Shown: positions 1 to 64,000 of the stretch, in pieces
Numbering within the stretch: position 1 is the stretch's first letter
How the letters are laid out: the number at the start of each line of letters is the position of its first letter
Assembly (NCBI GenBank): GCA_905221605.1
Contig: CAJNDS010002402.1
Span: 310,001-374,000, forward strand
From: Symbiodinium natans
Lineage: Eukaryota; Sar; Dinophyceae; Suessiales; Symbiodiniaceae
Direction: 5' to 3'
DNA length: 64,000 nt
Position numbers and translations under genes: made by a program
The notes under the pieces: model-generated
What the model saw: only the letters and a program-made list of their open reading frames with translations
Database searches by the model: none
Told to the model about the DNA's origin: nothing

Positions 1-2588
1 TTGAGCGTGTGAGGGCGACAGGGCAACACATGGAGTTTTTCATACCCTCAAACTACGCAGCAACTACTCAGCAACTACTCTCAACCCTACCTTAGCACCC
101 ATCGGTTTGCTTTTGCTTCCGAAGTTTGTCTGATCTGTCATCTCCTCTTTGTGTGACATGCGCAGTCAGCCACTAAGCTTCTCAGGAGGCTTTCATGAAG
201 CTGCTGTGCGGAGATCTCCAGAGCTGAGCATGGCACGAAGACGTCTGCACTGCTGAGAAGTATCGCGGGATGGGATGTGGCTGCTTTGGAGGGATGGACC
301 AGGGTTGAGACGGTTGAGACATGGGCACCGAAGTGTTTAAGCCTGTGCCTGTAGGAGCCTAGGTGGGAGGGTCTGCGTGACCAGCAAAGCTGGTCGAGCG
401 TGCCAGCACTCTGTTGCCAGGTAGCAAGTCTGCATGGTGCTCCTCTTGTCTACATGTGGCAAGATGTGACAGGATCTGCAAAAGATGGCACCCGCATGTG
501 GTAGATGCGCCGCACAACGCTGCAGCTTGATTACGGGCCACCTGTATGGTAAGGCTAACTTTGTGTGATCCTGTTGCCAGTTGAGCGCAAGCAGACTAGG
601 TCTACATCCAAAGAACGACCGGGGGTTTGCCATAATCATCGGAAAAATCTGCGATCGGAGACTGGAAATCGGCCGGGCTCAAGTGATCAGGCATTGAAGC
701 GTGGGAGATGTCCCCAACGGTTCAGGGTTTAAACTGCGTCAAGCACTTCTTGGCCAGGCTTGGAAGCATCTAGCCGAAAGGGGTGAGAGCGACAGAAGCC
801 TGCCCCTTACTGTGACGCGCTTCGCTCTGCAGCGTTGATCTACCTGGCCATGCTACCGCCTTTTCTTTTGCCGATAACACGCACCTTCCAGGCCTGGAGC
901 GAGCTGCAGAGCAGCTGCAGGAGAGGCCGGGTCGCTCCTGCCAAGTTCCATGATTTTTTCCCACACGGTGTCGGTTTCGTAGGTTTCTCGCGTGGCCATG
1001 CAGAGGTGCCAATGGATGGGCGATCCAGTCAGCAGTGCAGCATTGGGAGTCGCCATCAACAACTTCAGGCACGGTCTTAACCGCGACCGTTAGTCTTTCC
1101 AAGTCTTTGCGAGTTTGTTCCGAGTCTGGAGGCGTGCTTGCCCTGATCCGCATGCAAACTGCCTATCTGTCCTGCAGCGCGCCTATCACACGGAGCACAG
1201 GTCATGCCAGATTCCTAGTTCTTCTGGGCATTCTGATGTCTGTCCAGGCCGAGCCTCGTCCGGCAGCAGCGCCGTGCAAGGCTTGCGGTGCTTTGGAGAG
1301 CGGTTGCCTGTTAGCTCTTGAGACACTGCTCGCATCCATTTGGTCTATCTTGCTCTTCCGGCTTTTTCATTTTGACGCTGCGCGACGCCCTCCCCGGTGC
1401 GGGTCCAGGGGGTGGGGAGAAGGGGTTGGAGAGGTTGCAGCGGAACCTCCGCCCCAGTAGCCGATCCAGAGCGGCTAAGCCATGGGTAGCTCAACGGTTC
1501 TAAGGCAATGTCGTGCAACGACTATCAGGATGAGGTCGAATGCGAGACCTCTCGTTCTCAATAAGCTTCCCCCAACCAAACCATAGTCAACGCAGCACGA
1601 CCCAGGAGCTGGGGAGGGGGAGCGGGCCGACACCCAACAAAAAGAGAGATTGGGTCGAACACTCACTTGCATGGAAGGGCAGGGCAACATTTAGGGCTTT
1701 TGGGGGCGGGGATGCAGCGGAGGAAGGGGGCTTCTCACCTCATGACATGGCCGAGGGCCGAGAGGCGAATTCTACGGAAGACTCACTTCATGCGCCTCCG
1801 ATGGATGCTGCGGGCGACGTGCCCTGCAAATGGGGTGACCACGGCCACGGTAGATGAAAGTGACCTGCATGCCAGTTAACCTTGATGGAGGCAGATGTGC
1901 CGAGCGATTGAGGCGGTGACATCACAGAACGTCCTCGTCTTTTTACAGGCTAGCTCGGAGCGTTGCAATGATTGCAAAGAGGCGACTCGCTCCCGGTCAG
2001 GCAATACTAGTGTGCATTCAAGCACTGTGCGATCTTCTGGTGGAGTGCTCCGCGCAGCCACATCCCGAGCGCGAGCGTAGTCTGCTGTGGTGTTTACCCG
2101 GTCCGCCTCGCGATGTCTAGGATGTCGCAGATGACGGATCCCGCATGGTCCGAGGAGGCGATGCGGGATTGCACAGCTGGCCAGGGCATGACGGCCTTAA
2201 AGTGGCCATTAAGTTGCACTCCTATTGGCCAGGAGCGTGAGTGCGCTCAAGAAAGTGATGAGCTGCATCACCTTCTTCTGGGGTCCAACGCTTGATGCTG
2301 TGCTGTCGAGCTCCGTGGTTGGTGCTTTGAATCCAGTATTAGGTTCGCATATGATGTGAGGCTGTCGGCTCTTCGGCGATTGCTGTGGCGATTGGGTCTT
2401 GCAGCGGAGCTGTTCATGTCAGACGGCGCAGGCCTCGACGCTCCTCAAACATCTTCAAACATCTTCAAAGTCTTGATCTTCCTCTTCTGCGCCAGACTAG
2501 ATTAGATGAATGAACATGCAAGGGCAAGCGGATAACCCAGACACCAAGGCACTGCAGGAGATCACATTTATTTTCTGATGCTCTTGTA
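1..2588. other. Region without a supported gene
   Basis: I see only short open frames in mutually inconsistent phases and no domain motif on either strand. A 12-base direct duplication (core actactcagcaa) lies at about 60-85. The 8-mer GGCTCAAG, identical to the 3' end of the dinoflagellate spliced leader, occurs at 676-683 but has no gene after it. Nothing else stands out. Confidence 0.5.
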
Positions 2589-3365
2589 ATGTCAAAGCAT
2601 TTCAAAGCCTGCACTTGCTGGAAGGATCTGCAAGCCTCCATGGCTTCCAGCCTGGCCGCAGCCAAGGTGGATGTGTCCGGATGTGTTTTGAAGGTCCGGG
2701 CATTCCGGGCACAAGGCCCCGTGTTCCGCCAGGCGTCTTGGGCGAAGCTCGAGTCTGATGTGCTGGGTCCCGTCCTCTCTCGAAGAATTTCGAAGCTTCC
2801 TGCGAAGCCTGCGAAGCCTGCGCAGCCTGCGAAGCCTCCGAAGCGCCAGCGCATCGCTCGACCAGGCTTGAGGCTCAATCTCGAGCCTTGGCATGAAGCC
2901 ACGTGCTTTGAGGCACGGAAAAGCATGTTCGCACGATCGAGCTCAATGCCAGTCCTAAAGACCACAGCCCTGCCTGGCGTAGGCTGGTGGATGCACCGAC
3001 AGCTACGCGGATTTGCTCACGGCTCCACTGTGCAGGTAGGGATACTTGTCCATGGCATCATGCTGGAATACTGTCTACTGGCACCCAGCATGCGATGGTG
3101 TCCAGGCTCTGCCTCCTGCCGGCCGTGCCCTTGGCTTTGGAGGCCTGGAGCTGGAAGCAGAGCTGGCCGTAGCTTCGTGTGGCTTCGGCATGTGTGGGGT
3201 TTGAGGCAGAGGTCCAGAGCCGCGATGCTGGGGCCGCCGCGGCTTCAGACCTCCAATCTCTTCCTTGCATCTCACATCGCAGAACCACTCTGCAGAGGTG
3301 TCGGCGCCATGGAGAGGCGGTCACTGGCACATTCAATGCGCCAACTTCTGGTTGAGGCGTGGTGA
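2589..3365 (+). other. Open frame of doubtful coding value, with 9-bp repeat
   Basis: A 258-codon frame is open here, but it resembles no family. Its most regular part is a 9-bp repeat at about 2800-2845 that gives an Ala-Lys-Pro/Gln-Pro repeat. The second half is rich in Trp, Cys and Arg, which is typical of an unselected GC-rich frame, and another frame is open across the same stretch. It could contain one real exon (about 2589-2960, Lys/Ala-rich) followed by intron. Neighbours are non-coding sequence upstream and the dioxygenase gene about 0.55 kb downstream. Confidence 0.2.
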
Positions 3366-3890
3366 TTGCGATTGGAGAGAGACATGGAAAAGTTTATACA
3401 TGGTTTGCTCGTTGCAGGCATGGTCGCCCCTCGGAGGCTTTTAAGGCAGCGAAGGAAGAGTTGTGACTCTCCCCACCGAAAGTTGTGATGCCATGGCAGG
3501 AGAGTGGCATGGAAGATCCGTTCAAAGCTTTCGTGAGTTGAAAGTTGCTGTTGGCTAGTTGGCCAGGTTTGGACATCGTTTGCTAGTCCCCCTATCCGCT
3601 AGCAAGCTACGCAAACTATAGGAAATCCCACAGCATGCCATCGCAAGCCCTGCAAGCTCTTCAAGCCGAGCCGCTAAGCCCCTCTCGTTTCACCTTCAAG
3701 AACAAGAATAGGTTGGCGCGGGTCCTTCGGGCCGAGATTTCACCGCTTTTCCCACCGCATTGGACCGATGAAGGACCAAGAGAAGAGCTTCCATGCTTCC
3801 ACAGGTACTGTAGCGTGCAATGGCCCCTCCACGGGTGTACGAATTAGGGCATGCGAGGAACAAGTGGTTGAATCAACTTGAATCAGATCC

Positions 3891-3898
3891 GGCTCAAG
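3891..3898 (+). other. Possible spliced-leader remnant (GGCTCAAG)
   Basis: The eight bases equal the 3' end of the conserved 22-nt dinoflagellate spliced leader and sit 31 bases before the chosen start codon of an intronless gene. Known: mRNAs reinserted into dinoflagellate genomes can keep truncated leader copies. Only eight bases match, so chance is a serious alternative. Confidence 0.3.
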
Positions 3899-3929
3899 TC
3901 TTCGATTGGGGAGATGTGTGCTCCTTGAG

Positions 3930-5357
3930 ATGAGCTCCCTCAATGTCTCCGATTTTGCTGTAACCGCGGGGGCAGATGAATGGCAGCAGAAGGCGGCGGG
4001 GATCTTTCGGGATGCCGGTTTCTGCGTGATTCTCAACGCCCTCAGTGAATCAACAGCATCTGACGTGCTGGAGAGCTGCCTCGACGCGGAGCGAAAGATG
4101 TTGGAGCTGGATCCTGAGAGGATCGGGTGCCGCGACCCTGGTCGGTACAGCTTTGGGGCTGCCAGCCAGTCTGGCCACATGCTTCATTATGAAGCATGGT
4201 CACAGCTGCTGTCCTGTGAGGCTGTGCTGCATGCGCTGCACGCGATCTTTCCCGACGGATTCTGCTTTTGTGGCGGCGGTGGTGACTTCGTCCTGGGAGA
4301 GACCCTGAACTATCAAGCCCTGCACTCTGATTTAGGGCCTGGCCGAGTTCCTTCCGAGCATCGTTTGGAAAATGCACCCCCCAAGATCGCAGTGAACTTC
4401 ACTGTGCAAGAAATAGGCGCAGAGAATGGGCCCATGAGAGTCATACCAGGCAAGAAGGTCATCAGTGGGCAGCAAGACATTCCTCCCAAGTTCGCAGATG
4501 AACCTGAACGATACAAGCAGTCCAAGCTTTTTCCGCTGCCGGCTGGTGCCGCAATCATTCGAGACCTGAGGTTGTGGCATGGTGGTACTCCAAATCTAAG
4601 TGCAGAGACACGCTTCTTGCCAAGTGTGGAGGCGTTCTCTGCCAAGTACGCGTCTTTCATCTCCGGTCAGCATGCAAGTGAAGGCTGGTGCCGGGCATGC
4701 CAATGGCACCACTGCAGCATCCCTCTGAAAGATCGGCGATGCTGTTTACCCGAATACCTTTTTCTCAAACTGCCGCCTGCAGTTCAAGCAGTCTGTTCGG
4801 CCATACGCTCGCAGGACGCGGTTCCAACCGACTTTCGAGAGTTTGCCCACCTACGGCGCTCGTGGGAGGCAGGTGCCAGCTCAAGCCAGGTCTCGTCGAA
4901 GCCGATGTGGCAACCTTGGCGGCACGAGAAGAGTTTGCCAAGTTCGATGCCGAAGGCTCCAAAGCCTCTGATAGATGATTGGAGCGGTAGGAGGAAATGG
5001 CGTGGGAGAGTTGACTGGAACAGATCCTGGAGCGAGGCCAGAAACTCCAGGCAGGAGTTCAAGGGATATGCTGCGACGAACAAGTCCAGCAAGCTGGATC
5101 ATGATGAAGCTGGGAACAAAGACAACCAGGTCATTGCAAGTGTGCGGGGTGCAGCTGCAGCCATCGCCGCTGTCGTTGCAAAGAGTGCTCGAGTTACGCT
5201 AGGTCTTGTCGTGTTGTATCGAGCAACGAAAGTATGGGCAGCGTTCCTTACAATCTCTGAACGTTTTGTGACGGATGCGAGTCGTAGTGCACTACGAGTT
5301 CTGCCGACGATCGTGACTCGAATTCTGGGCCGGCTTGCCGTCCTGAGGCGCCTGTAA
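3930..5357 (+). CDS. Phytanoyl-CoA dioxygenase (PhyH)-like 2-oxoglutarate/Fe(II) oxygenase
   Basis: Intronless gene of 475 codons from the chosen ATG at 3930; an in-frame ATG at 3906 would add eight residues. Seen: an N-terminal helix pair, then the iron-binding HxD as His-Ser-Asp (codons at 4323-4331). The distal His lies in a Trp-His-Gly-Gly-Thr-Pro-Asn motif (4575-4595), followed six residues later by the Arg expected to bind 2-oxoglutarate. PhyH-family enzymes hydroxylate carbons in lipid acyl-CoAs or small metabolites using 2-oxoglutarate and O2; the substrate here cannot be read from sequence. The core ends near residue 250. A further ~220 residues are unusual for the family: a Cys-rich patch, a Trp/Arg/Ser-rich stretch and a C-terminal hydrophobic helix, ending in Arg-Arg-Leu, which is not a peroxisomal signal. 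GGCTCAAG lies at 3891-3898, just upstream. Family call firm, substrate unknown. Confidence 0.85.
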   Translation: MSSLNVSDFAVTAGADEWQQKAAGIFRDAGFCVILNALSESTASDVLESCLDAERKMLELDPERIGCRDPGRYSFGAASQSGHMLHYEAWSQLLSCEAVLHALHAIFPDGFCFCGGGGDFVLGETLNYQALHSDLGPGRVPSEHRLENAPPKIAVNFTVQEIGAENGPMRVIPGKKVISGQQDIPPKFADEPERYKQSKLFPLPAGAAIIRDLRLWHGGTPNLSAETRFLPSVEAFSAKYASFISGQHASEGWCRACQWHHCSIPLKDRRCCLPEYLFLKLPPAVQAVCSAIRSQDAVPTDFREFAHLRRSWEAGASSSQVSSKPMWQPWRHEKSLPSSMPKAPKPLIDDWSGRRKWRGRVDWNRSWSEARNSRQEFKGYAATNKSSKLDHDEAGNKDNQVIASVRGAAAAIAAVVAKSARVTLGLVVLYRATKVWAAFLTISERFVTDASRSALRVLPTIVTRILGRLAVLRRL

Positions 5358-5563
5358 CGCAGGCCAGGACAAGAAGGCAACGTTGTTGTGACAGAACCTT
5401 CAGGGTGGACTGGCATTGCTGGCTGCTTTGTCGGAACCGACACGCCCGATACCTGCCTGAACTCAATGCCTCTGTACTGGAGCCATGCCCGATGATGGGT
5501 TCAGGTTCGGTCAGCTGTGATCTGTGTTGTTGCGAGTTGTCTACTGCAATGCTGGAAGCCCAG

Positions 5564-5600
<37 letters not shown>

Positions 5601-6379
5601 TCACTCCTTGCGCCATACGCTCCTTGATTGAGTTGACGCGCTGGAAAAGACCGAGCCTGTTCTGAAGGCCATCGCAGACGCTGTAGGCAAACAGTCGAGC
5701 TAATAACAGCTGCTTGCTCCTCTACTCCAGCCCATACTGCAGCAATGCTATGAACTAGTATTGTCAGCTGCACACCGAAGGTCGGAGAGCTCCAGCACCA
5801 CATGCACAGAGCCCCCAGAATGTAGTGCAGTCGCACGCGTGCGACCGCGGCGAAGATGCTTCTAGTGGAGAAGTTGACTTGTTTTTCACATTACCTCTTC
5901 ACTGCCGTGGGCCAATGCGAGGGAAGTGAAGGCAGCCAGGTTTAAGAAGAACAGACCTCTGAATTTCCGATGTTTCTCTGAGATGTCGATGGTTTTGTGC
6001 ATGTGCTTGCTTTCGGCCAGCTTCGGATTCTGAGTTTCCGTCATCTCCGCTGTCTTTGCAAGATCAATATGTTGTGGCATGACAGCAGTACGTGGCCAGC
6101 ATACATAGTGCAGATCCCGGAAGGTAAGCAGCAGCGTCAGTCATGGTAGTCAGGCCGCACAGACCTTCGCAGTGTAGTGAGTGTAGTGCCTTCGAAGTCC
6201 TGCATCCTGCTGCCTTCACCTGAAATTATAAACACAAGCTCTGCCCTCGTGGCCGGCCCCCGCACTTCGTAGCGTGTGGTGCCGAGACTGTACTATCATC
6301 GCTGAAGATTTCGCTATTTTCGCTTGGGTGGCTCGAGTGCGGATTGAGAAGCTTGGAGTGGCCTTTCCGCACGATTTTC
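5358..6379. other. Intergenic region with (AC)n microsatellite
   Basis: Gap between the dioxygenase gene and the Arg/Ser-Pro-rich gene. It holds an (AC)n tract of about 14 units at 5570-5597. The remaining short frames are not protein-like. The segment 5880-6080 is relatively AT-rich. No promoter motif can be called with confidence; a TTTT-box would be expected in this group, and several T-runs occur. Confidence 0.5.
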
Positions 6380-9300
6380 AGGTCTCATGTCGCTACGATT
6401 GCGGTCACGGTCCAGAGATAGAGAAAGAATACGGCGGAGATCCAACTCCCGATCCCGAAGGACCTTCCAAACAGTCATAGGATGTCTGAAGGAAGCTGCA
6501 CATTGTCGGAAGTTGAACACAGGAGTTTCTTTTTGTTTCTGTGGCTCGAACTTGTCGGATTGCGGCTGTTTTTTCTTCGAAATGCAGGCGCCCCGTTGAA
6601 CGGGTGGAAAGGGAAAGGACAAGGCGAAGACGGAGTGCCACGCCAGCTTCAAAGAGCAGGAGCAGCTGACGAGCTAACGAGTGCTGCCGTGGCTTGGGCG
6701 GTGTACAGGAGTCCCAAGAAGAAGTCAGGCAGAAGCGGCAGAAGGGAGCCTCCGAAAGTTGCCCCGCATTCTGTTGTGGATAGTCCCCAGGTGGTGGAGG
6801 TGGTGGAGGTGGTGGTGGCAGTGGCTTTGATGTCAAAGTCATGCCGGAAGATCTGGAGCGAGTGCAGGCGCTTGCAAGGCTGGGCGAGAGATTCGTATAT
6901 GTCAGCTATGTCTACCTATTTGTGTACCTTTTCTTCTGTTGGCGCATGGCCCTCTGGGCCCCCCTCTGGATGCGTGCTCCAGGCAGTACAATCAGAACAA
7001 GTCGGTTGCACAGGCTTCCAAGGGTGCAGCGTGCATGTTGACTCAGTTGTTTGCTGCTTCGCTCCGTTTCGTTTGCAGCTGGTGTCTCGAGAGGCCGTAG
7101 CTCTGCATCTGGAACAGACGAAGAACCAGCAGCCACCTAATCCTGAGGTGGAGACTTTCTTGTCTCAGCTATTGGGATGCACTAGACAAACTGGTTTGTC
7201 ACGTGTGCGCTCGGGTCCTGACAATGCTGTTGTGTTACCCAGGTACCCTCAGATCCAGGTGTTTCTCAGCTTGTTTTTTTTGAACAGCCTGGAGACCGTA
7301 CAATAAGAAAATTCATGCATTCACGAAGCCAGGCACATGCTGCGGCTCGATTACGAGCACTGCCCAAAGAGGCTCAGACAAACGTCCGTGTCTGAGAGCT
7401 CAGGTAGCGAGGAGGTAGAGGCAGCTAGATTATCTATCGCTAGAGGAGGTAGTGAGATGCAGTGAGCTCGGCTGGCTATCTTGCGAGGTCCTTATGCGTG
7501 GTGGCCTGGGTAGCGCCCGTGATCCCACGGCGATGCTGCTCGGGAGGTGTGGCATCGTGGCATCTTGTGTGGATTCATGGTGAGTCTGCTCCACGTCGCT
7601 GCAGGATACGACAGGTTGATCCTTTCAACACCACCTGGGTGCCCCACACACCCGGCATGCAGCCGTTCCCAACGCAATCGCAGCCACTCTGCTGAATCCT
7701 GACACCAGTAGTCTGTGTTTGGAGTGCTGACCGGTGGCAAGCCCGAGGGTAGCAGCCCAACAAACCATGGCGACAGCTGGCCTGTTTCCTGTTGCCTGGT
7801 CTTCTGCTTCCTCACAAAAGCCACATCAGCTGATGGGAGTGGCATGTACATCGTTTCGCATGTCAGGTGGCGAAGATCGCTCCCGAGCCCAAAGCGCCGC
7901 AACTGGCTCAAGTTAAAGTTGGTGACTCAGTCATAAGGTTTCCTCCGTCTTGCTTCCTCTGCTTTGCTGCTGTTCTGACCTTCCGTGCAACTGAAAGGTA
8001 GCTTGGTGTAGACTCGTAGACACGTGAGGATCGAGATGAGGGTGAGTACGATGCCCTGACGGCACTAGCCGAAGGACCGGGAATGACCAGTAAACCTGCC
8101 TGCGTTGAGTAATGCTCAGCGGCTGCTGTTGCCCAATTGACCCAGCGACAGGGGAGCTGATGCAAAGCGCCAGGATGCAAAAGGCACAGGGCAGATAGGG
8201 CAGTTCTCTGGGAAGGGGTTTCGACGATGGCTTTGGAATCAACACGCCGCCGCATGTTGATGTCCGCACTGAGCACTGCAGAGCGCAGTCCATGCTCAGA
8301 TTGAAGCTGTGCAGGCACTCACAAATGCTACGGCGAAGGCAATCCCGACCGATTCCTAGTTCGAGAGGGAAACCACGGGAGCTTGAGCGAAAGTGCGAAA
8401 GTGCGAAAGCGTCCCAAAGACTAAAGCACGATCTAAGGAAGCCGGTGCTCTCTGATTGGAGAAGAGCAGGAGCCTCAGTCTGCTCAGGCCCCATTTCACG
8501 GCGTACTAGTCAGACACTCAGGCACGGCCGCAGCCTGGAGAGGAGGTACCTGGCTCGCTTCCTGGTGCTCCGAACTTGGCATCGCCGCTGCCTTTTCCGC
8601 CGGGCCCACCGGGTGCGCCGGGCCCACTGGGCCTGCCTGGCTCATCGGGCCCGCTGAGCCCACCTGGCCCACCGGGCCCGCCGGGCGGTCCGCCGGGTCC
8701 GCTGGGTGGTCCACCGGGTCCGCCGGGCGGTCCACCGGGTCCACCCGGTCCACCGGCTCCACCACCAGGGAAGGCGGGATGAATTCGGTTTGCTGATGGT
8801 TTTGTAGGCACTTCAGCTGCTCTGTGTACAGGCTGTGCCTGAGCAGCTGCCCTCCCCACAGCTTCCTGCTCCACCCCCACTGCCGGCTCCCTTGCTGGCT
8901 CCGCAGACAAGCACCCCATTTTCGAGGGTGACCAGCTGAGATTTCAAATTTGAGAGGCTGATCTCTGGGTTCTCACAAATACGCTTCTCTCGGACTCTGA
9001 GTCCAGGTGCCACCGGCAACGAGTGGTCTTGTCCCGCCTCCGGCGCCCACAGCGCCCGTGGCCCCGCAGCAAGTGCCTGCAGGATGAGATTGGGATGAGA
9101 AGAGGATGAAGAGGGTGAGAAGAGCCTGAAGACAACACGAAGAGATCAATCGACGATGTTTGTCGTCTTGTCGAGATCTGAGGCCCATGCCTTTCCCCCC
9201 GCAGCGCCATCGCCGCCGCCACCGTTACCACCCCTTGGCGGTGCAAAGCCACCACCGCCAGCTTCAGGCGCTGAGAGAGGGAGAGAGCGAGAGAGAGAGA

Positions 9301-10775
9301 GAGAGAGCGTTAGAACTCCTTCCGAGCACTCCGAATCTTGCGAGTGTTTCTCCGTTTGTGCCTTTGGAGATGCTAATTAGGAGGAGTGTAGCACGTGCAG
9401 CTTGTGGCTGCAGGCCTTGCCAGTGTCGCAAAGACGAAGCCTCCCCCACCTTTACCAGGCTGTTGGAGTGGGCCTGGGAAATTGAACAGTTCACAGGAAA
9501 TTCGTGATCTGGGTTTGATGTTGCTTGTGTGCATAGTGTCTCGTTTTTGCTATAGTATGTGCTTGCCCGCTTGCACGCACGCGCGCAGTCATGCCTGCAC
9601 GCTTGCGGGCAAACTGAGCGCTCAACTGAGCGGGGGAACCAGTTCCTCTTTGCGCGTGTGGAATGCATGCTTGAGATTGGTCATGAAAGCAAATTAGTCA
9701 ACTACTCGTCTTGCTTTGGCATGAGCATCAGACGATGCTTGAGAAGCTCTTTGGTTTTGCCAGGACGATTTGCAAGTTTCGGGAAACCAGCGTTTTCGAA
9801 GGCAGAAGGGAGGTGGGGAAGGTGGAGATCTGAGGAGGCTTGTGGAAGTTTTTGTCAGGATATTTTTGGGGCGCCGGCGTGTTGTTGGGTTGGGGCGCAG
9901 GCGCGCGATTTTTTGGGGGGGGCGCTCGGCCTCTCGCTGCCAGTTCCGGCACACGAGAAGCGGGCGCCCTCATTGGCCCATGACAACTGCCTCAGCGTTG
10001 TGAAGGAGCCCCTGCCTTTGCTGGAGTGCCGCAGTTCCACATATGCTGCGGACAAACCAGTACCCTCAACCCTAAGAGCACAGAACAAAACAACCACAAT
10101 GGGGGGCAGACAAAGGGCTCAGAGCAAAGAAGCAAAAAAGCCCGCACGCGCGGGGAAGCTCTTGATTGCAAGGTTTGCCCCCCCTGCCGTGCCTACCGGT
10201 GCCATCCTTGTCAGCTCCAGGCGGGGGGGGGAGGGGCGCTTGGAGTTAAGGGCCGTGGTAGCCACCCTGAGATGCCTCATTGCCTCATGCCATCTGCCTT
10301 GAAAACATGCCCTCTACTTGAGGAGCTTCGCCTGCGATGGCTCCAGGCACCCCACTCTCTAAAGGCAGACTTGGACTTGGAATCACGACTTTTTCGAACG
10401 ATCAGGGTCTGCTCCAGCACCACCCCCACCGGCGCCTACCCAATCCACCCCATCTCCATCACCAAGCGCTGCTCTCAATGTGAGGACACTCGCTGACATG
10501 CGTGTGAAGCACTTCCCCAGGTTTTGAAGCCTTTGAGCCCAGGTCAAGAGGCCGCCAAGGCTTTCACCCTGTCCCCAGAACTCGAAAGTGGCTTGGCTAT
10601 TGTCGAACGGACGTACGAGAGCATGTTCTGAAAGGCTCGTCCACACCTTCACACCTTGACATACCGATTGCTTGCAGAGGCAAACGCAGCAATGTTCAAT
10701 CCTCCTTGGCCAATCTGGACCGCGCCTCAGGCAGAGTTACAGAAGGTGTGGGCGCGTGCATTGCGTGCACGATAG
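6380..10775 (+). CDS. Multi-exon Arg/Ser-, Gly- and Pro-rich protein (possible splicing-related factor)
   Basis: Exon-by-exon reading, frames checked at the 3' end. An exon near 6380-6473 encodes an Arg/Ser-Arg/Asp-rich stretch like an SR-protein RS domain. Basic segments follow at 6598-6790. The exon from 6791 (after cccag) encodes eight Gly then an acidic helix. Exons at 7079-7180 and 7867-7937 are protein-like. Exon 8534-8773 is a long Gly-Pro-Pro collagen-like/polyproline stretch. The tail joins in phase: 8534-8773, 9007-9082, 9205-9267, 9414-9458, 10406-10501, 10543-10620, 10678-10775, ending at TAG (10773). Donors are GC, GA, GC, GC, GT, GC. Only these last seven exons are phase-tested; the 5' part and the start codon are uncertain. 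RS plus Pro-rich composition is typical of pre-mRNA processing factors, but I see no RRM, KH or SURP core, so the function is inference. Confidence 0.6.
9083..9204 (+). other. GA-AG intron in the Pro-rich gene
   Basis: The exon before it ends ...CCT GCA G and the exon after begins CG CCA TCG. Joining them restores an Ala codon and an unbroken Pro-rich frame. The intron starts GATGAG and ends CGCAG. GA donors are known in dinoflagellates. The alternative of a GT donor nine bases upstream breaks the phase with the next exon. Confidence 0.6.
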
Positions 10776-10847
10776 AATATGATGCGCGCATGTATGGCGG
10801 GTTGGATAGACATTGGGTGAGCAAAGCTGGCAGTGGAATTACGGAAC

Positions 10848-10869
10848 TCCGGAATTCTGAAATTCCGGA
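10848..10869. repeat. Perfect 9-bp hairpin
   Basis: TCCGGAATT, a four-base loop CTGA, then AATTCCGGA. It lies about 75 bases after the stop codon of the Pro-rich gene, so it may be in its 3' UTR. More copies of CTCCGGAA-type words occur at 11760-11850 and 30705-30720. Confidence 0.6.
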
Positions 10870-12671
10870 CGGCAAACCTAGAAACCTTGAAGCTTCGTAC
10901 GGTCACATGTTCGGAAACGAAGGGAGCAAAGGGCAGCAGTTGCAATCTGGAGATGGCGGCTGCGAGGGGTCCTTCAGCGTCCTTCAGCTTGCTCATGATG
11001 GGAATGGTAAGGTTGTTTCCCATTAGGCATCATTCGGGGCTTTCAGATTTAGGTTGGTGCAGGTTGTGCTTTAGGAATTCTGGGGATTCTGGGACAGGCG
11101 AGGGTTCAGGTGTGCAGTGTAAGTCGAAAGTTCTTCGGAGCACAAGGTCTCCTTGGTTCCATCTGCACAGGGCTTGTCACGTCAGTTTATCATCCGTAGC
11201 TGCAAGTCAAGGATTAGGCAGGTAAGGCCGTGCCAACTTAGCGCGTTGTCAGTATGTGGCGGAGCATCTGACAATCTGAGCTCCAGGTTATGACATGTCT
11301 TCACTCAAGGGCGTAAATAGCTTGGGATTACGGGCCTCGGCTCATTATTTCTACCTTTTACAGAGGGCTGAATTAGGGCTGAAGGTTCCGTGTGTTTCGC
11401 CTTATCGGGTTCCAAGTCGGATATGTGTATTCCTGGCAGAATTTTTCTAGAAACTATGTCAGCATCTTCATAAGGCAGAGACGTATGAGCCTATTGTTTC
11501 AAGCCATGCGTGTTCTTATTGCTAAGAACCTATAAACAACCCTGACATCGGATTCGCCATCAGTTCCAAAGCGCTGAGGATGGGTGTTGTATTGGAATAC
11601 ATCAGTAGTAATCCTTCTGAGTAGTTTGGTGTCGAGCCAAGTTCTTCGTCAAGCCTCTTGCATGAAATTGAATGTCCAAAAGTATGACTTCAAATAAAGT
11701 CACAGTGAAAGCTTGGAGCTTAAAGCGATGGTTCATCTTTGACCACACGCCCCAGAAACTCCGGAATGACTCCGGAAAGAAGTGTTGGTAGTTTTTTGTT
11801 GTTTGGCCGGGCGCGGTCTTTGTTGTAGCCTCGGACTCCGGAACAGTTGCCGCGTTTAATGAAGATCGGAAGAAGCTTCTACTGGTACTTGTAGCTAGTC
11901 TCCTCAAAGCTCCTTTCCTCCGTTATCTTGATTGCTTTCAAGATCAGCTGTTAAGCAGGCGAAGAAATATCAAACTTCAACAATACGCATATGTCGGCAT
12001 ATGCTTACAGTTGCATGTTCAGAGTTTGGTCGTAGCCACGAAAGTCGAGGAACTTGGCATTGTTCGTTGTAACTGGCACCTTGACCTGCAGCCCAAATAC
12101 GAAGTCTTACGTTTGATACACAACTTGGTAAAGATCTCAACCATCTCTGTGTGCCTGTAGTTTTGCTCCGTGCCCTTCACTGCAACAGAAGCCTAGGTTT
12201 CAGCACTTTGAACTCGGGAAGTTGCAAAGGTATTGACGGATATACAGATCTAGTTAAAAGTGGATGAGCCTCGAGTTATATTCTGATCAGATAAGTATAG
12301 AATAGTTTCACCGTGTTTCAGTGAAAGCATCAATCGTGTAAGTGACGAAGAACCCCCCCCCCCCTGCCCAAGTCAAGATGTTGCGGTGGAGCATGCGGAA
12401 GGGGGATAGTGTCCATATCGCAAGAAGAAGTGCGGTCAACAATGCATATACACATAAAACCCACATCTTCTCAATCGAATTCCCCACTTGTCGGAATCTC
12501 TGAGTTCATTTTTCAGAAAGTTTTCTTCTTGTTTCTTATGTACTAAGGCGGCCTCGCTCCTCGGCAAAGACGCTGCGGGTCTCTTCGGGCCCAAGGAGGA
12601 AGCCAAAGAAAGCGCCGAGTCGGCAGAGGCAGAGGCCGAGCAAAGTTCTAAGAGCTTAAGTCGTTCCTCAT

Positions 12672-12701
12672 GAGGGTTTAGGGTTTAGGCTTTAGGGTTT
12701 C
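12672..12701 (+). repeat. Interstitial telomere-like repeat (TTTAGGG type)
   Basis: Four consecutive, slightly degenerate TTTAGGG units read on the + strand. TTTAGGG is the plant-type telomere unit, also reported for dinoflagellates. A second block in the opposite orientation lies at about 45.2 kb. Confidence 0.7.
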
Positions 12702-13085
12702 ATTAGGGGCATTGCAAGCATGAAGCATTTTTGAAGCATTGAGCCACCGAAAGTTTGCCTTTCCGGACTTGAGCGCTGCCGAGCCCGAAGGAGGAGGGAG
12801 CTCCGTCTCCTGCGCAGCCCTCACAGCCAGCGCCAGCGAGCGTTCCTGTTGTACGGGCCCTATACTGCAGATGCCGTCAGAGGCAGCCTTACGGCAACCT
12901 GTGCCCTTTGGCGGTTCGACAGTTTTGCGGGGGTTTCGCAGCTTCGCGTGGTTTCGCCCTTGGCCACTCGCCTGTTTAGGCGCTATCGCCCGAAGAGGCA
13001 CGAGCTGCAGAGCAGGCGCTGAGGAGTTTGTATCACTCCGCCTTTACATGATGTGCATGGATGTGCTGTTGTCGGTCCTGTCCAA

Positions 13086-13743
13086 GTCGCAGCCTGCGAG
13101 CCGACTTGTGAGGCCGCTGCAGCAGAGACAGCTTACCAGAATTTCTGGGTCCAGCCATTCGGCGGCAGTTTGGGTGCATGTCAGGGTTCGGATGCCCCAC
13201 TGCCAAGATCTACCAAGGCGGCAAATGGCTTCGCTGATGTCTCTGTACCAGCAGGGCCACTCCTTGCAGCAAGAAAGAAAGACGGTAAAAAACCAGGACA
13301 GGCAGCCCTGCTTACTTCCTTGGTTTTGATTGCCAGATATACAGGAGCCGAAGGCTTTTCAGCCCAGTGCCTGTGAGGATTACTGGGAGGGGGACTGGAG
13401 ATGCAGCAAGTGCGGAGACCATCAGTTTGCCCGAAACCGGGAGTGCAGGCGGGCCCTGCAGCGCTTTCTCGAACCTCGAAGCAGCCTTGCAGCCTTGTTC
13501 TTTCAAGGAACTGTGGCGCCGATCGCACTTCCTAGCCATCGACCGTGGGAGAAGGTGCCCGCATGGGCGCACCAGTGGTCAGCATGGTCAGCCAAGCAGC
13601 TTCTTTGCAGGTCTCTGTCGCCTGAGAGGCAATGTTAGTGTATCTTTAGACTCGACTCAAAAGAAGCTCCCGTACCCGGACCGTACCATACTTCACCCTA
13701 CCTCACAGAAGCTGACAGGCTGCAGCTCCAGCAGCCCTCATGA
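13086..13743 (+). CDS. RanBP2-type zinc-finger protein, 3' exons
   Basis: Three exons join in frame: about 13086-13301, 13345-13452 and 13639-13743 (TGA 13741). Both introns are GC-AG (13302-13344, only 43 bp; 13453-13638). The middle exon holds the finger: Gly-Asp-Trp-Arg-Cys-Ser-Lys-Cys, ten residues, Cys-Arg-Arg. The fourth zinc-binding Cys is the first codon of the last exon, which strongly supports the join. RanBP2-type fingers commonly bind single-stranded RNA, often at splice sites, or ubiquitin. The usual Asn after the second Cys pair member is Gln here, which may alter RNA contact. The upstream exon is Ala/Pro-rich and Lys-rich near its end. The gene start is not identified; the acidic frame at 12.55 kb may belong to it. 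Confidence 0.7.
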
Positions 13744-14722
13744 CCCTTAGCCCAAACACAGTAGGACCGTGTCACCCGAGCATACTGGTGTGCGGCCTGC
13801 TGTTCTATACTTAGCTCAAAAGGATGCCTTTGCTGCATTGTGTCGCATCGTAGCTAGCTTTTGACACTGACTTGATGCTGCCAAGATCTGCTAACCTCTG
13901 TTATGGAAAGCTCTTCGTGTTGTGCTTGTCGGCTTGGATGTGGCTCAGAACTTGACGTGGTAGTGGGTATGTGATCAAAATGAAGCAACAGTAGAGCAAC
14001 TGCTTCGGGCCTCACCCGCCAAGTGCCCTCCTCGGCTGCGTGCTCGCGCACGCGCTGACCGTTCGAACGATTCTGTGATGCCTCGAATTGCCTCAGGTTG
14101 TCCAGGACCTCAACATATGGGTCATGCCGCATCAGCCGAAGTGTCTTGTGCTCAGCGTGCTCAACCTAGTGGTTAACACGGTTTTAAGCAGTTCGTTTAG
14201 ATCTCCGAGGCCTCAAACTAGTCAGCAGCCAGCGGCCCAGCCCGGTGCGTCTTGCTTGGAATGGCAATCTTCAGTTCGACAATTTGAGGCAAAGCTCCAG
14301 CTCCCGGAGTGGAACCTGGCAGGCAGACGTGCAATTGGGAGATTCCTTCGGGGGGGCCTCATTCTTGCCCTGTGCAAGACATCGAACGTGGCAGGTTCCG
14401 AGGATTTTCACTTGCGGCGCTTCGCCGCAGGACCTGGTGCTGGCCTCTCCTCACTGGGACTCTGGCACGTCTGTCAATGCGTTTTGATGCCAAGGTGTTG
14501 TGGACACCTGCAGAGCAGTGGAAGCGGTCGTTCGGCCCTCACTCAAATCACACTTCAACAGCCCAACATGAGAATCCTTGTCCTTGTCGCTTGACTCTAA
14601 TCATGCCGCGAGGCTGGGTAAAAACCAGGCACACATCTCCAAATCCAGAGGCGAGGCAGCGTGGTGCCGGGCACGATGTGTGCATCTGTGAGATTTTGTG
14701 AGCTTTGTGCTGCTTGGCCGTA

Positions 14723-17700
14723 GGTGGCTTGGTTGGCCTAGTCAACATGGGCAACACCTGCTTCATGAATGCTGGGCTTCAGTGCCTGAGGTGGAGACAA
14801 GAGCACATGTGCCTGCGGGTGTGGTGTGCGACATGCTTGCAGAGTGGCATAGTTGCTTGCGGCCGCGCCAGTCACATTGAACCCATCAGCGCGTACTTCC
14901 TGACGGGTAAGTATGCTGAGGACTGGGCTGAGAGATAAAGCTGCTTTGGGGTCTCTTCCCAGTCTTCCGGTGCAATGCTGATGTCGGCAGGAGCTTAATC
15001 CCAGCAATCCGTACGGGACTGGCGGGTGCGATCCCCGGAAATAGCTTGCCTAAGCTCAGGATAAGCTGTGTTTGATTGTGTTGAGTTTCTGGCTTCGCTT
15101 CAGAGCCCAGTCCACATGTTTGCGAGGCTCAAGCAGCAGTAGCATGTGATGCATGACACAGCATACCACCGCTAGACCCCGGTCATCTGGGAAGGTCGAC
15201 AGAATTCGTATACCAGAGTTGGTTCGAAGCTCTCCTTCTGCCAGGATGGCCGAAACACGTGCCTCATGCTTGCCCCCCGACATTGAGCTTGTGGTCTTTG
15301 ACATGGCAGGCACCACTGTGGATGACCTTGTCGATGGTGAGCCCTTGGTGATAGCAGCATTCCGAGCAACCTTGAAGGCTTATGATGGCACCGAGGTTGA
15401 TTTTGCCAAAGCTAACGAGGTTCGCGGCTATGAAAAGAAGGAAGCCCTGAAGCTTCTGATGAGCTCGACAAGAGGTGTGAAGGCTGAAGACATTGCGCAA
15501 AGCGAGGTCGACTTGGTATACAAGACCTTTGAATCCGAGCTCGAAAAGCTCAGTTGCAGCATCAACAGCGAGATCAAAGGAGCTTCTGCATGTTTCGAAG
15601 AACTGAAGCAGCGGGGCATCAAGGTTTGTGTCGGATCTGGCTTCCCGGCGCACGTCGTGGAAAGCATTGTGAAAAACCTTGGCTGGTCTGTGGATGGCTG
15701 TTTCTCCTCTGCTGCGCTGGGGGCCGGTCGCCCGGACCCTATAATGATCCACACGGCCATGAAGAGCTGCGGTGTGGAGAGCCCGAAAAGGGTAGTAAAG
15801 GTTGGCGATACGAAGGTGGACGTGGAGGAAGGCAAGAATGCCGGCAGCTGGACGGTGTCTGTGCTCAGCGGGACGCAGCCTCGAGAGAAGCTGGAGACAG
15901 CCCATCCCGACTTCATCATTCAGTCTGTAGCCGAGCTTAAGGGCTTATTCAGCCCTGCCAGTTAGATCCAAGGCTCCTTTAGCTGGGTGTGTGCTTGTGG
16001 TGACGTCGCCGATGCAAAGTCGTCGCCAGTCACCCTCCCATAGGTACCAGCGTGTATATAGATGTTAAGCAAAGGGCTGGGGCAAAAAGTGCCAACTGTG
16101 GATTGATGCGGCCAGGATGCGGCAGGGACATCTCGAGTGTTCATACTTTCTGACATGGATTGGTGTGCTGTTTTGAGAAGCGGACAGGCATTTGGCCAAA
16201 GGATTCGCCAAGTTGCAGGACAAAGTCGCCAGGGCTTCGAGGGCTCAGTCGGCTCAGTTTCCACCCCAACTTTGCACGAATTGGCTTTTCTGGATGGCGG
16301 TGTTCAAGGCAGGCGGGGAAGGGGAATTGAAAGAGCAGCGTACTGTACCTCCTGCGTGAAGTTCTCCAGCGCTACATAAATCGAAGTGAGTACCGAGTGG
16401 GGATGCGTTTTCAATCAGACTTTTCCTGGAAACTTCACAATGTGTGGAGTTGATCAGAAGGTCTTAGTGGATAGCAGAATTCAGAGTTTCTTTGCTGGAT
16501 GTTTGGATCGCAAAGTAGGGCCTGACAAAGCCTCTACACAAAAACAAAACTTCTCAAGTGCCTATGGGCACCGGCGAGGTGGCAGGCGCTGTGGCCAATC
16601 TGCCTGGGACGTTTGTTTTGAGGGAGTAGTCCTCCCCAACAGCAGAACGCCTGCATGTGACTCAAAGCATTCTTCAGGGTGTTCGGGCCCTTCTCCTTGC
16701 CATGAGGGAGCTTGGTCTCAATGTGGGCAAAATAGAGTAGACAGCCTAAAGGGGGTGCTTGAGAAGCCTCGAGAGTCGACTCTGTAGCTTTGTGGGATCC
16801 TGGGGGCTGGAAGCGGGTTCTCGGCACATCGATGACTTCCAGGAGATGCTGTGGCAGCGGCGCAGCCGAACTCACTCGCCCTCGCAACTGTATGGTACAC
16901 TATCGAAGTCGGCTGCTTGGAGGGTCCCCCCACATATTGCAAAAGACGGCGCGTGCCTTGCCCGACCCAGGTTTGCAAGACACCTTTTTCGAGATTCAGA
17001 CCAGCAAGATGCACAGGAGAGGTTTTACTGAAGTGCAGCTGCTGAGGGCTGCCACGATACAATGGCATCCTGGGGTCAGGGTTTGGCTCTCCTCCAGAGC
17101 GACACAGACGTTTGTTCGGCAAGGAATCTATGTGGCAGCTAGGGCCAGAGAGCTGTTGGTTTCGAGGAGCTTCTCGCGTACCTGCTGGACGGGTTGCATG
17201 AAGATCTCAACCTCGTCAAGGTAGAGCGCAAGGACCTAGTCATGCACTGTTGCAGTTCTTACAGCGTGCTGAATTCTCCTGACCATCCCTGGGTGTCCGT
17301 ACTCCCGTCTGATCCTGTTTTCACAAAGGACAATCGCAAGAAAGAGTCGGAACCCAAAGTGGATTCAGATGAAGAGGATGAGCGGATGGCTCAGGCTGGC
17401 AATCATCGGGATCAGTCATGTCCTGATCATGCTTGGACTAGCCTGAACCCGCATTCGGGTTGCCACCATACTGTACAGTTGCGAGTCATAAAGGCAACTC
17501 GTGATTTGAAACAGTATGATTCTGCAGATTTTTCGTGGTGGTTGGGGAGGCGACGGGGAGGGTGTGAAAGTGTCAGGCTCATGGATTCACAAAGCTCACA
17601 TGAAATCCCAGGCAACTGTGGTGACACTCAAAGTCTTCCTCAAAGTCTGCTCTGCACTCTCGGCCGTCGTCAGGATTGAGCCGCAAAGCGCGAACGTTCG

Positions 17701-20700
17701 CACGTCTCCTCGACACTAAAGATGTGACAAATGTGGTTTTCATATTTCCGCCCGAGATGATCCAGAGCTTCGAACATCAAAGGTCTTTCAGCACTCATGC
17801 CAGACGGTGAACGCATCAACTGCAGAGACCCCCATGCCCTTGATACTGTTAACACCCAAAAGTGCAAATCTCGAAAAGTAGTGCCAGGACAAGCTTGGCC
17901 AGTCACAGCAGTTCGAGACGTGATGCATGTCAGTTCTGCCTGGAATGTCAAAGTTCCAAGGCTACGTCCGAAGAAGTCGATGCCACTCAGACTTCACATC
18001 TCACACGGCTGAAGAATCTGCAAAAACCATGACATACCGCAACCTTTCTTTCCACGCGCCAATGGCACGATGCTCCAGAAGTGCCATGGGGCCATGCCAA
18101 GATCATTGTATTGTATATTGCAATCAAGCGAGGCTCGTTGTGTAGAATGGATCGCGACGAAAACATCGAGGTACTTCCTGTTCCAGACTGGAAAGGTGCT
18201 GACGCGAAAGTGCCTTTGTTGCGGAGATCTGTAAAGGTTCGCGGGATGGAGATGAAGTCAACCAAGAGGCAGAAGCCCCTCGAAGCTTTGCACCCTCGGG
18301 CTTTTGGCAGGAGAACATCAGACTTGATCCAACAAAAATCCAGCACACTGGTATGTCATGAGGACCGAAAAGTTCTCATCTCACAGAAGGGGACTGAACA
18401 GACACACATTGCGTCTCAAACAGTTGAACCTTCTGCAAGATGCTTATCAATGAGCTGACACACTGCAAGATGTGCATTCCCAGAGCTAGACTCAGCTAGA
18501 CATGCCGAACAGGATGTCAGCAACACTAGATGATTGTGCGGTTCGGTCGTTCTTACGTGCCGTCTTCGTTTGAATCACTTGATGTTGGCTTTGTGCAGCC
18601 TGCTTTTCAGTCTCAAATTAGTCAGTCTCTCTCTCTCTCTCTCCCGCTTTCTCTCTCACTCCGACTCCGTCTCTGTTTTTTCTCGATGGAGGGTGGGGGA
18701 GGGGGAGGTGGGGGTTGGTTGCGATACTCTGACCATGCCCAAAAAGCTTGTATTTACCGCTCTTTTGCGTAGCAGGATGTTTTCACGTTTCTGGAACCAG
18801 ACGCTGTCACACGTCTTCCTAGTTCATGCCATTTGTGAACATGCCCAAGACCTTGCATCTTGGCCTCTCTTTACAACATTGACGTCTGCAACAACAACCA
18901 CTGTCACAAGTGTTCACGCCTGATGCGAACATGCCCAAAAACCGTTGTTTGCAGCGTTTTTGCCTCCGCTATACAACATACTGCAGAAGGATGGTTTGAA
19001 GGTTTTGCGACCCCCCCCAAAAAAAAAAACAAGCAAAAAACAAAAAAGCAAAAAACACCAAACAAGAAAAAAACAAACCATAACACTTGTCGCAGAAAAC
19101 TGGCAAATATTAAAAAAGCAATGAATAGTTCAAGCTCTTCTGAAAACCTACCTTTTCATAGAATTTCTGCCCGAACCTGAGAAAGAAGCTGATTCCATCT
19201 CATTCCTACCCTTCAATTCAAGACAGCGCCTCGTGCGTGTGCTACCTAGTTGGCTCACATGTCCTTCATACCTCTTCTTAGAGCCCTCGCGCTGCCTGGC
19301 CATGTCGCGTTGAAAGCTTCTGCAGCGTTGTGTCCTTGGATAGCCGATTGGCGTGTTGCAAATGTCGAGAGTTTCGAGGTGCCTGGACAATGAGGAGCAG
19401 CATGCGTAAGTATAAGTCGCAAATGTATATTCTCCCCATCCACCACTGCCCGCTCTCTCCGCGAAAACATCTGTGATGTGTCAGCTCGAGCGGGAGAAGG
19501 GCGAAGAGTACGTTGCTGCGCTGCCGCGTCCTCAAGTGTGCGGAGCATGTTACAACATTAGGTGTCGAGGGTCAAAGCCACACAATTTCTTCTCCAACGT
19601 GCCGAGGACTTGGATGAAGCATTTGATGCGGCATAAGTCTGTTCTTGTGGACCTTTTCCAGGCAGGGCCGAGAAGTGCTCATTCATCAAATTGGCGAGCA
19701 GTTTCGACTCGATTCCAGGGTCAGCTCCGCTCACGTCTCACTTGCATCACTTGTGGCCACCAGTCAAAAACCTTCGACCCGCAACTCGGAGCATCTTTGG
19801 CGCCTTGTGTGTTGCACTTCGTGGGTTAACAGCGGCTATGTTTTGACGTAGCTTAGGTACTTGTATATTGCCCTGCCCGTGCATTACGGCATGAACAATC
19901 TGCAGGCCAGGCTGGGCTAGGCTGTGAAGCAACGAGAGTTTCGGATCAGTTTGGTTAAATCATTGAGAGAGAGAGGTCGTGGTATGGGACAACACTCATC
20001 ATGCCTTGGCAAGGATGCGTTGATGCACTTCCTCAAGGAAGAGCACCTCACCGGTGACGAGAGATGGAGGCCCGGGGAAAGAGATGTGGGGGGCTGGAGT
20101 CTCGAGTCCGCGAGACGTTTTCAGTGGGACCTGGTGTGCTCAGGTGTCCCAAGTGCAAGAAGAGAGTGGATTCAATCAAGAAGATCGACCTCTGGAAGCT
20201 TCCACCGGTATCTTGGCAGTAAGCGAAGCATTGTGGGTGTTGGATTCTGAGATGTGTCGGAATGCTTCTGATGCGACGGAGCCATAGCCCCCCCCCTAGG
20301 AACACTTCAAAGGAAAGCACGCTGACACAACAAGAACACGACTTATCACTCCTTTACAGCATCCCCTCAGGTTCTTCTTGTCCACTTGAAAAGATTCGAA
20401 TTTGACACGTCGACGCGCCTGCCTTGGTTCAGCTCCGCTGCTCGAATGCGGCCTGCCCATTTTGGAAGCCCTGCCCGATCTGCTCGTCTCAGGTGCCGCT
20501 TTCGCAAAATCAATGTCAGGCTGAGGCACGTCAAGCCTGAGCCTCATTGGTGGTTGTTCCCGTTGGTTCCATCCCATTCAGGACGCCCCTGAGCATAGAC
20601 TTGTCGAGCTTCGTGAGCTCGCCGCAGAAGGCTCCGTGCTGAGTGCACCTTCCAATGTTGTTGGACGGCTCTTTTGCCTGAATGCGCGGCTTTTACAGGG

Positions 20701-21216
20701 GTCACTGGTGTATGATGTCATTGCGGCCGGAAGCCCATCAATTCCAAAGTCTGTCTGCTTGTTGGTTCTTATTGGTTCGCCTATGTGCACGCCTTTGCGC
20801 AATCTTTTTTTGTCGAAGTTATTGCAGAGCATGTGAGGTGGCGAATCATATAGGGCATGCCGGCCGTGGGCACTATACAGCCATTTGCAGGCCTGGCCTT
20901 TGACCCCTGAAAGGAAGAGGCTACAGCCTGCACTGAACGAGTCTGAAGGCACCACCTACATAATCGTTTCTACCACTTCAATGACACGGACGTGCATGAG
21001 GCCTGCGATGGTGCTAGTGTTGAGGAGAGATTCTCTGTAATCTTTTTGCAGAAGGTCAGAGCGGACGATAACGAGGTCATCACGCGGGAGGCAGTCCACC
21101 GAAACAATGTGCTTGGACTCCACTGCCTCATGTCATCTCATGACGTGCAGGCCTATTTGCTTTTTTTGATGAGACGTGATATTTCGGACTGGGTTCCCTG
21201 GCAGCAGAGCAAGTGA
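14723..21216 (+). CDS. Ubiquitin-specific protease (USP, peptidase C19), many exons
   Basis: A cysteine deubiquitinase read through a series of short exons. The Cys box GLVNMGNTCFMNAGLQCL ends at 14790; a GT-AG intron 14791-14871 restores the next codons. Further USP blocks in order: 14872-~14925; ~16555-16606 (GTGEVAGAV); 16843-~16910 (SPSQLYGTLSK); ~16993-17028 (QQDAQE); ~17170-17220 (LLDGLHEDLN); ~19607-19661 (VLVDLFQ); 19719-19780 (first CxxC and FDP); 19857-19905; 20014-20069; 20144-20207 (second CxxC, CPKCKK); 20371-20414 (HLKRF); 20493-20519; 20582-20630; 20699-20725; 20838-20890 (His box GHYTA); 20949-21054 (YHFNDTD). All joins after 19607 keep phase and rebuild the family consensus. 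Catalytic Cys, His and the Asn/Asp position are all present, so it should be active. The 5' exons and the stretch 17.4-19.6 kb are incompletely resolved. A HAD gene sits inside one intron. Confidence 0.85.
15246..15965 (+). CDS. Phosphonatase-like HAD-superfamily hydrolase
   Basis: Intronless gene of 239 codons. The ATG at 15246 is chosen because the HAD fold begins right after it; in-frame ATG 15153 would add 31 poorly structured residues. Seen: motif I FDMAGTTVDD, with nucleophile Asp19 and Ala in place of the usual second Asp, the signature of the phosphonoacetaldehyde hydrolase branch. Then a helical cap (about 30-95), motif II (VCVGSGFP), GRPDPIM in the motif III area and the acidic motif IV VGDTKVDVEEG. 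The family cleaves C-P bonds of phosphonoacetaldehyde or dephosphorylates related small molecules; the exact substrate is unknown. It lies on the same strand within the ~1.6-kb intron between USP exons ending ~14925 and starting ~16555. GGCTCAAG occurs at 15126-15133. Dinoflagellates live in phosphonate-containing seawater, so a role in phosphonate use is possible but is inference. Confidence 0.85.
   Translation: MAETRASCLPPDIELVVFDMAGTTVDDLVDGEPLVIAAFRATLKAYDGTEVDFAKANEVRGYEKKEALKLLMSSTRGVKAEDIAQSEVDLVYKTFESELEKLSCSINSEIKGASACFEELKQRGIKVCVGSGFPAHVVESIVKNLGWSVDGCFSSAALGAGRPDPIMIHTAMKSCGVESPKRVVKVGDTKVDVEEGKNAGSWTVSVLSGTQPREKLETAHPDFIIQSVAELKGLFSPAS
18627..18660. repeat. (CT)n microsatellite
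   Basis: Pyrimidine run of CT repeats, slightly interrupted, in the large USP intron region. Confidence 0.8.
19012..19083. repeat. A-rich low-complexity tract
   Basis: A run of C followed by about 65 bases made almost entirely of A and C, with G as scattered single bases. It lies within the non-coding part of the USP locus. Confidence 0.8.
20726..20837 (+). other. Example GC-AG intron in the USP gene
   Basis: The exons VYDVIA and VANHIG join across this 112-bp intron at a codon boundary to give the family block before the catalytic His. The intron begins GCCGG and ends GTGAG. The following exon starts with G, as usual in dinoflagellate introns. The same gene has GC donors at 19662, 19781, 19906, 20070, 20415, 20520, 20631 and 20891, and GT donors at 14791 and 20208. 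Confidence 0.75.
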
Positions 21217-23322
21217 AAGCGCAGCAACATTCCTGCCATGTAATTGGAGTCTGGCACATTCCTGCCCGTGTAGTTGAAAGCACATGTCCGCTTTCGGATA
21301 AGTTTCTTGTTTCTTTCTCGATTTTAATTTTGTCGCACAAGTTGCGCGTTCTGTATCCAGGGCATTCTTCGGTTCCAGCAGCCTTGGGGGGAGAGGAGCC
21401 TGGGAATTGTAGCTCTGGGGTATACTGGGTGGGTTCAGTCTTTGCTTGGAGTAGCTGACTTGCATGTCTTCTCCGTGGTTGTTTCCGCAGCCGTCACTGC
21501 GCATCCATGCCCGCACGATGATTATGTCATTCACCAGGCAACGTATCCATGCCATCACGATGATGACCACATCGCCAGCACGTTCACCACGACGATTACG
21601 TGCGTGTTACACACTCTAAACTACTTCAGAAGTCTCCGCCGCTTTTGAAAGCCGAACGATCGGGCCCTGCTCGGAAACATCGCGCCTGCCAGCGTTTTGC
21701 ACATGCTAACCGAAGCGCAATGCTGTTCCGTACCACGCGCGGATTCGACCCAGGAAGCTCAATCCATATCACGCCCAGAGGCAAGGCAGTGTGTCCCATT
21801 GCTACGTGGTGGTTCAGGGTGGTTCGGTACATCGCTCGAGTCTATGATCTGCTAAGTGTGCAGGCGTGGCCACACTACGTCTCCCGGCAGAACTCAGCGA
21901 TGCTGCCTGCAGTCCTGCACCTGGCAAGAGCTGACAAAACGCAGAGTGGCATGAATTAGTTGACCGCATTTGATGTGACCTTGGTGAGCCGCTCCAAGAT
22001 TTGGGAAGCCGTGGGCCGAAAGCCGCAGCCACCAGTTCCAAATGCTCAGGCGCCTTGGCGTCCGCTGTAAAATGCTTACGCTTAAACTTGGTTGCTGTGT
22101 TTTCTGGTTGAGCCGCAACAGCACTTTGTTCCAGCTTCGCGTGCGTGCTGAATTTGGGATGGCCATTGCGATACGTCCCGCCCCATCGCCAGGGACCGGG
22201 CGTGGTACTGCCAGAGCAGCCAAATGAGGCCTCTCAAACAGTCACTAATAGTCGAAGCTCAACATGCACCTGCCATTACCTGGGGGGGGGCCAACCAGGA
22301 CCCCGACTTGCCAGAGAGGTATGCTGGTGGTAGCCCCAGAATGTGGCAACTGGAGTTTTGCGCGTGCCCCAGCCACATGCACGAGATTGGCATGCCCAGG
22401 CTCTGTGGGTTCGGGGTGATCGGGCAGCTAATTTGCGTGTCACAGCTTAGCATGGCAAGACCATCTTCGAATCGTCGAAGTGCACTCAAGAGCTTGAGGT
22501 TAAAGAGAGAGTAGCTCAGCAACCGCTGGACTTGCCAGAAGTTATTTGTGTAATTTTAAGTAGCTCTCGTATCTAGACGATACAGGGAAGCTACTCAAAG
22601 CTTACCAGCTTTGGCGGCAGTCTTCCGTGCCCCAAGGGCACTAGATGCCAAAGCAATGCACAATGCCTGGTTCCGACCAGGCATTGCCTTCAGATTGAAG
22701 TCTGAAAGTGGTCAGATGCCCTGTGCCATCTCTGCCTAGATTCAGATTCACCTATGACCATCCTATGACCGATGGCCAAGAACCCATCATTGATGCACGA
22801 TATCAAGCACATGCAACACTTTAGATGCCCTAGATGCAAGCCTCGAACTTGCGAGCTAGCTGGTGCTTTTGGTCTGATTTTCCCCCTCAGAAGGAGAGGT
22901 GTCTGGCAGGTGCTCTTGCCAGACTGTTGTGACATGTACTCGTCTCAAGAAGCCACAGCTAGACCCAAGCAAACTTGCACTGGGAACAGTGACCGTGCAT
23001 CCAAAAGCCAGAGCCAGAGTAGAGACACGCCCATTATGCAAGGGAAGCGTCGCCACAGCTTTGCCATGGCAGTCAGTCGTAGTCTTGTGCATGCTTGTGC
23101 GCACAAGAGAGCCGCACGTCAAGCTGATCTTTGCAAGTATCCGTGAAGAATCTCAAAGAGCTGCAAACAAGACCAGGCAAGCTGTAGCGAACAAACACGG
23201 AATCGTGCGAAGATTGGACAGCCAGTACGCAAAAGGAAGGGTAGTCAAGAATAAAGTCAAGTTAAGAGACGTTAAAGCCAAAGCTGGCTCATTGAACTTG
23301 TTGGCCATGCTCCACAGCACCA
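21217..23322. other. No recognised gene
   Basis: Short frames only. A Lys/Arg-rich frame at about 23130-23320 could be an exon of the following EH-like gene but shows no motif. A run of eight or nine G lies at about 22281-22289. Confidence 0.4.
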
Positions 23323-23850
23323 ATGGGTCGCAGTGACAAAGTCAAGGGTCCACCAGAGATCTCACTGGAGCGGCTGCGCAGTCTGCCGGCCGAAGAACAG
23401 TCAGGCAGCTGGAAGCTTTACAAGAAGCTGGGAGGGCGGCGCCGATGCCTTCCGAAGTCTGTTGTGGAGGAATTCTTGCTAAGAAGCACGCTGGGTCCAG
23501 AAGTTGTCAAGAGCATTCTCGACACTGCTCTCACTGGTGACGCTGGAGACGATGTGGATTTCGAGTGCTTTTGCGTTGCCTGCCGCCTGGTAGCGCAGAT
23601 GCAAGAGCTCGGGCATTTTGCTTCCATCTCCGACGTCCCGGCCAACCCTCCTTACTTTGCAGAGGAGCATGAGGAGCAGGCCGCAGAGGACAAGGGGGAG
23701 GAGCAGAAATCTGAGTTCGACTTCGAAGGCGTTGCCTTCGGCGTGATCTCGCAAGGCCTGCGTTTTATTTGTGATTCTCTGCTAATCGTCTTCCTGCTAC
23801 TCCCCTTCCCACAATTCGAAACACGAATGCGTAAATACATGCATACGTAA
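23323..23850 (+). CDS. Exon with EH/EF-hand-like helical domain (partial gene)
   Basis: The frame begins with ATG at 23323 and is protein-like to about codon 140. Residues ~28-100 follow the pattern of an Eps15-homology domain: a helix with Leu-Tyr-Lys-Lys-Leu, the loop GGRRRCLPKSVVEEFLL (the EH position for an added helix before the second EF-hand), SxLGPEVVKSIL, then an acidic turn and DFECFCVACRLVAQM matching the C-terminal EH helix. EH domains bind NPF peptides in endocytosis. The canonical calcium-loop acidic residues are mostly missing, so calcium binding is doubtful. A Glu-rich linker follows, and the frame then probably runs into an intron near 23730-23760. The rest of the gene is not found; a large microsatellite starts 130 bp downstream. 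Confidence 0.45.
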   Translation: MGRSDKVKGPPEISLERLRSLPAEEQSGSWKLYKKLGGRRRCLPKSVVEEFLLRSTLGPEVVKSILDTALTGDAGDDVDFECFCVACRLVAQMQELGHFASISDVPANPPYFAEEHEEQAAEDKGEEQKSEFDFEGVAFGVISQGLRFICDSLLIVFLLLPFPQFETRMRKYMHT

Positions 23851-23983
23851 CTATGCTACTTGATATAATGTAGAAAGTTGCGTATGCCTATATCATACAT
23901 GCATACATACGTATGAAGTGTCTTATATGTGCACGAAGAGGCCGGAGGTTGAAGCTACTACGTGAGTGTGAGGCAGGCATGTG

Positions 23984-24252
23984 TGAAAGAAGAAAGAACG
24001 AAAGAACGAAAGAACGAAAGAACGAAAGAACGAAAGAACGAAAGAACGAAATAACGAAAGAGCGAAAGAGCGAAAGAGCGAAAGAGCGAAAGAGCGAAAG
24101 AGCGAAAGAGCGAAAGAGCGAAAGAGCGAAAGAGCAAAAGAGCGAAAGAACGAAAGAACGAAAGAACGAAAGAACGAAAGAACGAAAGAACGAAAGAACG
24201 AAAGAACCAAAGAACCACAGAACGACAGAACGACAAAACGAAAGAACGAAAC
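23984..24252. repeat. 8-bp tandem repeat array GAAAGAAC/GAAAGAGC
   Basis: About 33 units of eight bases. Units ending AAC come first, then a block of about ten ending AGC, then AAC units again, with decayed units at the right end. As eight is not a multiple of three and the unit has no stop in any frame, all frames on both strands stay open; the resulting Lys/Glu/Arg or Phe/Ser/Leu repeats are artefacts. Confidence 0.95.
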
Positions 24253-24261
24253 TAGAGAGGT

Positions 24262-24428
24262 CGATACATAGATATACAAGTGTGTGTATATACATATAGA
24301 TACACACACACACACATATGTATATATATATATAATATTAATATATAGTAATATATACGTACATACATACATACATGCATACATACATACATACATACAT
24401 ACATATGCACATATATATATATATCTAG
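24262..24428. repeat. (CATA)n / (TA)n / (CA)n compound microsatellite
   Basis: Directly adjoins the GAAAGAAC array and consists of CATA, TA and CA runs. Very AT-rich, with cruciform potential. Confidence 0.9.
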
Positions 24429-24429
24429 G

Positions 24430-25535
24430 TATCATTAATCTGTACCTATATGTACGTGTAGATGTATGCGTATGGCCGCCATGTTAGGATACTCTTGCTC
24501 CTGAGGTCCAACTCAGCCAACAAGCATTCCGATTGGGGAGGTGGACGCGGGAGCGTCAGCGGCACCAGTGCCAGGCACATGGGGGTGTTTAAAGTTAGGT
24601 TCCCCTTCGGCCTCTCTATGGTTTCCTTCAGAGTTCTTCAGAGGGGCATTTTCTCGCACTGCTCCGGGGCCCTCTGCCACCCCCCCCCCCCCATGCGACC
24701 CTCGAATGGCAGCCTGTTGCATTCCCGATACAGGGACCATACCTTGGAAGATGGCCTAAATTGTGACTGGCCGCGAAGTTGCAGCATGATGACACCCGTG
24801 GACCGGCAGCAAGGGCTGGAAAACCAAGTCAAAATACGTCTTTCGCGGAAAGCCCTCCACAAAAGCAAGTCGTCCTGTAGACTTAGACCTGCTTCCCCTC
24901 GTCCCAGTGTAGTACATCTACTCTGAAACACCAAACCCCTGCAAAGAAGGAAAACAGGTTGTCCAGGCAGCCATGACGGGCCAAATCCCTACAAAAAGCA
25001 TCTGGCCTCGCAGGGCCCATTCAGCTGCTCAGGATCCGCGTAGGATTCAATTCCGGATCAAAGTGCTGGTACGGGGAGAAGGATTCTTTTGCATTCCATT
25101 CGTGATCTCCGCACCGGATGCGGTTATCGAAGTCATGGAAACACTGTTGTGACAGTGCCTGTTTCACGGCAATGGTAAAAAGGTAGCAGGTAGCTGCCTG
25201 ATGCTTTGTGGCAGTGTGCGAGGTGCCCAGACGCATCGTGAGTCGACGCGTTACGCAAACGATTCCTTCTCGGCAAGGCAGGGTGCCAAGGCGCTGATGT
25301 TGCCTTCGTTTCCTTTTGCAGAAGCCAGGTTTGCTGGCAGCTCTGCCGTCATGGAGGCGACCTTCAGTGGCTTGGCCACAAATTTGCTGTGTCTTCCTGA
25401 GCTTTTTAGCAGCTGGCCAGGATGCCAGACTTGGTTTCTGTGGTAGGTGGCGGAGTGGAACCTGCGGATCCCAGGCGATTCCCTCGCTTGCTGTAGGCTT
25501 CTGACAGTCGCGCCCCCCCATTGTGCATCGGACTC
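24430..25535. other. No recognised gene
   Basis: Both strands carry open frames (the longest on the minus strand, 25021-25665), but none has a motif and they overlap each other. A run of about eleven C lies at about 24681-24692. I see nothing I can support as a gene. Confidence 0.4.
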
Positions 25536-28170
25536 CAGGCTGGCCCGGCTCGAGCGCGAGCTGGTCAAGTGCAGAAGGGAAGTTGAAGTCTACTTGGCCG
25601 AGAAGGCACGCCTCGAGGAGCACAGCAATGCTTTGAAAGTGAGTTTTGATGGATGAAATGGCCACTCGATTTCATTCCAACGGGGGGCTTGCACGTAGGG
25701 ATGTTGCTTGCTCTACTCTTCGGCATGTGCTGAACATGCTACAGCAGTGGAAGTGGCCGTACGTCAGCATCTGGCCCAAGATGTTTGCAAGCTTGCGGAA
25801 GACGTTGCCGAACAAGACTCTTGTTGGCTTACTCCGCGGGAGATGCACCCTGCCAGGGCCCTAGAAGCAAAGGGACGTGCAGAGATGCACATGCGCAACG
25901 TACCGGAAGAACAGCTCAGGAATATTATGTTTCACAGAACCAGGCGGCACTCCACAATGCCGCCAGGAATCGACAGCCAATGTTGTTGAAAAAACTGATT
26001 CAGTCCAGATGTGATCCGACGCAGCGTGACAAGTTTGGCCGGATCCCTTTGTTCGCGGCAGTGTTGAACTCGGAATCTTTGGCCAGTGGTCCATCCCCAG
26101 AGCAGCAGGGCTGCGTGGACATTCTCCTGCAACATGGATGCTGCATTAACTCTGTGGATTCGCATGGCCGGAGAATAGTGAACTACCTGGAAGAACTCCA
26201 TATGCCCAAGTACAAGAGCGTGGCTATGCTGCTAAAGCAGATGAGGCTTCCGGGCGAAAGAGAGAGAGAGAGAGAGAGAGAACCCCTTGCCGAGTGAAGA
26301 CCAATTCGCAACACGCATGCCCTAAGCAGGTGTCCATGATTCAGAGATCAAGGAGAGACAAATAGAAACACACAGAGCGAATCAGCAATCAAGCATGCCT
26401 GCTCAGCCCCTGCCTTGTGTAAGCCCCACACTTGCGATCATTCTTTCCAAATAGTGGGTAGTAGTCTCCCCCTCCTCACCTGTTTGAAACAACCTTCCGC
26501 TCCAGAGAAGACTTGGATATCGGGGCGCTCATGGAAACGGAAAAGTATGGACAGTGGGACGATACCCCTTTGTTGCAAACTGAACATCCCGACGATGCTG
26601 TGTTCGGCAAGCATGCGCCATTTCAAGAGCTGGGGGGGGGTGGGGGGACCTACCCCTCCCCCCGAATGAAGGCAGTCTAACACCCATTCTTCAGCTTTTT
26701 CTGAGAAAGCGGCAATTCCCTGGTCGACCCTGGATTTCCCAGCGCATATGGATCAGAAGGAAAGAGAGCTCTCTGAGCGCCCAGCATCTTTAGCTCATTG
26801 AAAGGCAGACAGAGAGGAGATCGGAAGAGCTCACGAAGAGAAAAGCAGCAGCTTTGCATCAGCTCTTTTCTTCGCACCGCCTCTGCAGGAGTGCGTCCGC
26901 GGGCACACGTGGCGTCAAATCTGCCAGGGCACCAGCGCCTACAGCGTCTACAGAAGCGGCTCCTGTCCCGAGATGCGTCGAGGAGGTGGCCGCAATGTGG
27001 AGTGCGTGCCAGTCTCCATGGCAGGAGCTGCAGCTGCTCCACCAGGTGCCATGGCCCACCATAGTGCAGGATTCTCTAAGCGAATTGGCATCGCGATGTA
27101 TTGCGTGCTATTCTCCCGCCATAGCTGCCATCGTGTAGCTATCCTGTAGCCAAGTCTCAGATTCATTGCCAATAGCTCTACGTGGAGGATACTATGAGTA
27201 GCCTCATGGCAATCAGTAGTCCTGGTCACACGGTTAGCCGGTTGTCCTGGGTGGGAACAAGACAGCTCTGGGAACGAGCTCGCATAGTCCTAGCATTTTC
27301 CTAAGCTTTACCTTGGTAGCTCGGTCGTGTTGCGCAAAAATAATGTGTGTCGCACAGGTGCTGAGCCAGCCGCAACTGGCATTTGAAGCGCTGAAGATCT
27401 TGGATCGGGAGCCAGCCTTGAACTCCTCCCACTCCTGCCTACATACAGCAGATCCATTAACTGGACGCTCAGCTCTGCACGTAGCAGCGCGCCATGGCAA
27501 TGAGGAGAGCGCATCGAAGCTGTGCTGCTCTCTCCCTCTCTCCCTGTTTTGTGCTGCATTCCCATCTATTCGTGAAAGCATGAATGGAGGAGGTCGTGGC
27601 ATTCTTGCTGCAACGAAGGCATCTTGCTGCAGCCTCCAGTGCTTGTGTACGAGTATGTCTCAGTATGCGTGTGTGTCTCGGTGTGTGTGTGTGTGTGTGT
27701 GGAACTTGTGCAAGCAGCGAGCTGTTGTGAAGGTGCGACCCAACACAGACTGATATCGTGGGCAGAACAGCCCTGCATATTGCTGCCGTGGAAGGGCACG
27801 CAGCATGCAGCAGCTGAGATGTGCATACTGAGCAGTTCTGCAGTTGCTTCGCGACTTGCTGATCTTTTTCTGTTATCGTTTTTATCGTGCTGAGGTAAAG
27901 CAATCCTGCAGCATTTTTGCGAGGAACTGCACAGCGTAGATCCCTCAAGTTGCGGTGCTCGTCTGTATTCAAGCTGTGCTCAAGTCTTTGCACTCTTAGC
28001 TTGCAGGACGACGATGCCAGAGCAGCGCTCCTGGACAAGCAGGCCAGCAGTTTGACCATGGGCCCCCTGTTGCACGGAGTTCGCTCTAGTCAGGACTTGT
28101 TCTGCGAGACGGCATCGTCTGCAGCACTCCGAGAGCACCATTCTGGTGTATTCCGAATGCTGAGAGTACA
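25536..28170 (+). CDS. Coiled-coil and ankyrin-repeat protein, several exons
   Basis: Exon at ~25536-25640: heptad-type helix (contains LARLERELVKCRREVEVY). A second helical exon lies at ~25755-25850. Exon 25938-~26255 encodes ankyrin repeats: an ALHNAARNR block, then a GRIPLFAAVLN turn, then CVDILLQHGCCINSVDSHGR. Exon ~27358-27510 gives GRSALHVAARHGNEE. A short exon at ~27588-27650 carries VVAFLLQRRH. Exon ~27750-27810 gives GRTALHIAAVEGH. Exon ~28003-28165 continues in a helical frame. Ankyrin repeats bind proteins; no enzyme domain is visible. Exon borders are only partly fixed, because simple repeats ((GA)n at ~26257-26281, (GT)n at ~27680-27702) lie in the introns. The gene may continue into the coiled-coil exons further right. 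Confidence 0.6.
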
Positions 28171-28191
28171 CCAGGACATGCGTATTTCCCA

Positions 28192-28416
28192 AATTAGGGG
28201 TACCCCTTTTATACTCCAAATAGAGTAGAATCCCCTTAAGTAGGGGAAGCCCCGAAAAGGTACCGCTGTCTTCAGAACCCCCCACATGTTCTTGGTGTTT
28301 TGATTAGATTATTCTGAGGGATGCTTCAGCGAGTTCGGGCCGATGGGTGACAAAATGGGGGTTTACGAAAATAGGGGACCCCTTATATCGACCCCAAATA
28401 GTGGGATCCCCTTATC
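28192..28416. repeat. Two copies of a GGGG/CCCC-rich dispersed element
   Basis: Copy a (28192-28255) and copy b (28356-28416) share the order GGGG-ACCCCTT, CCAAATAG, ATCCCCTTA. Copy b and an inverted copy at 54099-54176 share GGGGGTTTACGA and ACCCCAAAT..GT.GGATCCCC. The element is short and quasi-palindromic, like a MITE or other non-autonomous element. No flanking target duplication was identified. Confidence 0.6.
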
Positions 28417-28882
28417 GGACACGCCCAGCTCACCCCCTTGGAGGACCTTGGCGCCTGGCCGCTCGAGAGTGAGCCATCTGAGCAAGAGCCGGCGCCACCG
28501 GGATTTTTCCTGCACTCAGACATGTCGCCGGCGCCAGGGACGCTTCATGAGCTCCTGGTGCCAAGCTCACCTTTACCTTGCGGGTCCAAGAAGGGAGGAC
28601 GTGGAGAGCAAAGCGGAAGATCGCAAGAGGCCGGCGCTTGAAGCCAAACTCATTGCAACGATCCTGCGACATGTCTCATAGCCGCGTGGGCAGTGCGCCA
28701 TTCCTGCGACAGGCAAAGAGAGCTGCCCAAGTTTCCATGTCAGAGCCGGCGCGGGCCATCGAAACTGAGCGGTCTCAGCCGGGAGTCTTTCTGCGAAAAG
28801 AAGGATGCGGAGAACTAGAGGCCGGCTTGCCAAGAAAAAGCACCAAGTACTTGCCCCGAACTCGCGGACTTTAGCATCTCCA

Positions 28883-31330
28883 GGTTCGCCAGGAGACCAA
28901 AGTGCTTGACGAGATAAAGAAGCTCGGGAGGATGCTTGAGCAGCAGCAGGCTCGACAAGCAGTCCTGAACGCTATGGCTGCCATTGTAGGGTTGGCTGAA
29001 GAGACTGAGCCGAATGAAAGTCGCCATGGACATGACACTCCTACTGCATGCCAATCATGCACGCCACGCAAGTGGGTCCATGCTTTGATTGAGCCATTTT
29101 CCTGTTAAATTGGAAGCGTGCGTGCACGAGCACACCTTCAACAGCTTGCCATCGTGCAACTTCTGTGCCGAACCAGTTTCTTGATGCTTCCTCTTGCTCC
29201 CTAATGAGCACTTTAAGCAGAACCGAGCCGTGTGCCTAGACTAGAGCCCGTTGCCCAAAATCAGCCTTATTCCTTGTGAGTCCTTTTCTTGCCCCATTCA
29301 GTGTTGCATGCCAGCGCTGCACTGCGACAGCGCTGTCTTATGAATCTGAATGGGGATTGACATGGAAACACAGTGGGATGTGTGAGTTACCTTGATCAAC
29401 ACACTCCTGCTTTCTCCTAGCACTGTGGAGGTTGAGTCTTGGCGACTGCAATAGAAACACTTGTATTGCTGTTTCATGTCTCAAATTCTGTGTAGTATCT
29501 CCAACGGTGCCGGAACGGATGACTCATATTTGCTGCAGCTAGCCGATGGAGCTATCCAGGGTTCCGTGCCTTGTGGTGCGTTCGTGCCTCGCGAGGCAGA
29601 GATGTCTGCGTTGAAGGAAAGCATGCAACATGTGCTCAGCTCCTTGGAGATGAAGGCCAGGCCGACACACAATGTGGGATTCCTGCTGATCACCGAGGCT
29701 AGTCGTTTTGGATGAGCCAGCCCTTGCAGGCAGATGCGGGCCAGCTCAGCAGCTTGCAACACAGCCTTCAAACACTTTCGGCGGCGCTGCCAGACAAGGT
29801 CAGGGCATTTTGCTAAGCACGTCATGAGTGCACGACCTCCCAATGTGAAGAGAAGATTAGCAGACTGGCCTGCTGCCACCCTCTTCTACCATTTTCAGAG
29901 TGAAACAGATGTGAAAGGCCGATGCTGGTCGCATTCATACCCTTCAGCAACAACTTTCGCATCTCACCAGAACCGTCAAGCAGAAGGCACTGGCTGTATT
30001 CACAGTCTCAAACCATGGCTACCTGTGCATGTGAATCCTTGTGACGGGACTCCGGATGCAAGCCCAAGTTTGAGGCCGATCGGGATGACGTCGCGGGGCA
30101 GGAGCATGTCCAGAAGGCCTGCGGCCGATGCAGCCGATCACACGCCCAAGTTGTTTTTTCAAGCCTCCACCCTAGAAAAAGTATTGGCAGCCGTTGCGAC
30201 CTGTCGAATCCCTCGAAATCCTTCGAGTCTGTCGTGGGCGCGTTGCTTGGGTGCCCTTCGCGTGAGGTCTCAGAGCGAATTAGCACCCTGCAAAGTGAGA
30301 GCATGGAGCTAAAGGCGGCGCTCGCGCACAAGGCTGCGTTGAAGTTGAGGCTTGACGCGAGTGATGCATGTGCTGACAGTGGGCTGGTCCAGGCTGATGC
30401 CGCCGTGCTGCAGAAGGAGGCGTATCGTTTGGAGCTCGCACTGGAGCAGAAGGCCCGCTGAGTGCGCTTGTTGCTGGCTTTCGTGGCCCATAAATCGCAG
30501 GCTGAAGCCGAAGAGATTAGCACGCTGCGCCAGAAGCTGGACCAGCTTCAACATGCTCCTGCACCTGTGGATCACGAGGCCAGGAGGCGGTCCTTGAGAG
30601 GTCATTCGGCTGTGGCACCTGCACGGAGTTCCTGCTTGTGTGCTGATACAGGTTGCTTCGTGCCTGCACTCTCGCTAGATTCCACGTAGTGGTAGCCTCA
30701 TTCCGGAAATCTCCGGAAAGCCGCAAATACTCCTTCTGTAAACCAACACGACGACAAAACCTAGTTTGGACTGAATGTTATTCTAGCCTTTGCTGAGCTC
30801 TTGCGGGTGCCCATGTGAGGCTGACATGTCTGAAGTCAAGATGAAGCAACATGAGCTGCAGTGCAGCGTGCAGCAAGTGCTGGGCACCTTGGAGATGAAG
30901 GCCTCTCTTCACAGAAACTCCGCGGGGGTGGGGGATGAGCGGGTGCGGGAGGGGCTTGCCGCTGGCGAGGGCAGCATTTCGGGTGGGACAGCCTCTGGTA
31001 GGCAGATGCAGACAAGCTCGCCAGCCTGTCCGCGGCACTGGAAGACAAGGCCAATGCCTTCTTCAAGTCCTTTTTTTGAAGACGCACACTCCAGCCTGTC
31101 CAGTCCAGGACGGTCGCGAAACTGACCTGAGAGACAAGATGTTACACATTCACTGTCAAGAAGCTGCATGAGGCGATGCACAGCTGATACAGCCTGTCCT
31201 TCACAGGCGGGATGCAGCACAGTCCTGGCCATGCAGCAGAAGTTGCAGCAGCTGGCTGCCATCTTCGACGAGAAGGCCGGACCTGTTGAAGTACCGGATG
31301 CCCAGCAAAAAACGGGGTTTTGAGCTGTGG
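28883..31330 (+). CDS. Scattered coiled-coil exons with a repeated motif
   Basis: Protein-like helical exons at ~28883-28990 (ETKVLDEIKKLGRMLEQQQ), ~29599-29670, ~30262-30360, ~30388-30458, ~30825-30910 and ~31206-31323. Several end with the same motif: LSSLEMKA (29.65 kb), LGTLEMKA (30.9 kb) and AAIFDEKA (31.27 kb), preceded by a Gln/Met/Val helix. This suggests a repeat unit of about 25-30 residues multiplied by exon duplication. Known coiled-coil proteins of this kind are structural or cytoskeletal; no function can be assigned. Splice joins were not resolved. The series may be the 3' continuation of the ankyrin gene. Confidence 0.45.
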
Positions 31331-34300
31331 GGCTCGAGTTGTTCGACAGAGGGATACGCAGGCGAGACGTAGCAGCATCACAGGAGGCTTTTATTTTCCA
31401 GAAGAAGGAAAGGCTGACAGATCTCCAAGTTATCTGAAGTTCACAGCAAATTTAATGGCATGAGGCAGATGTCCTCGGCAGCCAGCCAGATTCCAGAGAA
31501 CGGGCCCGGCAGGCGCTCTGAGCTCTACAAGTGCCCTGAGATATTGAGATGCATCCCAATTCTAGCGTGCTGGAAGGCAGAGGACGAGCAGAAGCTGGAA
31601 GGAAAGGGTCAGAAGGCACAAGCTGGGCCTCTCGTGCCTGTTCAGGCTGGTCAGAAGAGTGCGCACACACACATTCAATTCTTTTGGCACTGGGCCTGTG
31701 CTTGGCATGCGGCTTATCTTGGCTTTGCGTTGCTGCAGGAGCAGGAGAGAAGCCTGCCACCCGAGACCTCTCCAAATTCGAGTTCTTCAAAGGTGCGGAA
31801 ACGTGTCTCGGCAGAATGAATCGAAGACCGTGTGCTGCAGAGGCTTGCTAAAGTGAACTCGCATTGACTAGGATGGGGAATCATGAGAGCACTTGGGAAG
31901 CGCAACATGACATCGCGTGCAGAGGTGGAAATCCTGGTGACAAGGGTTCCGAGAAGCCTTCGAAGACCTATGTTCTCTGACGCTTGGCACAAGACAGGCC
32001 TGCTTCTTAATCTTGAGACCTATACATCATAAGAAGAGGACAACCTCAAACAAGGGGTTCCCTGGCGTTTAATTGACTAATTCAGTGCTGCATAGATCCA
32101 ATCTTGGGAGGCCGAAGCACTCAGGCCAAAAAGTTGCCCAAGCCTGCCAAGCCAAACGAGACATTAATCAAGAAACTTTGTGGTGGACACTTGCCCAGAA
32201 CTCACCCAAAACAAGACATTCAAGCTGCATCTCTTTTCAGGGCGAGGGCACTCGAAATGAATGAGCTCCAGCAGCTAGATCTTTTAGTTTTAAGAAATCC
32301 TCCTGGATTTCTGAATTCCGTTTGCGGGCGTCAAGGGCCGCCAGCCAATCTCAACAAGACCTCGGATTCTGAAGACATGGCTTCTCTGGCTAGTGGGAGG
32401 GGAGGTCGTGGCGGAACCATCCAGTGAGGAAATCTAGGGTGTGGAATGCCGGAAAGGAAATCTGGATGGAACTCCTTAGCCAAAACAGTGCCGTCGTGGT
32501 CGTGGTATCATCAAAAGCCAGATTGCCAAATCGTAAGACTGTCTGACTGCCCGCGACTCTAAACATAGAGACCCGCTCGCTGCCATGACCCGAAGCTGAG
32601 GCGCGAGAGACCCTCGCACTGGCGAGCTCCTGAAGGGGCCTGCGCAGCTTGCCAGTCAAGTTGTTGGTGCGATTGTCAAGTTGCAAAGCATGTGAAGCAT
32701 GTGAAGCATGTGAAGCATGTGATTTACATGATTTACCTTGCCATCGGCAGCCCTCATCCAAGGCATGCTGCCCAGATCCGCCGCGACTGGGTCGGCGATC
32801 CAGAGGTCTGCCGCCTCGGACTTAGCAGCGACCTCGAAGCCATAGCGGATGCCGCAGAGAAGACGACGTGCTGGTCGAGCGCGGCGAATGCGGCCGCACG
32901 CCAGAAGACGACGTGCTGGTTCTCTCATATTTGATCTCGCTCAGCTCATGCTTTTCTTAATCTCTTGGCTTAGAGCCAGAATTCACAAGTTGGTGAGCCT
33001 TGGCCATTGCAGACATGGCCTGCAATGCCTAATTACGCAGATCGGACTTCCACCCTACACTCTTTGGTTAAACCTGAGAGATCCATGGCCCAGCAGTGGC
33101 CAACTGGTACAGCGTTTTCCGAGATTGCTCGGCATCGAATCTTTGGAAGAAGTAGTGAAAACGTGCGCATGAGGAGGCCAGGTGTTAGACGGAATTTTCG
33201 GCAGTCTTGCTGAGACAGTGCATGTTGGAGCTCTGAAACATCTGCAGGACGCAGCATCCGGACTTCAAGACCGCCTGCAAACCTTCCGGCTTCAGCGGCA
33301 CGCTCTCAGGCCCGAACTTTCCTAAGCTCATGAGGAGAGGTGGTGTGAAGCCCCAAGAGAACTATGCATGCAAATGGCCTCTTCATGCGCTAATCCTGTG
33401 AGAGCTGCCTTGTCCAGTACTCCTGGACAGTTGGGAGGTAGGCTCTCGCGCGATTCCTGTGGCGAGCGTTTCGCAATGAATGTGATATCAATATTATTTC
33501 GCCTTCATTCCAAGTTCATGTTAAACGTATTGAAACAAGGCGCATGGGAGGAAAATTGAAAACTCTAGTGGAATTGAAGCATGCTTTCTGTAGTCATAGT
33601 AGGGAAGGATTGCGACGTTTGTGCTGAGAATTTCGAAAATCATCTACATGCGGTTGCTGGCTTCAGTAAAGCAGTCTCAAGAAATCCAATCCCAACGCAA
33701 CAGTTCGCAGATGAACGGGCGATGTGATCAGCAAGTACGATACGGAGATCGACAGAGAACACACTTGACCATGAACCCCTGATCTATGTCTTGGATACTA
33801 TGTCTATTTTCTGAAGCTACTGCTACCTGACCCCTCTGCAGTTCTCATATGAATTCTTTTGGCGACGCGCTTTATGTGAGAAGCAGGCAGTGATGCCAAG
33901 AAGGATCTTGTGCGTTTTTTTTGCGTTATAGATCCCATCCGATAAACGCCAAAGAACAAACATGAAAGGAATGAGTGCCATCTTTGCAAAAAGGAGCGAA
34001 TAAGGACAACTTCTCTCAATGCGGGAGCCCTTCAGTCCCACAAGAACGGACTTTGCACTTTCTGCTCTGCCTTTCCCCAACACGCGCTGATCCAGGCAGA
34101 GTGTGTCCGAAAGTACGATGCACCCTCCCCTGCCCACTTTCTTGAAACCAAGAGGCCAGAGGAGGCTAGATAGTTTACATAGGTGCCCTCAAACTAGCTG
34201 GAAAACCCTCAAATCTCGAGGTCCCCCCTAACAGGGGCGACCTGCGAATTTTAACTCTGCAAGATGAATTGTATTAATAGGATTGAAGGATCCAGAGATA

Positions 34301-34680
34301 CTCCCGGCAGCCTTATGACACAGAAATACTCTTCGGGATTTTCTGAGGGATGCTGTGTGGGATTCTGTGAGGGGGATACTTCAGGGTCCCTAGGCCCCTA
34401 GACGAGAAACGTCCAAAGTTGAAGAAGGGGCGGCCAAAAAGCTTTCGGTGTCGTTGAGTGGGAGGAAGGGAAAACATGGGGAAGCCCATCCACGACGGGG
34501 AGTCCAATTCCGGGGTCCAGACTTGCAAAGTTTAATACAGATTACCTCGTTCCAGGTCGTCCTTACGACCTTAGGGTATGTGAGCAAGAGGGGTTGCAGG
34601 ACCACCATGTCGCAGGGGTAGGTCAGTGGAGGCGGTTTCTGTGCGAGGATGCAGCTTGCATCTTTGGGGGCGGATGCCAG
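31331..34680. other. Largely gene-poor interval
   Basis: Fragments with Lys/Glu/Gln-rich frames at 31390-31430 and 31575-31640 may be further coiled-coil exons. A 9-bp CATGTGAAG repeat (about three copies) lies at 32690-32720. From 33.45 to 34.35 kb the sequence is relatively AT-rich with no long frame in coding style. Confidence 0.4.
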
Positions 34681-34734
34681 CAGACTCTTCTCGAACGTTG
34701 ACTTCTCGCGCCAGCAGATTGAGGAGACTCTGAT

Positions 34735-36640
34735 TTGCTGGTCTTGCTCGTTGGTCCGTTTCCTCTTCTTGCCTTGGAAGGACCTGGAACGACTCCTCGC
34801 TTGCCTGCGTGAGGCTAGTCTGGCTACAGCAATGTTGTGTGCCAAAGAATAACTAGACGCTTTTTGACATATCTGCCAATGCCTACGTTCAGGCCCGAAG
34901 CCTCTATTCCAAGGCGGAAATAGCAAGTGTGCGGAACCAGACAGGAGCAGCAAAAGTCGAGATGGCCTGAAGCCGGCGACCCCTGAGACATTCTGAGACC
35001 TTGCGAGGACCTGTTCATGTGGACCAGCTTCACGATGCGGAGTTCTTTACTAATTTCAGGAGAGGGCCTCTACATTCCATGTCCTTACCGAGCGCAGTAT
35101 GCTTATGTGACTCAAGGAGAGCTGGGCGAAGAAAGCTGGAGCTTCAAAGCAAGCACCAGCTTCTGCTGGCAAATTATCGTCAGGCACTGCATGAGGCTCT
35201 GCATGCCAGACTCAGACTGTGACGTGCGCTGCACCTGGGTAGGCTGAGCATGATCGGAACGATGCCCGCAAAGAGCCGCACTCTGTTTATTGCTGTGTGC
35301 GACTAGGAGATGTGGGGAAAGACTCTTGCGTCTAGTTGGGGGTTAGCAAATTTATGTGTTTTTGAGATGCAAGCTTTATGGGTCTTTCCCTTTCGGTACT
35401 CAACCCCGAAGGCCGTCGCGTGCTTTGTTCATGTAAGTATGCAAGTCTGTTGAGCTTGTCCAGGGGCGTCTGCTTAGTGTGTCATCTTGCCGGCTGCCCT
35501 TGCCAGTACTGCAGTCGAACAGCTTTGCAAGTCATGAGGCCCTGGAGGATGAGCGCAACAAGCTGGCCAAGCTTCAGGCCCAAAAGCTGAAAAAAAACAG
35601 AAAAGCCCAAGGTAACGTGTAGCTCCCCAAATAGCAAGAGAGAGAGGGCGAGAGGGCGAGAGCGAGAGAGCCAGAGAGCCAGAGAGCCAGAGAGCGAGGC
35701 AGAGGCAGAGAAAGAGAAAGAGAAAGAGAAAGAGAAAAAGACAGGGAGTGAGGGAGCGTCGCAAAGAGAGAGCAGTAACGCCCCTGGCTAGTTGCAAGTG
35801 TGGGTTATGATCTGTTGGTAGTTGAATGCCGAAACCCCAAAAAATGAGGGGCCCGGTCTGCCTGTACAGTGTTGCGCTGAGATGCTGGACGGGGGGGGGG
35901 GGCAGGTCATGCACGGGGGGTCCAGGCCTTCAAGCCCCACCTGAAGAAATGCAGAAGGAAGAAAAAAAATGTGCCCGTAGTCATAACATCGCCTGAGTCT
36001 GCAGAGGCTGAGCGCCTTCGGCTTTGCGAAGAGCGCAGTCGGGCTTCCCAGGAGGCTCCGTTCCTGCATCTCACCGCATCTCACGCAAAGACACTGAAAG
36101 ATGCTCGGATCGGGTGAAGTGCTCTTGTGCTCTTGGGGAGCACTCTTGACGTGCGAGGCTTCCAAGCTGGCGAAAGGCCTCGGCTTGAGCCCCTTGGTGC
36201 TGAAGGCGCTTCTGTAGCGTTGTTAGTAGGGTCCATGGCCGCTAGGGCCCATTACCCACTACATAGGGCTCCAGCCCATGCCAGCAAACAAACCAGCCTG
36301 TATGCAGCTCTCGGTGAGGAGCTTTGTGAGCAAGAGCTTGCCGAACACAAGTACAAGGCCCGAGATGGCAAGATGTGCTTCCCTTTGTGCTTCCCTGCCC
36401 TTCCCTCATCTCCCCTCATCAACCCGTCCTGCAGGAAGTACAAGACGCGAGAATGGACCCGCTGCCGGAAGCCGACAAGAGGCGATTTATGCAAGCATGA
36501 GTGGGATGTCCATCTGAGATCAGGTCGGTGCAAAGCTTTGCAGGCACGGTTCAGGGGTATCTCATGGAAGCTGTGTCAGACTATGCCAGAGTCCAGGAAC
36601 GTGCACCAAGCATTTGCAGAGGCCCGCCCAAAGTCGGCGT
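34735..36640 (+). CDS. Further coiled-coil-like exons
   Basis: Helical, charged frames occur at ~34770-34850 (DLERLLACLREASLATAM), ~35110-35222 (ELQSKHQLLLANYRQALHEA), ~35530-35612 (ALEDERNKLAKLQAQKLKK) and ~36000-36050 (AEAERLRLCEERSR), with weaker ones at 36310-36600. They look like parts of the same kind of long coiled-coil protein seen at 28.9-31.3 kb. No conserved catalytic motif is visible. Splice joins and frame continuity were not established, so whether they form one gene is inference. Confidence 0.35.
35636..35745. repeat. Purine-rich GAGAG repeat tract
   Basis: Variants of GAGAGGGC, GAGAGCCA, GAGGCA and GAGAAA in tandem, all purine-rich on the + strand. It lies directly after the coiled-coil exon at 35.5-35.6 kb, inside its presumed intron. 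Confidence 0.9.
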
Positions 36641-38158
36641 GACTGCGGCCGCGTGGACTTCTTTTGCAGGTGGAAGTTAAAAAGGTATCGCCTCCTCGGA
36701 CAGTCTGGAGATGGCAACAGTTTCGAGGCTTCATCGTGACCGAGCAGCGCTTGTCGCCTAAATCGGCATATGCTGACATGAGCTATCCATGTATGTGTGT
36801 GTGTGTGTGGAATCCGAGGCAATACATCTATGTACTGTCTATGCGCGTATGTACATGTATATACGCATACTATGTACAAACATACATGCGAACCACTCCC
36901 CCTCCAACGAACCCCACGTGTCGCATTTTTTGAAGTCCCAAACAGCGTCCGCCTGCTATTATTGTTGCTCTTGGTATTATTGTTTCTACTGTTAATTACT
37001 TCCAGTATTTCTGTTGTTATTGCCATGTGTAATTACTGCTTTTTGTATTACTGCCATATTTATGTGACTGCATTCCGTACTGTTATTACCATTCTTATTA
37101 CAATAAGTACTATTGTTACCATGACTTAGTTAGTATTGCTATACGCTTCTTTTAACATTCTTTTTTTACTTTTGCCATGTCTTGCCAGCAGTTGGGCCTA
37201 AGGATCGTGGCTGCTTGTTCGATCCCGTAGGGCTCGGGATTTCAAAGCCTAGCCTAGCACCCGGCAGTGAAGGATAGCGATTTCGGACATCCATTTCCCT
37301 GATAGGCCGGCCTTGTGGTAGGACTTGCGGAGCCCTGTCTCAGAAGAACCATGGCTGCCTGTCCCATCGGGTAAGGTTTGCTATCTCAGAGCTTAGGATC
37401 ATGAAGGCTTTCTATTGAGACATTCACTTTCCAGGCGGCGAAGCCATCATTGTGGTATGTGTCTCAGTGTGTATCTGGTGTGCTTTCAAGCGCCGAAACG
37501 AATTCAACAAATATGAGACAAGCTATCACAACTTCTTATTGTTAAGAAGAGTTTGTATAGAGTTGTTAAATGGTCAGCATGAAAAACGATGCAGAATAGA
37601 CTCTAAAGGTCCCAGCCACTTACAGTCATCTCTGAGTTTTTCTGTTATCTGTTATCATACGCAACTGTTGTTTCTAATTCACAGAGTTGTTATCATTCTT
37701 ATTCTTTTTGTTATTGCTATCAATGCTGTCACTGCTATGGATCCTATTGGTCACTAGTCTTCTTGTCAGTTGACAAATAGAGTTTGGACCGGCGACCTGG
37801 GCCACACTTTATAAAAAGGGTGTGGCCAGAAGGATGGGGAGCAGGGGGGATGGTTGTTTCCCTAGCAACAAGAAACGAGGACGAAGGGGTCTAAGCCGCA
37901 CCGTTTAAGACAGGAAAAGGACGAGCCACACCTTTTTCCAAACACGCATCCGCTGGTTTTTGGTGCACCTGCATGTGTGTCTATCACCCCATCTGTCTGT
38001 CTGTCTGTATACATGTACGTGTATATAAAGTATACAGGCATACATATGTAGTTATCACACTGGCATTCCTGGCACCCACGTCCGACCCTGCTGCTTCGGC
38101 CAGACTTGGCACAAGCTGCGGTACTGGTGTGTGTGCGCGCAGTGCCCTCTGATCAAAG
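36641..38158. other. Intergenic region, T-rich, upstream of the POT transporter gene
   Basis: Contains (GT)n and (TATG)n tracts at 36790-36885 and two low-complexity T-rich stretches (about 36950-37165 and 37620-37740) made of TATT/GTTATT words. A strong hairpin lies at 37800-37827. No protein-like frame is seen. The T-rich stretches could include the promoter, but I cannot point to one site. Confidence 0.5.
37800..37827. repeat. Hairpin GGCCACAC ... GTGTGGCC
   Basis: Eight-base perfect inverted repeat, extendable by G-T wobble pairs to eleven, around an AT-rich loop containing TTATAAAAAG. It lies about 330 bases before the transporter start. The loop resembles a TATA box, but dinoflagellates are not known to use one, so no promoter is called. 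Confidence 0.5.
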
Positions 38159-40118
38159 ATGGCGTATGACGATACTTTATCCGATGCGTCGACCGACTCA
38201 GACATTGCAGATGCCAAGATCAAGAAGCTCCCCATTGCGATGATTCTCCTGGTGGAGCTGTGTGAGAGGCTGACATACTACACCCTGGCGGGGACGCAGA
38301 AGACCTACATGCAGAATCAGCTAGACAAGCTGCCATCGACAGCAGCAGCACTGAACTCAGTGTTCAGCATGCTGTGCTATTTCTGGTGTATTCCAGGTGG
38401 CCTGGTCGCAGACTCAATAGGCCGCTACAAGACCATCATTGGTGCCGGTACGGTCTATGCCATTGGCACATGCTGCGTTGCTGTCGCGGTGATCCACGCC
38501 TTCCAGGAGAAACTGGGGTGGATGTTTACTGGTGGATGCCTCGTGCTGATCGCAGCTGGCACCGGTGGCATCAAGCCGAACATTGCAAACTTCGGTGCTG
38601 ATCAGATCGGAGATGACACTGAGGGCCAGCGGGAATGTCAGAAGACCTATTTTTCCTTGTTCTACCTGTCCATCAATGTCGGGGTTCTCTTCGCCTTCGG
38701 GTTCTTCACAAACATCACTACTGCAGGGCTTCCTGGAGTGGTGTCTGAGGCCGAGGGCTACTCTTTTTCCTATGGCGCCGGAGCCGTGTTCATGATAGCG
38801 GCGGTCCTGATTTTCATTTCCGGCTCTAGAGCCTACAAGAAGCTGCCTGGAAACGGGCTTGGGCCTGCGAAGCGCCTGGTCGCCTATCAGTGCCATTCCC
38901 TTCGAAAGGGAGGCTGGCGGGCTGTGATGTCTGCCATCGGCTGGCTGTGTTTGCCCTTCTTCTACCTCGTCACTCTGGCGGCCGTGCTGGTGCCCCCGCC
39001 GGCAGGTTCTCACGAGCAGGTCTTTGTGGATCCTTGCTCTGGCCAGCCGGGTGTGCCGGCTGCCCGCAGGCTCAATGGTGGGTCGGCCTCCAGCAACGAC
39101 GCTCTCAACAACACCGCGCTCGGGCTCGGCGCCATGGCCTGTGTCTGCCTTGTGGCCCGGTTCTCAGATCACCAGTGACGTCACTGGTCATTCCTCTGAC
39201 AGACTGATGTGCATGCATACACTGCTTTCACTTGAGGTCGCAAACCTGAACACCAAGTGGGTCCAGTCGCTGAGCGATGAGGCCAAGTCTACATTCAACG
39301 GCTTTGGCGTAGAAGAGGCGCGTGAGACATTTGCGGCAGTTCCAATGATCGTGATTGTGAACATTGCCTTCAACTTGTGCTACAACTCCATGAACAATGC
39401 ATTTCCTTCCCAAGCCTGCCAAATGGACCTCAGAGTCGGCAGCATACAGTTAAACGGGGCTTTCTTCAACATCGCGGATGCATTTGCAATCTTGGTCTTT
39501 ACCCCGCTTTTCGAGTCATGTCTGTACCCGATGCTGGGGCGAATGAAGGGATCTCCTGTGCGACTGGGCCAAAAGATCATTGCAGGCTTGCTTGTAGCAT
39601 GCGGATCCAACCTAGCCGCAGCTGCATTGGAGATCAAGCGGCGGGATGCGCCGTACCTTTGCTCCGCAGAATTCTCGCAGTGCGCCCCTGGGTACTCAGA
39701 AGACGGCTTACAAGGAACGCGCATGAAGGACATCAGCGCCTATTGGATCTTCGTGCCATTCACCTTAGTGGGAATTGCCGAGATTCTGGTGAACCCTTGC
39801 ATGTACTGCTACTCTTATGAGGCAGCGCCTGTACAAGTTCGTTCCCTGCTTCAGGCCATCAATCTTTTTTTCGCGGGGTCAGTTTCCAATGCTTTCACTT
39901 CGGTTGTCACAAAGCTTACGTACCCGAACGACTTGGACACTGGCCACCTCGAAAACTACTACTATGTCAACGCTTTCCTGGCCGTGATCGGCATCTTCTT
40001 GTACTTCGCAGTCACACGCCTCGGCTCCAAGAAGGGGATACGAAAGGAGATTAAGAAAGAAGAGAGGGTGGTGGACTGCGGTGGAGGAGAATCGAGCGAT
40101 GAGGATAGCACCATCTGA
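38159..40118 (+). CDS. POT/PTR2-family proton-coupled oligopeptide (or nitrate) transporter
   Basis: Two exons, 38159-39154 and 39237-40118, separated by an 82-bp GC-AG intron. The join falls on a codon boundary and gives 625 residues, close to the family's usual size. Seen: a short acidic N-terminus, the ExxER proton-coupling motif in TM1 (Glu33, Glu36, Arg37), the PTR2 signature GGLVADSIGRYKTI (80-93), the GGIKPNIANFGADQ block, FYLSINVG (second PTR2 signature), about 12 hydrophobic segments in all, and a Lys-rich then acidic cytoplasmic C-terminus. Family members import di- and tripeptides with protons, and some plant relatives carry nitrate or hormones; which applies here cannot be told. 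Without removing the intron the first exon would stop at TGA 39176, in the middle of the fold, so the intron is required. Confidence 0.93.
39155..39236 (+). other. GC-AG intron of the POT transporter gene
   Basis: Begins GCCCGG after a Val codon and ends CTTGAG before GTC. Removal joins two halves of one transporter in the same frame. The intron itself contains in-frame stops. Confidence 0.9.
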
Positions 40119-41094
40119 GTGTCAAGACAGCCCGTCCCTCACCACACAGTGGCAGGTGGGCAAGCAACCTTGGCACCGTGTGTTCAATCGTTTTATCTGA
40201 GTTCATTGAGGCAAATGCAAACCAGTCATCAGATGTCAAAAGTATTCAAAAGTGTGCGGACCATTCTGCAACCTGCTTACGCCGTTAGGCACTTTCTTCT
40301 GTGCCCACAGTTGTGGTCAGTTTGTGCATCCTGAAGACGCTCGCATCACATCATGCTGACAGCTCGACCTGCTCGATGGTATATTATGTACCATGTGGGT
40401 CGGAGTTCGATGTTCAATGTAGTCAACGCATGTATTTTTTGAGCAGCATCACACTTCTAAGAAGTATCAGCTCAATGACAACATGGGCTTCTAGCTCCAT
40501 GTGGACAAAACAACATCACAACTTGCACTCCGTTTATGACAAACCTGTAATCCGAGAGAAAGCCTTGCTGTTTCTAGTCGCTGGCCTGGGAGTTTGTGGG
40601 AGTGGCTCGGATCTGAGATTCCAGACGGCCGTTGCCGAGAGTGTTTGAAGTCACGCTGTAAAGGTGGGCATGATGCAAGCCACCGGGGTCGCTCGGCTAT
40701 CATTGACTCACCGCCCTGTTCGTAGCTTCGTAGTTGGTAATGTGGTAGACTGCAGGTCTTGCCACCTTCAGCGGGCTTCCCGAACACTGGGCAGCCGGCG
40801 TTCAGAGTGATGAGGTTGGACTCCGAGAACGGATGCATTCCGACGGGTGGGCAGCATGATGCAGCGTGATGCACGCTGCAGCATCACTGCAGGCCCCGGA
40901 CAGTGGGCCACGACGCTCAGGAAGCGAGGCCGAGCTGTGCAATAGTGGCCAACTCACGCAGTGGCCCTGTGGAGTCTGTTGTTTGTTCTCTGTGCTGGCC
41001 AGGACGAACATGACGCAATTGCATGCTCAGCCGCTTGACTGACACGCACATGTAAGTGAGCATGCCAACTTTTTAATGCCAAACTCATCTAAGG
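40119..41094. other. 3' flank of the POT gene / spacer
   Basis: No protein-like frame. The 3' UTR of the transporter should lie in the first few hundred bases; no AATAAA signal is expected in dinoflagellates and none is called. I see no repeat. Confidence 0.5.
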
Positions 41095-42750
41095 ATGTCG
41101 CAAGCACAGCAAGAAGAGTTTCCTTTGCCACCTTTGCCGAACATGCCAGACGGGGCTGCTACGCCACCGAGGCCTGCAACATATCCCGTTCGGGATATGC
41201 GTCCCAGGAGCCCGCGTGTCTCCCGGCCAATGACACCAACCGGGACCCGTACTCCAACGGCACCTATTCCACCTGGCGTGCCACCAGGAATGCCAGGCCA
41301 GGCGCCCATGGGCCTTCCACCAGCAATGCCCCCCACAGACACCATGCCGGGAGCCCGGACACCACCGCGAACAGGCGCCCGCACACCCGTCAACGGCTTC
41401 GGCGAGGTTCACCGAAACAGCTGCGCCATACAGCCTGGTACGCCTTGCCGCGTGTTGACTCCACGTGGCGGCACCACACCAATCACAGGAGCCGGCCCAG
41501 GCACCGCTCCCCTCGCTCCTGGTCCTTGCGGACCATGTGGGCCTTGCGGACCTTGTGGACCTTGTGGGCCTGGAATGCCCGGATTTAGTGGGCCTTGCGG
41601 GCCTTGCCCTGGCACTGCCACGACCCCTGGCCGGTACGCAAGCAGCACCACGCCACGGGGTGGAACAACTCCACGAGGTAACCTTACTCCACGCGGGAAC
41701 CTTACTCCACGTGGAAGGCCGGGAAGCGCAACGCCCCGCGGCAGACCAGGTGGGGTCACCCCACCCATCTCAAACTTGCCCGGAGGCCGGTACCAGGAAT
41801 ATGGGCAAGCAGAGGATGATGGCATCATTGTGAATGGAAGTTGGGCGCAGCCGGGTCCAGGACCGCAGGAAGGCTTCTTCGTGCCGGAGCCTCCTGTACC
41901 TTTGGGGCCAACCGCACTCCCATGGTTGCCGTCGAGACGGCCAGCAAACCCAGACTTTAAGATGCTGGAGAAGGCCGACTTTCTGGCTAAGCTCAACGAA
42001 GTGTGCGATGCATTCCAGCCGGAAGAGGTGCCCATCATAGGCATCACAGGGTTGTCGCCGATGAGCGAGTCGGCACCATCACCGCAGAACACCTTCAAGC
42101 TTGCAGTGGCGCAGAGTTCCCTCAGCACGTTGCTTGAGGAGGCCATGTGGAGTGGACCCATCCGCCACATGGCCATTTGCGTCATGGCCCGAAGAGTTAT
42201 CATGCTAGCAGATTCCATACGCAGCAATCCAGAGACTCCTGGTGGCAAGGAGTTGATGGTGGCTCTCCTAACGGCGGTCAAGCAGATGTGCGCTGCCAAC
42301 ACAAATGATGTTGCTGTGAGCGATGGCGAGAGGTTCAGTGGGCGCGTTGTTCTGCTCCTTGGGTCTGCGAGCTGCATGCCTGAGCAGCTCCTCAAGAAAT
42401 GCGGAGAGCGGTATCGACAGATCGACCAGCACTGCAAGATCCTGGCTTTGTCGATGGGTGCAGAGCCTGCTGGATCCGCTCAGCTGGGCAAGGCAATGGC
42501 CATTGCGGTGAATGCCTGGGGTGATGCGGAGGAGAAGTATGGCCCACCCGGCACGGCAGGTGGAGCCGGACGACCGGAGTTGATGGTCCACCTCTTTGGA
42601 AGTGCAGGCTTCCATGCTTGGGCCAAGACACTGCGGATTTGGTATGAGCAATCCTTCTACCCAGACCAGCGGCGGCTGAACGGAAGAGTGCCGACTATGG
42701 ACAAAGTCCTCAAGGGTGTGGTTCTGGATTCAGCTCCAGGCAGGAACTAG
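41095..42750 (+). CDS. Unrecognised 551-residue protein with TPRG and CGP repeats
   Basis: Intronless gene, ATG 41095 to TAG 42748. The N-terminal half is disordered and repetitive: Pro/Met/Thr-rich to ~100, a CGP triplet repeat at ~144-158 with related CGPC further on, then several TPRG units at ~185-220. The TP dipeptides could be targets of proline-directed kinases and the RG pairs methylation sites (inference). From about residue 285 it is a folded-looking, all-helical domain with many Ala, Leu and Met and no known catalytic motif, ending near 551. Low-complexity plus helical domain would suit a scaffold or RNA-associated protein, but there is no family evidence. Coding is well supported by length and by codon structure through the helical half. 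Upstream is the POT gene, downstream gene-poor sequence. Confidence 0.75.
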   Translation: MSQAQQEEFPLPPLPNMPDGAATPPRPATYPVRDMRPRSPRVSRPMTPTGTRTPTAPIPPGVPPGMPGQAPMGLPPAMPPTDTMPGARTPPRTGARTPVNGFGEVHRNSCAIQPGTPCRVLTPRGGTTPITGAGPGTAPLAPGPCGPCGPCGPCGPCGPGMPGFSGPCGPCPGTATTPGRYASSTTPRGGTTPRGNLTPRGNLTPRGRPGSATPRGRPGGVTPPISNLPGGRYQEYGQAEDDGIIVNGSWAQPGPGPQEGFFVPEPPVPLGPTALPWLPSRRPANPDFKMLEKADFLAKLNEVCDAFQPEEVPIIGITGLSPMSESAPSPQNTFKLAVAQSSLSTLLEEAMWSGPIRHMAICVMARRVIMLADSIRSNPETPGGKELMVALLTAVKQMCAANTNDVAVSDGERFSGRVVLLLGSASCMPEQLLKKCGERYRQIDQHCKILALSMGAEPAGSAQLGKAMAIAVNAWGDAEEKYGPPGTAGGAGRPELMVHLFGSAGFHAWAKTLRIWYEQSFYPDQRRLNGRVPTMDKVLKGVVLDSAPGRN

Positions 42751-43500
42751 CATGCTTGCAACACTGCCAGCCAAGTTGAGAAATTCGGGTGCTCATTAAG
42801 CCCATGTAGAGTGCAGCTCGAGTTCAGTGCGAGGTGACTCTGGCAACAAAATGCTTGGAGCCTTTCCTCTTGTACAAGGAGACGCCGCATTGCTCTCTGC
42901 TCAGCCCTCAGGCGCAGAGGCCGCAACTTGAAGCCTAACGATGGTGAAGGGGAAGAGATGCAAGCACTGCAAAAACTCCAAACACTCAAGATAAGGCCAT
43001 GAATGGATATGGAGCAGACGGGACAGAGCTATCAGAGGCGGGAAGTCGCTTGATTGCTTTGTCTTTGGTGTTTTTCGTCCCAGCTGACTATTCTGGAGTC
43101 GGACTGTGCATGTACAAAAAAGTCGAACATACAAAGCTCTGGCACCTTTTTGTTCCACAAGCAGCATCACTACCAACAGGGGCCATTGGTAGCAACAAAA
43201 GGACACCCGTGAACTCAGCATAAAATGTGACAGAGACTGCATGAGAATCACTGGAATTTCAGCATTGGAGCAAAGAGGGGATCAACATCCCCACAGATCT
43301 GCATACTTGTGTGGCCATACTGTGGGTGCTGAGGCCTCACTGAAGCAGGCTGCGACACACTGGAAATTTCCAACACGCAGGGACAAGAACATAGGTTGTT
43401 GGTTGTTAGTGCCGGGCTGTCGGGGCTGTTGCAATTTGCCTGTCGCGACTATTGGACCGCTGCTCGGTGGTGTAGATTCTGCTGAGCTTCTGCATGTGAA
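42751..43500. other. No recognised gene
   Basis: Short frames on both strands, none with a motif. The sequence looks like a 3' flank and spacer. Confidence 0.4.
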
Positions 43501-44320
43501 GCATGGTGCAGAAGATTGGAGAAGCATGGTATTGCCAGCCCGAGCCAGGTCGCAAAGCTACAGGCCTCGTTGCCGACTCCTTCTCTGGATCACCCTGCGT
43601 GCCAGCTTTTGTTTCGGCGCAGGCCTCGCAATCTTCTATGAGGGAGCTGACGAAGAAGAACGGCCCGCTGTGGGAGTACTACGAAGAACTGATGCGTCAG
43701 GACTCACGGCCACCGAACGCTGGAAGCACTTCGGAAGCACATGCCTGGGCGCAGGAGCAAGGTCTCCAGATGATGGTTCATCAACATGAGCCGGGAGTTC
43801 CGCTTTGCTTCATCTATTCAAGCTCGGACAGGACCCTTGAATGCCGAATTTTCCTTTCCAGGGTTCTTTGATGAACATCCAATCTTGCCATATCTTGCCC
43901 TGCCAGGATAGCACCAGCGGCTCAGATCGAGCGCTACATCGATGAGTGCAGAATGCGGCTCGACCAGCTCGAAAGCCAGGAGCGCGCACCCGGTAAATCA
44001 GACCTGAGCACTTTGTACACGAGTGTGTATCTCACCAAAGATCCGGTTCTTGTGTCAGAACGTGCAGTTTCAATGGAGGCCCCTGATCCTCGGCAACTTT
44101 GCTTCGAGAATTCTGGCCACGTGGCCCATCGCACTGGGGCGACTGAAGCTTCCCGGATGCAGTTCATGGCGACACAAAGAAGCATGCTGCACCCCGCGGA
44201 ATGAAACCCATGAAACGAAACCAACCATGAGACGACATTCCGTTGTAGCAAGTGCAAGCACCACATCTCAAGGAAGAGTACTGGAAGATGGTCCATGACT
44301 TCTGGAGACAGGCCCTGTTT
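43501..44320 (+). CDS. Possible exons of an unidentified gene
   Basis: A frame at 43503-43790 reads protein-like (contains MRELTKKNGPLWEYYEEL). After a gap, 43920-44000 gives a helix (AAQIERYIDECRMRLDQLE) that continues open to 44204. At 44232-44258 another frame encodes Thr-Thr-Phe-Arg-Cys-Ser-Lys-Cys-Lys, the start of a zinc-ribbon-like CxxC. The TFIIS-type second CxxC and the RSADE signature were looked for and not found. No family is assigned and splice joins are not fixed. Confidence 0.3.
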
Positions 44321-45190
44321 TGCTGATGCCATTTGATGCCATGCATTTTTCTCGCAGCCGAAGTCTGCATTTGTGCAGGGGTCCTTAGCACATTATCGCA
44401 TGATGGTCTTTGGCCACATGGGTGTTGTTGAAAGAGGTGCTTGCATTGGGTTCTGCAATTGTCTGTACCACATGTGTCGCTAAGTTCAAGTTCTCAAGCA
44501 CTTTTCGTGCAGCAATGTGGTCAATTTTCAGAATACACATGTGATCTGCTTCAATACGCAGCGGATTTTTCTGAGTCTCACGCAGCTGCAGAGCGGGCTC
44601 AGTTCCGCGATTCTCAACGAATTAGAGCTGCACTACATGCGGCTCTCGTTCGGGCATTGTCCAAGACATGCCAAGCAGTTTCAATTCCGCGTCTTGCGCG
44701 TGAATTTCGTGAATTCCCCTGTCCCTTGCCATGACAGCAGGGGCGGGGAGGTGCCCCGACGGTCCCAGCGAGGCCTGAGCTTCCAATGGCGCAGTTAGGT
44801 TCGCTTGTCAGCAGTATTTCAGAGCTTTTCTCTTGTCTCGATTCGGCCTCGTGTTAAGCCCGTACTGAAGAGCAGGACGGGAGACTGGGGCTAATGAGCA
44901 GTAGGTCGATTGTCAGCAGTGCAGCCACATGCGCGGGCTTGCAGCTTGGTGGATGCATTCTCAGTTTCAGGATCTGCAGCTGGCGCGGGCTTCGAGTCAA
45001 ACACGTGCTGCTGAACATGTGTTGCATGGTTTTGGACGGGCAGACCAAGAAATACTGTCGAGCCCCGTGCAGATCTGGTAGCCATCGTGCTGCCCTGCAA
45101 GTTCTGGAGCGCAGGATGCGAGGGCTAATCGCAAGTCCCTGAATCCCTCAACCTTAAGACCCTTCAAGCCTAAACACTTGTGAATCCTCA

Positions 45191-45293
45191 ACCCAAAAAA
45201 CCCTAAAGCCCAAAACCCCGGACCCCCCCGAACCCCAAACCCTAGACTGCCCTAGACGCTAAACCCTAAACCCTCGTCCCCAGACCCCAACCC
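45191..45293 (-). repeat. Interstitial telomere-like repeats (CCCTAAA on + strand)
   Basis: Degenerate CCCTAAA/CCCTAGA/CCCCAAA words over about 100 bases. The clearest part is two adjacent AAACCCT units near 45259-45273. The orientation is opposite to the TTTAGGG block at 12.67 kb. More decayed CCTCAA/CCTTAA words extend left to about 45136. Confidence 0.65.
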
Positions 45294-45541
45294 TAGAGTC
45301 AGGCCAGACTTACTGGCTCTTAGTAGGGAATGGAATCCAGAACAGATACACCCCCTTTCTCGCAAGACGACAGCGTTTTTGCTTTTGGCACCTAGCACCG
45401 GCAGCTGTGGCAGGCGGCAGCTTGAACGGAGCTCCGGGATGCTAGGGCCAGCTGTTGTCGAGTTAACACAGGGATAGAGAAGGCCACGACTTACATGGAC
45501 GACTTGGGCCATGTGGGTTTGCAAGCAGCCAGTACGCCTTG

Positions 45542-45991
45542 TTAATTACCAGGTGCACGACGGCTCGCGCGCTTTAATTGCCTTCGATGAATGCTGCAGC
45601 CCATTTCAGCCTCGAGCAACACCGTCTGCCATTCGGCAGCCTTCATTTGGAGCAACTTGATTGCGCTGGATGCTTCGAGAAGTAGCAGTGAGTGAGCTGA
45701 GCTCGAGGCAATGACGTCTGCCACCGTCGCCAAGCTTTCCTTCGTCTCCACAAGCTCCACCATGCTGCTGACCGGCAACTTTTGAATTGTAATGGTGCGA
45801 CATTGAATATACAGTGCACAATTCACAAGCCTCCCCTGACCCGGGTATCCGTCCTCCCATAATGGGTGTCCTGTGTGAGTTGCTGACAAGGCTTGGCTTT
45901 CTTCCACGCTCAGCAATTGCTTGGGGTGTGGCTCGGGCGGCACTGGGAAAGGTAGTATGGAGGCGTCTGCTCGGTGACCAGCCTGTCGCAA
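45542..45991 (-). CDS. Possible minus-strand exon, unidentified
   Basis: A 149-codon minus-strand frame whose C-terminal half (from about 45790 downwards) is helical and hydrophobic in a protein-like way (contains SSMVELVETKESLATVADV). It would be one of very few minus-strand coding segments in the window. No motif is recognised, and the N-terminal half is Pro/His-rich and less convincing. It may equally be a chance frame. Confidence 0.22.
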   Translation of the reverse strand: MRQAGHRADASILPFPVPPEPHPKQLLSVEESQALSATHTGHPLWEDGYPGQGRLVNCALYIQCRTITIQKLPVSSMVELVETKESLATVADVIASSSAHSLLLLEASSAIKLLQMKAAEWQTVLLEAEMGCSIHRRQLKRASRRAPGN

Positions 45992-46515
45992 GGTGTGGCA
46001 CGCGTGGCTGGTTTGGCGATGGTGGTGAGGCTAAACCAGAAGAACATCTCCCATGGAGCATAGTGGATGTGCCCTTGTTGCATGCAGCACCACATGACAG
46101 TGGGAGGAATCTACGGACAGACATTGGTTCATGATGTGGTACACTTGTCTCGCATCCTCGAGGCAACCTAATCCTCGAAAAACCGGAAGCAGAATCAGCT
46201 CCCAACTTCATGTGCCAGGCGGCCCTGAGTGGAAGCTGAAGTAGACATAGCCGGTGCTTTGGTGAGATTCTGCTAGGAGCACTTCCTGGGAGCAGCTCTC
46301 TTTCTGACAGCAACATCGCTGGAAGAGTGCTCCGGCATGATAAGATGCTGTCATTCTCTGCTTCAAGGCAGTCTTGCATCCGAGGTTGCAGCGGATGTTT
46401 GTCCCCCAAGCCTTGGCACTCCACCCTAGCAAGGGTGGATCACTTGATGAGTAACTCGGACTCGATGCACAAGTTTAAAGCCTTTGCGAAGCGAAGCTTG
46501 ACGGTGCACGCGTGG

Positions 46516-46517
<2 letters not shown>

Positions 46518-46570
<53 letters not shown>
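46518..46570. repeat. (TG)n microsatellite, about 26 units
   Basis: Almost perfect alternating TG over 53 bases, capable of forming Z-DNA. It is the longest dinucleotide tract in the window. Confidence 0.95.
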
Positions 46571-46576
<6 letters not shown>

Positions 46577-46864
46577 CTCCTGTTTGGAAAATGCACGCGT
46601 TAGGCAAATGCTACCTGCGGCACAGCCCATCCGTTGCTGTGGCTTTAGGTTCAACTGCGCTCTGAGCGCTTTCAGCGCGCTCTGCCACGGCTTTGCGAAT
46701 TGCGGAAAGCTTCAGTGGATCCCAGCACACCCCAAAAGTGCAAACGCTGATGCCAGCCACCGTCTCAGAGCCTTGCACATGTGTAGAGCATGGCGTTTCG
46801 CACAGAGAGTGTGGGAGAAACGATGATAAACGTAAGCTACTACGAGATAGGCTTCTCTCTCCAG

Positions 46865-47370
46865 TGTTTACTCCGAGGCCTCCGTGAGCTGCAGACCTTG
46901 CTTCGGCGTCTCTGCCCAGACCGGAGGCGCCAGGCAATTGAGCGTTGCCTTTCCCTTCACCAGCGTCGCCAGCTGGAACAGTGGATGCTGAGGCCAGGGT
47001 ATTTTGTCAAGGAAGTTTTGAAAGATCGCGTTCATATCCGTTCACTGTTCATCGACTTTCTACTCTAACGGGTGTTTCCGCATATTGCCCAGGAAGCAGC
47101 CGCAGAAGGTGGTCGGAAAGTCCAAAAGGAGGGGAGTCTTGACGGAACGTAGCCTCTGCAAGCGAGCAAATGGAAAGTTCCGTCCATTCGCGCCGGCCTG
47201 AGCATGACGTCTGTGCTAACCAACCTTGACGCTTCGGATCTCCCTTACAATGCGCACGAACTTACACGAACTTAGGTCCACCTTCACGCCGGCCTGTACG
47301 CACAGACACGAACCTGCAGGGATTTGGGCTTGGCAGTGTCAGGAATCGGAACCCTGATCCTCATGCAAGC
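46865..47370 (+). CDS. Exons of a possible dinoflagellate AP2-like protein family
   Basis: Three exons join in phase through two GC-AG introns: 46865-46992, 47093-47195 and 47276-~47370 (introns 46993-47092 and 47196-47275). The first is a helix-rich Arg/Leu/Gln segment (RRRQAIERCLSLHQRRQLEQ). The second is basic (KVVGKSKRRGV ... NGKFRPF). The third reads VHLHAGLYAQTRTCRDLGLA. Together, basic strand, GKF turn, Tyr-x-Gln-Thr-Arg and then an Ala/Leu helix recall the strand-strand-strand-helix plan of AP2/ERF DNA-binding domains and of large dinoflagellate-specific families annotated that way. This is recollection of a pattern, not an alignment. The two phase-correct joins make real coding likely; the family name is tentative. 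The frame stays open to 47980, so more exon may follow. Confidence 0.5.
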
Positions 47371-48721
47371 CCTCTGCAGAGCTGGGAGTTCTCGGGAGTC
47401 AGGGGAGTCAGTCTTTTCTCCCCAAGATCCCCGAGCGATCAAAGTCGTTGCCACTGAGTTGCAGATAGCCATCAAAGAGAGTCTGGCTTCGAGATATCTC
47501 TTGGACAAGAAGATTGGTGTGGTCTTTCGAACCCGCATTGCGATTTGCGATGGCGAGCTTGCCACTCCCACCCGAAGAGATCCGGAGTCTGCCCTGGAAG
47601 ACTGGAGCACGGTTCAACGAGCAGCAGCCATGGGCTTTCGCACAAACCGCGACTCCTGCCAAACGCTCCTGTGCGCCTTGCGCGGTGCACGGACCTCCGA
47701 GCGTGGCTCTGGGGGCATTGAGGGCTCCATCAGCGCCGGGCCTCTAGGTTCGCTGAGCCTTGGCACGAAGATGCTCGAAGCCTTAAGGGAAAGCCTAAGA
47801 GAGTGCCCAAGAAAAGACGACAGGGCTGTGGCATGTTGCGGATGGTTGCGGTGTTCCGGACTTAGGAAGCTCCAGAACTATGGGCCATGCCGCTCTGACA
47901 GTGAGACGGGATGTGCCACCCTCTGTGCTTGTGCAAGCACAGTCCCAGAGAGTGATTGCTTTGCCCAGCACGCAGACTGAAGAAGCATACCGTTGCTTGC
48001 ACAATGCGAACGATACTCGATGGCAGGGCATATGCCAACTGCCGTTTCGGCTACTTAGCACATCCTTCGCTAGTACCGCAGTGAGCGCTGTGAAAGGACA
48101 GAAACAAAAGCTCGGTCATGCCAGGCGGCCAGTTGATCTCCATTTATGGGAAGTTTGTGGAAGTTTGCTGTTCATTTGCATAGATGCACTTTAGATGTTC
48201 ACGTCGTGGGATGTCTGCAAAGCTTTGTCGGCAATTGTGTAGATGAGCGGGGGGCTGTGTTTATTTGGTTTTGCCCCAAGATCTTGAAAGGACAGGCGTC
48301 GGTCGCCCAACGTGGTGCTTGTCAGATCCCGTCAGCATGTGTCGGCCCTTCCAGCTGCGATAGGTTCATGGTGTTCTAGAAGCTATACTGAACGGGCATG
48401 TTACTCTGTTTTATCTTACGCCCACCCGGCCAGCCATCGTGAGACTCGTAAGACCAGAGCGGATGCAGTAGTATGCGATGCTCCAGCTTCTGCCAGTGTA
48501 GGACCAACAGCGCAGAACATTCAGAGAATTGAGATTGGAATGGTCAGGCGGACCCGCAATGGTCTGAAGACAATCGTCGTGTTGACCGGCGCCTTTCTTG
48601 TACCGCGACTACAGCGTTCCAGCACATCAAGATCGAGCTGCTGCTTGCTCCCACGTTGCAGATGGAGTTGCTGTCGGTTGTTTGCTGGCTGTTGCTTATA
48701 ATCGAAAGCACGTGGGAGATT

Positions 48722-51700
48722 TCAAGATCTTGACAAGGGGCATGCGATGGGCACCTGCCATTCCACTTCCCATTCATCCCGGCATGCGGGTGGAAGCTTT
48801 GTGGGAAGAAGATCTGCAATGGTACCCAGCCACTGTCCGCCAGGTGGGGTAAAGTGTTCACCCATCCTGTTCGCATGAGTCCTCTTTTGCCCCTCGTCAA
48901 GGAGTTCATGGTTGGCCTGGATCCCTGCAAGCACTCAAGCACTAGTCCCTATTATTGCCTTAGGACGGGATCTTCCTTGTGCACCGGATTCACCTTAGAA
49001 TGGATGTCAGACGTACTGTGTTCACCTTTAGGATCGGAAGTGAGCCAGGCGAACAGGGTGATAGTCCCTTCGTATTCGGAGATTAACGCCCGCGGCACAT
49101 TTTCTTTGCAATGTCTTGGCTCTGCCTGCAAACAGGACTTCCAGAACGGAACTTGTCTTGTACTGTGGGACGACCCAGATGGAGGGCCCGAGCTTTCCCA
49201 TTGTGCAGTTCCAGACCTCCGAATTCTACGTTTGTCCTATTCTCCTGGAGACTTGCCTTCAAACCTGGGCTGGTCATGTTAGGTCACTACAAGCTTGTGT
49301 GTGAGCCGTCAAGGGTTAGAGTCGAGTTTTCCTCGTTGCACAAGTTGCCCTGTCTCGCAGACTCGAGCAAGCAATCCAGGCTGAGCCAGCAGCTTCATGC
49401 GCATATCAGTTTGATCCAGAGCAGCTAGGTGCTAGATAGGTGGATCGAGGGGAGGGCATAGATTCGACAATAGACGGGCGAACGATCTGCTCCGCGGACC
49501 GGAGACTGCCTTAGAAGCGGTCCTCCAGCTGCCAGATCAACTTGCCAAGAAACGCAGCCGGGCGTGCGCGTTCAAACGTCGTTCTCCATCATTGTGGCTT
49601 TCTCGCCCTCTCTTCCCCCCCCTCTCTACTCCCCTCTCTACTCCCCTCTCTACCCCCCTCTCTACCCCCCTCTCTACCCCCCCCCCCTCTCTCCGCTCTC
49701 CCACCCTCTCTCCCACCCTCTCTCCCACCCTCTCTCCCACCCTCTCTCCCACCCTCTCTCCCACCCTCGCTCCCAGCCTCTCTCCCAGCCTTTCTCCCAC
49801 CCACTCTCTCTCACCCACTCTCTCCCACCCTCTCTTACCCACTCTCTGTCACCCTGACCGCATTCCGTCCTACCCACGAGCAGCCGCCTCGCTGACGACA
49901 TCGCCCGCCCGCCTACATTGTGGTCTTAGTGAATTCTTCCGCAGAATTTGATCAGATGCTTAAAACCACGAGCGCACCCACTCGTACCTTCCTTTTCGCA
50001 TGACATCCATGTCCAAATCAACAGCAGCTCGCGTACCCCATGATGTACTATTTTCTTGCTTTGTGATGGTTAGGACACCTGGTGCTCGCAATGTTCGAGG
50101 ACGGCGAGTGGTACAACGCAACAGTTGTCAAGGACGCAGCACAACGGGAGCGAAACTTCTAGATGACAGCCTTTCCGGATGCCACTCAGGACCTATCATT
50201 CTAACTTCCATGCCCAAGCAGACGTGTTTGACTCGGAAGGATCTGCGCAATGGCACATTTATCGTCTCCTGGGATGACCCTGATGGAGGACAAGATGGGA
50301 TACAATATGTAGACGCGCCTGCGGCTGTTTTGAAACCTGATCAAAGCTGAGGACAAACATTTGCGGATTAAAGTGTCGGTTGGTGCTAGACCAAAACAGC
50401 AGGGGACAACTGCGGGAACACCTCGCCTGCCTAGCCATTCCCTTTGCCAATGCATAGGGGATGTGTTGCTGCTTCCGAGCTTGCTTCAGCAGATATCAAG
50501 CCAAAGTTCAAGCGAGGTCCTACAATTGTTGTCGAAAGGGATAATACCCCCTCAAGGAAAAGATGCCCTCAACACAACACGTTGAGTCGATTCTCACAGA
50601 ATGGCTGTGAACCGATGAGTAGACATGAATGTAGAACCCCTAGATGTGGTTTCTCTCGTGTATCGCGTTGGTGAAACGAGCGACCCAGAGCTGGACAGAG
50701 GACCGGAGACGTCGATCTGCGATGCTGAGGAGATGAGGTTTCTTGTATGAAAATTTAAAGCTTTTAAGCAGCAGCAAGGAACCACAACGTGATGCACCTA
50801 GCGCTTGCTGCGTTCTCTGGACAAGACAGGCTTGTGCCGACGTAGTGCGCTCAAATCGCAGGGTTTGATGTGTAGGTTTTGGGCTGAGAGCGTCTTCCTC
50901 TTGAACCCTGAGACCCTTTGCTTGAGAGCCCCTTTGAATTTTGCAGGCTTGGGGTGTGGGATGTAGTTGAAATCTACTTGAAATCTACCGACTTTATCAT
51001 GGCTGGCCCCTGATCATAGCAATGCCAAGAGCAACACTTGCTATTGCCGGCAACAGGCAGACCCGAGACGCTTCAGCAATGCGTCGCCTGAGGATCGTGG
51101 AAGTTGACGATGACTACATGAAAGGGGATTGGGTGGAGGCCATGTTTGAGGCCGATCAGGAATGGTACCCCGGCGTTGTGGAGGACCCAGCTCTCGGGCA
51201 ACACGGTCTCTGCGTGCTGAGTTCATAGCCATGAACAGGAGGTCTTTCCCAACAACACGTTCCTCGTGCAATGGGATGATCCTGACGGCGGACCAGAGAC
51301 AAGTCTCTGTCTGCCGCGATACATGATGCTGGACCTCATTCAGATTTGATGACAGTTGCTACTGTGTGCATCACACCCGATGGCATCCTTGCCGCCTCCA
51401 ACCCAAGGAAGCATCACCAGGTATTCTGTGACTACCAGGCCGAGCAGCGCAGAGTTGATGGCATTCAGAACCTTCAGAACCCGGTTTGTGAAGCTCACAG
51501 CCTCACAGCCTTTCACAGTACATGGAGAGGTGACTTCAAAGCTTCATGTACATTGTGCTTCCAGGTGGGGGACCGAGTGGATGCCAGATCCGCCAGCGGC
51601 GACGCTTGGCTATGGAGTACGGAGCCCACGAAAGCCTAGGAAGCAGCAGACGAAGCACCAAAAGAAGCCAAAGCTTATCAAAGCCTCCTGGGCTTGCAAT

Positions 51701-52290
51701 TCAGTGCCCTCTCCAAATGTCCCATCTTATCGCCCCTGCCCAGGAGCTGCGACCTGCTGTCATTGGAGAAATGCATCCAGACGGTGCGCGTTGAAGTGCA
51801 CTTGCGACAGTCTAAAGTCTAAACCACCTGCAAGTTGGACCAGGTTCTTTCGGAGTGCAATGGGAGACCGACGCATCAGAGGGTCGCCACATCTGCTGGG
51901 CCGAAGAGCCTCAAATCAAGAACAGAGCGATGCGTTACAGCTACCAGGAAATAAGCAACTTTGTCAACTTTGAATGTTGCACGCCGAGGACTTGAAAGGA
52001 GTCAGGCGAGACTACTGCATTGGCGATAGGCCCGCGATGGCTTGCGCTTGTAGTGGTTCTGTAGGGTCATGTTCTCCTCCAGCAGATGCGCAGGGTGGAA
52101 GCACTGTATCCAGGGACCTGGGAATGGCAGAGCGGCATTGTGAGGTTGGGCAGAAACAGAACCAAACTGAAGCAAAGCTGCAGCCTGCAGCTCTTGGGCT
52201 GTGTCACGCTCTCCGCTGGGATCGAGGCGCCAGCTCGAGTATGGTGCCTTCGAGATCCGCTGGGACCAGCCTGGTGATGGGCCGATGTCA
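48722..52290 (+). CDS. Tandem Tudor-like domain protein, four units over eight exons
   Basis: Each unit is split in two. The first half has the pattern (G)xxVEAxxExxxxWYPAxV: 48779-48846 (MRVEALWEEDLQWYPATV), ~50078-50145 (VLAMFEDGEWYNATVV), ~51114-51183 (WVEAMFEADQEWYPGVV) and ~52086-52145 (RRVEALYPGTWEWQSGIV). The second half has NGTFxVxWDDPDGGPE: ~49136-49200, ~50247-50300, ~51246-51300 and ~52221-52275 (diverged, RWDQPGDGP). Strand order and the aromatic Trp-Tyr positions match Tudor-type folds, which read methylated Lys or Arg in histones and RNA-binding proteins. Units recur about every 1.0-1.3 kb, implying duplication of an exon pair. An acidic frame at 52378-52460 may be a later exon. 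Exact borders, 5' and 3' ends were not resolved. Tudor/Agenet membership is inference from motif shape. Confidence 0.6.
49606..49850. repeat. Polypyrimidine tandem repeat, 12-bp unit
   Basis: About 240 bases, nearly all C and T on the + strand. A first block of CTCTACTCCCCT-type units is followed by CCCACCCTCTCT-type units. The unit length is a multiple of three, so long Ser/Leu/Pro frames appear on one strand and Gly/Arg/Glu frames on the other; these are artefacts. It lies in an intron of the Tudor-like gene between units 1 and 2. The mirror-like homopyrimidine tract could form triplex (H-) DNA. Confidence 0.9.
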
Positions 52291-53677
52291 TCCATGAGTG
52301 TTCCGGTTCCCTGGATAGCTTTGGTGCTTCTTGAGTCAGATGGCTCCGATGCTGTTGTGTGGGCCGGCTAGCTGAGGAAGAGATGTCGCTTCTTCAAGAA
52401 GTAGACGATGAGGAAGCTCCGCTGCTTTCGACGACACAAGACTGCATTTCGAAGGACTGAAGTGTCATGAGCAGCCGAGCAGGACTGGTTCAGCGAGGAC
52501 CTGAATGAGGACTACACAGGCGATCAACGCGTTCGCACGTTCTTGGCCGGAGCCCTGCAGTTGTGAGGCGAGGAACCTGATGATTCACCTCCAGCACAAG
52601 AAGAGGCTGCGACTTGGGAGGGTCTTAGGGCATTTTGGGGGTCTTAGGGTTGACTGCAGAGTGAGGCGAGCCTCTTCAAGCTGCCCAGGTCATTTTCCAA
52701 ACGTCCAGCGCAAAGCCGATGGACAAGAGTTGCAAAAGGCTGGAGAAGTCTGGACAGCACCAGTATCTAAACATGTAGCATCAACGATACTGAGTATACT
52801 ACTTCTCTGTGTGCCTCGAGGCAGCTTGCAGGGCTTCCTGAAGTCCAGTGCTCCCCGGTGTGAGATAGGTGAGGCAACGGGTGAGTGTCCTAAACAGCCA
52901 TGATTCTTGACAGAAAGGCGGACTTAACAAGCGGCAAACTACAGAATGTTGAAGCAGAGACTTAAGTCCTCAAGCAAAGAGCCCAGAACATACCAAGGCC
53001 TGTGGGTCCATTCGACTGAGACACAGATGTTTCGGCGAGGGCGTCCGAGCCATTCATCTCGCTTGTGGACGGTTTTCTGCCTAAGTTGAGAAGAGTTCAA
53101 CCCGTGTGGCAAGTGATTCGTGGTTACTCGTGGTTCTTCTTTCGTGCTTTTAAAGTGTGCCGGACTGTGTATCGCAGGTTGCAAACGGGCCACAGCTTAC
53201 CCTGATTCTTGGATGCTCTTGAGCAAATGCCGTCCCCATGCAAGATTGTAGCGCTCAAGAGCAGTCTCTGCAAGGAACCCGCGGCAGAGAGGCCATCGCC
53301 GCAACTGGCGGCAAAGACAAGTCTCCAAGCTCCTGGGGTCGACGGTGATTCGACACCTGCCGTACACCATGCGAAGCAGCAGAGAGTTCATGGAACTTAG
53401 TTCGAGCGAGCTTGTGCCCACAAATTCCGTGGTCTCTTCTAAGGCCTGATTCCGAGCCGGCACTTGGTTCAAAGGCCTGCTGTCGGAGCCAGAAAAGGTG
53501 CCTTCTTGCTCAACTTGTAGCTGGGCTATGGGCTGGCTTCTTCAAGCCATCTCTTTCTTGAGATGGCTTGATGCTCAGAGCTGCCCGCAACTTGCACATT
53601 TTCGACTCCACAACAGGAAGCCATCAGTTCCATTGGATTTCTGCTCGAAGTTTATTCGTTTGGAACTTGGGCTGACG

Positions 53678-53688
53678 TTTGGCTCAAG
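53678..53688 (+). other. Spliced-leader-like 11-mer TTTGGCTCAAG
   Basis: Identical to the last eleven bases of the dinoflagellate spliced leader; by chance an 11-mer is expected about 0.015 times per strand in 64 kb. The bases before it do not match the leader, as in truncated relics left by reinserted mRNAs. No recognisable gene follows directly, so if real it marks an unannotated or decayed retrocopy. Confidence 0.45.
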
Positions 53689-54098
53689 GGCGGGCGTTTA
53701 GCCCGCTCCCCACCGCTTTCAACGTCAGCGAGGCACTGTGCGGGAAACCGCTCAGGGGCCAACATGGCCACGGGCCCAGACGGAGTTGCTTCATAGGTCA
53801 TCTACTCCCTTGGGATATTTTACATTTTCCCGTAGTTGGTTTAAGAGGATCATATTCAGGAACATGTTTCAGAAGGTTATAAGACAATATGAGGGCCGCC
53901 CTAGTCTGCTTGAAGTCCTTGTGGTGGTCCCTGCATCTCAGGGCCTTGGGCCTCTTTTCCTGGCCCTGTGTGCCGCAGGGGTGTCAGGCACCGGAGAGTC
54001 GTGCTCGCCATGTCCGGTTCCGGTGATTCTGTGGAGGCCTCCACCAAGCATCGCCCTGGGAGCTCCGGGTGAGGCACGCCGCCTTGGAAGTTTCATCT

Positions 54099-54176
54099 GG
54101 GGGTTTACGATATTTAGGGTTACCTTTTTGGGGTCCTTACTGTACTATAAGGGGATCCTACAATTTGGGGGTCTAT
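54099..54176. repeat. Third copy of the GGGG/CCCC dispersed element (inverted)
   Basis: Read in reverse it shares ACCCCAAAT.GT.GGATCCCCTTAT with the copy at 28.4 kb; read forward it shares GGGGGTTTACGA with the same copy. Both orientations matching means that the element is itself near-palindromic. Confidence 0.6.
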
Positions 54177-57100
54177 ATTAGTTCGATACCATTCAGCACC
54201 GTGGTTGAGGACCTTGAGCGACATCTGGCATCTGACTCGCCCAAGAACTCCAGCCTTGCTGTCCTGGCCTAACCGGACATATCAGAAACTGCAACGATGC
54301 CATTTCTTTTCACTTAGGCAGAGCAGCACCTTTATCAAGAATCTTGACTACAAGCTGAGACTGAGGGCCGGCAGCTTAGAAGGCAAGTCCAGTGTCTGGC
54401 ATCAAGCCAACTTGCTGCCTTCAATGCAGATGCCCTCGGTCCGCGGTTTTAAGTCCGGATGACGATGGGTATGTTTTCGGGCAAAGGGAGGTGAATTTAG
54501 GAGCCACAAAAATGCCTAAATACCTTTCCTCTGCCTGAGACCTCCTGAGACGGTCTTGCTGGGCATGGTGCTTCTCTTGTGATCCGCGCCTTTCCTGGTT
54601 CCCTTGTGCTGAACTTCAGGTGTGCAGTGCATATCCGGGCGAGGCACCTTTCGAAGTGCTTCTCAATGAGGCAGCAGGGCTTTTCTCAACCTTGGAATGT
54701 GGACTCACAGCCCAGGGAGGCAGTGTTGGGCCACAATTACACTTAAAACATTCTCTGGTCAGTGCTTGGCTCAGCAAGGATACAATCCAGAAGGAGCTAG
54801 CGCTTGCACCTCAATCATGGTTGGTGATGCTTCTTTCATTAGCAACATCCGGCCGTCCCACCTCGCAAGCTAAGGTACAAGAAGTGCTTCGAGTACACTG
54901 GTGACCTGCGTTCGGGTGACAATGTGAACCTGAAGGCCACAACAGTGAGATGGTCCCCTTACAACGCACAGCAAGCCTTTAAGACAGGTTGCCGGACTTG
55001 ACACTGGCGCTTTCACCATTGACACGCTCCCCAGAGAGGATGCCACACTCATCCTGGTGCCTTGGAGTTTCCCAAAGCCATAGTGGCGCTTGAGGATGAA
55101 CCATGATGAGCCCACAGATGCAGTAAGGTTGGTAAGGTTGGCAAGGTTGGTGTACTTGGCCCCCACGTAATATGAGAGAGCAGATGAGATCCAAGGGCTA
55201 CCGCCGCTTCCGCCGCTTCTGCCGCTTCCGCCGTTTCCGCCGACCCCGAAAAAGCCGTTTTTTCAGCAAGCGCCGGCAAGAGGTGGGAGCAACGAACGAC
55301 AGGCAGCCAAAATGCCTCGGCAGCACAGCGATGAGGGCATGGCAGCGCACGATGTTTCTAAATCCTGAGAAAAGAAAGACTCTCGGGGGGTCGGGTGCGG
55401 GGGTAGGAAATGCACGTGCAGCTTCTGGAGGGGGGGGGGCGGTTTCGTCGGGTTTGCGGCGACGGGGGTTTGTGCAGCAGGTCAGGGGGGGTATCAACAT
55501 CTAGAACAAAATTGGGCGCATCTTTGCTGGCCCTCGCCCCTGGCCGGCGAATAGCTTCATGGTGGGACATGGTGATACACCGTCGTTGCGTCATGCCCAT
55601 CACACAGCATTTGTGGTGTGCAGTAAAGCAGGCGCCTCATATCGCTTTAGTGAAGTTGGGTTAGCATCCCTGAGGTGATTCAGCGACACGACCGCGCCAG
55701 TATGGCAGTGTCCTTTGCGTTGCTTGGACTGCTTAGTCACCACACCGTTTCAGTACTGTCTTAAAAATCTTCAGCAAAGCAAAAAAGAGGGCCTGCTGGA
55801 TGATTCTGTCAGGTCCCATGTCTTTGCAGGACTGTCTGGGCCGCAGGTTGCCTTGCTGGATGCCTTTCAGGCGAAGGGGGCTGTTTGGATTTTCAGGCTG
55901 TTGGCTCATCGCTTGCCATTGGCAGGGGCCATCGTCCTCACTGGTCGAAATACGGCCGGAGGTGTGGCGTTGCTCCCACTCACCGTCGCTTACGGCACAG
56001 CCCGCTCCGCAGGGTGGCGATGACAACGCTGACACGCTGAGGTGCGCTGCGGACTTCCCACGTCTTGGAGAGTTTCGGCTGTGAACTACGCTTACAGGTA
56101 CAACTCCGTCATGTCTTTGGAGGAAGGTGACTACGAGGTGACACTAACACGACACTTTTTTTGCTTGTCGTTGCTGCCGCATGACAAAAAGGTGGTCCTC
56201 CACCAGGGCAAGAAGAAGCGTGAGGCAATGAGCTGTCGAAGGGCTTACGCCGGTAGTAAAAACATTGTACCCAAAATAGCATAGCATAGCATACCCATTC
56301 CAAGCACTTCCAAGCTTCTTCCAAGCCTCTTCCAAGCTGTTTTGCAATGATGCGCAGTACGAGTTCAGCGCGCAGCTGGGCCCCAAGCGGCGGATGTGGC
56401 TGGGCCCTTCTTTGTCAACTCCCGCAAGCTTCGGCAGCTGGGAAGGTCTAACGAGGCCTATGTCATGATTCGATGTGGCGAAGCACTCAATGCTCTGGCA
56501 GCAGTTTCGGGAGCTCTTGCAGTTTCAAGCGCTGTCACACAAGATTGTCTCCGAGCTCCTGCAATCTTAAAAAGCTACCGAAGGTGTGAATTCTGATTTC
56601 ATGGAGAACTTCAAGGAGGAGCCGGCAATCTGTCGCTGCCGTCTTGATTGTCTAGGTTGGTGGTGGAAACCAGCCTCCGATTCTTGCTAGTGCAAGCTGC
56701 AACGCGATTCTTGCTCGAACGCATCACTGTCCTCTGCGTGCCCAAGCCTTCGCAAAAGATGTGTATATCGACATGTTGAGTCTTTAGCAATGACAGCATT
56801 GAGCATGGGGACTACTAATGACTACTAAAGTCACTTACTCTCAGCCTTCGAAGGAGTTTGGCTGAGTTTGACAGGTTGCCGTTCAGGTTGGCCGTTGCCA
56901 ATGTCCAGCCATGGACCTCATGGACCACCAAAGTCTCGGCTGTGTCTCTATGGCACCGATGCCCAGCGGCAGAAGCTGAGATTTTGTGGCCGGCCTGGCC
57001 GGCGCCAAAGCGGCAACATGAAAAGCTCCCAGCTTCAACCAGGAGGTGCATCAGGTCCATTGCTTCCATTGCTTCAAGCGGTCCTTCAAGTCCTCGGCAC

Positions 57101-57528
57101 GAGATGGCTGCAGGAAATTCTCGGTTGTAGCAGGGTGCCGCATGCCCTTTCAAAGGACATCTTCCATGCCCTGCGGCTGCCTGACGAGCGACCCGAGCAG
57201 TTGTGCATGAACTGCGCAGTCCATGACAAGTTGCACAGAGCTCTGCAACACCTGCAGATCACGCGCCTTGAGACAGAAAGAAGAATCGAGGTACTTGCCG
57301 AGCAGTATGCGTCTGTGCGAAAGCACGTCACCACAGTGCAACGCACGACCTGTGGAGAAGTGGGAGCAGGACACTCAACCAGACACAGAAGGCCTCTGAA
57401 AGACGGCTCCGACATGCTACGGCCGTCATCACAGAAGTTCCTGGGGCGCGACGCCGAGTTCTATGGGTCATGCTGAGTTGGCAAATCTCCTGAAAATATT
57501 GGAGCTAGGCAGCTAGGTTCGAAAACTG

Positions 57529-58300
57529 ATGTCTCAGTCTCACCCGCAAGCCATTGGGAATTCCAAGGCAGAAAACTCTTTTCCAGCACAGAAGGCAAAG
57601 ATTGGCCGTGCCAGTGAAGTGCTGGAACGGCAGGAGGCAGAAGTGCCAGAGCAACTCCGAAAAGAGTCGCAAGAACGGAATGTAAGCATAGGCAACTGGA
57701 GCTCATCCGCTCTTCCGCCCTCTTGCAGGAGCTGATCATCTACCCCGGTGAGCAGGCCCACTGCTCATGAATCATAGGCCCGGAAGAAGCGTTTAAACTC
57801 TGGGAGGAGAATGAGGAGCCCACTGAAAAGGCCAGTGGTCCACTGAACCCAGTCTGAGATGCGCTCGGTTGGTTTCAAAGCAGCCGAGGCTGGAGCCTGC
57901 TCATTGGTCACGAGCCCATACTTTTCTTGAAGCGCTGCCTTCCCAAAACGATCCTTTTTCGAGCAGTCCTGCTTGATTTAGGTGCTTTCATGGTGTGCGC
58001 TTCTGGTCACATTGGCTGCTTTCTGGTGAGACTTGTGGCGAGCGCTTGCCCATGCACCTTAGAGAGTGCCAGAAAGTCGAAAACATTGTCACTGAAGCTT
58101 TCAGGAAGATTAAAGACCTGTAAACACCAGTTCCGCACATTGCAACCAGTGGAATGATTGCCCTTTGATTGTGCACTCTTGGCCTCGAAGTGTGCACTCT
58201 TACGCCAGAATCACACTCGGCTTTCAAAACTGTCAATTGCAGGGCTGCAGGACCAGAGTGTGGAGATTGCGGCGTCTGCCTTGTCGCTCTTGGGACTTGT
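57529..58300 (+). other. Possible exons upstream of the CENP-C-like gene
   Basis: Charged helical frames occur at 57580-57680 (ASEVLERQEAEVPEQL) and 57780-57850 (EEAFKLWEENEEPTEKASG). At 58026-58124 a frame contains CGERLPMHLRECQKVEN, which resembles the second half of a C2HC zinc finger (the first Cys of the usual pair is not visible here). They precede the CENP-C-like gene on the same strand but are not obviously part of it. No joins established. Confidence 0.3.
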
Positions 58301-58413
58301 GATGCTTGGGGCATTTTGGGCTCTATGCTCTATGGGTCACAGAAGCGGAGAGCTATAGGTCCAACGAGTGCAGCGCCCCTTGCGCCCCCCTTGCGCCCCC
58401 TTGCGGACTTGGG

Positions 58414-59577
58414 ATGTCGGCTCTGTCCGAGACAGCCTCCGGGTCGCAGTCGGCAACGCCGGCGACTTCTGCAACTTCCGGACCCTCCAGACCCAAGAAG
58501 AGCATGTCTGAGCTACTGGCAAAAGTCACGTCGGATGTCCCCAGACAAAAGCTTTCAGAGAAAGATGTTGATGACTTCTTTCGTGCTGAGCTGTGGCGGC
58601 CAGAACAGAAGTCCTTTCGTGAACAGGTGCTTGACCGGGCAGCTGATCTTGCACCCTCAAGCAGTGCTGCACCACCGTCACCAGTGAGAACTCCACCAAG
58701 ACGCGGTCGGCCACCGGCAGCAGAGACCCCTCCCCCTTTGCCCCGGCCAGGGCGACCCAACCAAGGGAAAGAGGGCAAACTGAGTGCCGCCCCTCCCGTG
58801 GATCGCAAGCGTAAGAGCGAGGCGCAGCCGCCGACGAAGGCAAAGGTGGCGAAGGCTGGCTCTGCCAGCTCAGAGACCTCTCCAGTTGCCTCGCGGAGGC
58901 ACACAGTGAAGTCACCAGAGATGCCAAAGTCCATCCTCAAAAAGCCCTCCCCGAAGAATCAGAAACCCAAGAAGGCTATTGAAAAGCCAAACACATTGCA
59001 GAAGTCAACCCAGCGTCAAATCACCAAGCTGCAAGCCACGGGGGCTTTGACGCGTGTTCCGGTTGATGTCTTTGCCGAAGTGCACGTGAAGCCAGAGCCG
59101 CAGGAGAACGGAAAGCACGGACGTCCACAGAGGCGCAGGATGCCTCCACTACAAAGTTGGCGGAACGAGCGGGTGATTTACAAACGGACGGCCCGCTCTG
59201 CCGGGCCCTCCGTTGTCGCAGTCGAGCTCGACATGGCCCGGGCTCCCGATGTCCAGCTACCTGCCTTGCAACTCCCGCTGCCGGACATCGAGGCCTCGGA
59301 GTTTGCTGGCATATCCACACAAAGAATGGGCAGCAAGATCTACGCATTGCCTTGCACGGCCAGGGCAGGGCCCTGCACGATTGAGCTTTGTGGCCCAGGG
59401 CTGATTCACGTCTTGGACGGATCACTGCGGTTTGCGAAAGAGACAGACAAGCGGGAGAAGCTGGCGGATGTTGGCACCAGTATCTGTCTTAAGGATTCTG
59501 AAAGTCATTTGCTGGCTCCGGCCGATAAAGATGGCGAGGACTCAGGAGTTCGCTTCTTGTGGGTCGAGATCAGGTAA
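58414..59577 (+). CDS. CENP-C/Mif2-like kinetochore protein
   Basis: Intronless gene of 387 codons from ATG 58414; the in-frame ATG 58306 is less likely because its extension is not protein-like. Seen in order: a Ser/Thr-rich N-terminus; an AT-hook-like RRGRP (96-100); a long basic Pro/Lys/Ser-rich linker; the CENP-C signature (240-256, RRRMPPLQSWRNERVIY), matching the family pattern R-x-R-x-x-P-L-x-x-W-R-x-E-R-x-x-Y; then a cupin-like beta domain (about 315-387) ending RFLWVEIR like the Mif2/CENP-C dimerisation cupin. CENP-C links centromeric nucleosomes to the outer kinetochore; the signature motif normally binds the CENP-A tail and the H2A/H2B acidic patch. In a group with few histones and an extranuclear spindle this is of special interest. 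The protein is shorter than vertebrate CENP-C (about 940 residues) and nearer to fungal Mif2. Confidence 0.82.
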   Translation: MSALSETASGSQSATPATSATSGPSRPKKSMSELLAKVTSDVPRQKLSEKDVDDFFRAELWRPEQKSFREQVLDRAADLAPSSSAAPPSPVRTPPRRGRPPAAETPPPLPRPGRPNQGKEGKLSAAPPVDRKRKSEAQPPTKAKVAKAGSASSETSPVASRRHTVKSPEMPKSILKKPSPKNQKPKKAIEKPNTLQKSTQRQITKLQATGALTRVPVDVFAEVHVKPEPQENGKHGRPQRRRMPPLQSWRNERVIYKRTARSAGPSVVAVELDMARAPDVQLPALQLPLPDIEASEFAGISTQRMGSKIYALPCTARAGPCTIELCGPGLIHVLDGSLRFAKETDKREKLADVGTSICLKDSESHLLAPADKDGEDSGVRFLWVEIR

Positions 59578-60640
59578 ATGTACTGGTGGAAGGCCAGTGC
59601 ATTTGGGGTACTGCCTCCGTGTAGTGCTGGTATATACTGGTAGGGCTTCGCATATTGCACGGTCAATGCGCGTACAGCAGTTCAGTAGTTTCACCTTAAT
59701 GCTCCAGAGCCTCTGCGCTCATGTAGGAAATGTCGGAGATGTTTTCGTGATGGGTTGCTGCGAGACGAGGTGCGAATTTCGAGACTATGCAAAGTCTGAT
59801 GCTACAGGCTACGAGCAAGGTCGGAAGCAGCAACCGTGCACTGCCACAACAACCGTCCGTTGCCTCCTCTTCTCGCTACATAGAAAAAGCGAATCAGAGG
59901 GGCTTCGAGCTTCTTCGAGCTTCAACCTCGAAGCTGTCATCTAAGCCATCTAAGCTTGGCGTGGCTTAGCTGTGGCCTGATCTCCAGCACCCTGCGATGC
60001 CAAGGTTCACAGGTTTCACACGCAGCATTGATGTACTGTGGGCATATCATCACGCAGCAACGCAAGACTAAGTCTTCACGGCCTTGACGCCTTGAAGGCC
60101 TTGAATATTGTAGGTCTACTTAGATCCGCCGGGTCCTGTAGGCGGCACAGCATCACTCAGATCCTTGAAATTCGGAATCTGGTACACCTTGTCAAGAATT
60201 GGTGGGCTCTGTGACGTTGCCAGACAACAGCAGGCTGCTTGGGAGACGGTGTGCAACACGCCAGCAAGACACTGACGCCCGAACAAAACGCTGTTTCCAG
60301 GTCACTGGGCGTGATGGTCTCCGGTCAAGTGTACGACCTACATGTTCGTCACGTTTGCGCATGCGCATTGGGGGTCTTGGCCCTCTTACCACGGTCTCTT
60401 GCCCAGGCCAATGGTATCATCACCCCTGTGCAGGATTTGCCGGGCCCCCGGAGTCAAGAGGGATGTGCTATGACAAGTGGATGTCTGTGCCGACCTTGGG
60501 AGGTTGGGGAGCTATGGCTACCTCGAGGATGCTTCTTCTGAGGTGAGACCCCAACCTCTTTTTCATAGGGTGTGAGAGTAAGAGTCCTATGGCCATCTAT
60601 GGCCTATGTTGTTGTTCGCCGAGTTTTCTGATGTGATCAG
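59578..60640. other. Spacer with no recognised gene
   Basis: Follows the CENP-C-like gene. GCTTCGAGCTTC repeats occur at about 59904-59930 and TAAGCCATC repeats at about 59940-59958. Frames at 60199-60546 are open in several phases but show no motif. Confidence 0.4.
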
Positions 60641-60715
60641 GTCAAAGCCCGGAAAAGTGATGTTGCAAAGGCGGTGGCAGAGCTGAAGGCGGCCGCACAG
60701 GGCGCTGACTCTTAG
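60641..60715 (+). CDS. Terminal exon, possibly the end of a WHEP-like helical hairpin
   Basis: After a gatcag acceptor, 24 codons read VKARKSDVAKAVAELKAAAQ and a short tail to TAG. The spacing Lys-Ala-x-Lys-x-x-Val-x-x-Ala-Val-x-x-Leu-Lys recalls the second half of WHEP domains attached to aminoacyl-tRNA synthetases, which bind RNA or proteins. Upstream exons of such a gene were not found, and generic Lys/Ala-rich helices look similar, so this is tentative. A related Ala-rich frame follows at ~60756. Confidence 0.3.
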   Translation, partial: VKARKSDVAKAVAELKAAAQGADS

Positions 60716-61647
60716 GGAGTCTTTGGATTGCATATGTTTGCATGTTTTGCAGGCTGCGATAGAAGCAGCCCGTGCGAGTGTGGGACTCAGCTCACATGAG
60801 CTTACGAACTCAGGAGGGGCTGATCCATGCTATCTCGCAAGCCCATTTTTTGTGTTGCATCCCATTGCCGAGGCCAAGACGTGCACACAGAAGGCCAACT
60901 GCAGAACCTTCTTGCACGGGGCCACCTCATAAAAGGGAACACTGCCGCGGCCCCATTCCCAAGCAGCTCGTGCAGTGCGTGATGGCTCCTGTTCGTCACG
61001 AGCTGGAAAACAAATCTTCAACCGAAGTATGCGCAAGTTTTTGCTGGCTTTCGCAAGCAATTAACAAGGAAATGCATAAGCAAATGGCTTTGAGGGCAGA
61101 CGCGTGTCCCCGTCATACTATCGCACACCACCCGCACACACAGACTTTAGCCGTCCAGGGGCACCTTGGCATACTTCCATCGATCTATCTATCTGCGCGT
61201 TGTGCCAAGGGTCCTTGTGTTCGAGCTTCTTTGGAATGAAGCGGCAAGTCATAGCAAGTTTAGTGGTCGCGAGAGATTGGCGAAAGATCCGCCAAGGACG
61301 TTCGCAAGCGAAAGTTATGAGGATGGACATAGGCCTCGCGGAGGTTCGCGAAAGTATCTGCGAAAGACTTTACACTTTCGACGAAGAACGTCGATTTCCT
61401 CGTGCAGGAATTTGATTGGACGGTCGTCATCTAACATGCATATTGCCTAGTGCACATGACTACTGGTGGATAGCTGCCTGGCACATAAGCTGGTTCATTA
61501 GCTCGCTCATAGTGGAAGATGTGCGCACGCGTGGGGAAGGGTTTCCGTTCACAAGGAGTCAAGGAGTGCAAGATTGTTGTTTTCTCAGCTTCGGCTGTAC
61601 TGCAGCTCAAGGCCTCGGTTGAGTGTCAAGCTATAGCATCCTTTCTC

Positions 61648-62988
61648 ATGGTGGAAGAGAAGTCGCCATCACCAACGCTGCCAACGCCGTTTAAGATTCA
61701 TGTTCCTGACGACGATCTGGCAGATCTGAAAGCTCGGCTTGCGAGAACCAGGATTGTGCCAGATGAGATTCTAGATCGAGATGCTGACGCATCTGGTGCC
61801 TGGGCATATGGCACGGACAGGACGGTGCTGCAAGAGTATGTGTCACATTGGCTCCACAAGTATGACTGGCGAAAGAAGGAGGCAGAGCTGAACTCGCTGC
61901 CACATTTCCGAATGGAAGTGCAGGGCCTGCAGACTCATTTTATCCATCAGCGGTCTGAAAACCGTGACGCCATTCCGCTGCTTCTCGTGCACGGTTGGCC
62001 TGGTTCCATCGTGGAGTTCCTGAAGCTCTTACCCTTGCTTGCCGAGAAGTTCCATGTGGTCGCCCCAAGCATCCCTGGCTACGGTTGGAGCGAGGCCCCC
62101 AAGCGCAGAGGTGCGGGTGCACAGTTCATGGCAGACCACATGGCCGAGCTGATGCGAAAGCTAGGCTACGACACTTATGTTGCGCAAGGCGGCGACTGGG
62201 GTGCCATCATCACCTCGCTCGTTGCGCAGCGCTTCCCGCAGAACTGTGTGGCACTTCACATAAATATGTGCGTTGCGATTCCCAGTGATTGGTACGACGT
62301 CGTCAAGGCGTTGCTTGGATTGCCGTTCTGGACTCGAGAGGAGTGGGCAGGGCTCAAAACCACAATGTATTTCCAGAAGTATGAGACAGCCTATCAGAAG
62401 CTCCATGGCACAAAGCCACAAAGCCTCGGATACGGGCTCAACGACAGTCCAGTTGGGCTTTTGGCCTGGATCCTGGAAAAGTTCCAGAGCTGGAGTGACA
62501 GTCGTGGAGGTCGCCCGGAGGCGAGTGGCCTGACCATGGACGAGATTTTAACAAATGTTATGGTATATTGGACAACCCAAAGCATCACCTCCAGCCTGAG
62601 GCTCTACTATGAGACCTTGTCTATCCACCCGCCCCCCCAAAGCGATGCAAGCGATAAGGGGCGGAGCCGCTTCAAAGGTGTCAATGTGGCTGTGCCCACC
62701 GGAGTCTTGTGGGCCCACACCGATCTGTATAAACTGCCTCGCAACATCGTAGCGCTTTGCTATAACATCCGTCAGTGGAGCACGCCTTCCAAGGGAGGAC
62801 ACTTCTTTGCTTTTGAGCAGCCGCAGATCATGGCAGCTGACATCGAACGCTTTTTCTGCAAAACGCTGGACTTTCATCATTGCAAGAAGAACGCGCCATC
62901 CCCTGGCCGGCCGGTCCGCCCTGGAAAGTACATTCTCTTGGCCGTAATGGCTGCGGGGATTATTCGAGCATTGCGCTCTCGGCTGTAG
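61648..62988 (+). CDS. Microsomal-type epoxide hydrolase (EPHX1/EHN family)
   Basis: Intronless gene of 446 codons. ATG 61648 is chosen because the EHN domain begins about 12 residues later; the in-frame ATG 61519 only adds non-conserved sequence. Seen: an N-terminal EHN domain (about 13-105) that wraps the alpha/beta-hydrolase core; oxyanion motif HGWPGS (115-120); nucleophile Asp183 in GGDWG; lid with the Tyr-rich YQKLHGTKPQ segment; probable acid Asp359; catalytic His385 in GGHFFAFEQP. The enzyme hydrates epoxides to diols in detoxification or lipid metabolism. Unlike animal EPHX1 it lacks an N-terminal membrane anchor. It has instead a hydrophobic segment near 425-440 and ends Ser-Arg-Leu, a peroxisomal PTS1 signal. 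Peroxisomal or membrane-linked location is inferred. Confidence 0.93.
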   Translation: MVEEKSPSPTLPTPFKIHVPDDDLADLKARLARTRIVPDEILDRDADASGAWAYGTDRTVLQEYVSHWLHKYDWRKKEAELNSLPHFRMEVQGLQTHFIHQRSENRDAIPLLLVHGWPGSIVEFLKLLPLLAEKFHVVAPSIPGYGWSEAPKRRGAGAQFMADHMAELMRKLGYDTYVAQGGDWGAIITSLVAQRFPQNCVALHINMCVAIPSDWYDVVKALLGLPFWTREEWAGLKTTMYFQKYETAYQKLHGTKPQSLGYGLNDSPVGLLAWILEKFQSWSDSRGGRPEASGLTMDEILTNVMVYWTTQSITSSLRLYYETLSIHPPPQSDASDKGRSRFKGVNVAVPTGVLWAHTDLYKLPRNIVALCYNIRQWSTPSKGGHFFAFEQPQIMAADIERFFCKTLDFHHCKKNAPSPGRPVRPGKYILLAVMAAGIIRALRSRL

Positions 62989-63720
62989 TTGCAGTGTCAG
63001 CCCTCGTCCGTGTACTTTCCTTTGTAGCCCCAGCTGGCGGGCTTGCAACCCGTCCAAAGCCCATGAGACACGCATCAGCATATGCAGCATATGCGCACCC
63101 AGAAAGAAGACTCGTCCTGTTGCAGATCGGGAGGTGTGAGATCCGTCCTTGTGCCTGTGTGTCTCTGAGTGGCCAAGGATGCGGCGAGGGATGCTGCAGA
63201 GGCTGCAATGGCAATCTGCGAGGAGCAGCAGGACGGGGCTCTCTCAGAAGTCTCAAGAGAAGACCGAAGGCATCTGGCTTTACTGTAAGTAGATAAAATG
63301 AGGCTGCTTGAAATTGAGATCTTGTGTTTTTTGCAGAGGACAAGGCCTTGGAAGCCAAGGTTCATTTGACGGCCCGCTCCCGTGCTTTGCCAAACCTGTG
63401 CTCTCCAGAATTATCCCAGAATCCTCCAGCTGTTGCAGGTCTCCCGGATCAACCTCCGAATCCACGACTTCGAGTCTGCAGTTCAGGTCCGAAACCTGTG
63501 CAATGTTCAGCAAGTTTTTCCGAAGTAGCTGCATAGCAGACACCCGTCGCCAGGAGGTGCGAGAGGCACGGTAGAATGACCTCGGGATTGAGGAGGAAAG
63601 GGCACGGCCAAGCTGTGGTTTTGCTTTTGAAGGCCATCGCCATCTATCAGCAGACGGGAGAGGGCCGGAAGGAGGCAGCAGCATTCTACGAGTCGTTGGC
63701 TCTGCTAGCCATGTGACAGC
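62989..63720 (+). CDS. Helical exons of an unidentified gene
   Basis: After the epoxide hydrolase, a frame at ~63172-63288 reads as an Ala/Glu/Arg helix (AKDAARDAAEAAMAICEEQQ) and stops or splices at CTGTAAG. Another at ~63590-63714 contains KAIAIYQQTGEGRKEAAAFY followed by ESLALLAM, resembling one TPR helix pair. No joins are proven, and the two may belong to one TPR-type gene running off the right end. The rest of this stretch, and 63720-64000, shows nothing clear. Confidence 0.25.
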
Positions 63721-64000
63721 ACGTGACATCATGTGACCATGAGAAGCGGCAAGAAGCATGGTGGCCCGTGTTACCGAGATTTACCGAGGCTTGCAGGCGT
63801 CTGCATGGAATATGGCAACCTCAACGAGGGCCATCAAGCTGCTGACAAGGCGAGAGAAAACAGTGAAAGTTAGTTTCAAGCTCGCAGGTACCTCAAGAAC
63901 GCGTTGATGCATGAGCCATCTTTTCAGAATCTTGTCAAGGGTCGGCGCGCATTCCCCGATGTCAAAGGCCCAGGGGCTCTGGCAAAATGAAGCAGACAAG

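Follow-up and report, generated by a model that had tools for sequence, protein, structure and literature searches.

A probable, divergent CENP-C relative and its gene family in the dinoflagellate Symbiodinium natans

In most complex cells, CENP-C links the chromosomes to the machinery of cell division. The protein is widely present in eukaryotes (PMC5579357). The core of its motif is described as RxxxxPxxYW, and mutation of the arginine, the tyrosine or the tryptophan is reported to weaken nucleosome binding (PMC4830207). The arginine anchors the motif to the H2A-H2B acidic patch; in the central domain of the human protein, W530 is proposed to contact the hydrophobic tail of CENP-A, and its mutation abolished binding to CENP-A nucleosomes (PMC5472775). 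The motif may be common to CENP-C and to KNL2/M18BP1, a second class of proteins: vertebrate M18BP1 is reported to carry it (PMC4830207). In Drosophila, Cid and Cenp-C are described as having undergone coincident duplication, with likely specialisation (PMC12724597).

Dinoflagellate chromosomes are not packed in conventional nucleosomes, and it has long been asked how they are attached to the spindle microtubules through a nuclear envelope that stays intact. Some dinoflagellates are reported to possess, apparently, canonical kinetochore proteins (PMC9089191), contrary to a listing of the group with a completely distinct kinetochore blueprint (PMC7614391). We found no description of a dinoflagellate CENP-C sequence in the literature that we consulted; the words dinoflagellate and Symbiodinium are absent from the main text of one survey (PMC5579357), another places its kinetochore table in the supplement (PMC10952624), and the supplements of both may list dinoflagellate hits. 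As CENP-C is so widespread among eukaryotes (PMC5579357), its presence in S. natans is unsurprising; the surprise is the three copies and the lost tyrosine described below.

The window analysed here is a stretch of 64,000 nucleotides of contig CAJNDS010002402.1. At 58414..59577 on its forward strand lies the CENP-C-like gene, which extends from the first in-frame ATG (58414) to a stop codon ending at 59577: 387 codons plus stop, with no intron in the coding frame. From stop to stop, the frame measures 424 codons and ranks fourth by length among the 3,746 segments of the window (mean 33). A search of 5.8 billion proteins returned a relative, P0002, that is 62% identical to the window protein over 100% of the query in a colinear alignment, which supports both the start and the length. 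The sequence-only reading of an intronless gene of 387 codons is thus borne out, and its description of the genome as dinoflagellate-type gains support from a relative labelled Polarella glacialis (Dinophyceae, Suessiales), from deviant H3-like frames and from the 759-Mb assembly. The gene is identified by its open frame, its full-length relatives and a family-profile match. Its product is probably a divergent dinoflagellate relative of CENP-C (Mif2), one that reads nucleosomes with an altered histone-tail contact and presumably functions at the kinetochore.

We aligned the family at three stages. The first alignment holds 11 sequences, P0001 (the window protein) and all 10 relatives then known; the second holds 12, P0001 and 11 of 16 relatives (P0003, P0005, P0008 and P0009 omitted as near-duplicates, P0017 absent); the third holds 18, P0001, all 16 relatives and the paralogue P0019, in rows that are not independent, several pairs being 86-97% identical over the C-terminal part.

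The CENP-C motif, located by PDB searches and residue counts, occupies 59119..59187 (+), residues 236-258 (GRPQRRRMPPLQSWRNERVIYKR). R240 stands at the position of the acidic-patch anchor, S248 replaces the tyrosine, and W249 follows. Alone, the window protein matches three of 177,635 distinct PDB sequences at E<=10, all of them CENP-C or Mif2, the best with an E-value of 0.026. Family profiles built from 11, 12 and 18 sequences reach best E-values of 0.0013, 2.9e-05 and 6.3e-05, respectively, and each of them has five PDB matches at E<=10, all five carrying the CENP-C motif. A profile search had been put forward as a check, and family sequence profiles indeed match CENP-C/Mif2 alone among PDB sequences. 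When the 17 other aligned members were made into a motif-plus-cupin profile and run against the six-frame segments of the window (at least 30 residues, E<=10), only the CENP-C-like frame was matched, with 223 bits.

Like CENP-C, Mif2 and Cnp3, the protein has a motif with the arginine anchor, the core proline, the tryptophan and a WRxER tail; R240, P245, W249 and the RNER that follows are invariant in all 18 aligned proteins. Unlike in these relatives, the core tyrosine is replaced throughout the 18 proteins of the dinoflagellate family, by threonine in eight, serine in seven and alanine in three, so that none has an aromatic residue before the tryptophan of RxxxxPxxYW. The tyrosine is usual but variable, and replaced aromatic residues are reported in putative fish CENP-C too (PMC4830207); we therefore do not treat this position as defining CENP-C. 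By the spacing RxxxxPxxWW, in our own position alignment, the lost residue lines up with human W530 (PMC5472775), and for this reason classical CENP-A binding cannot be assumed. The invariant acidic-patch arginine and tryptophan point to the nucleosome as the probable partner, the adjoining aromatic being gone. We infer that the dinoflagellate family has kept the anchor and altered the contact with the histone tail.

The C-terminus, at about residues 294-387 (59293..59574, +), is a predicted cupin barrel, the expected dimerisation domain, as judged from AlphaFold2 models, Foldseek and VIA-align 2. The cupin-like domain expected from sequence inspection is hence confirmed as a predicted fold. 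Confidence in the models is moderate. The whole-protein model has a mean pLDDT of 42.8; within it, the barrel blocks starting at residue 301 have values of 55-77, and the first strand stays below 50. Of five models of the C-terminal part, with means of 60.3, 41.3, 36.0, 34.0 and 32.5, only the best folds well, its barrel blocks reaching 63-86. In structural comparison, other cupins score equal to or above CENP-C cupins. The ready-made Pfam model of the CENP-C cupin, PF11699, also proposed as a check, had no match in the 18 family members at E<=10 nor in the 759-Mb genome assembly at E<=0.001, a match to this database model not being a defining trait of CENP-C; for the window protein, Pfam as a whole returned no family at E<=10.

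In CENP-C, Mif2 and Cnp3, as in the window protein, a predicted C-terminal cupin comes after the motif and a long part predicted to be disordered comes before it. What sets the dinoflagellate protein apart is the lack of a PF11699 match, its short length (387 aa) and the presence of at least three divergent copies in one genome. Taken together, the motif, the cupin and their order give the relationship to CENP-C/Mif2 good support.

Two further conserved elements lie upstream. Alignments delimit an N-terminal block at 58552..58671 (+), residues 47-86, of the form DDFFRAELW...SF..QVLDRAADLAPSSSAA, which is a candidate docking site for an outer-kinetochore partner, at the end of the protein where CENP-C has its Mis12-complex binding region. 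Its FFR..LW element is present in 14 of the 18 aligned proteins; it is missing from P0007, P0008 and P0019 (copy B, see below), and P0010 starts after the position of the block. The DDFF stretch of yeast Mif2 (residues 17-38) matches the block very weakly, at 2.9 bits, too weak to use. At 58690..58710 (+), residues 93-99, alignment shows a TPx[RK] site and, behind it, a basic patch. All 18 aligned proteins have TPx[RK] at residue 93 or its equivalent, with basic residues after it; we take the site to fit the CDK consensus, which makes a CDK site plausible.

Where inspection of the window had seen one gene, the genome holds at least three candidate CENP-C-like genes: the window gene (copy A), P0019 (copy B) and the distant P0018. 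Queried with the window protein, the genome yielded five matches at E<=10, among them the window gene itself. The second family gene, P0019, lies on contig C1902 (E 1.3e-39, 427 aa), and the third on contig C2338 (E 0.0129), matched over the motif only. Two matches at E 1.8-2.0 contain internal stops and were taken as noise. P0018, the product of the third gene, is encoded by an intronless frame of 1059 codons (C2338:147279-150455, or L006:3780-6956; 1059 aa), the only gene of its type found in the genome. In its motif, GRPRRHQIRVLEHWRNERVLYER, V takes the place of the core proline, and H precedes W. Aligned to P0018, the family profile covers the motif and its flank with a probability of 96.4 and an E-value of 1e-09; hmmsearch gave 39.4 bits over residues 815-854 only, its E-value being uninformative in a file of two sequences. 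Residues 982-1044 have a weak Cupin_2 match (E 0.0081, under the curated cut-off), a weak candidate for a C-terminal cupin whose kinship with that of the window gene is established neither by the profile alignment nor by the reverse search, in which P0018 did not recover the window gene from the genome at E<=1.

A tree of the C-terminal part resolves about five well-separated groups among the aligned proteins. The window gene groups with P0002 and P0003 (support 100/99), and P0019 with P0007 and P0008 (99/98); the two groups are sisters (94/87). Each copy has relatives of its own, and by this tree the duplication predates the splits inside each group. As in Drosophila (PMC12724597), a CENP-C gene has been duplicated; the two cases differ in that here copies A and B have relatives on each side and are accompanied by a far more divergent third copy, nearly three times as long.

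Such a family raises another reading, namely that the window gene is a CENP-C paralogue with a specialised role outside the general mitotic kinetochore, for instance in meiosis or in another chromatin task, and that the part of general linker falls to a different copy, such as P0018. Its points in favour are the number of family genes in one genome (at least three), the separate supported clades of copies A and B, the lack of the FFR..LW block in copy B and the likely specialisation described in Drosophila (PMC12724597). It is the window protein and copy B, however, that retain the motif more fully than P0018, with its V for proline and H before W, and we hold this specialisation to be unlikely on balance.

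The SANTA domain defines KNL2, and a CENP-A loading factor of the KNL2/M18BP1 type would be the other known kind of protein with a CENP-C motif, as reported for vertebrate M18BP1. Such an identity is very unlikely for the window protein: its predicted C-terminal cupin follows the motif in the CENP-C order, Pfam finds no match in it at E<=10, and neither SANTA nor Myb is among the seven families found in the 18 members, where divergence could hide a SANTA domain.

Proteins that bind DNA through an AT-hook have a conserved RGRP core in a basic context. The window protein does have an AT-hook-like core, RGRP, at 58702..58713 (+), residues 97-100, and is generally basic, with 66 K+R against 43 D+E. 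Direct DNA binding through this hook, instead of recognition of nucleosomes, is nonetheless highly improbable, for RGRP occurs in the window protein and in none of the 17 others, whereas the arginine anchor and the tryptophan are invariant. The AT-hook of the sequence-only reading is thus present as a core, and its suggested role as a DNA contact is left unsupported because the hook is not conserved. Finally, a chance resemblance of the motif in an unrelated nuclear cupin protein, to which the 14 places in the six frames of the window with the bare core R....P...W (13 of them outside the CENP-C-like gene, so that the core is no evidence by itself) and the equal fold scores of other cupins might lend colour, is scarcely credible given that these frames contain the extended motif R....P...WR.E[RK] at one place only, the CENP-C-like gene, that the key motif residues are invariant in the 18 aligned proteins and that five of five PDB profile matches are CENP-C.

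A general core-histone family search of the genome gave 43 matches at E<=0.01, for every one of which human H3 or CENP-A is the best-scoring reference; the lowest of these scores is 9.3 bits. Among these 43 there is no clear CENP-A. Nor is there any H2A, H2B or H4, which may be due either to the limited reach of the search or to a genuine bias. One H3 of the genome looks canonical; its coding sequence is divided among exons and its product ends in RRLRGERT. The first 30 H3-fold loci fall by eye into about 13 types, one of them in at least nine near-identical copies. Nine nearly identical H3-fold frames of 197 aa (L021-L029) lie on separate contigs, a copy number unusual for an intronless deviant histone. 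Other frames, of 355-444 aa (L012:457 onwards, L017 and L018), have the H3 fold at the C-terminus only and are candidate specialised H3 variants.

Histone phylogeny is reported not to pick out the centromeric histone of dinoflagellates robustly (PMC4751559), and in the judgement of one review it was premature to apply the name CenH3 in Symbiodinium and Breviolum (PMC6723414). In Breviolum minutum, a more than threefold increase with casein amino acids is reported for a transcript described as CENP-A-like (PMC7710908). In S. natans, candidate H3-type partners for the CENP-C-like proteins exist, and the sequence singles out none of them.

We propose the following mechanism. The cupin would dimerise the CENP-C-like protein, whose motif would lie across the histone octamer, R240 sitting in the acidic patch of H2A-H2B and W249 packing against the tail at the C-terminus of an H3 variant. 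With the aromatic residue beside W249 gone, the tail contact would be weaker or differently specific, matched to the deviant H3 histones of the lineage. The N-terminal FFR..LW block would dock a spindle-side partner, and a CDK acting on the conserved TPx[RK] site may tune nucleosome docking. DNA would be held via nucleosomes, not via the AT-hook. By electron microscopy, dinoflagellate attachments are reported to lie within the nuclear envelope, where loops of decondensed chromosome extend to the membrane, and the same source deems a classical DNA-binding interface of the kinetochore likelier than one based on histone-like proteins (PMC3603444). Locally nucleosomal chromatin could plausibly be located at these envelope attachment sites.

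Tentatively, we also consider it possible that dinoflagellate CENP-C has split into a small family which lost the aromatic half of the tail clamp (Y to S/T/A or H) and kept the acidic-patch anchor, in step with the large set of deviant H3s; individual copies would then recognise nucleosomes of different H3 variants, or occupy different faces of an envelope-embedded kinetochore. If so, centromere identity would depend on a code in the nucleosome surface that no studied lineage shares. Candidate CENP-C genes with identified nucleosome-contact residues provide a concrete means to tag the attachment site, to map centromeres and to retrieve the centromeric histone.

Several other coding stretches of the window lie on the same strand as the CENP-C-like gene. 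Downstream of it, at 61519-62988 (+), a single open frame encodes an epoxide hydrolase, with an EHN domain (E 4.4e-39) and an alpha/beta hydrolase. A PhyH dioxygenase frame is found at 3882-5354 (+), a HAD hydrolase frame at 15150-15962 (+) and an EH-domain stretch at 23296-23847 (+). At 38153-40115 (+), a POT/PTR2 peptide transporter is split into two halves (E 1.4e-28 and 6.3e-24) whose reading frames differ and overlap, as would result from an intron, from a frameshift or from decay of the copy.
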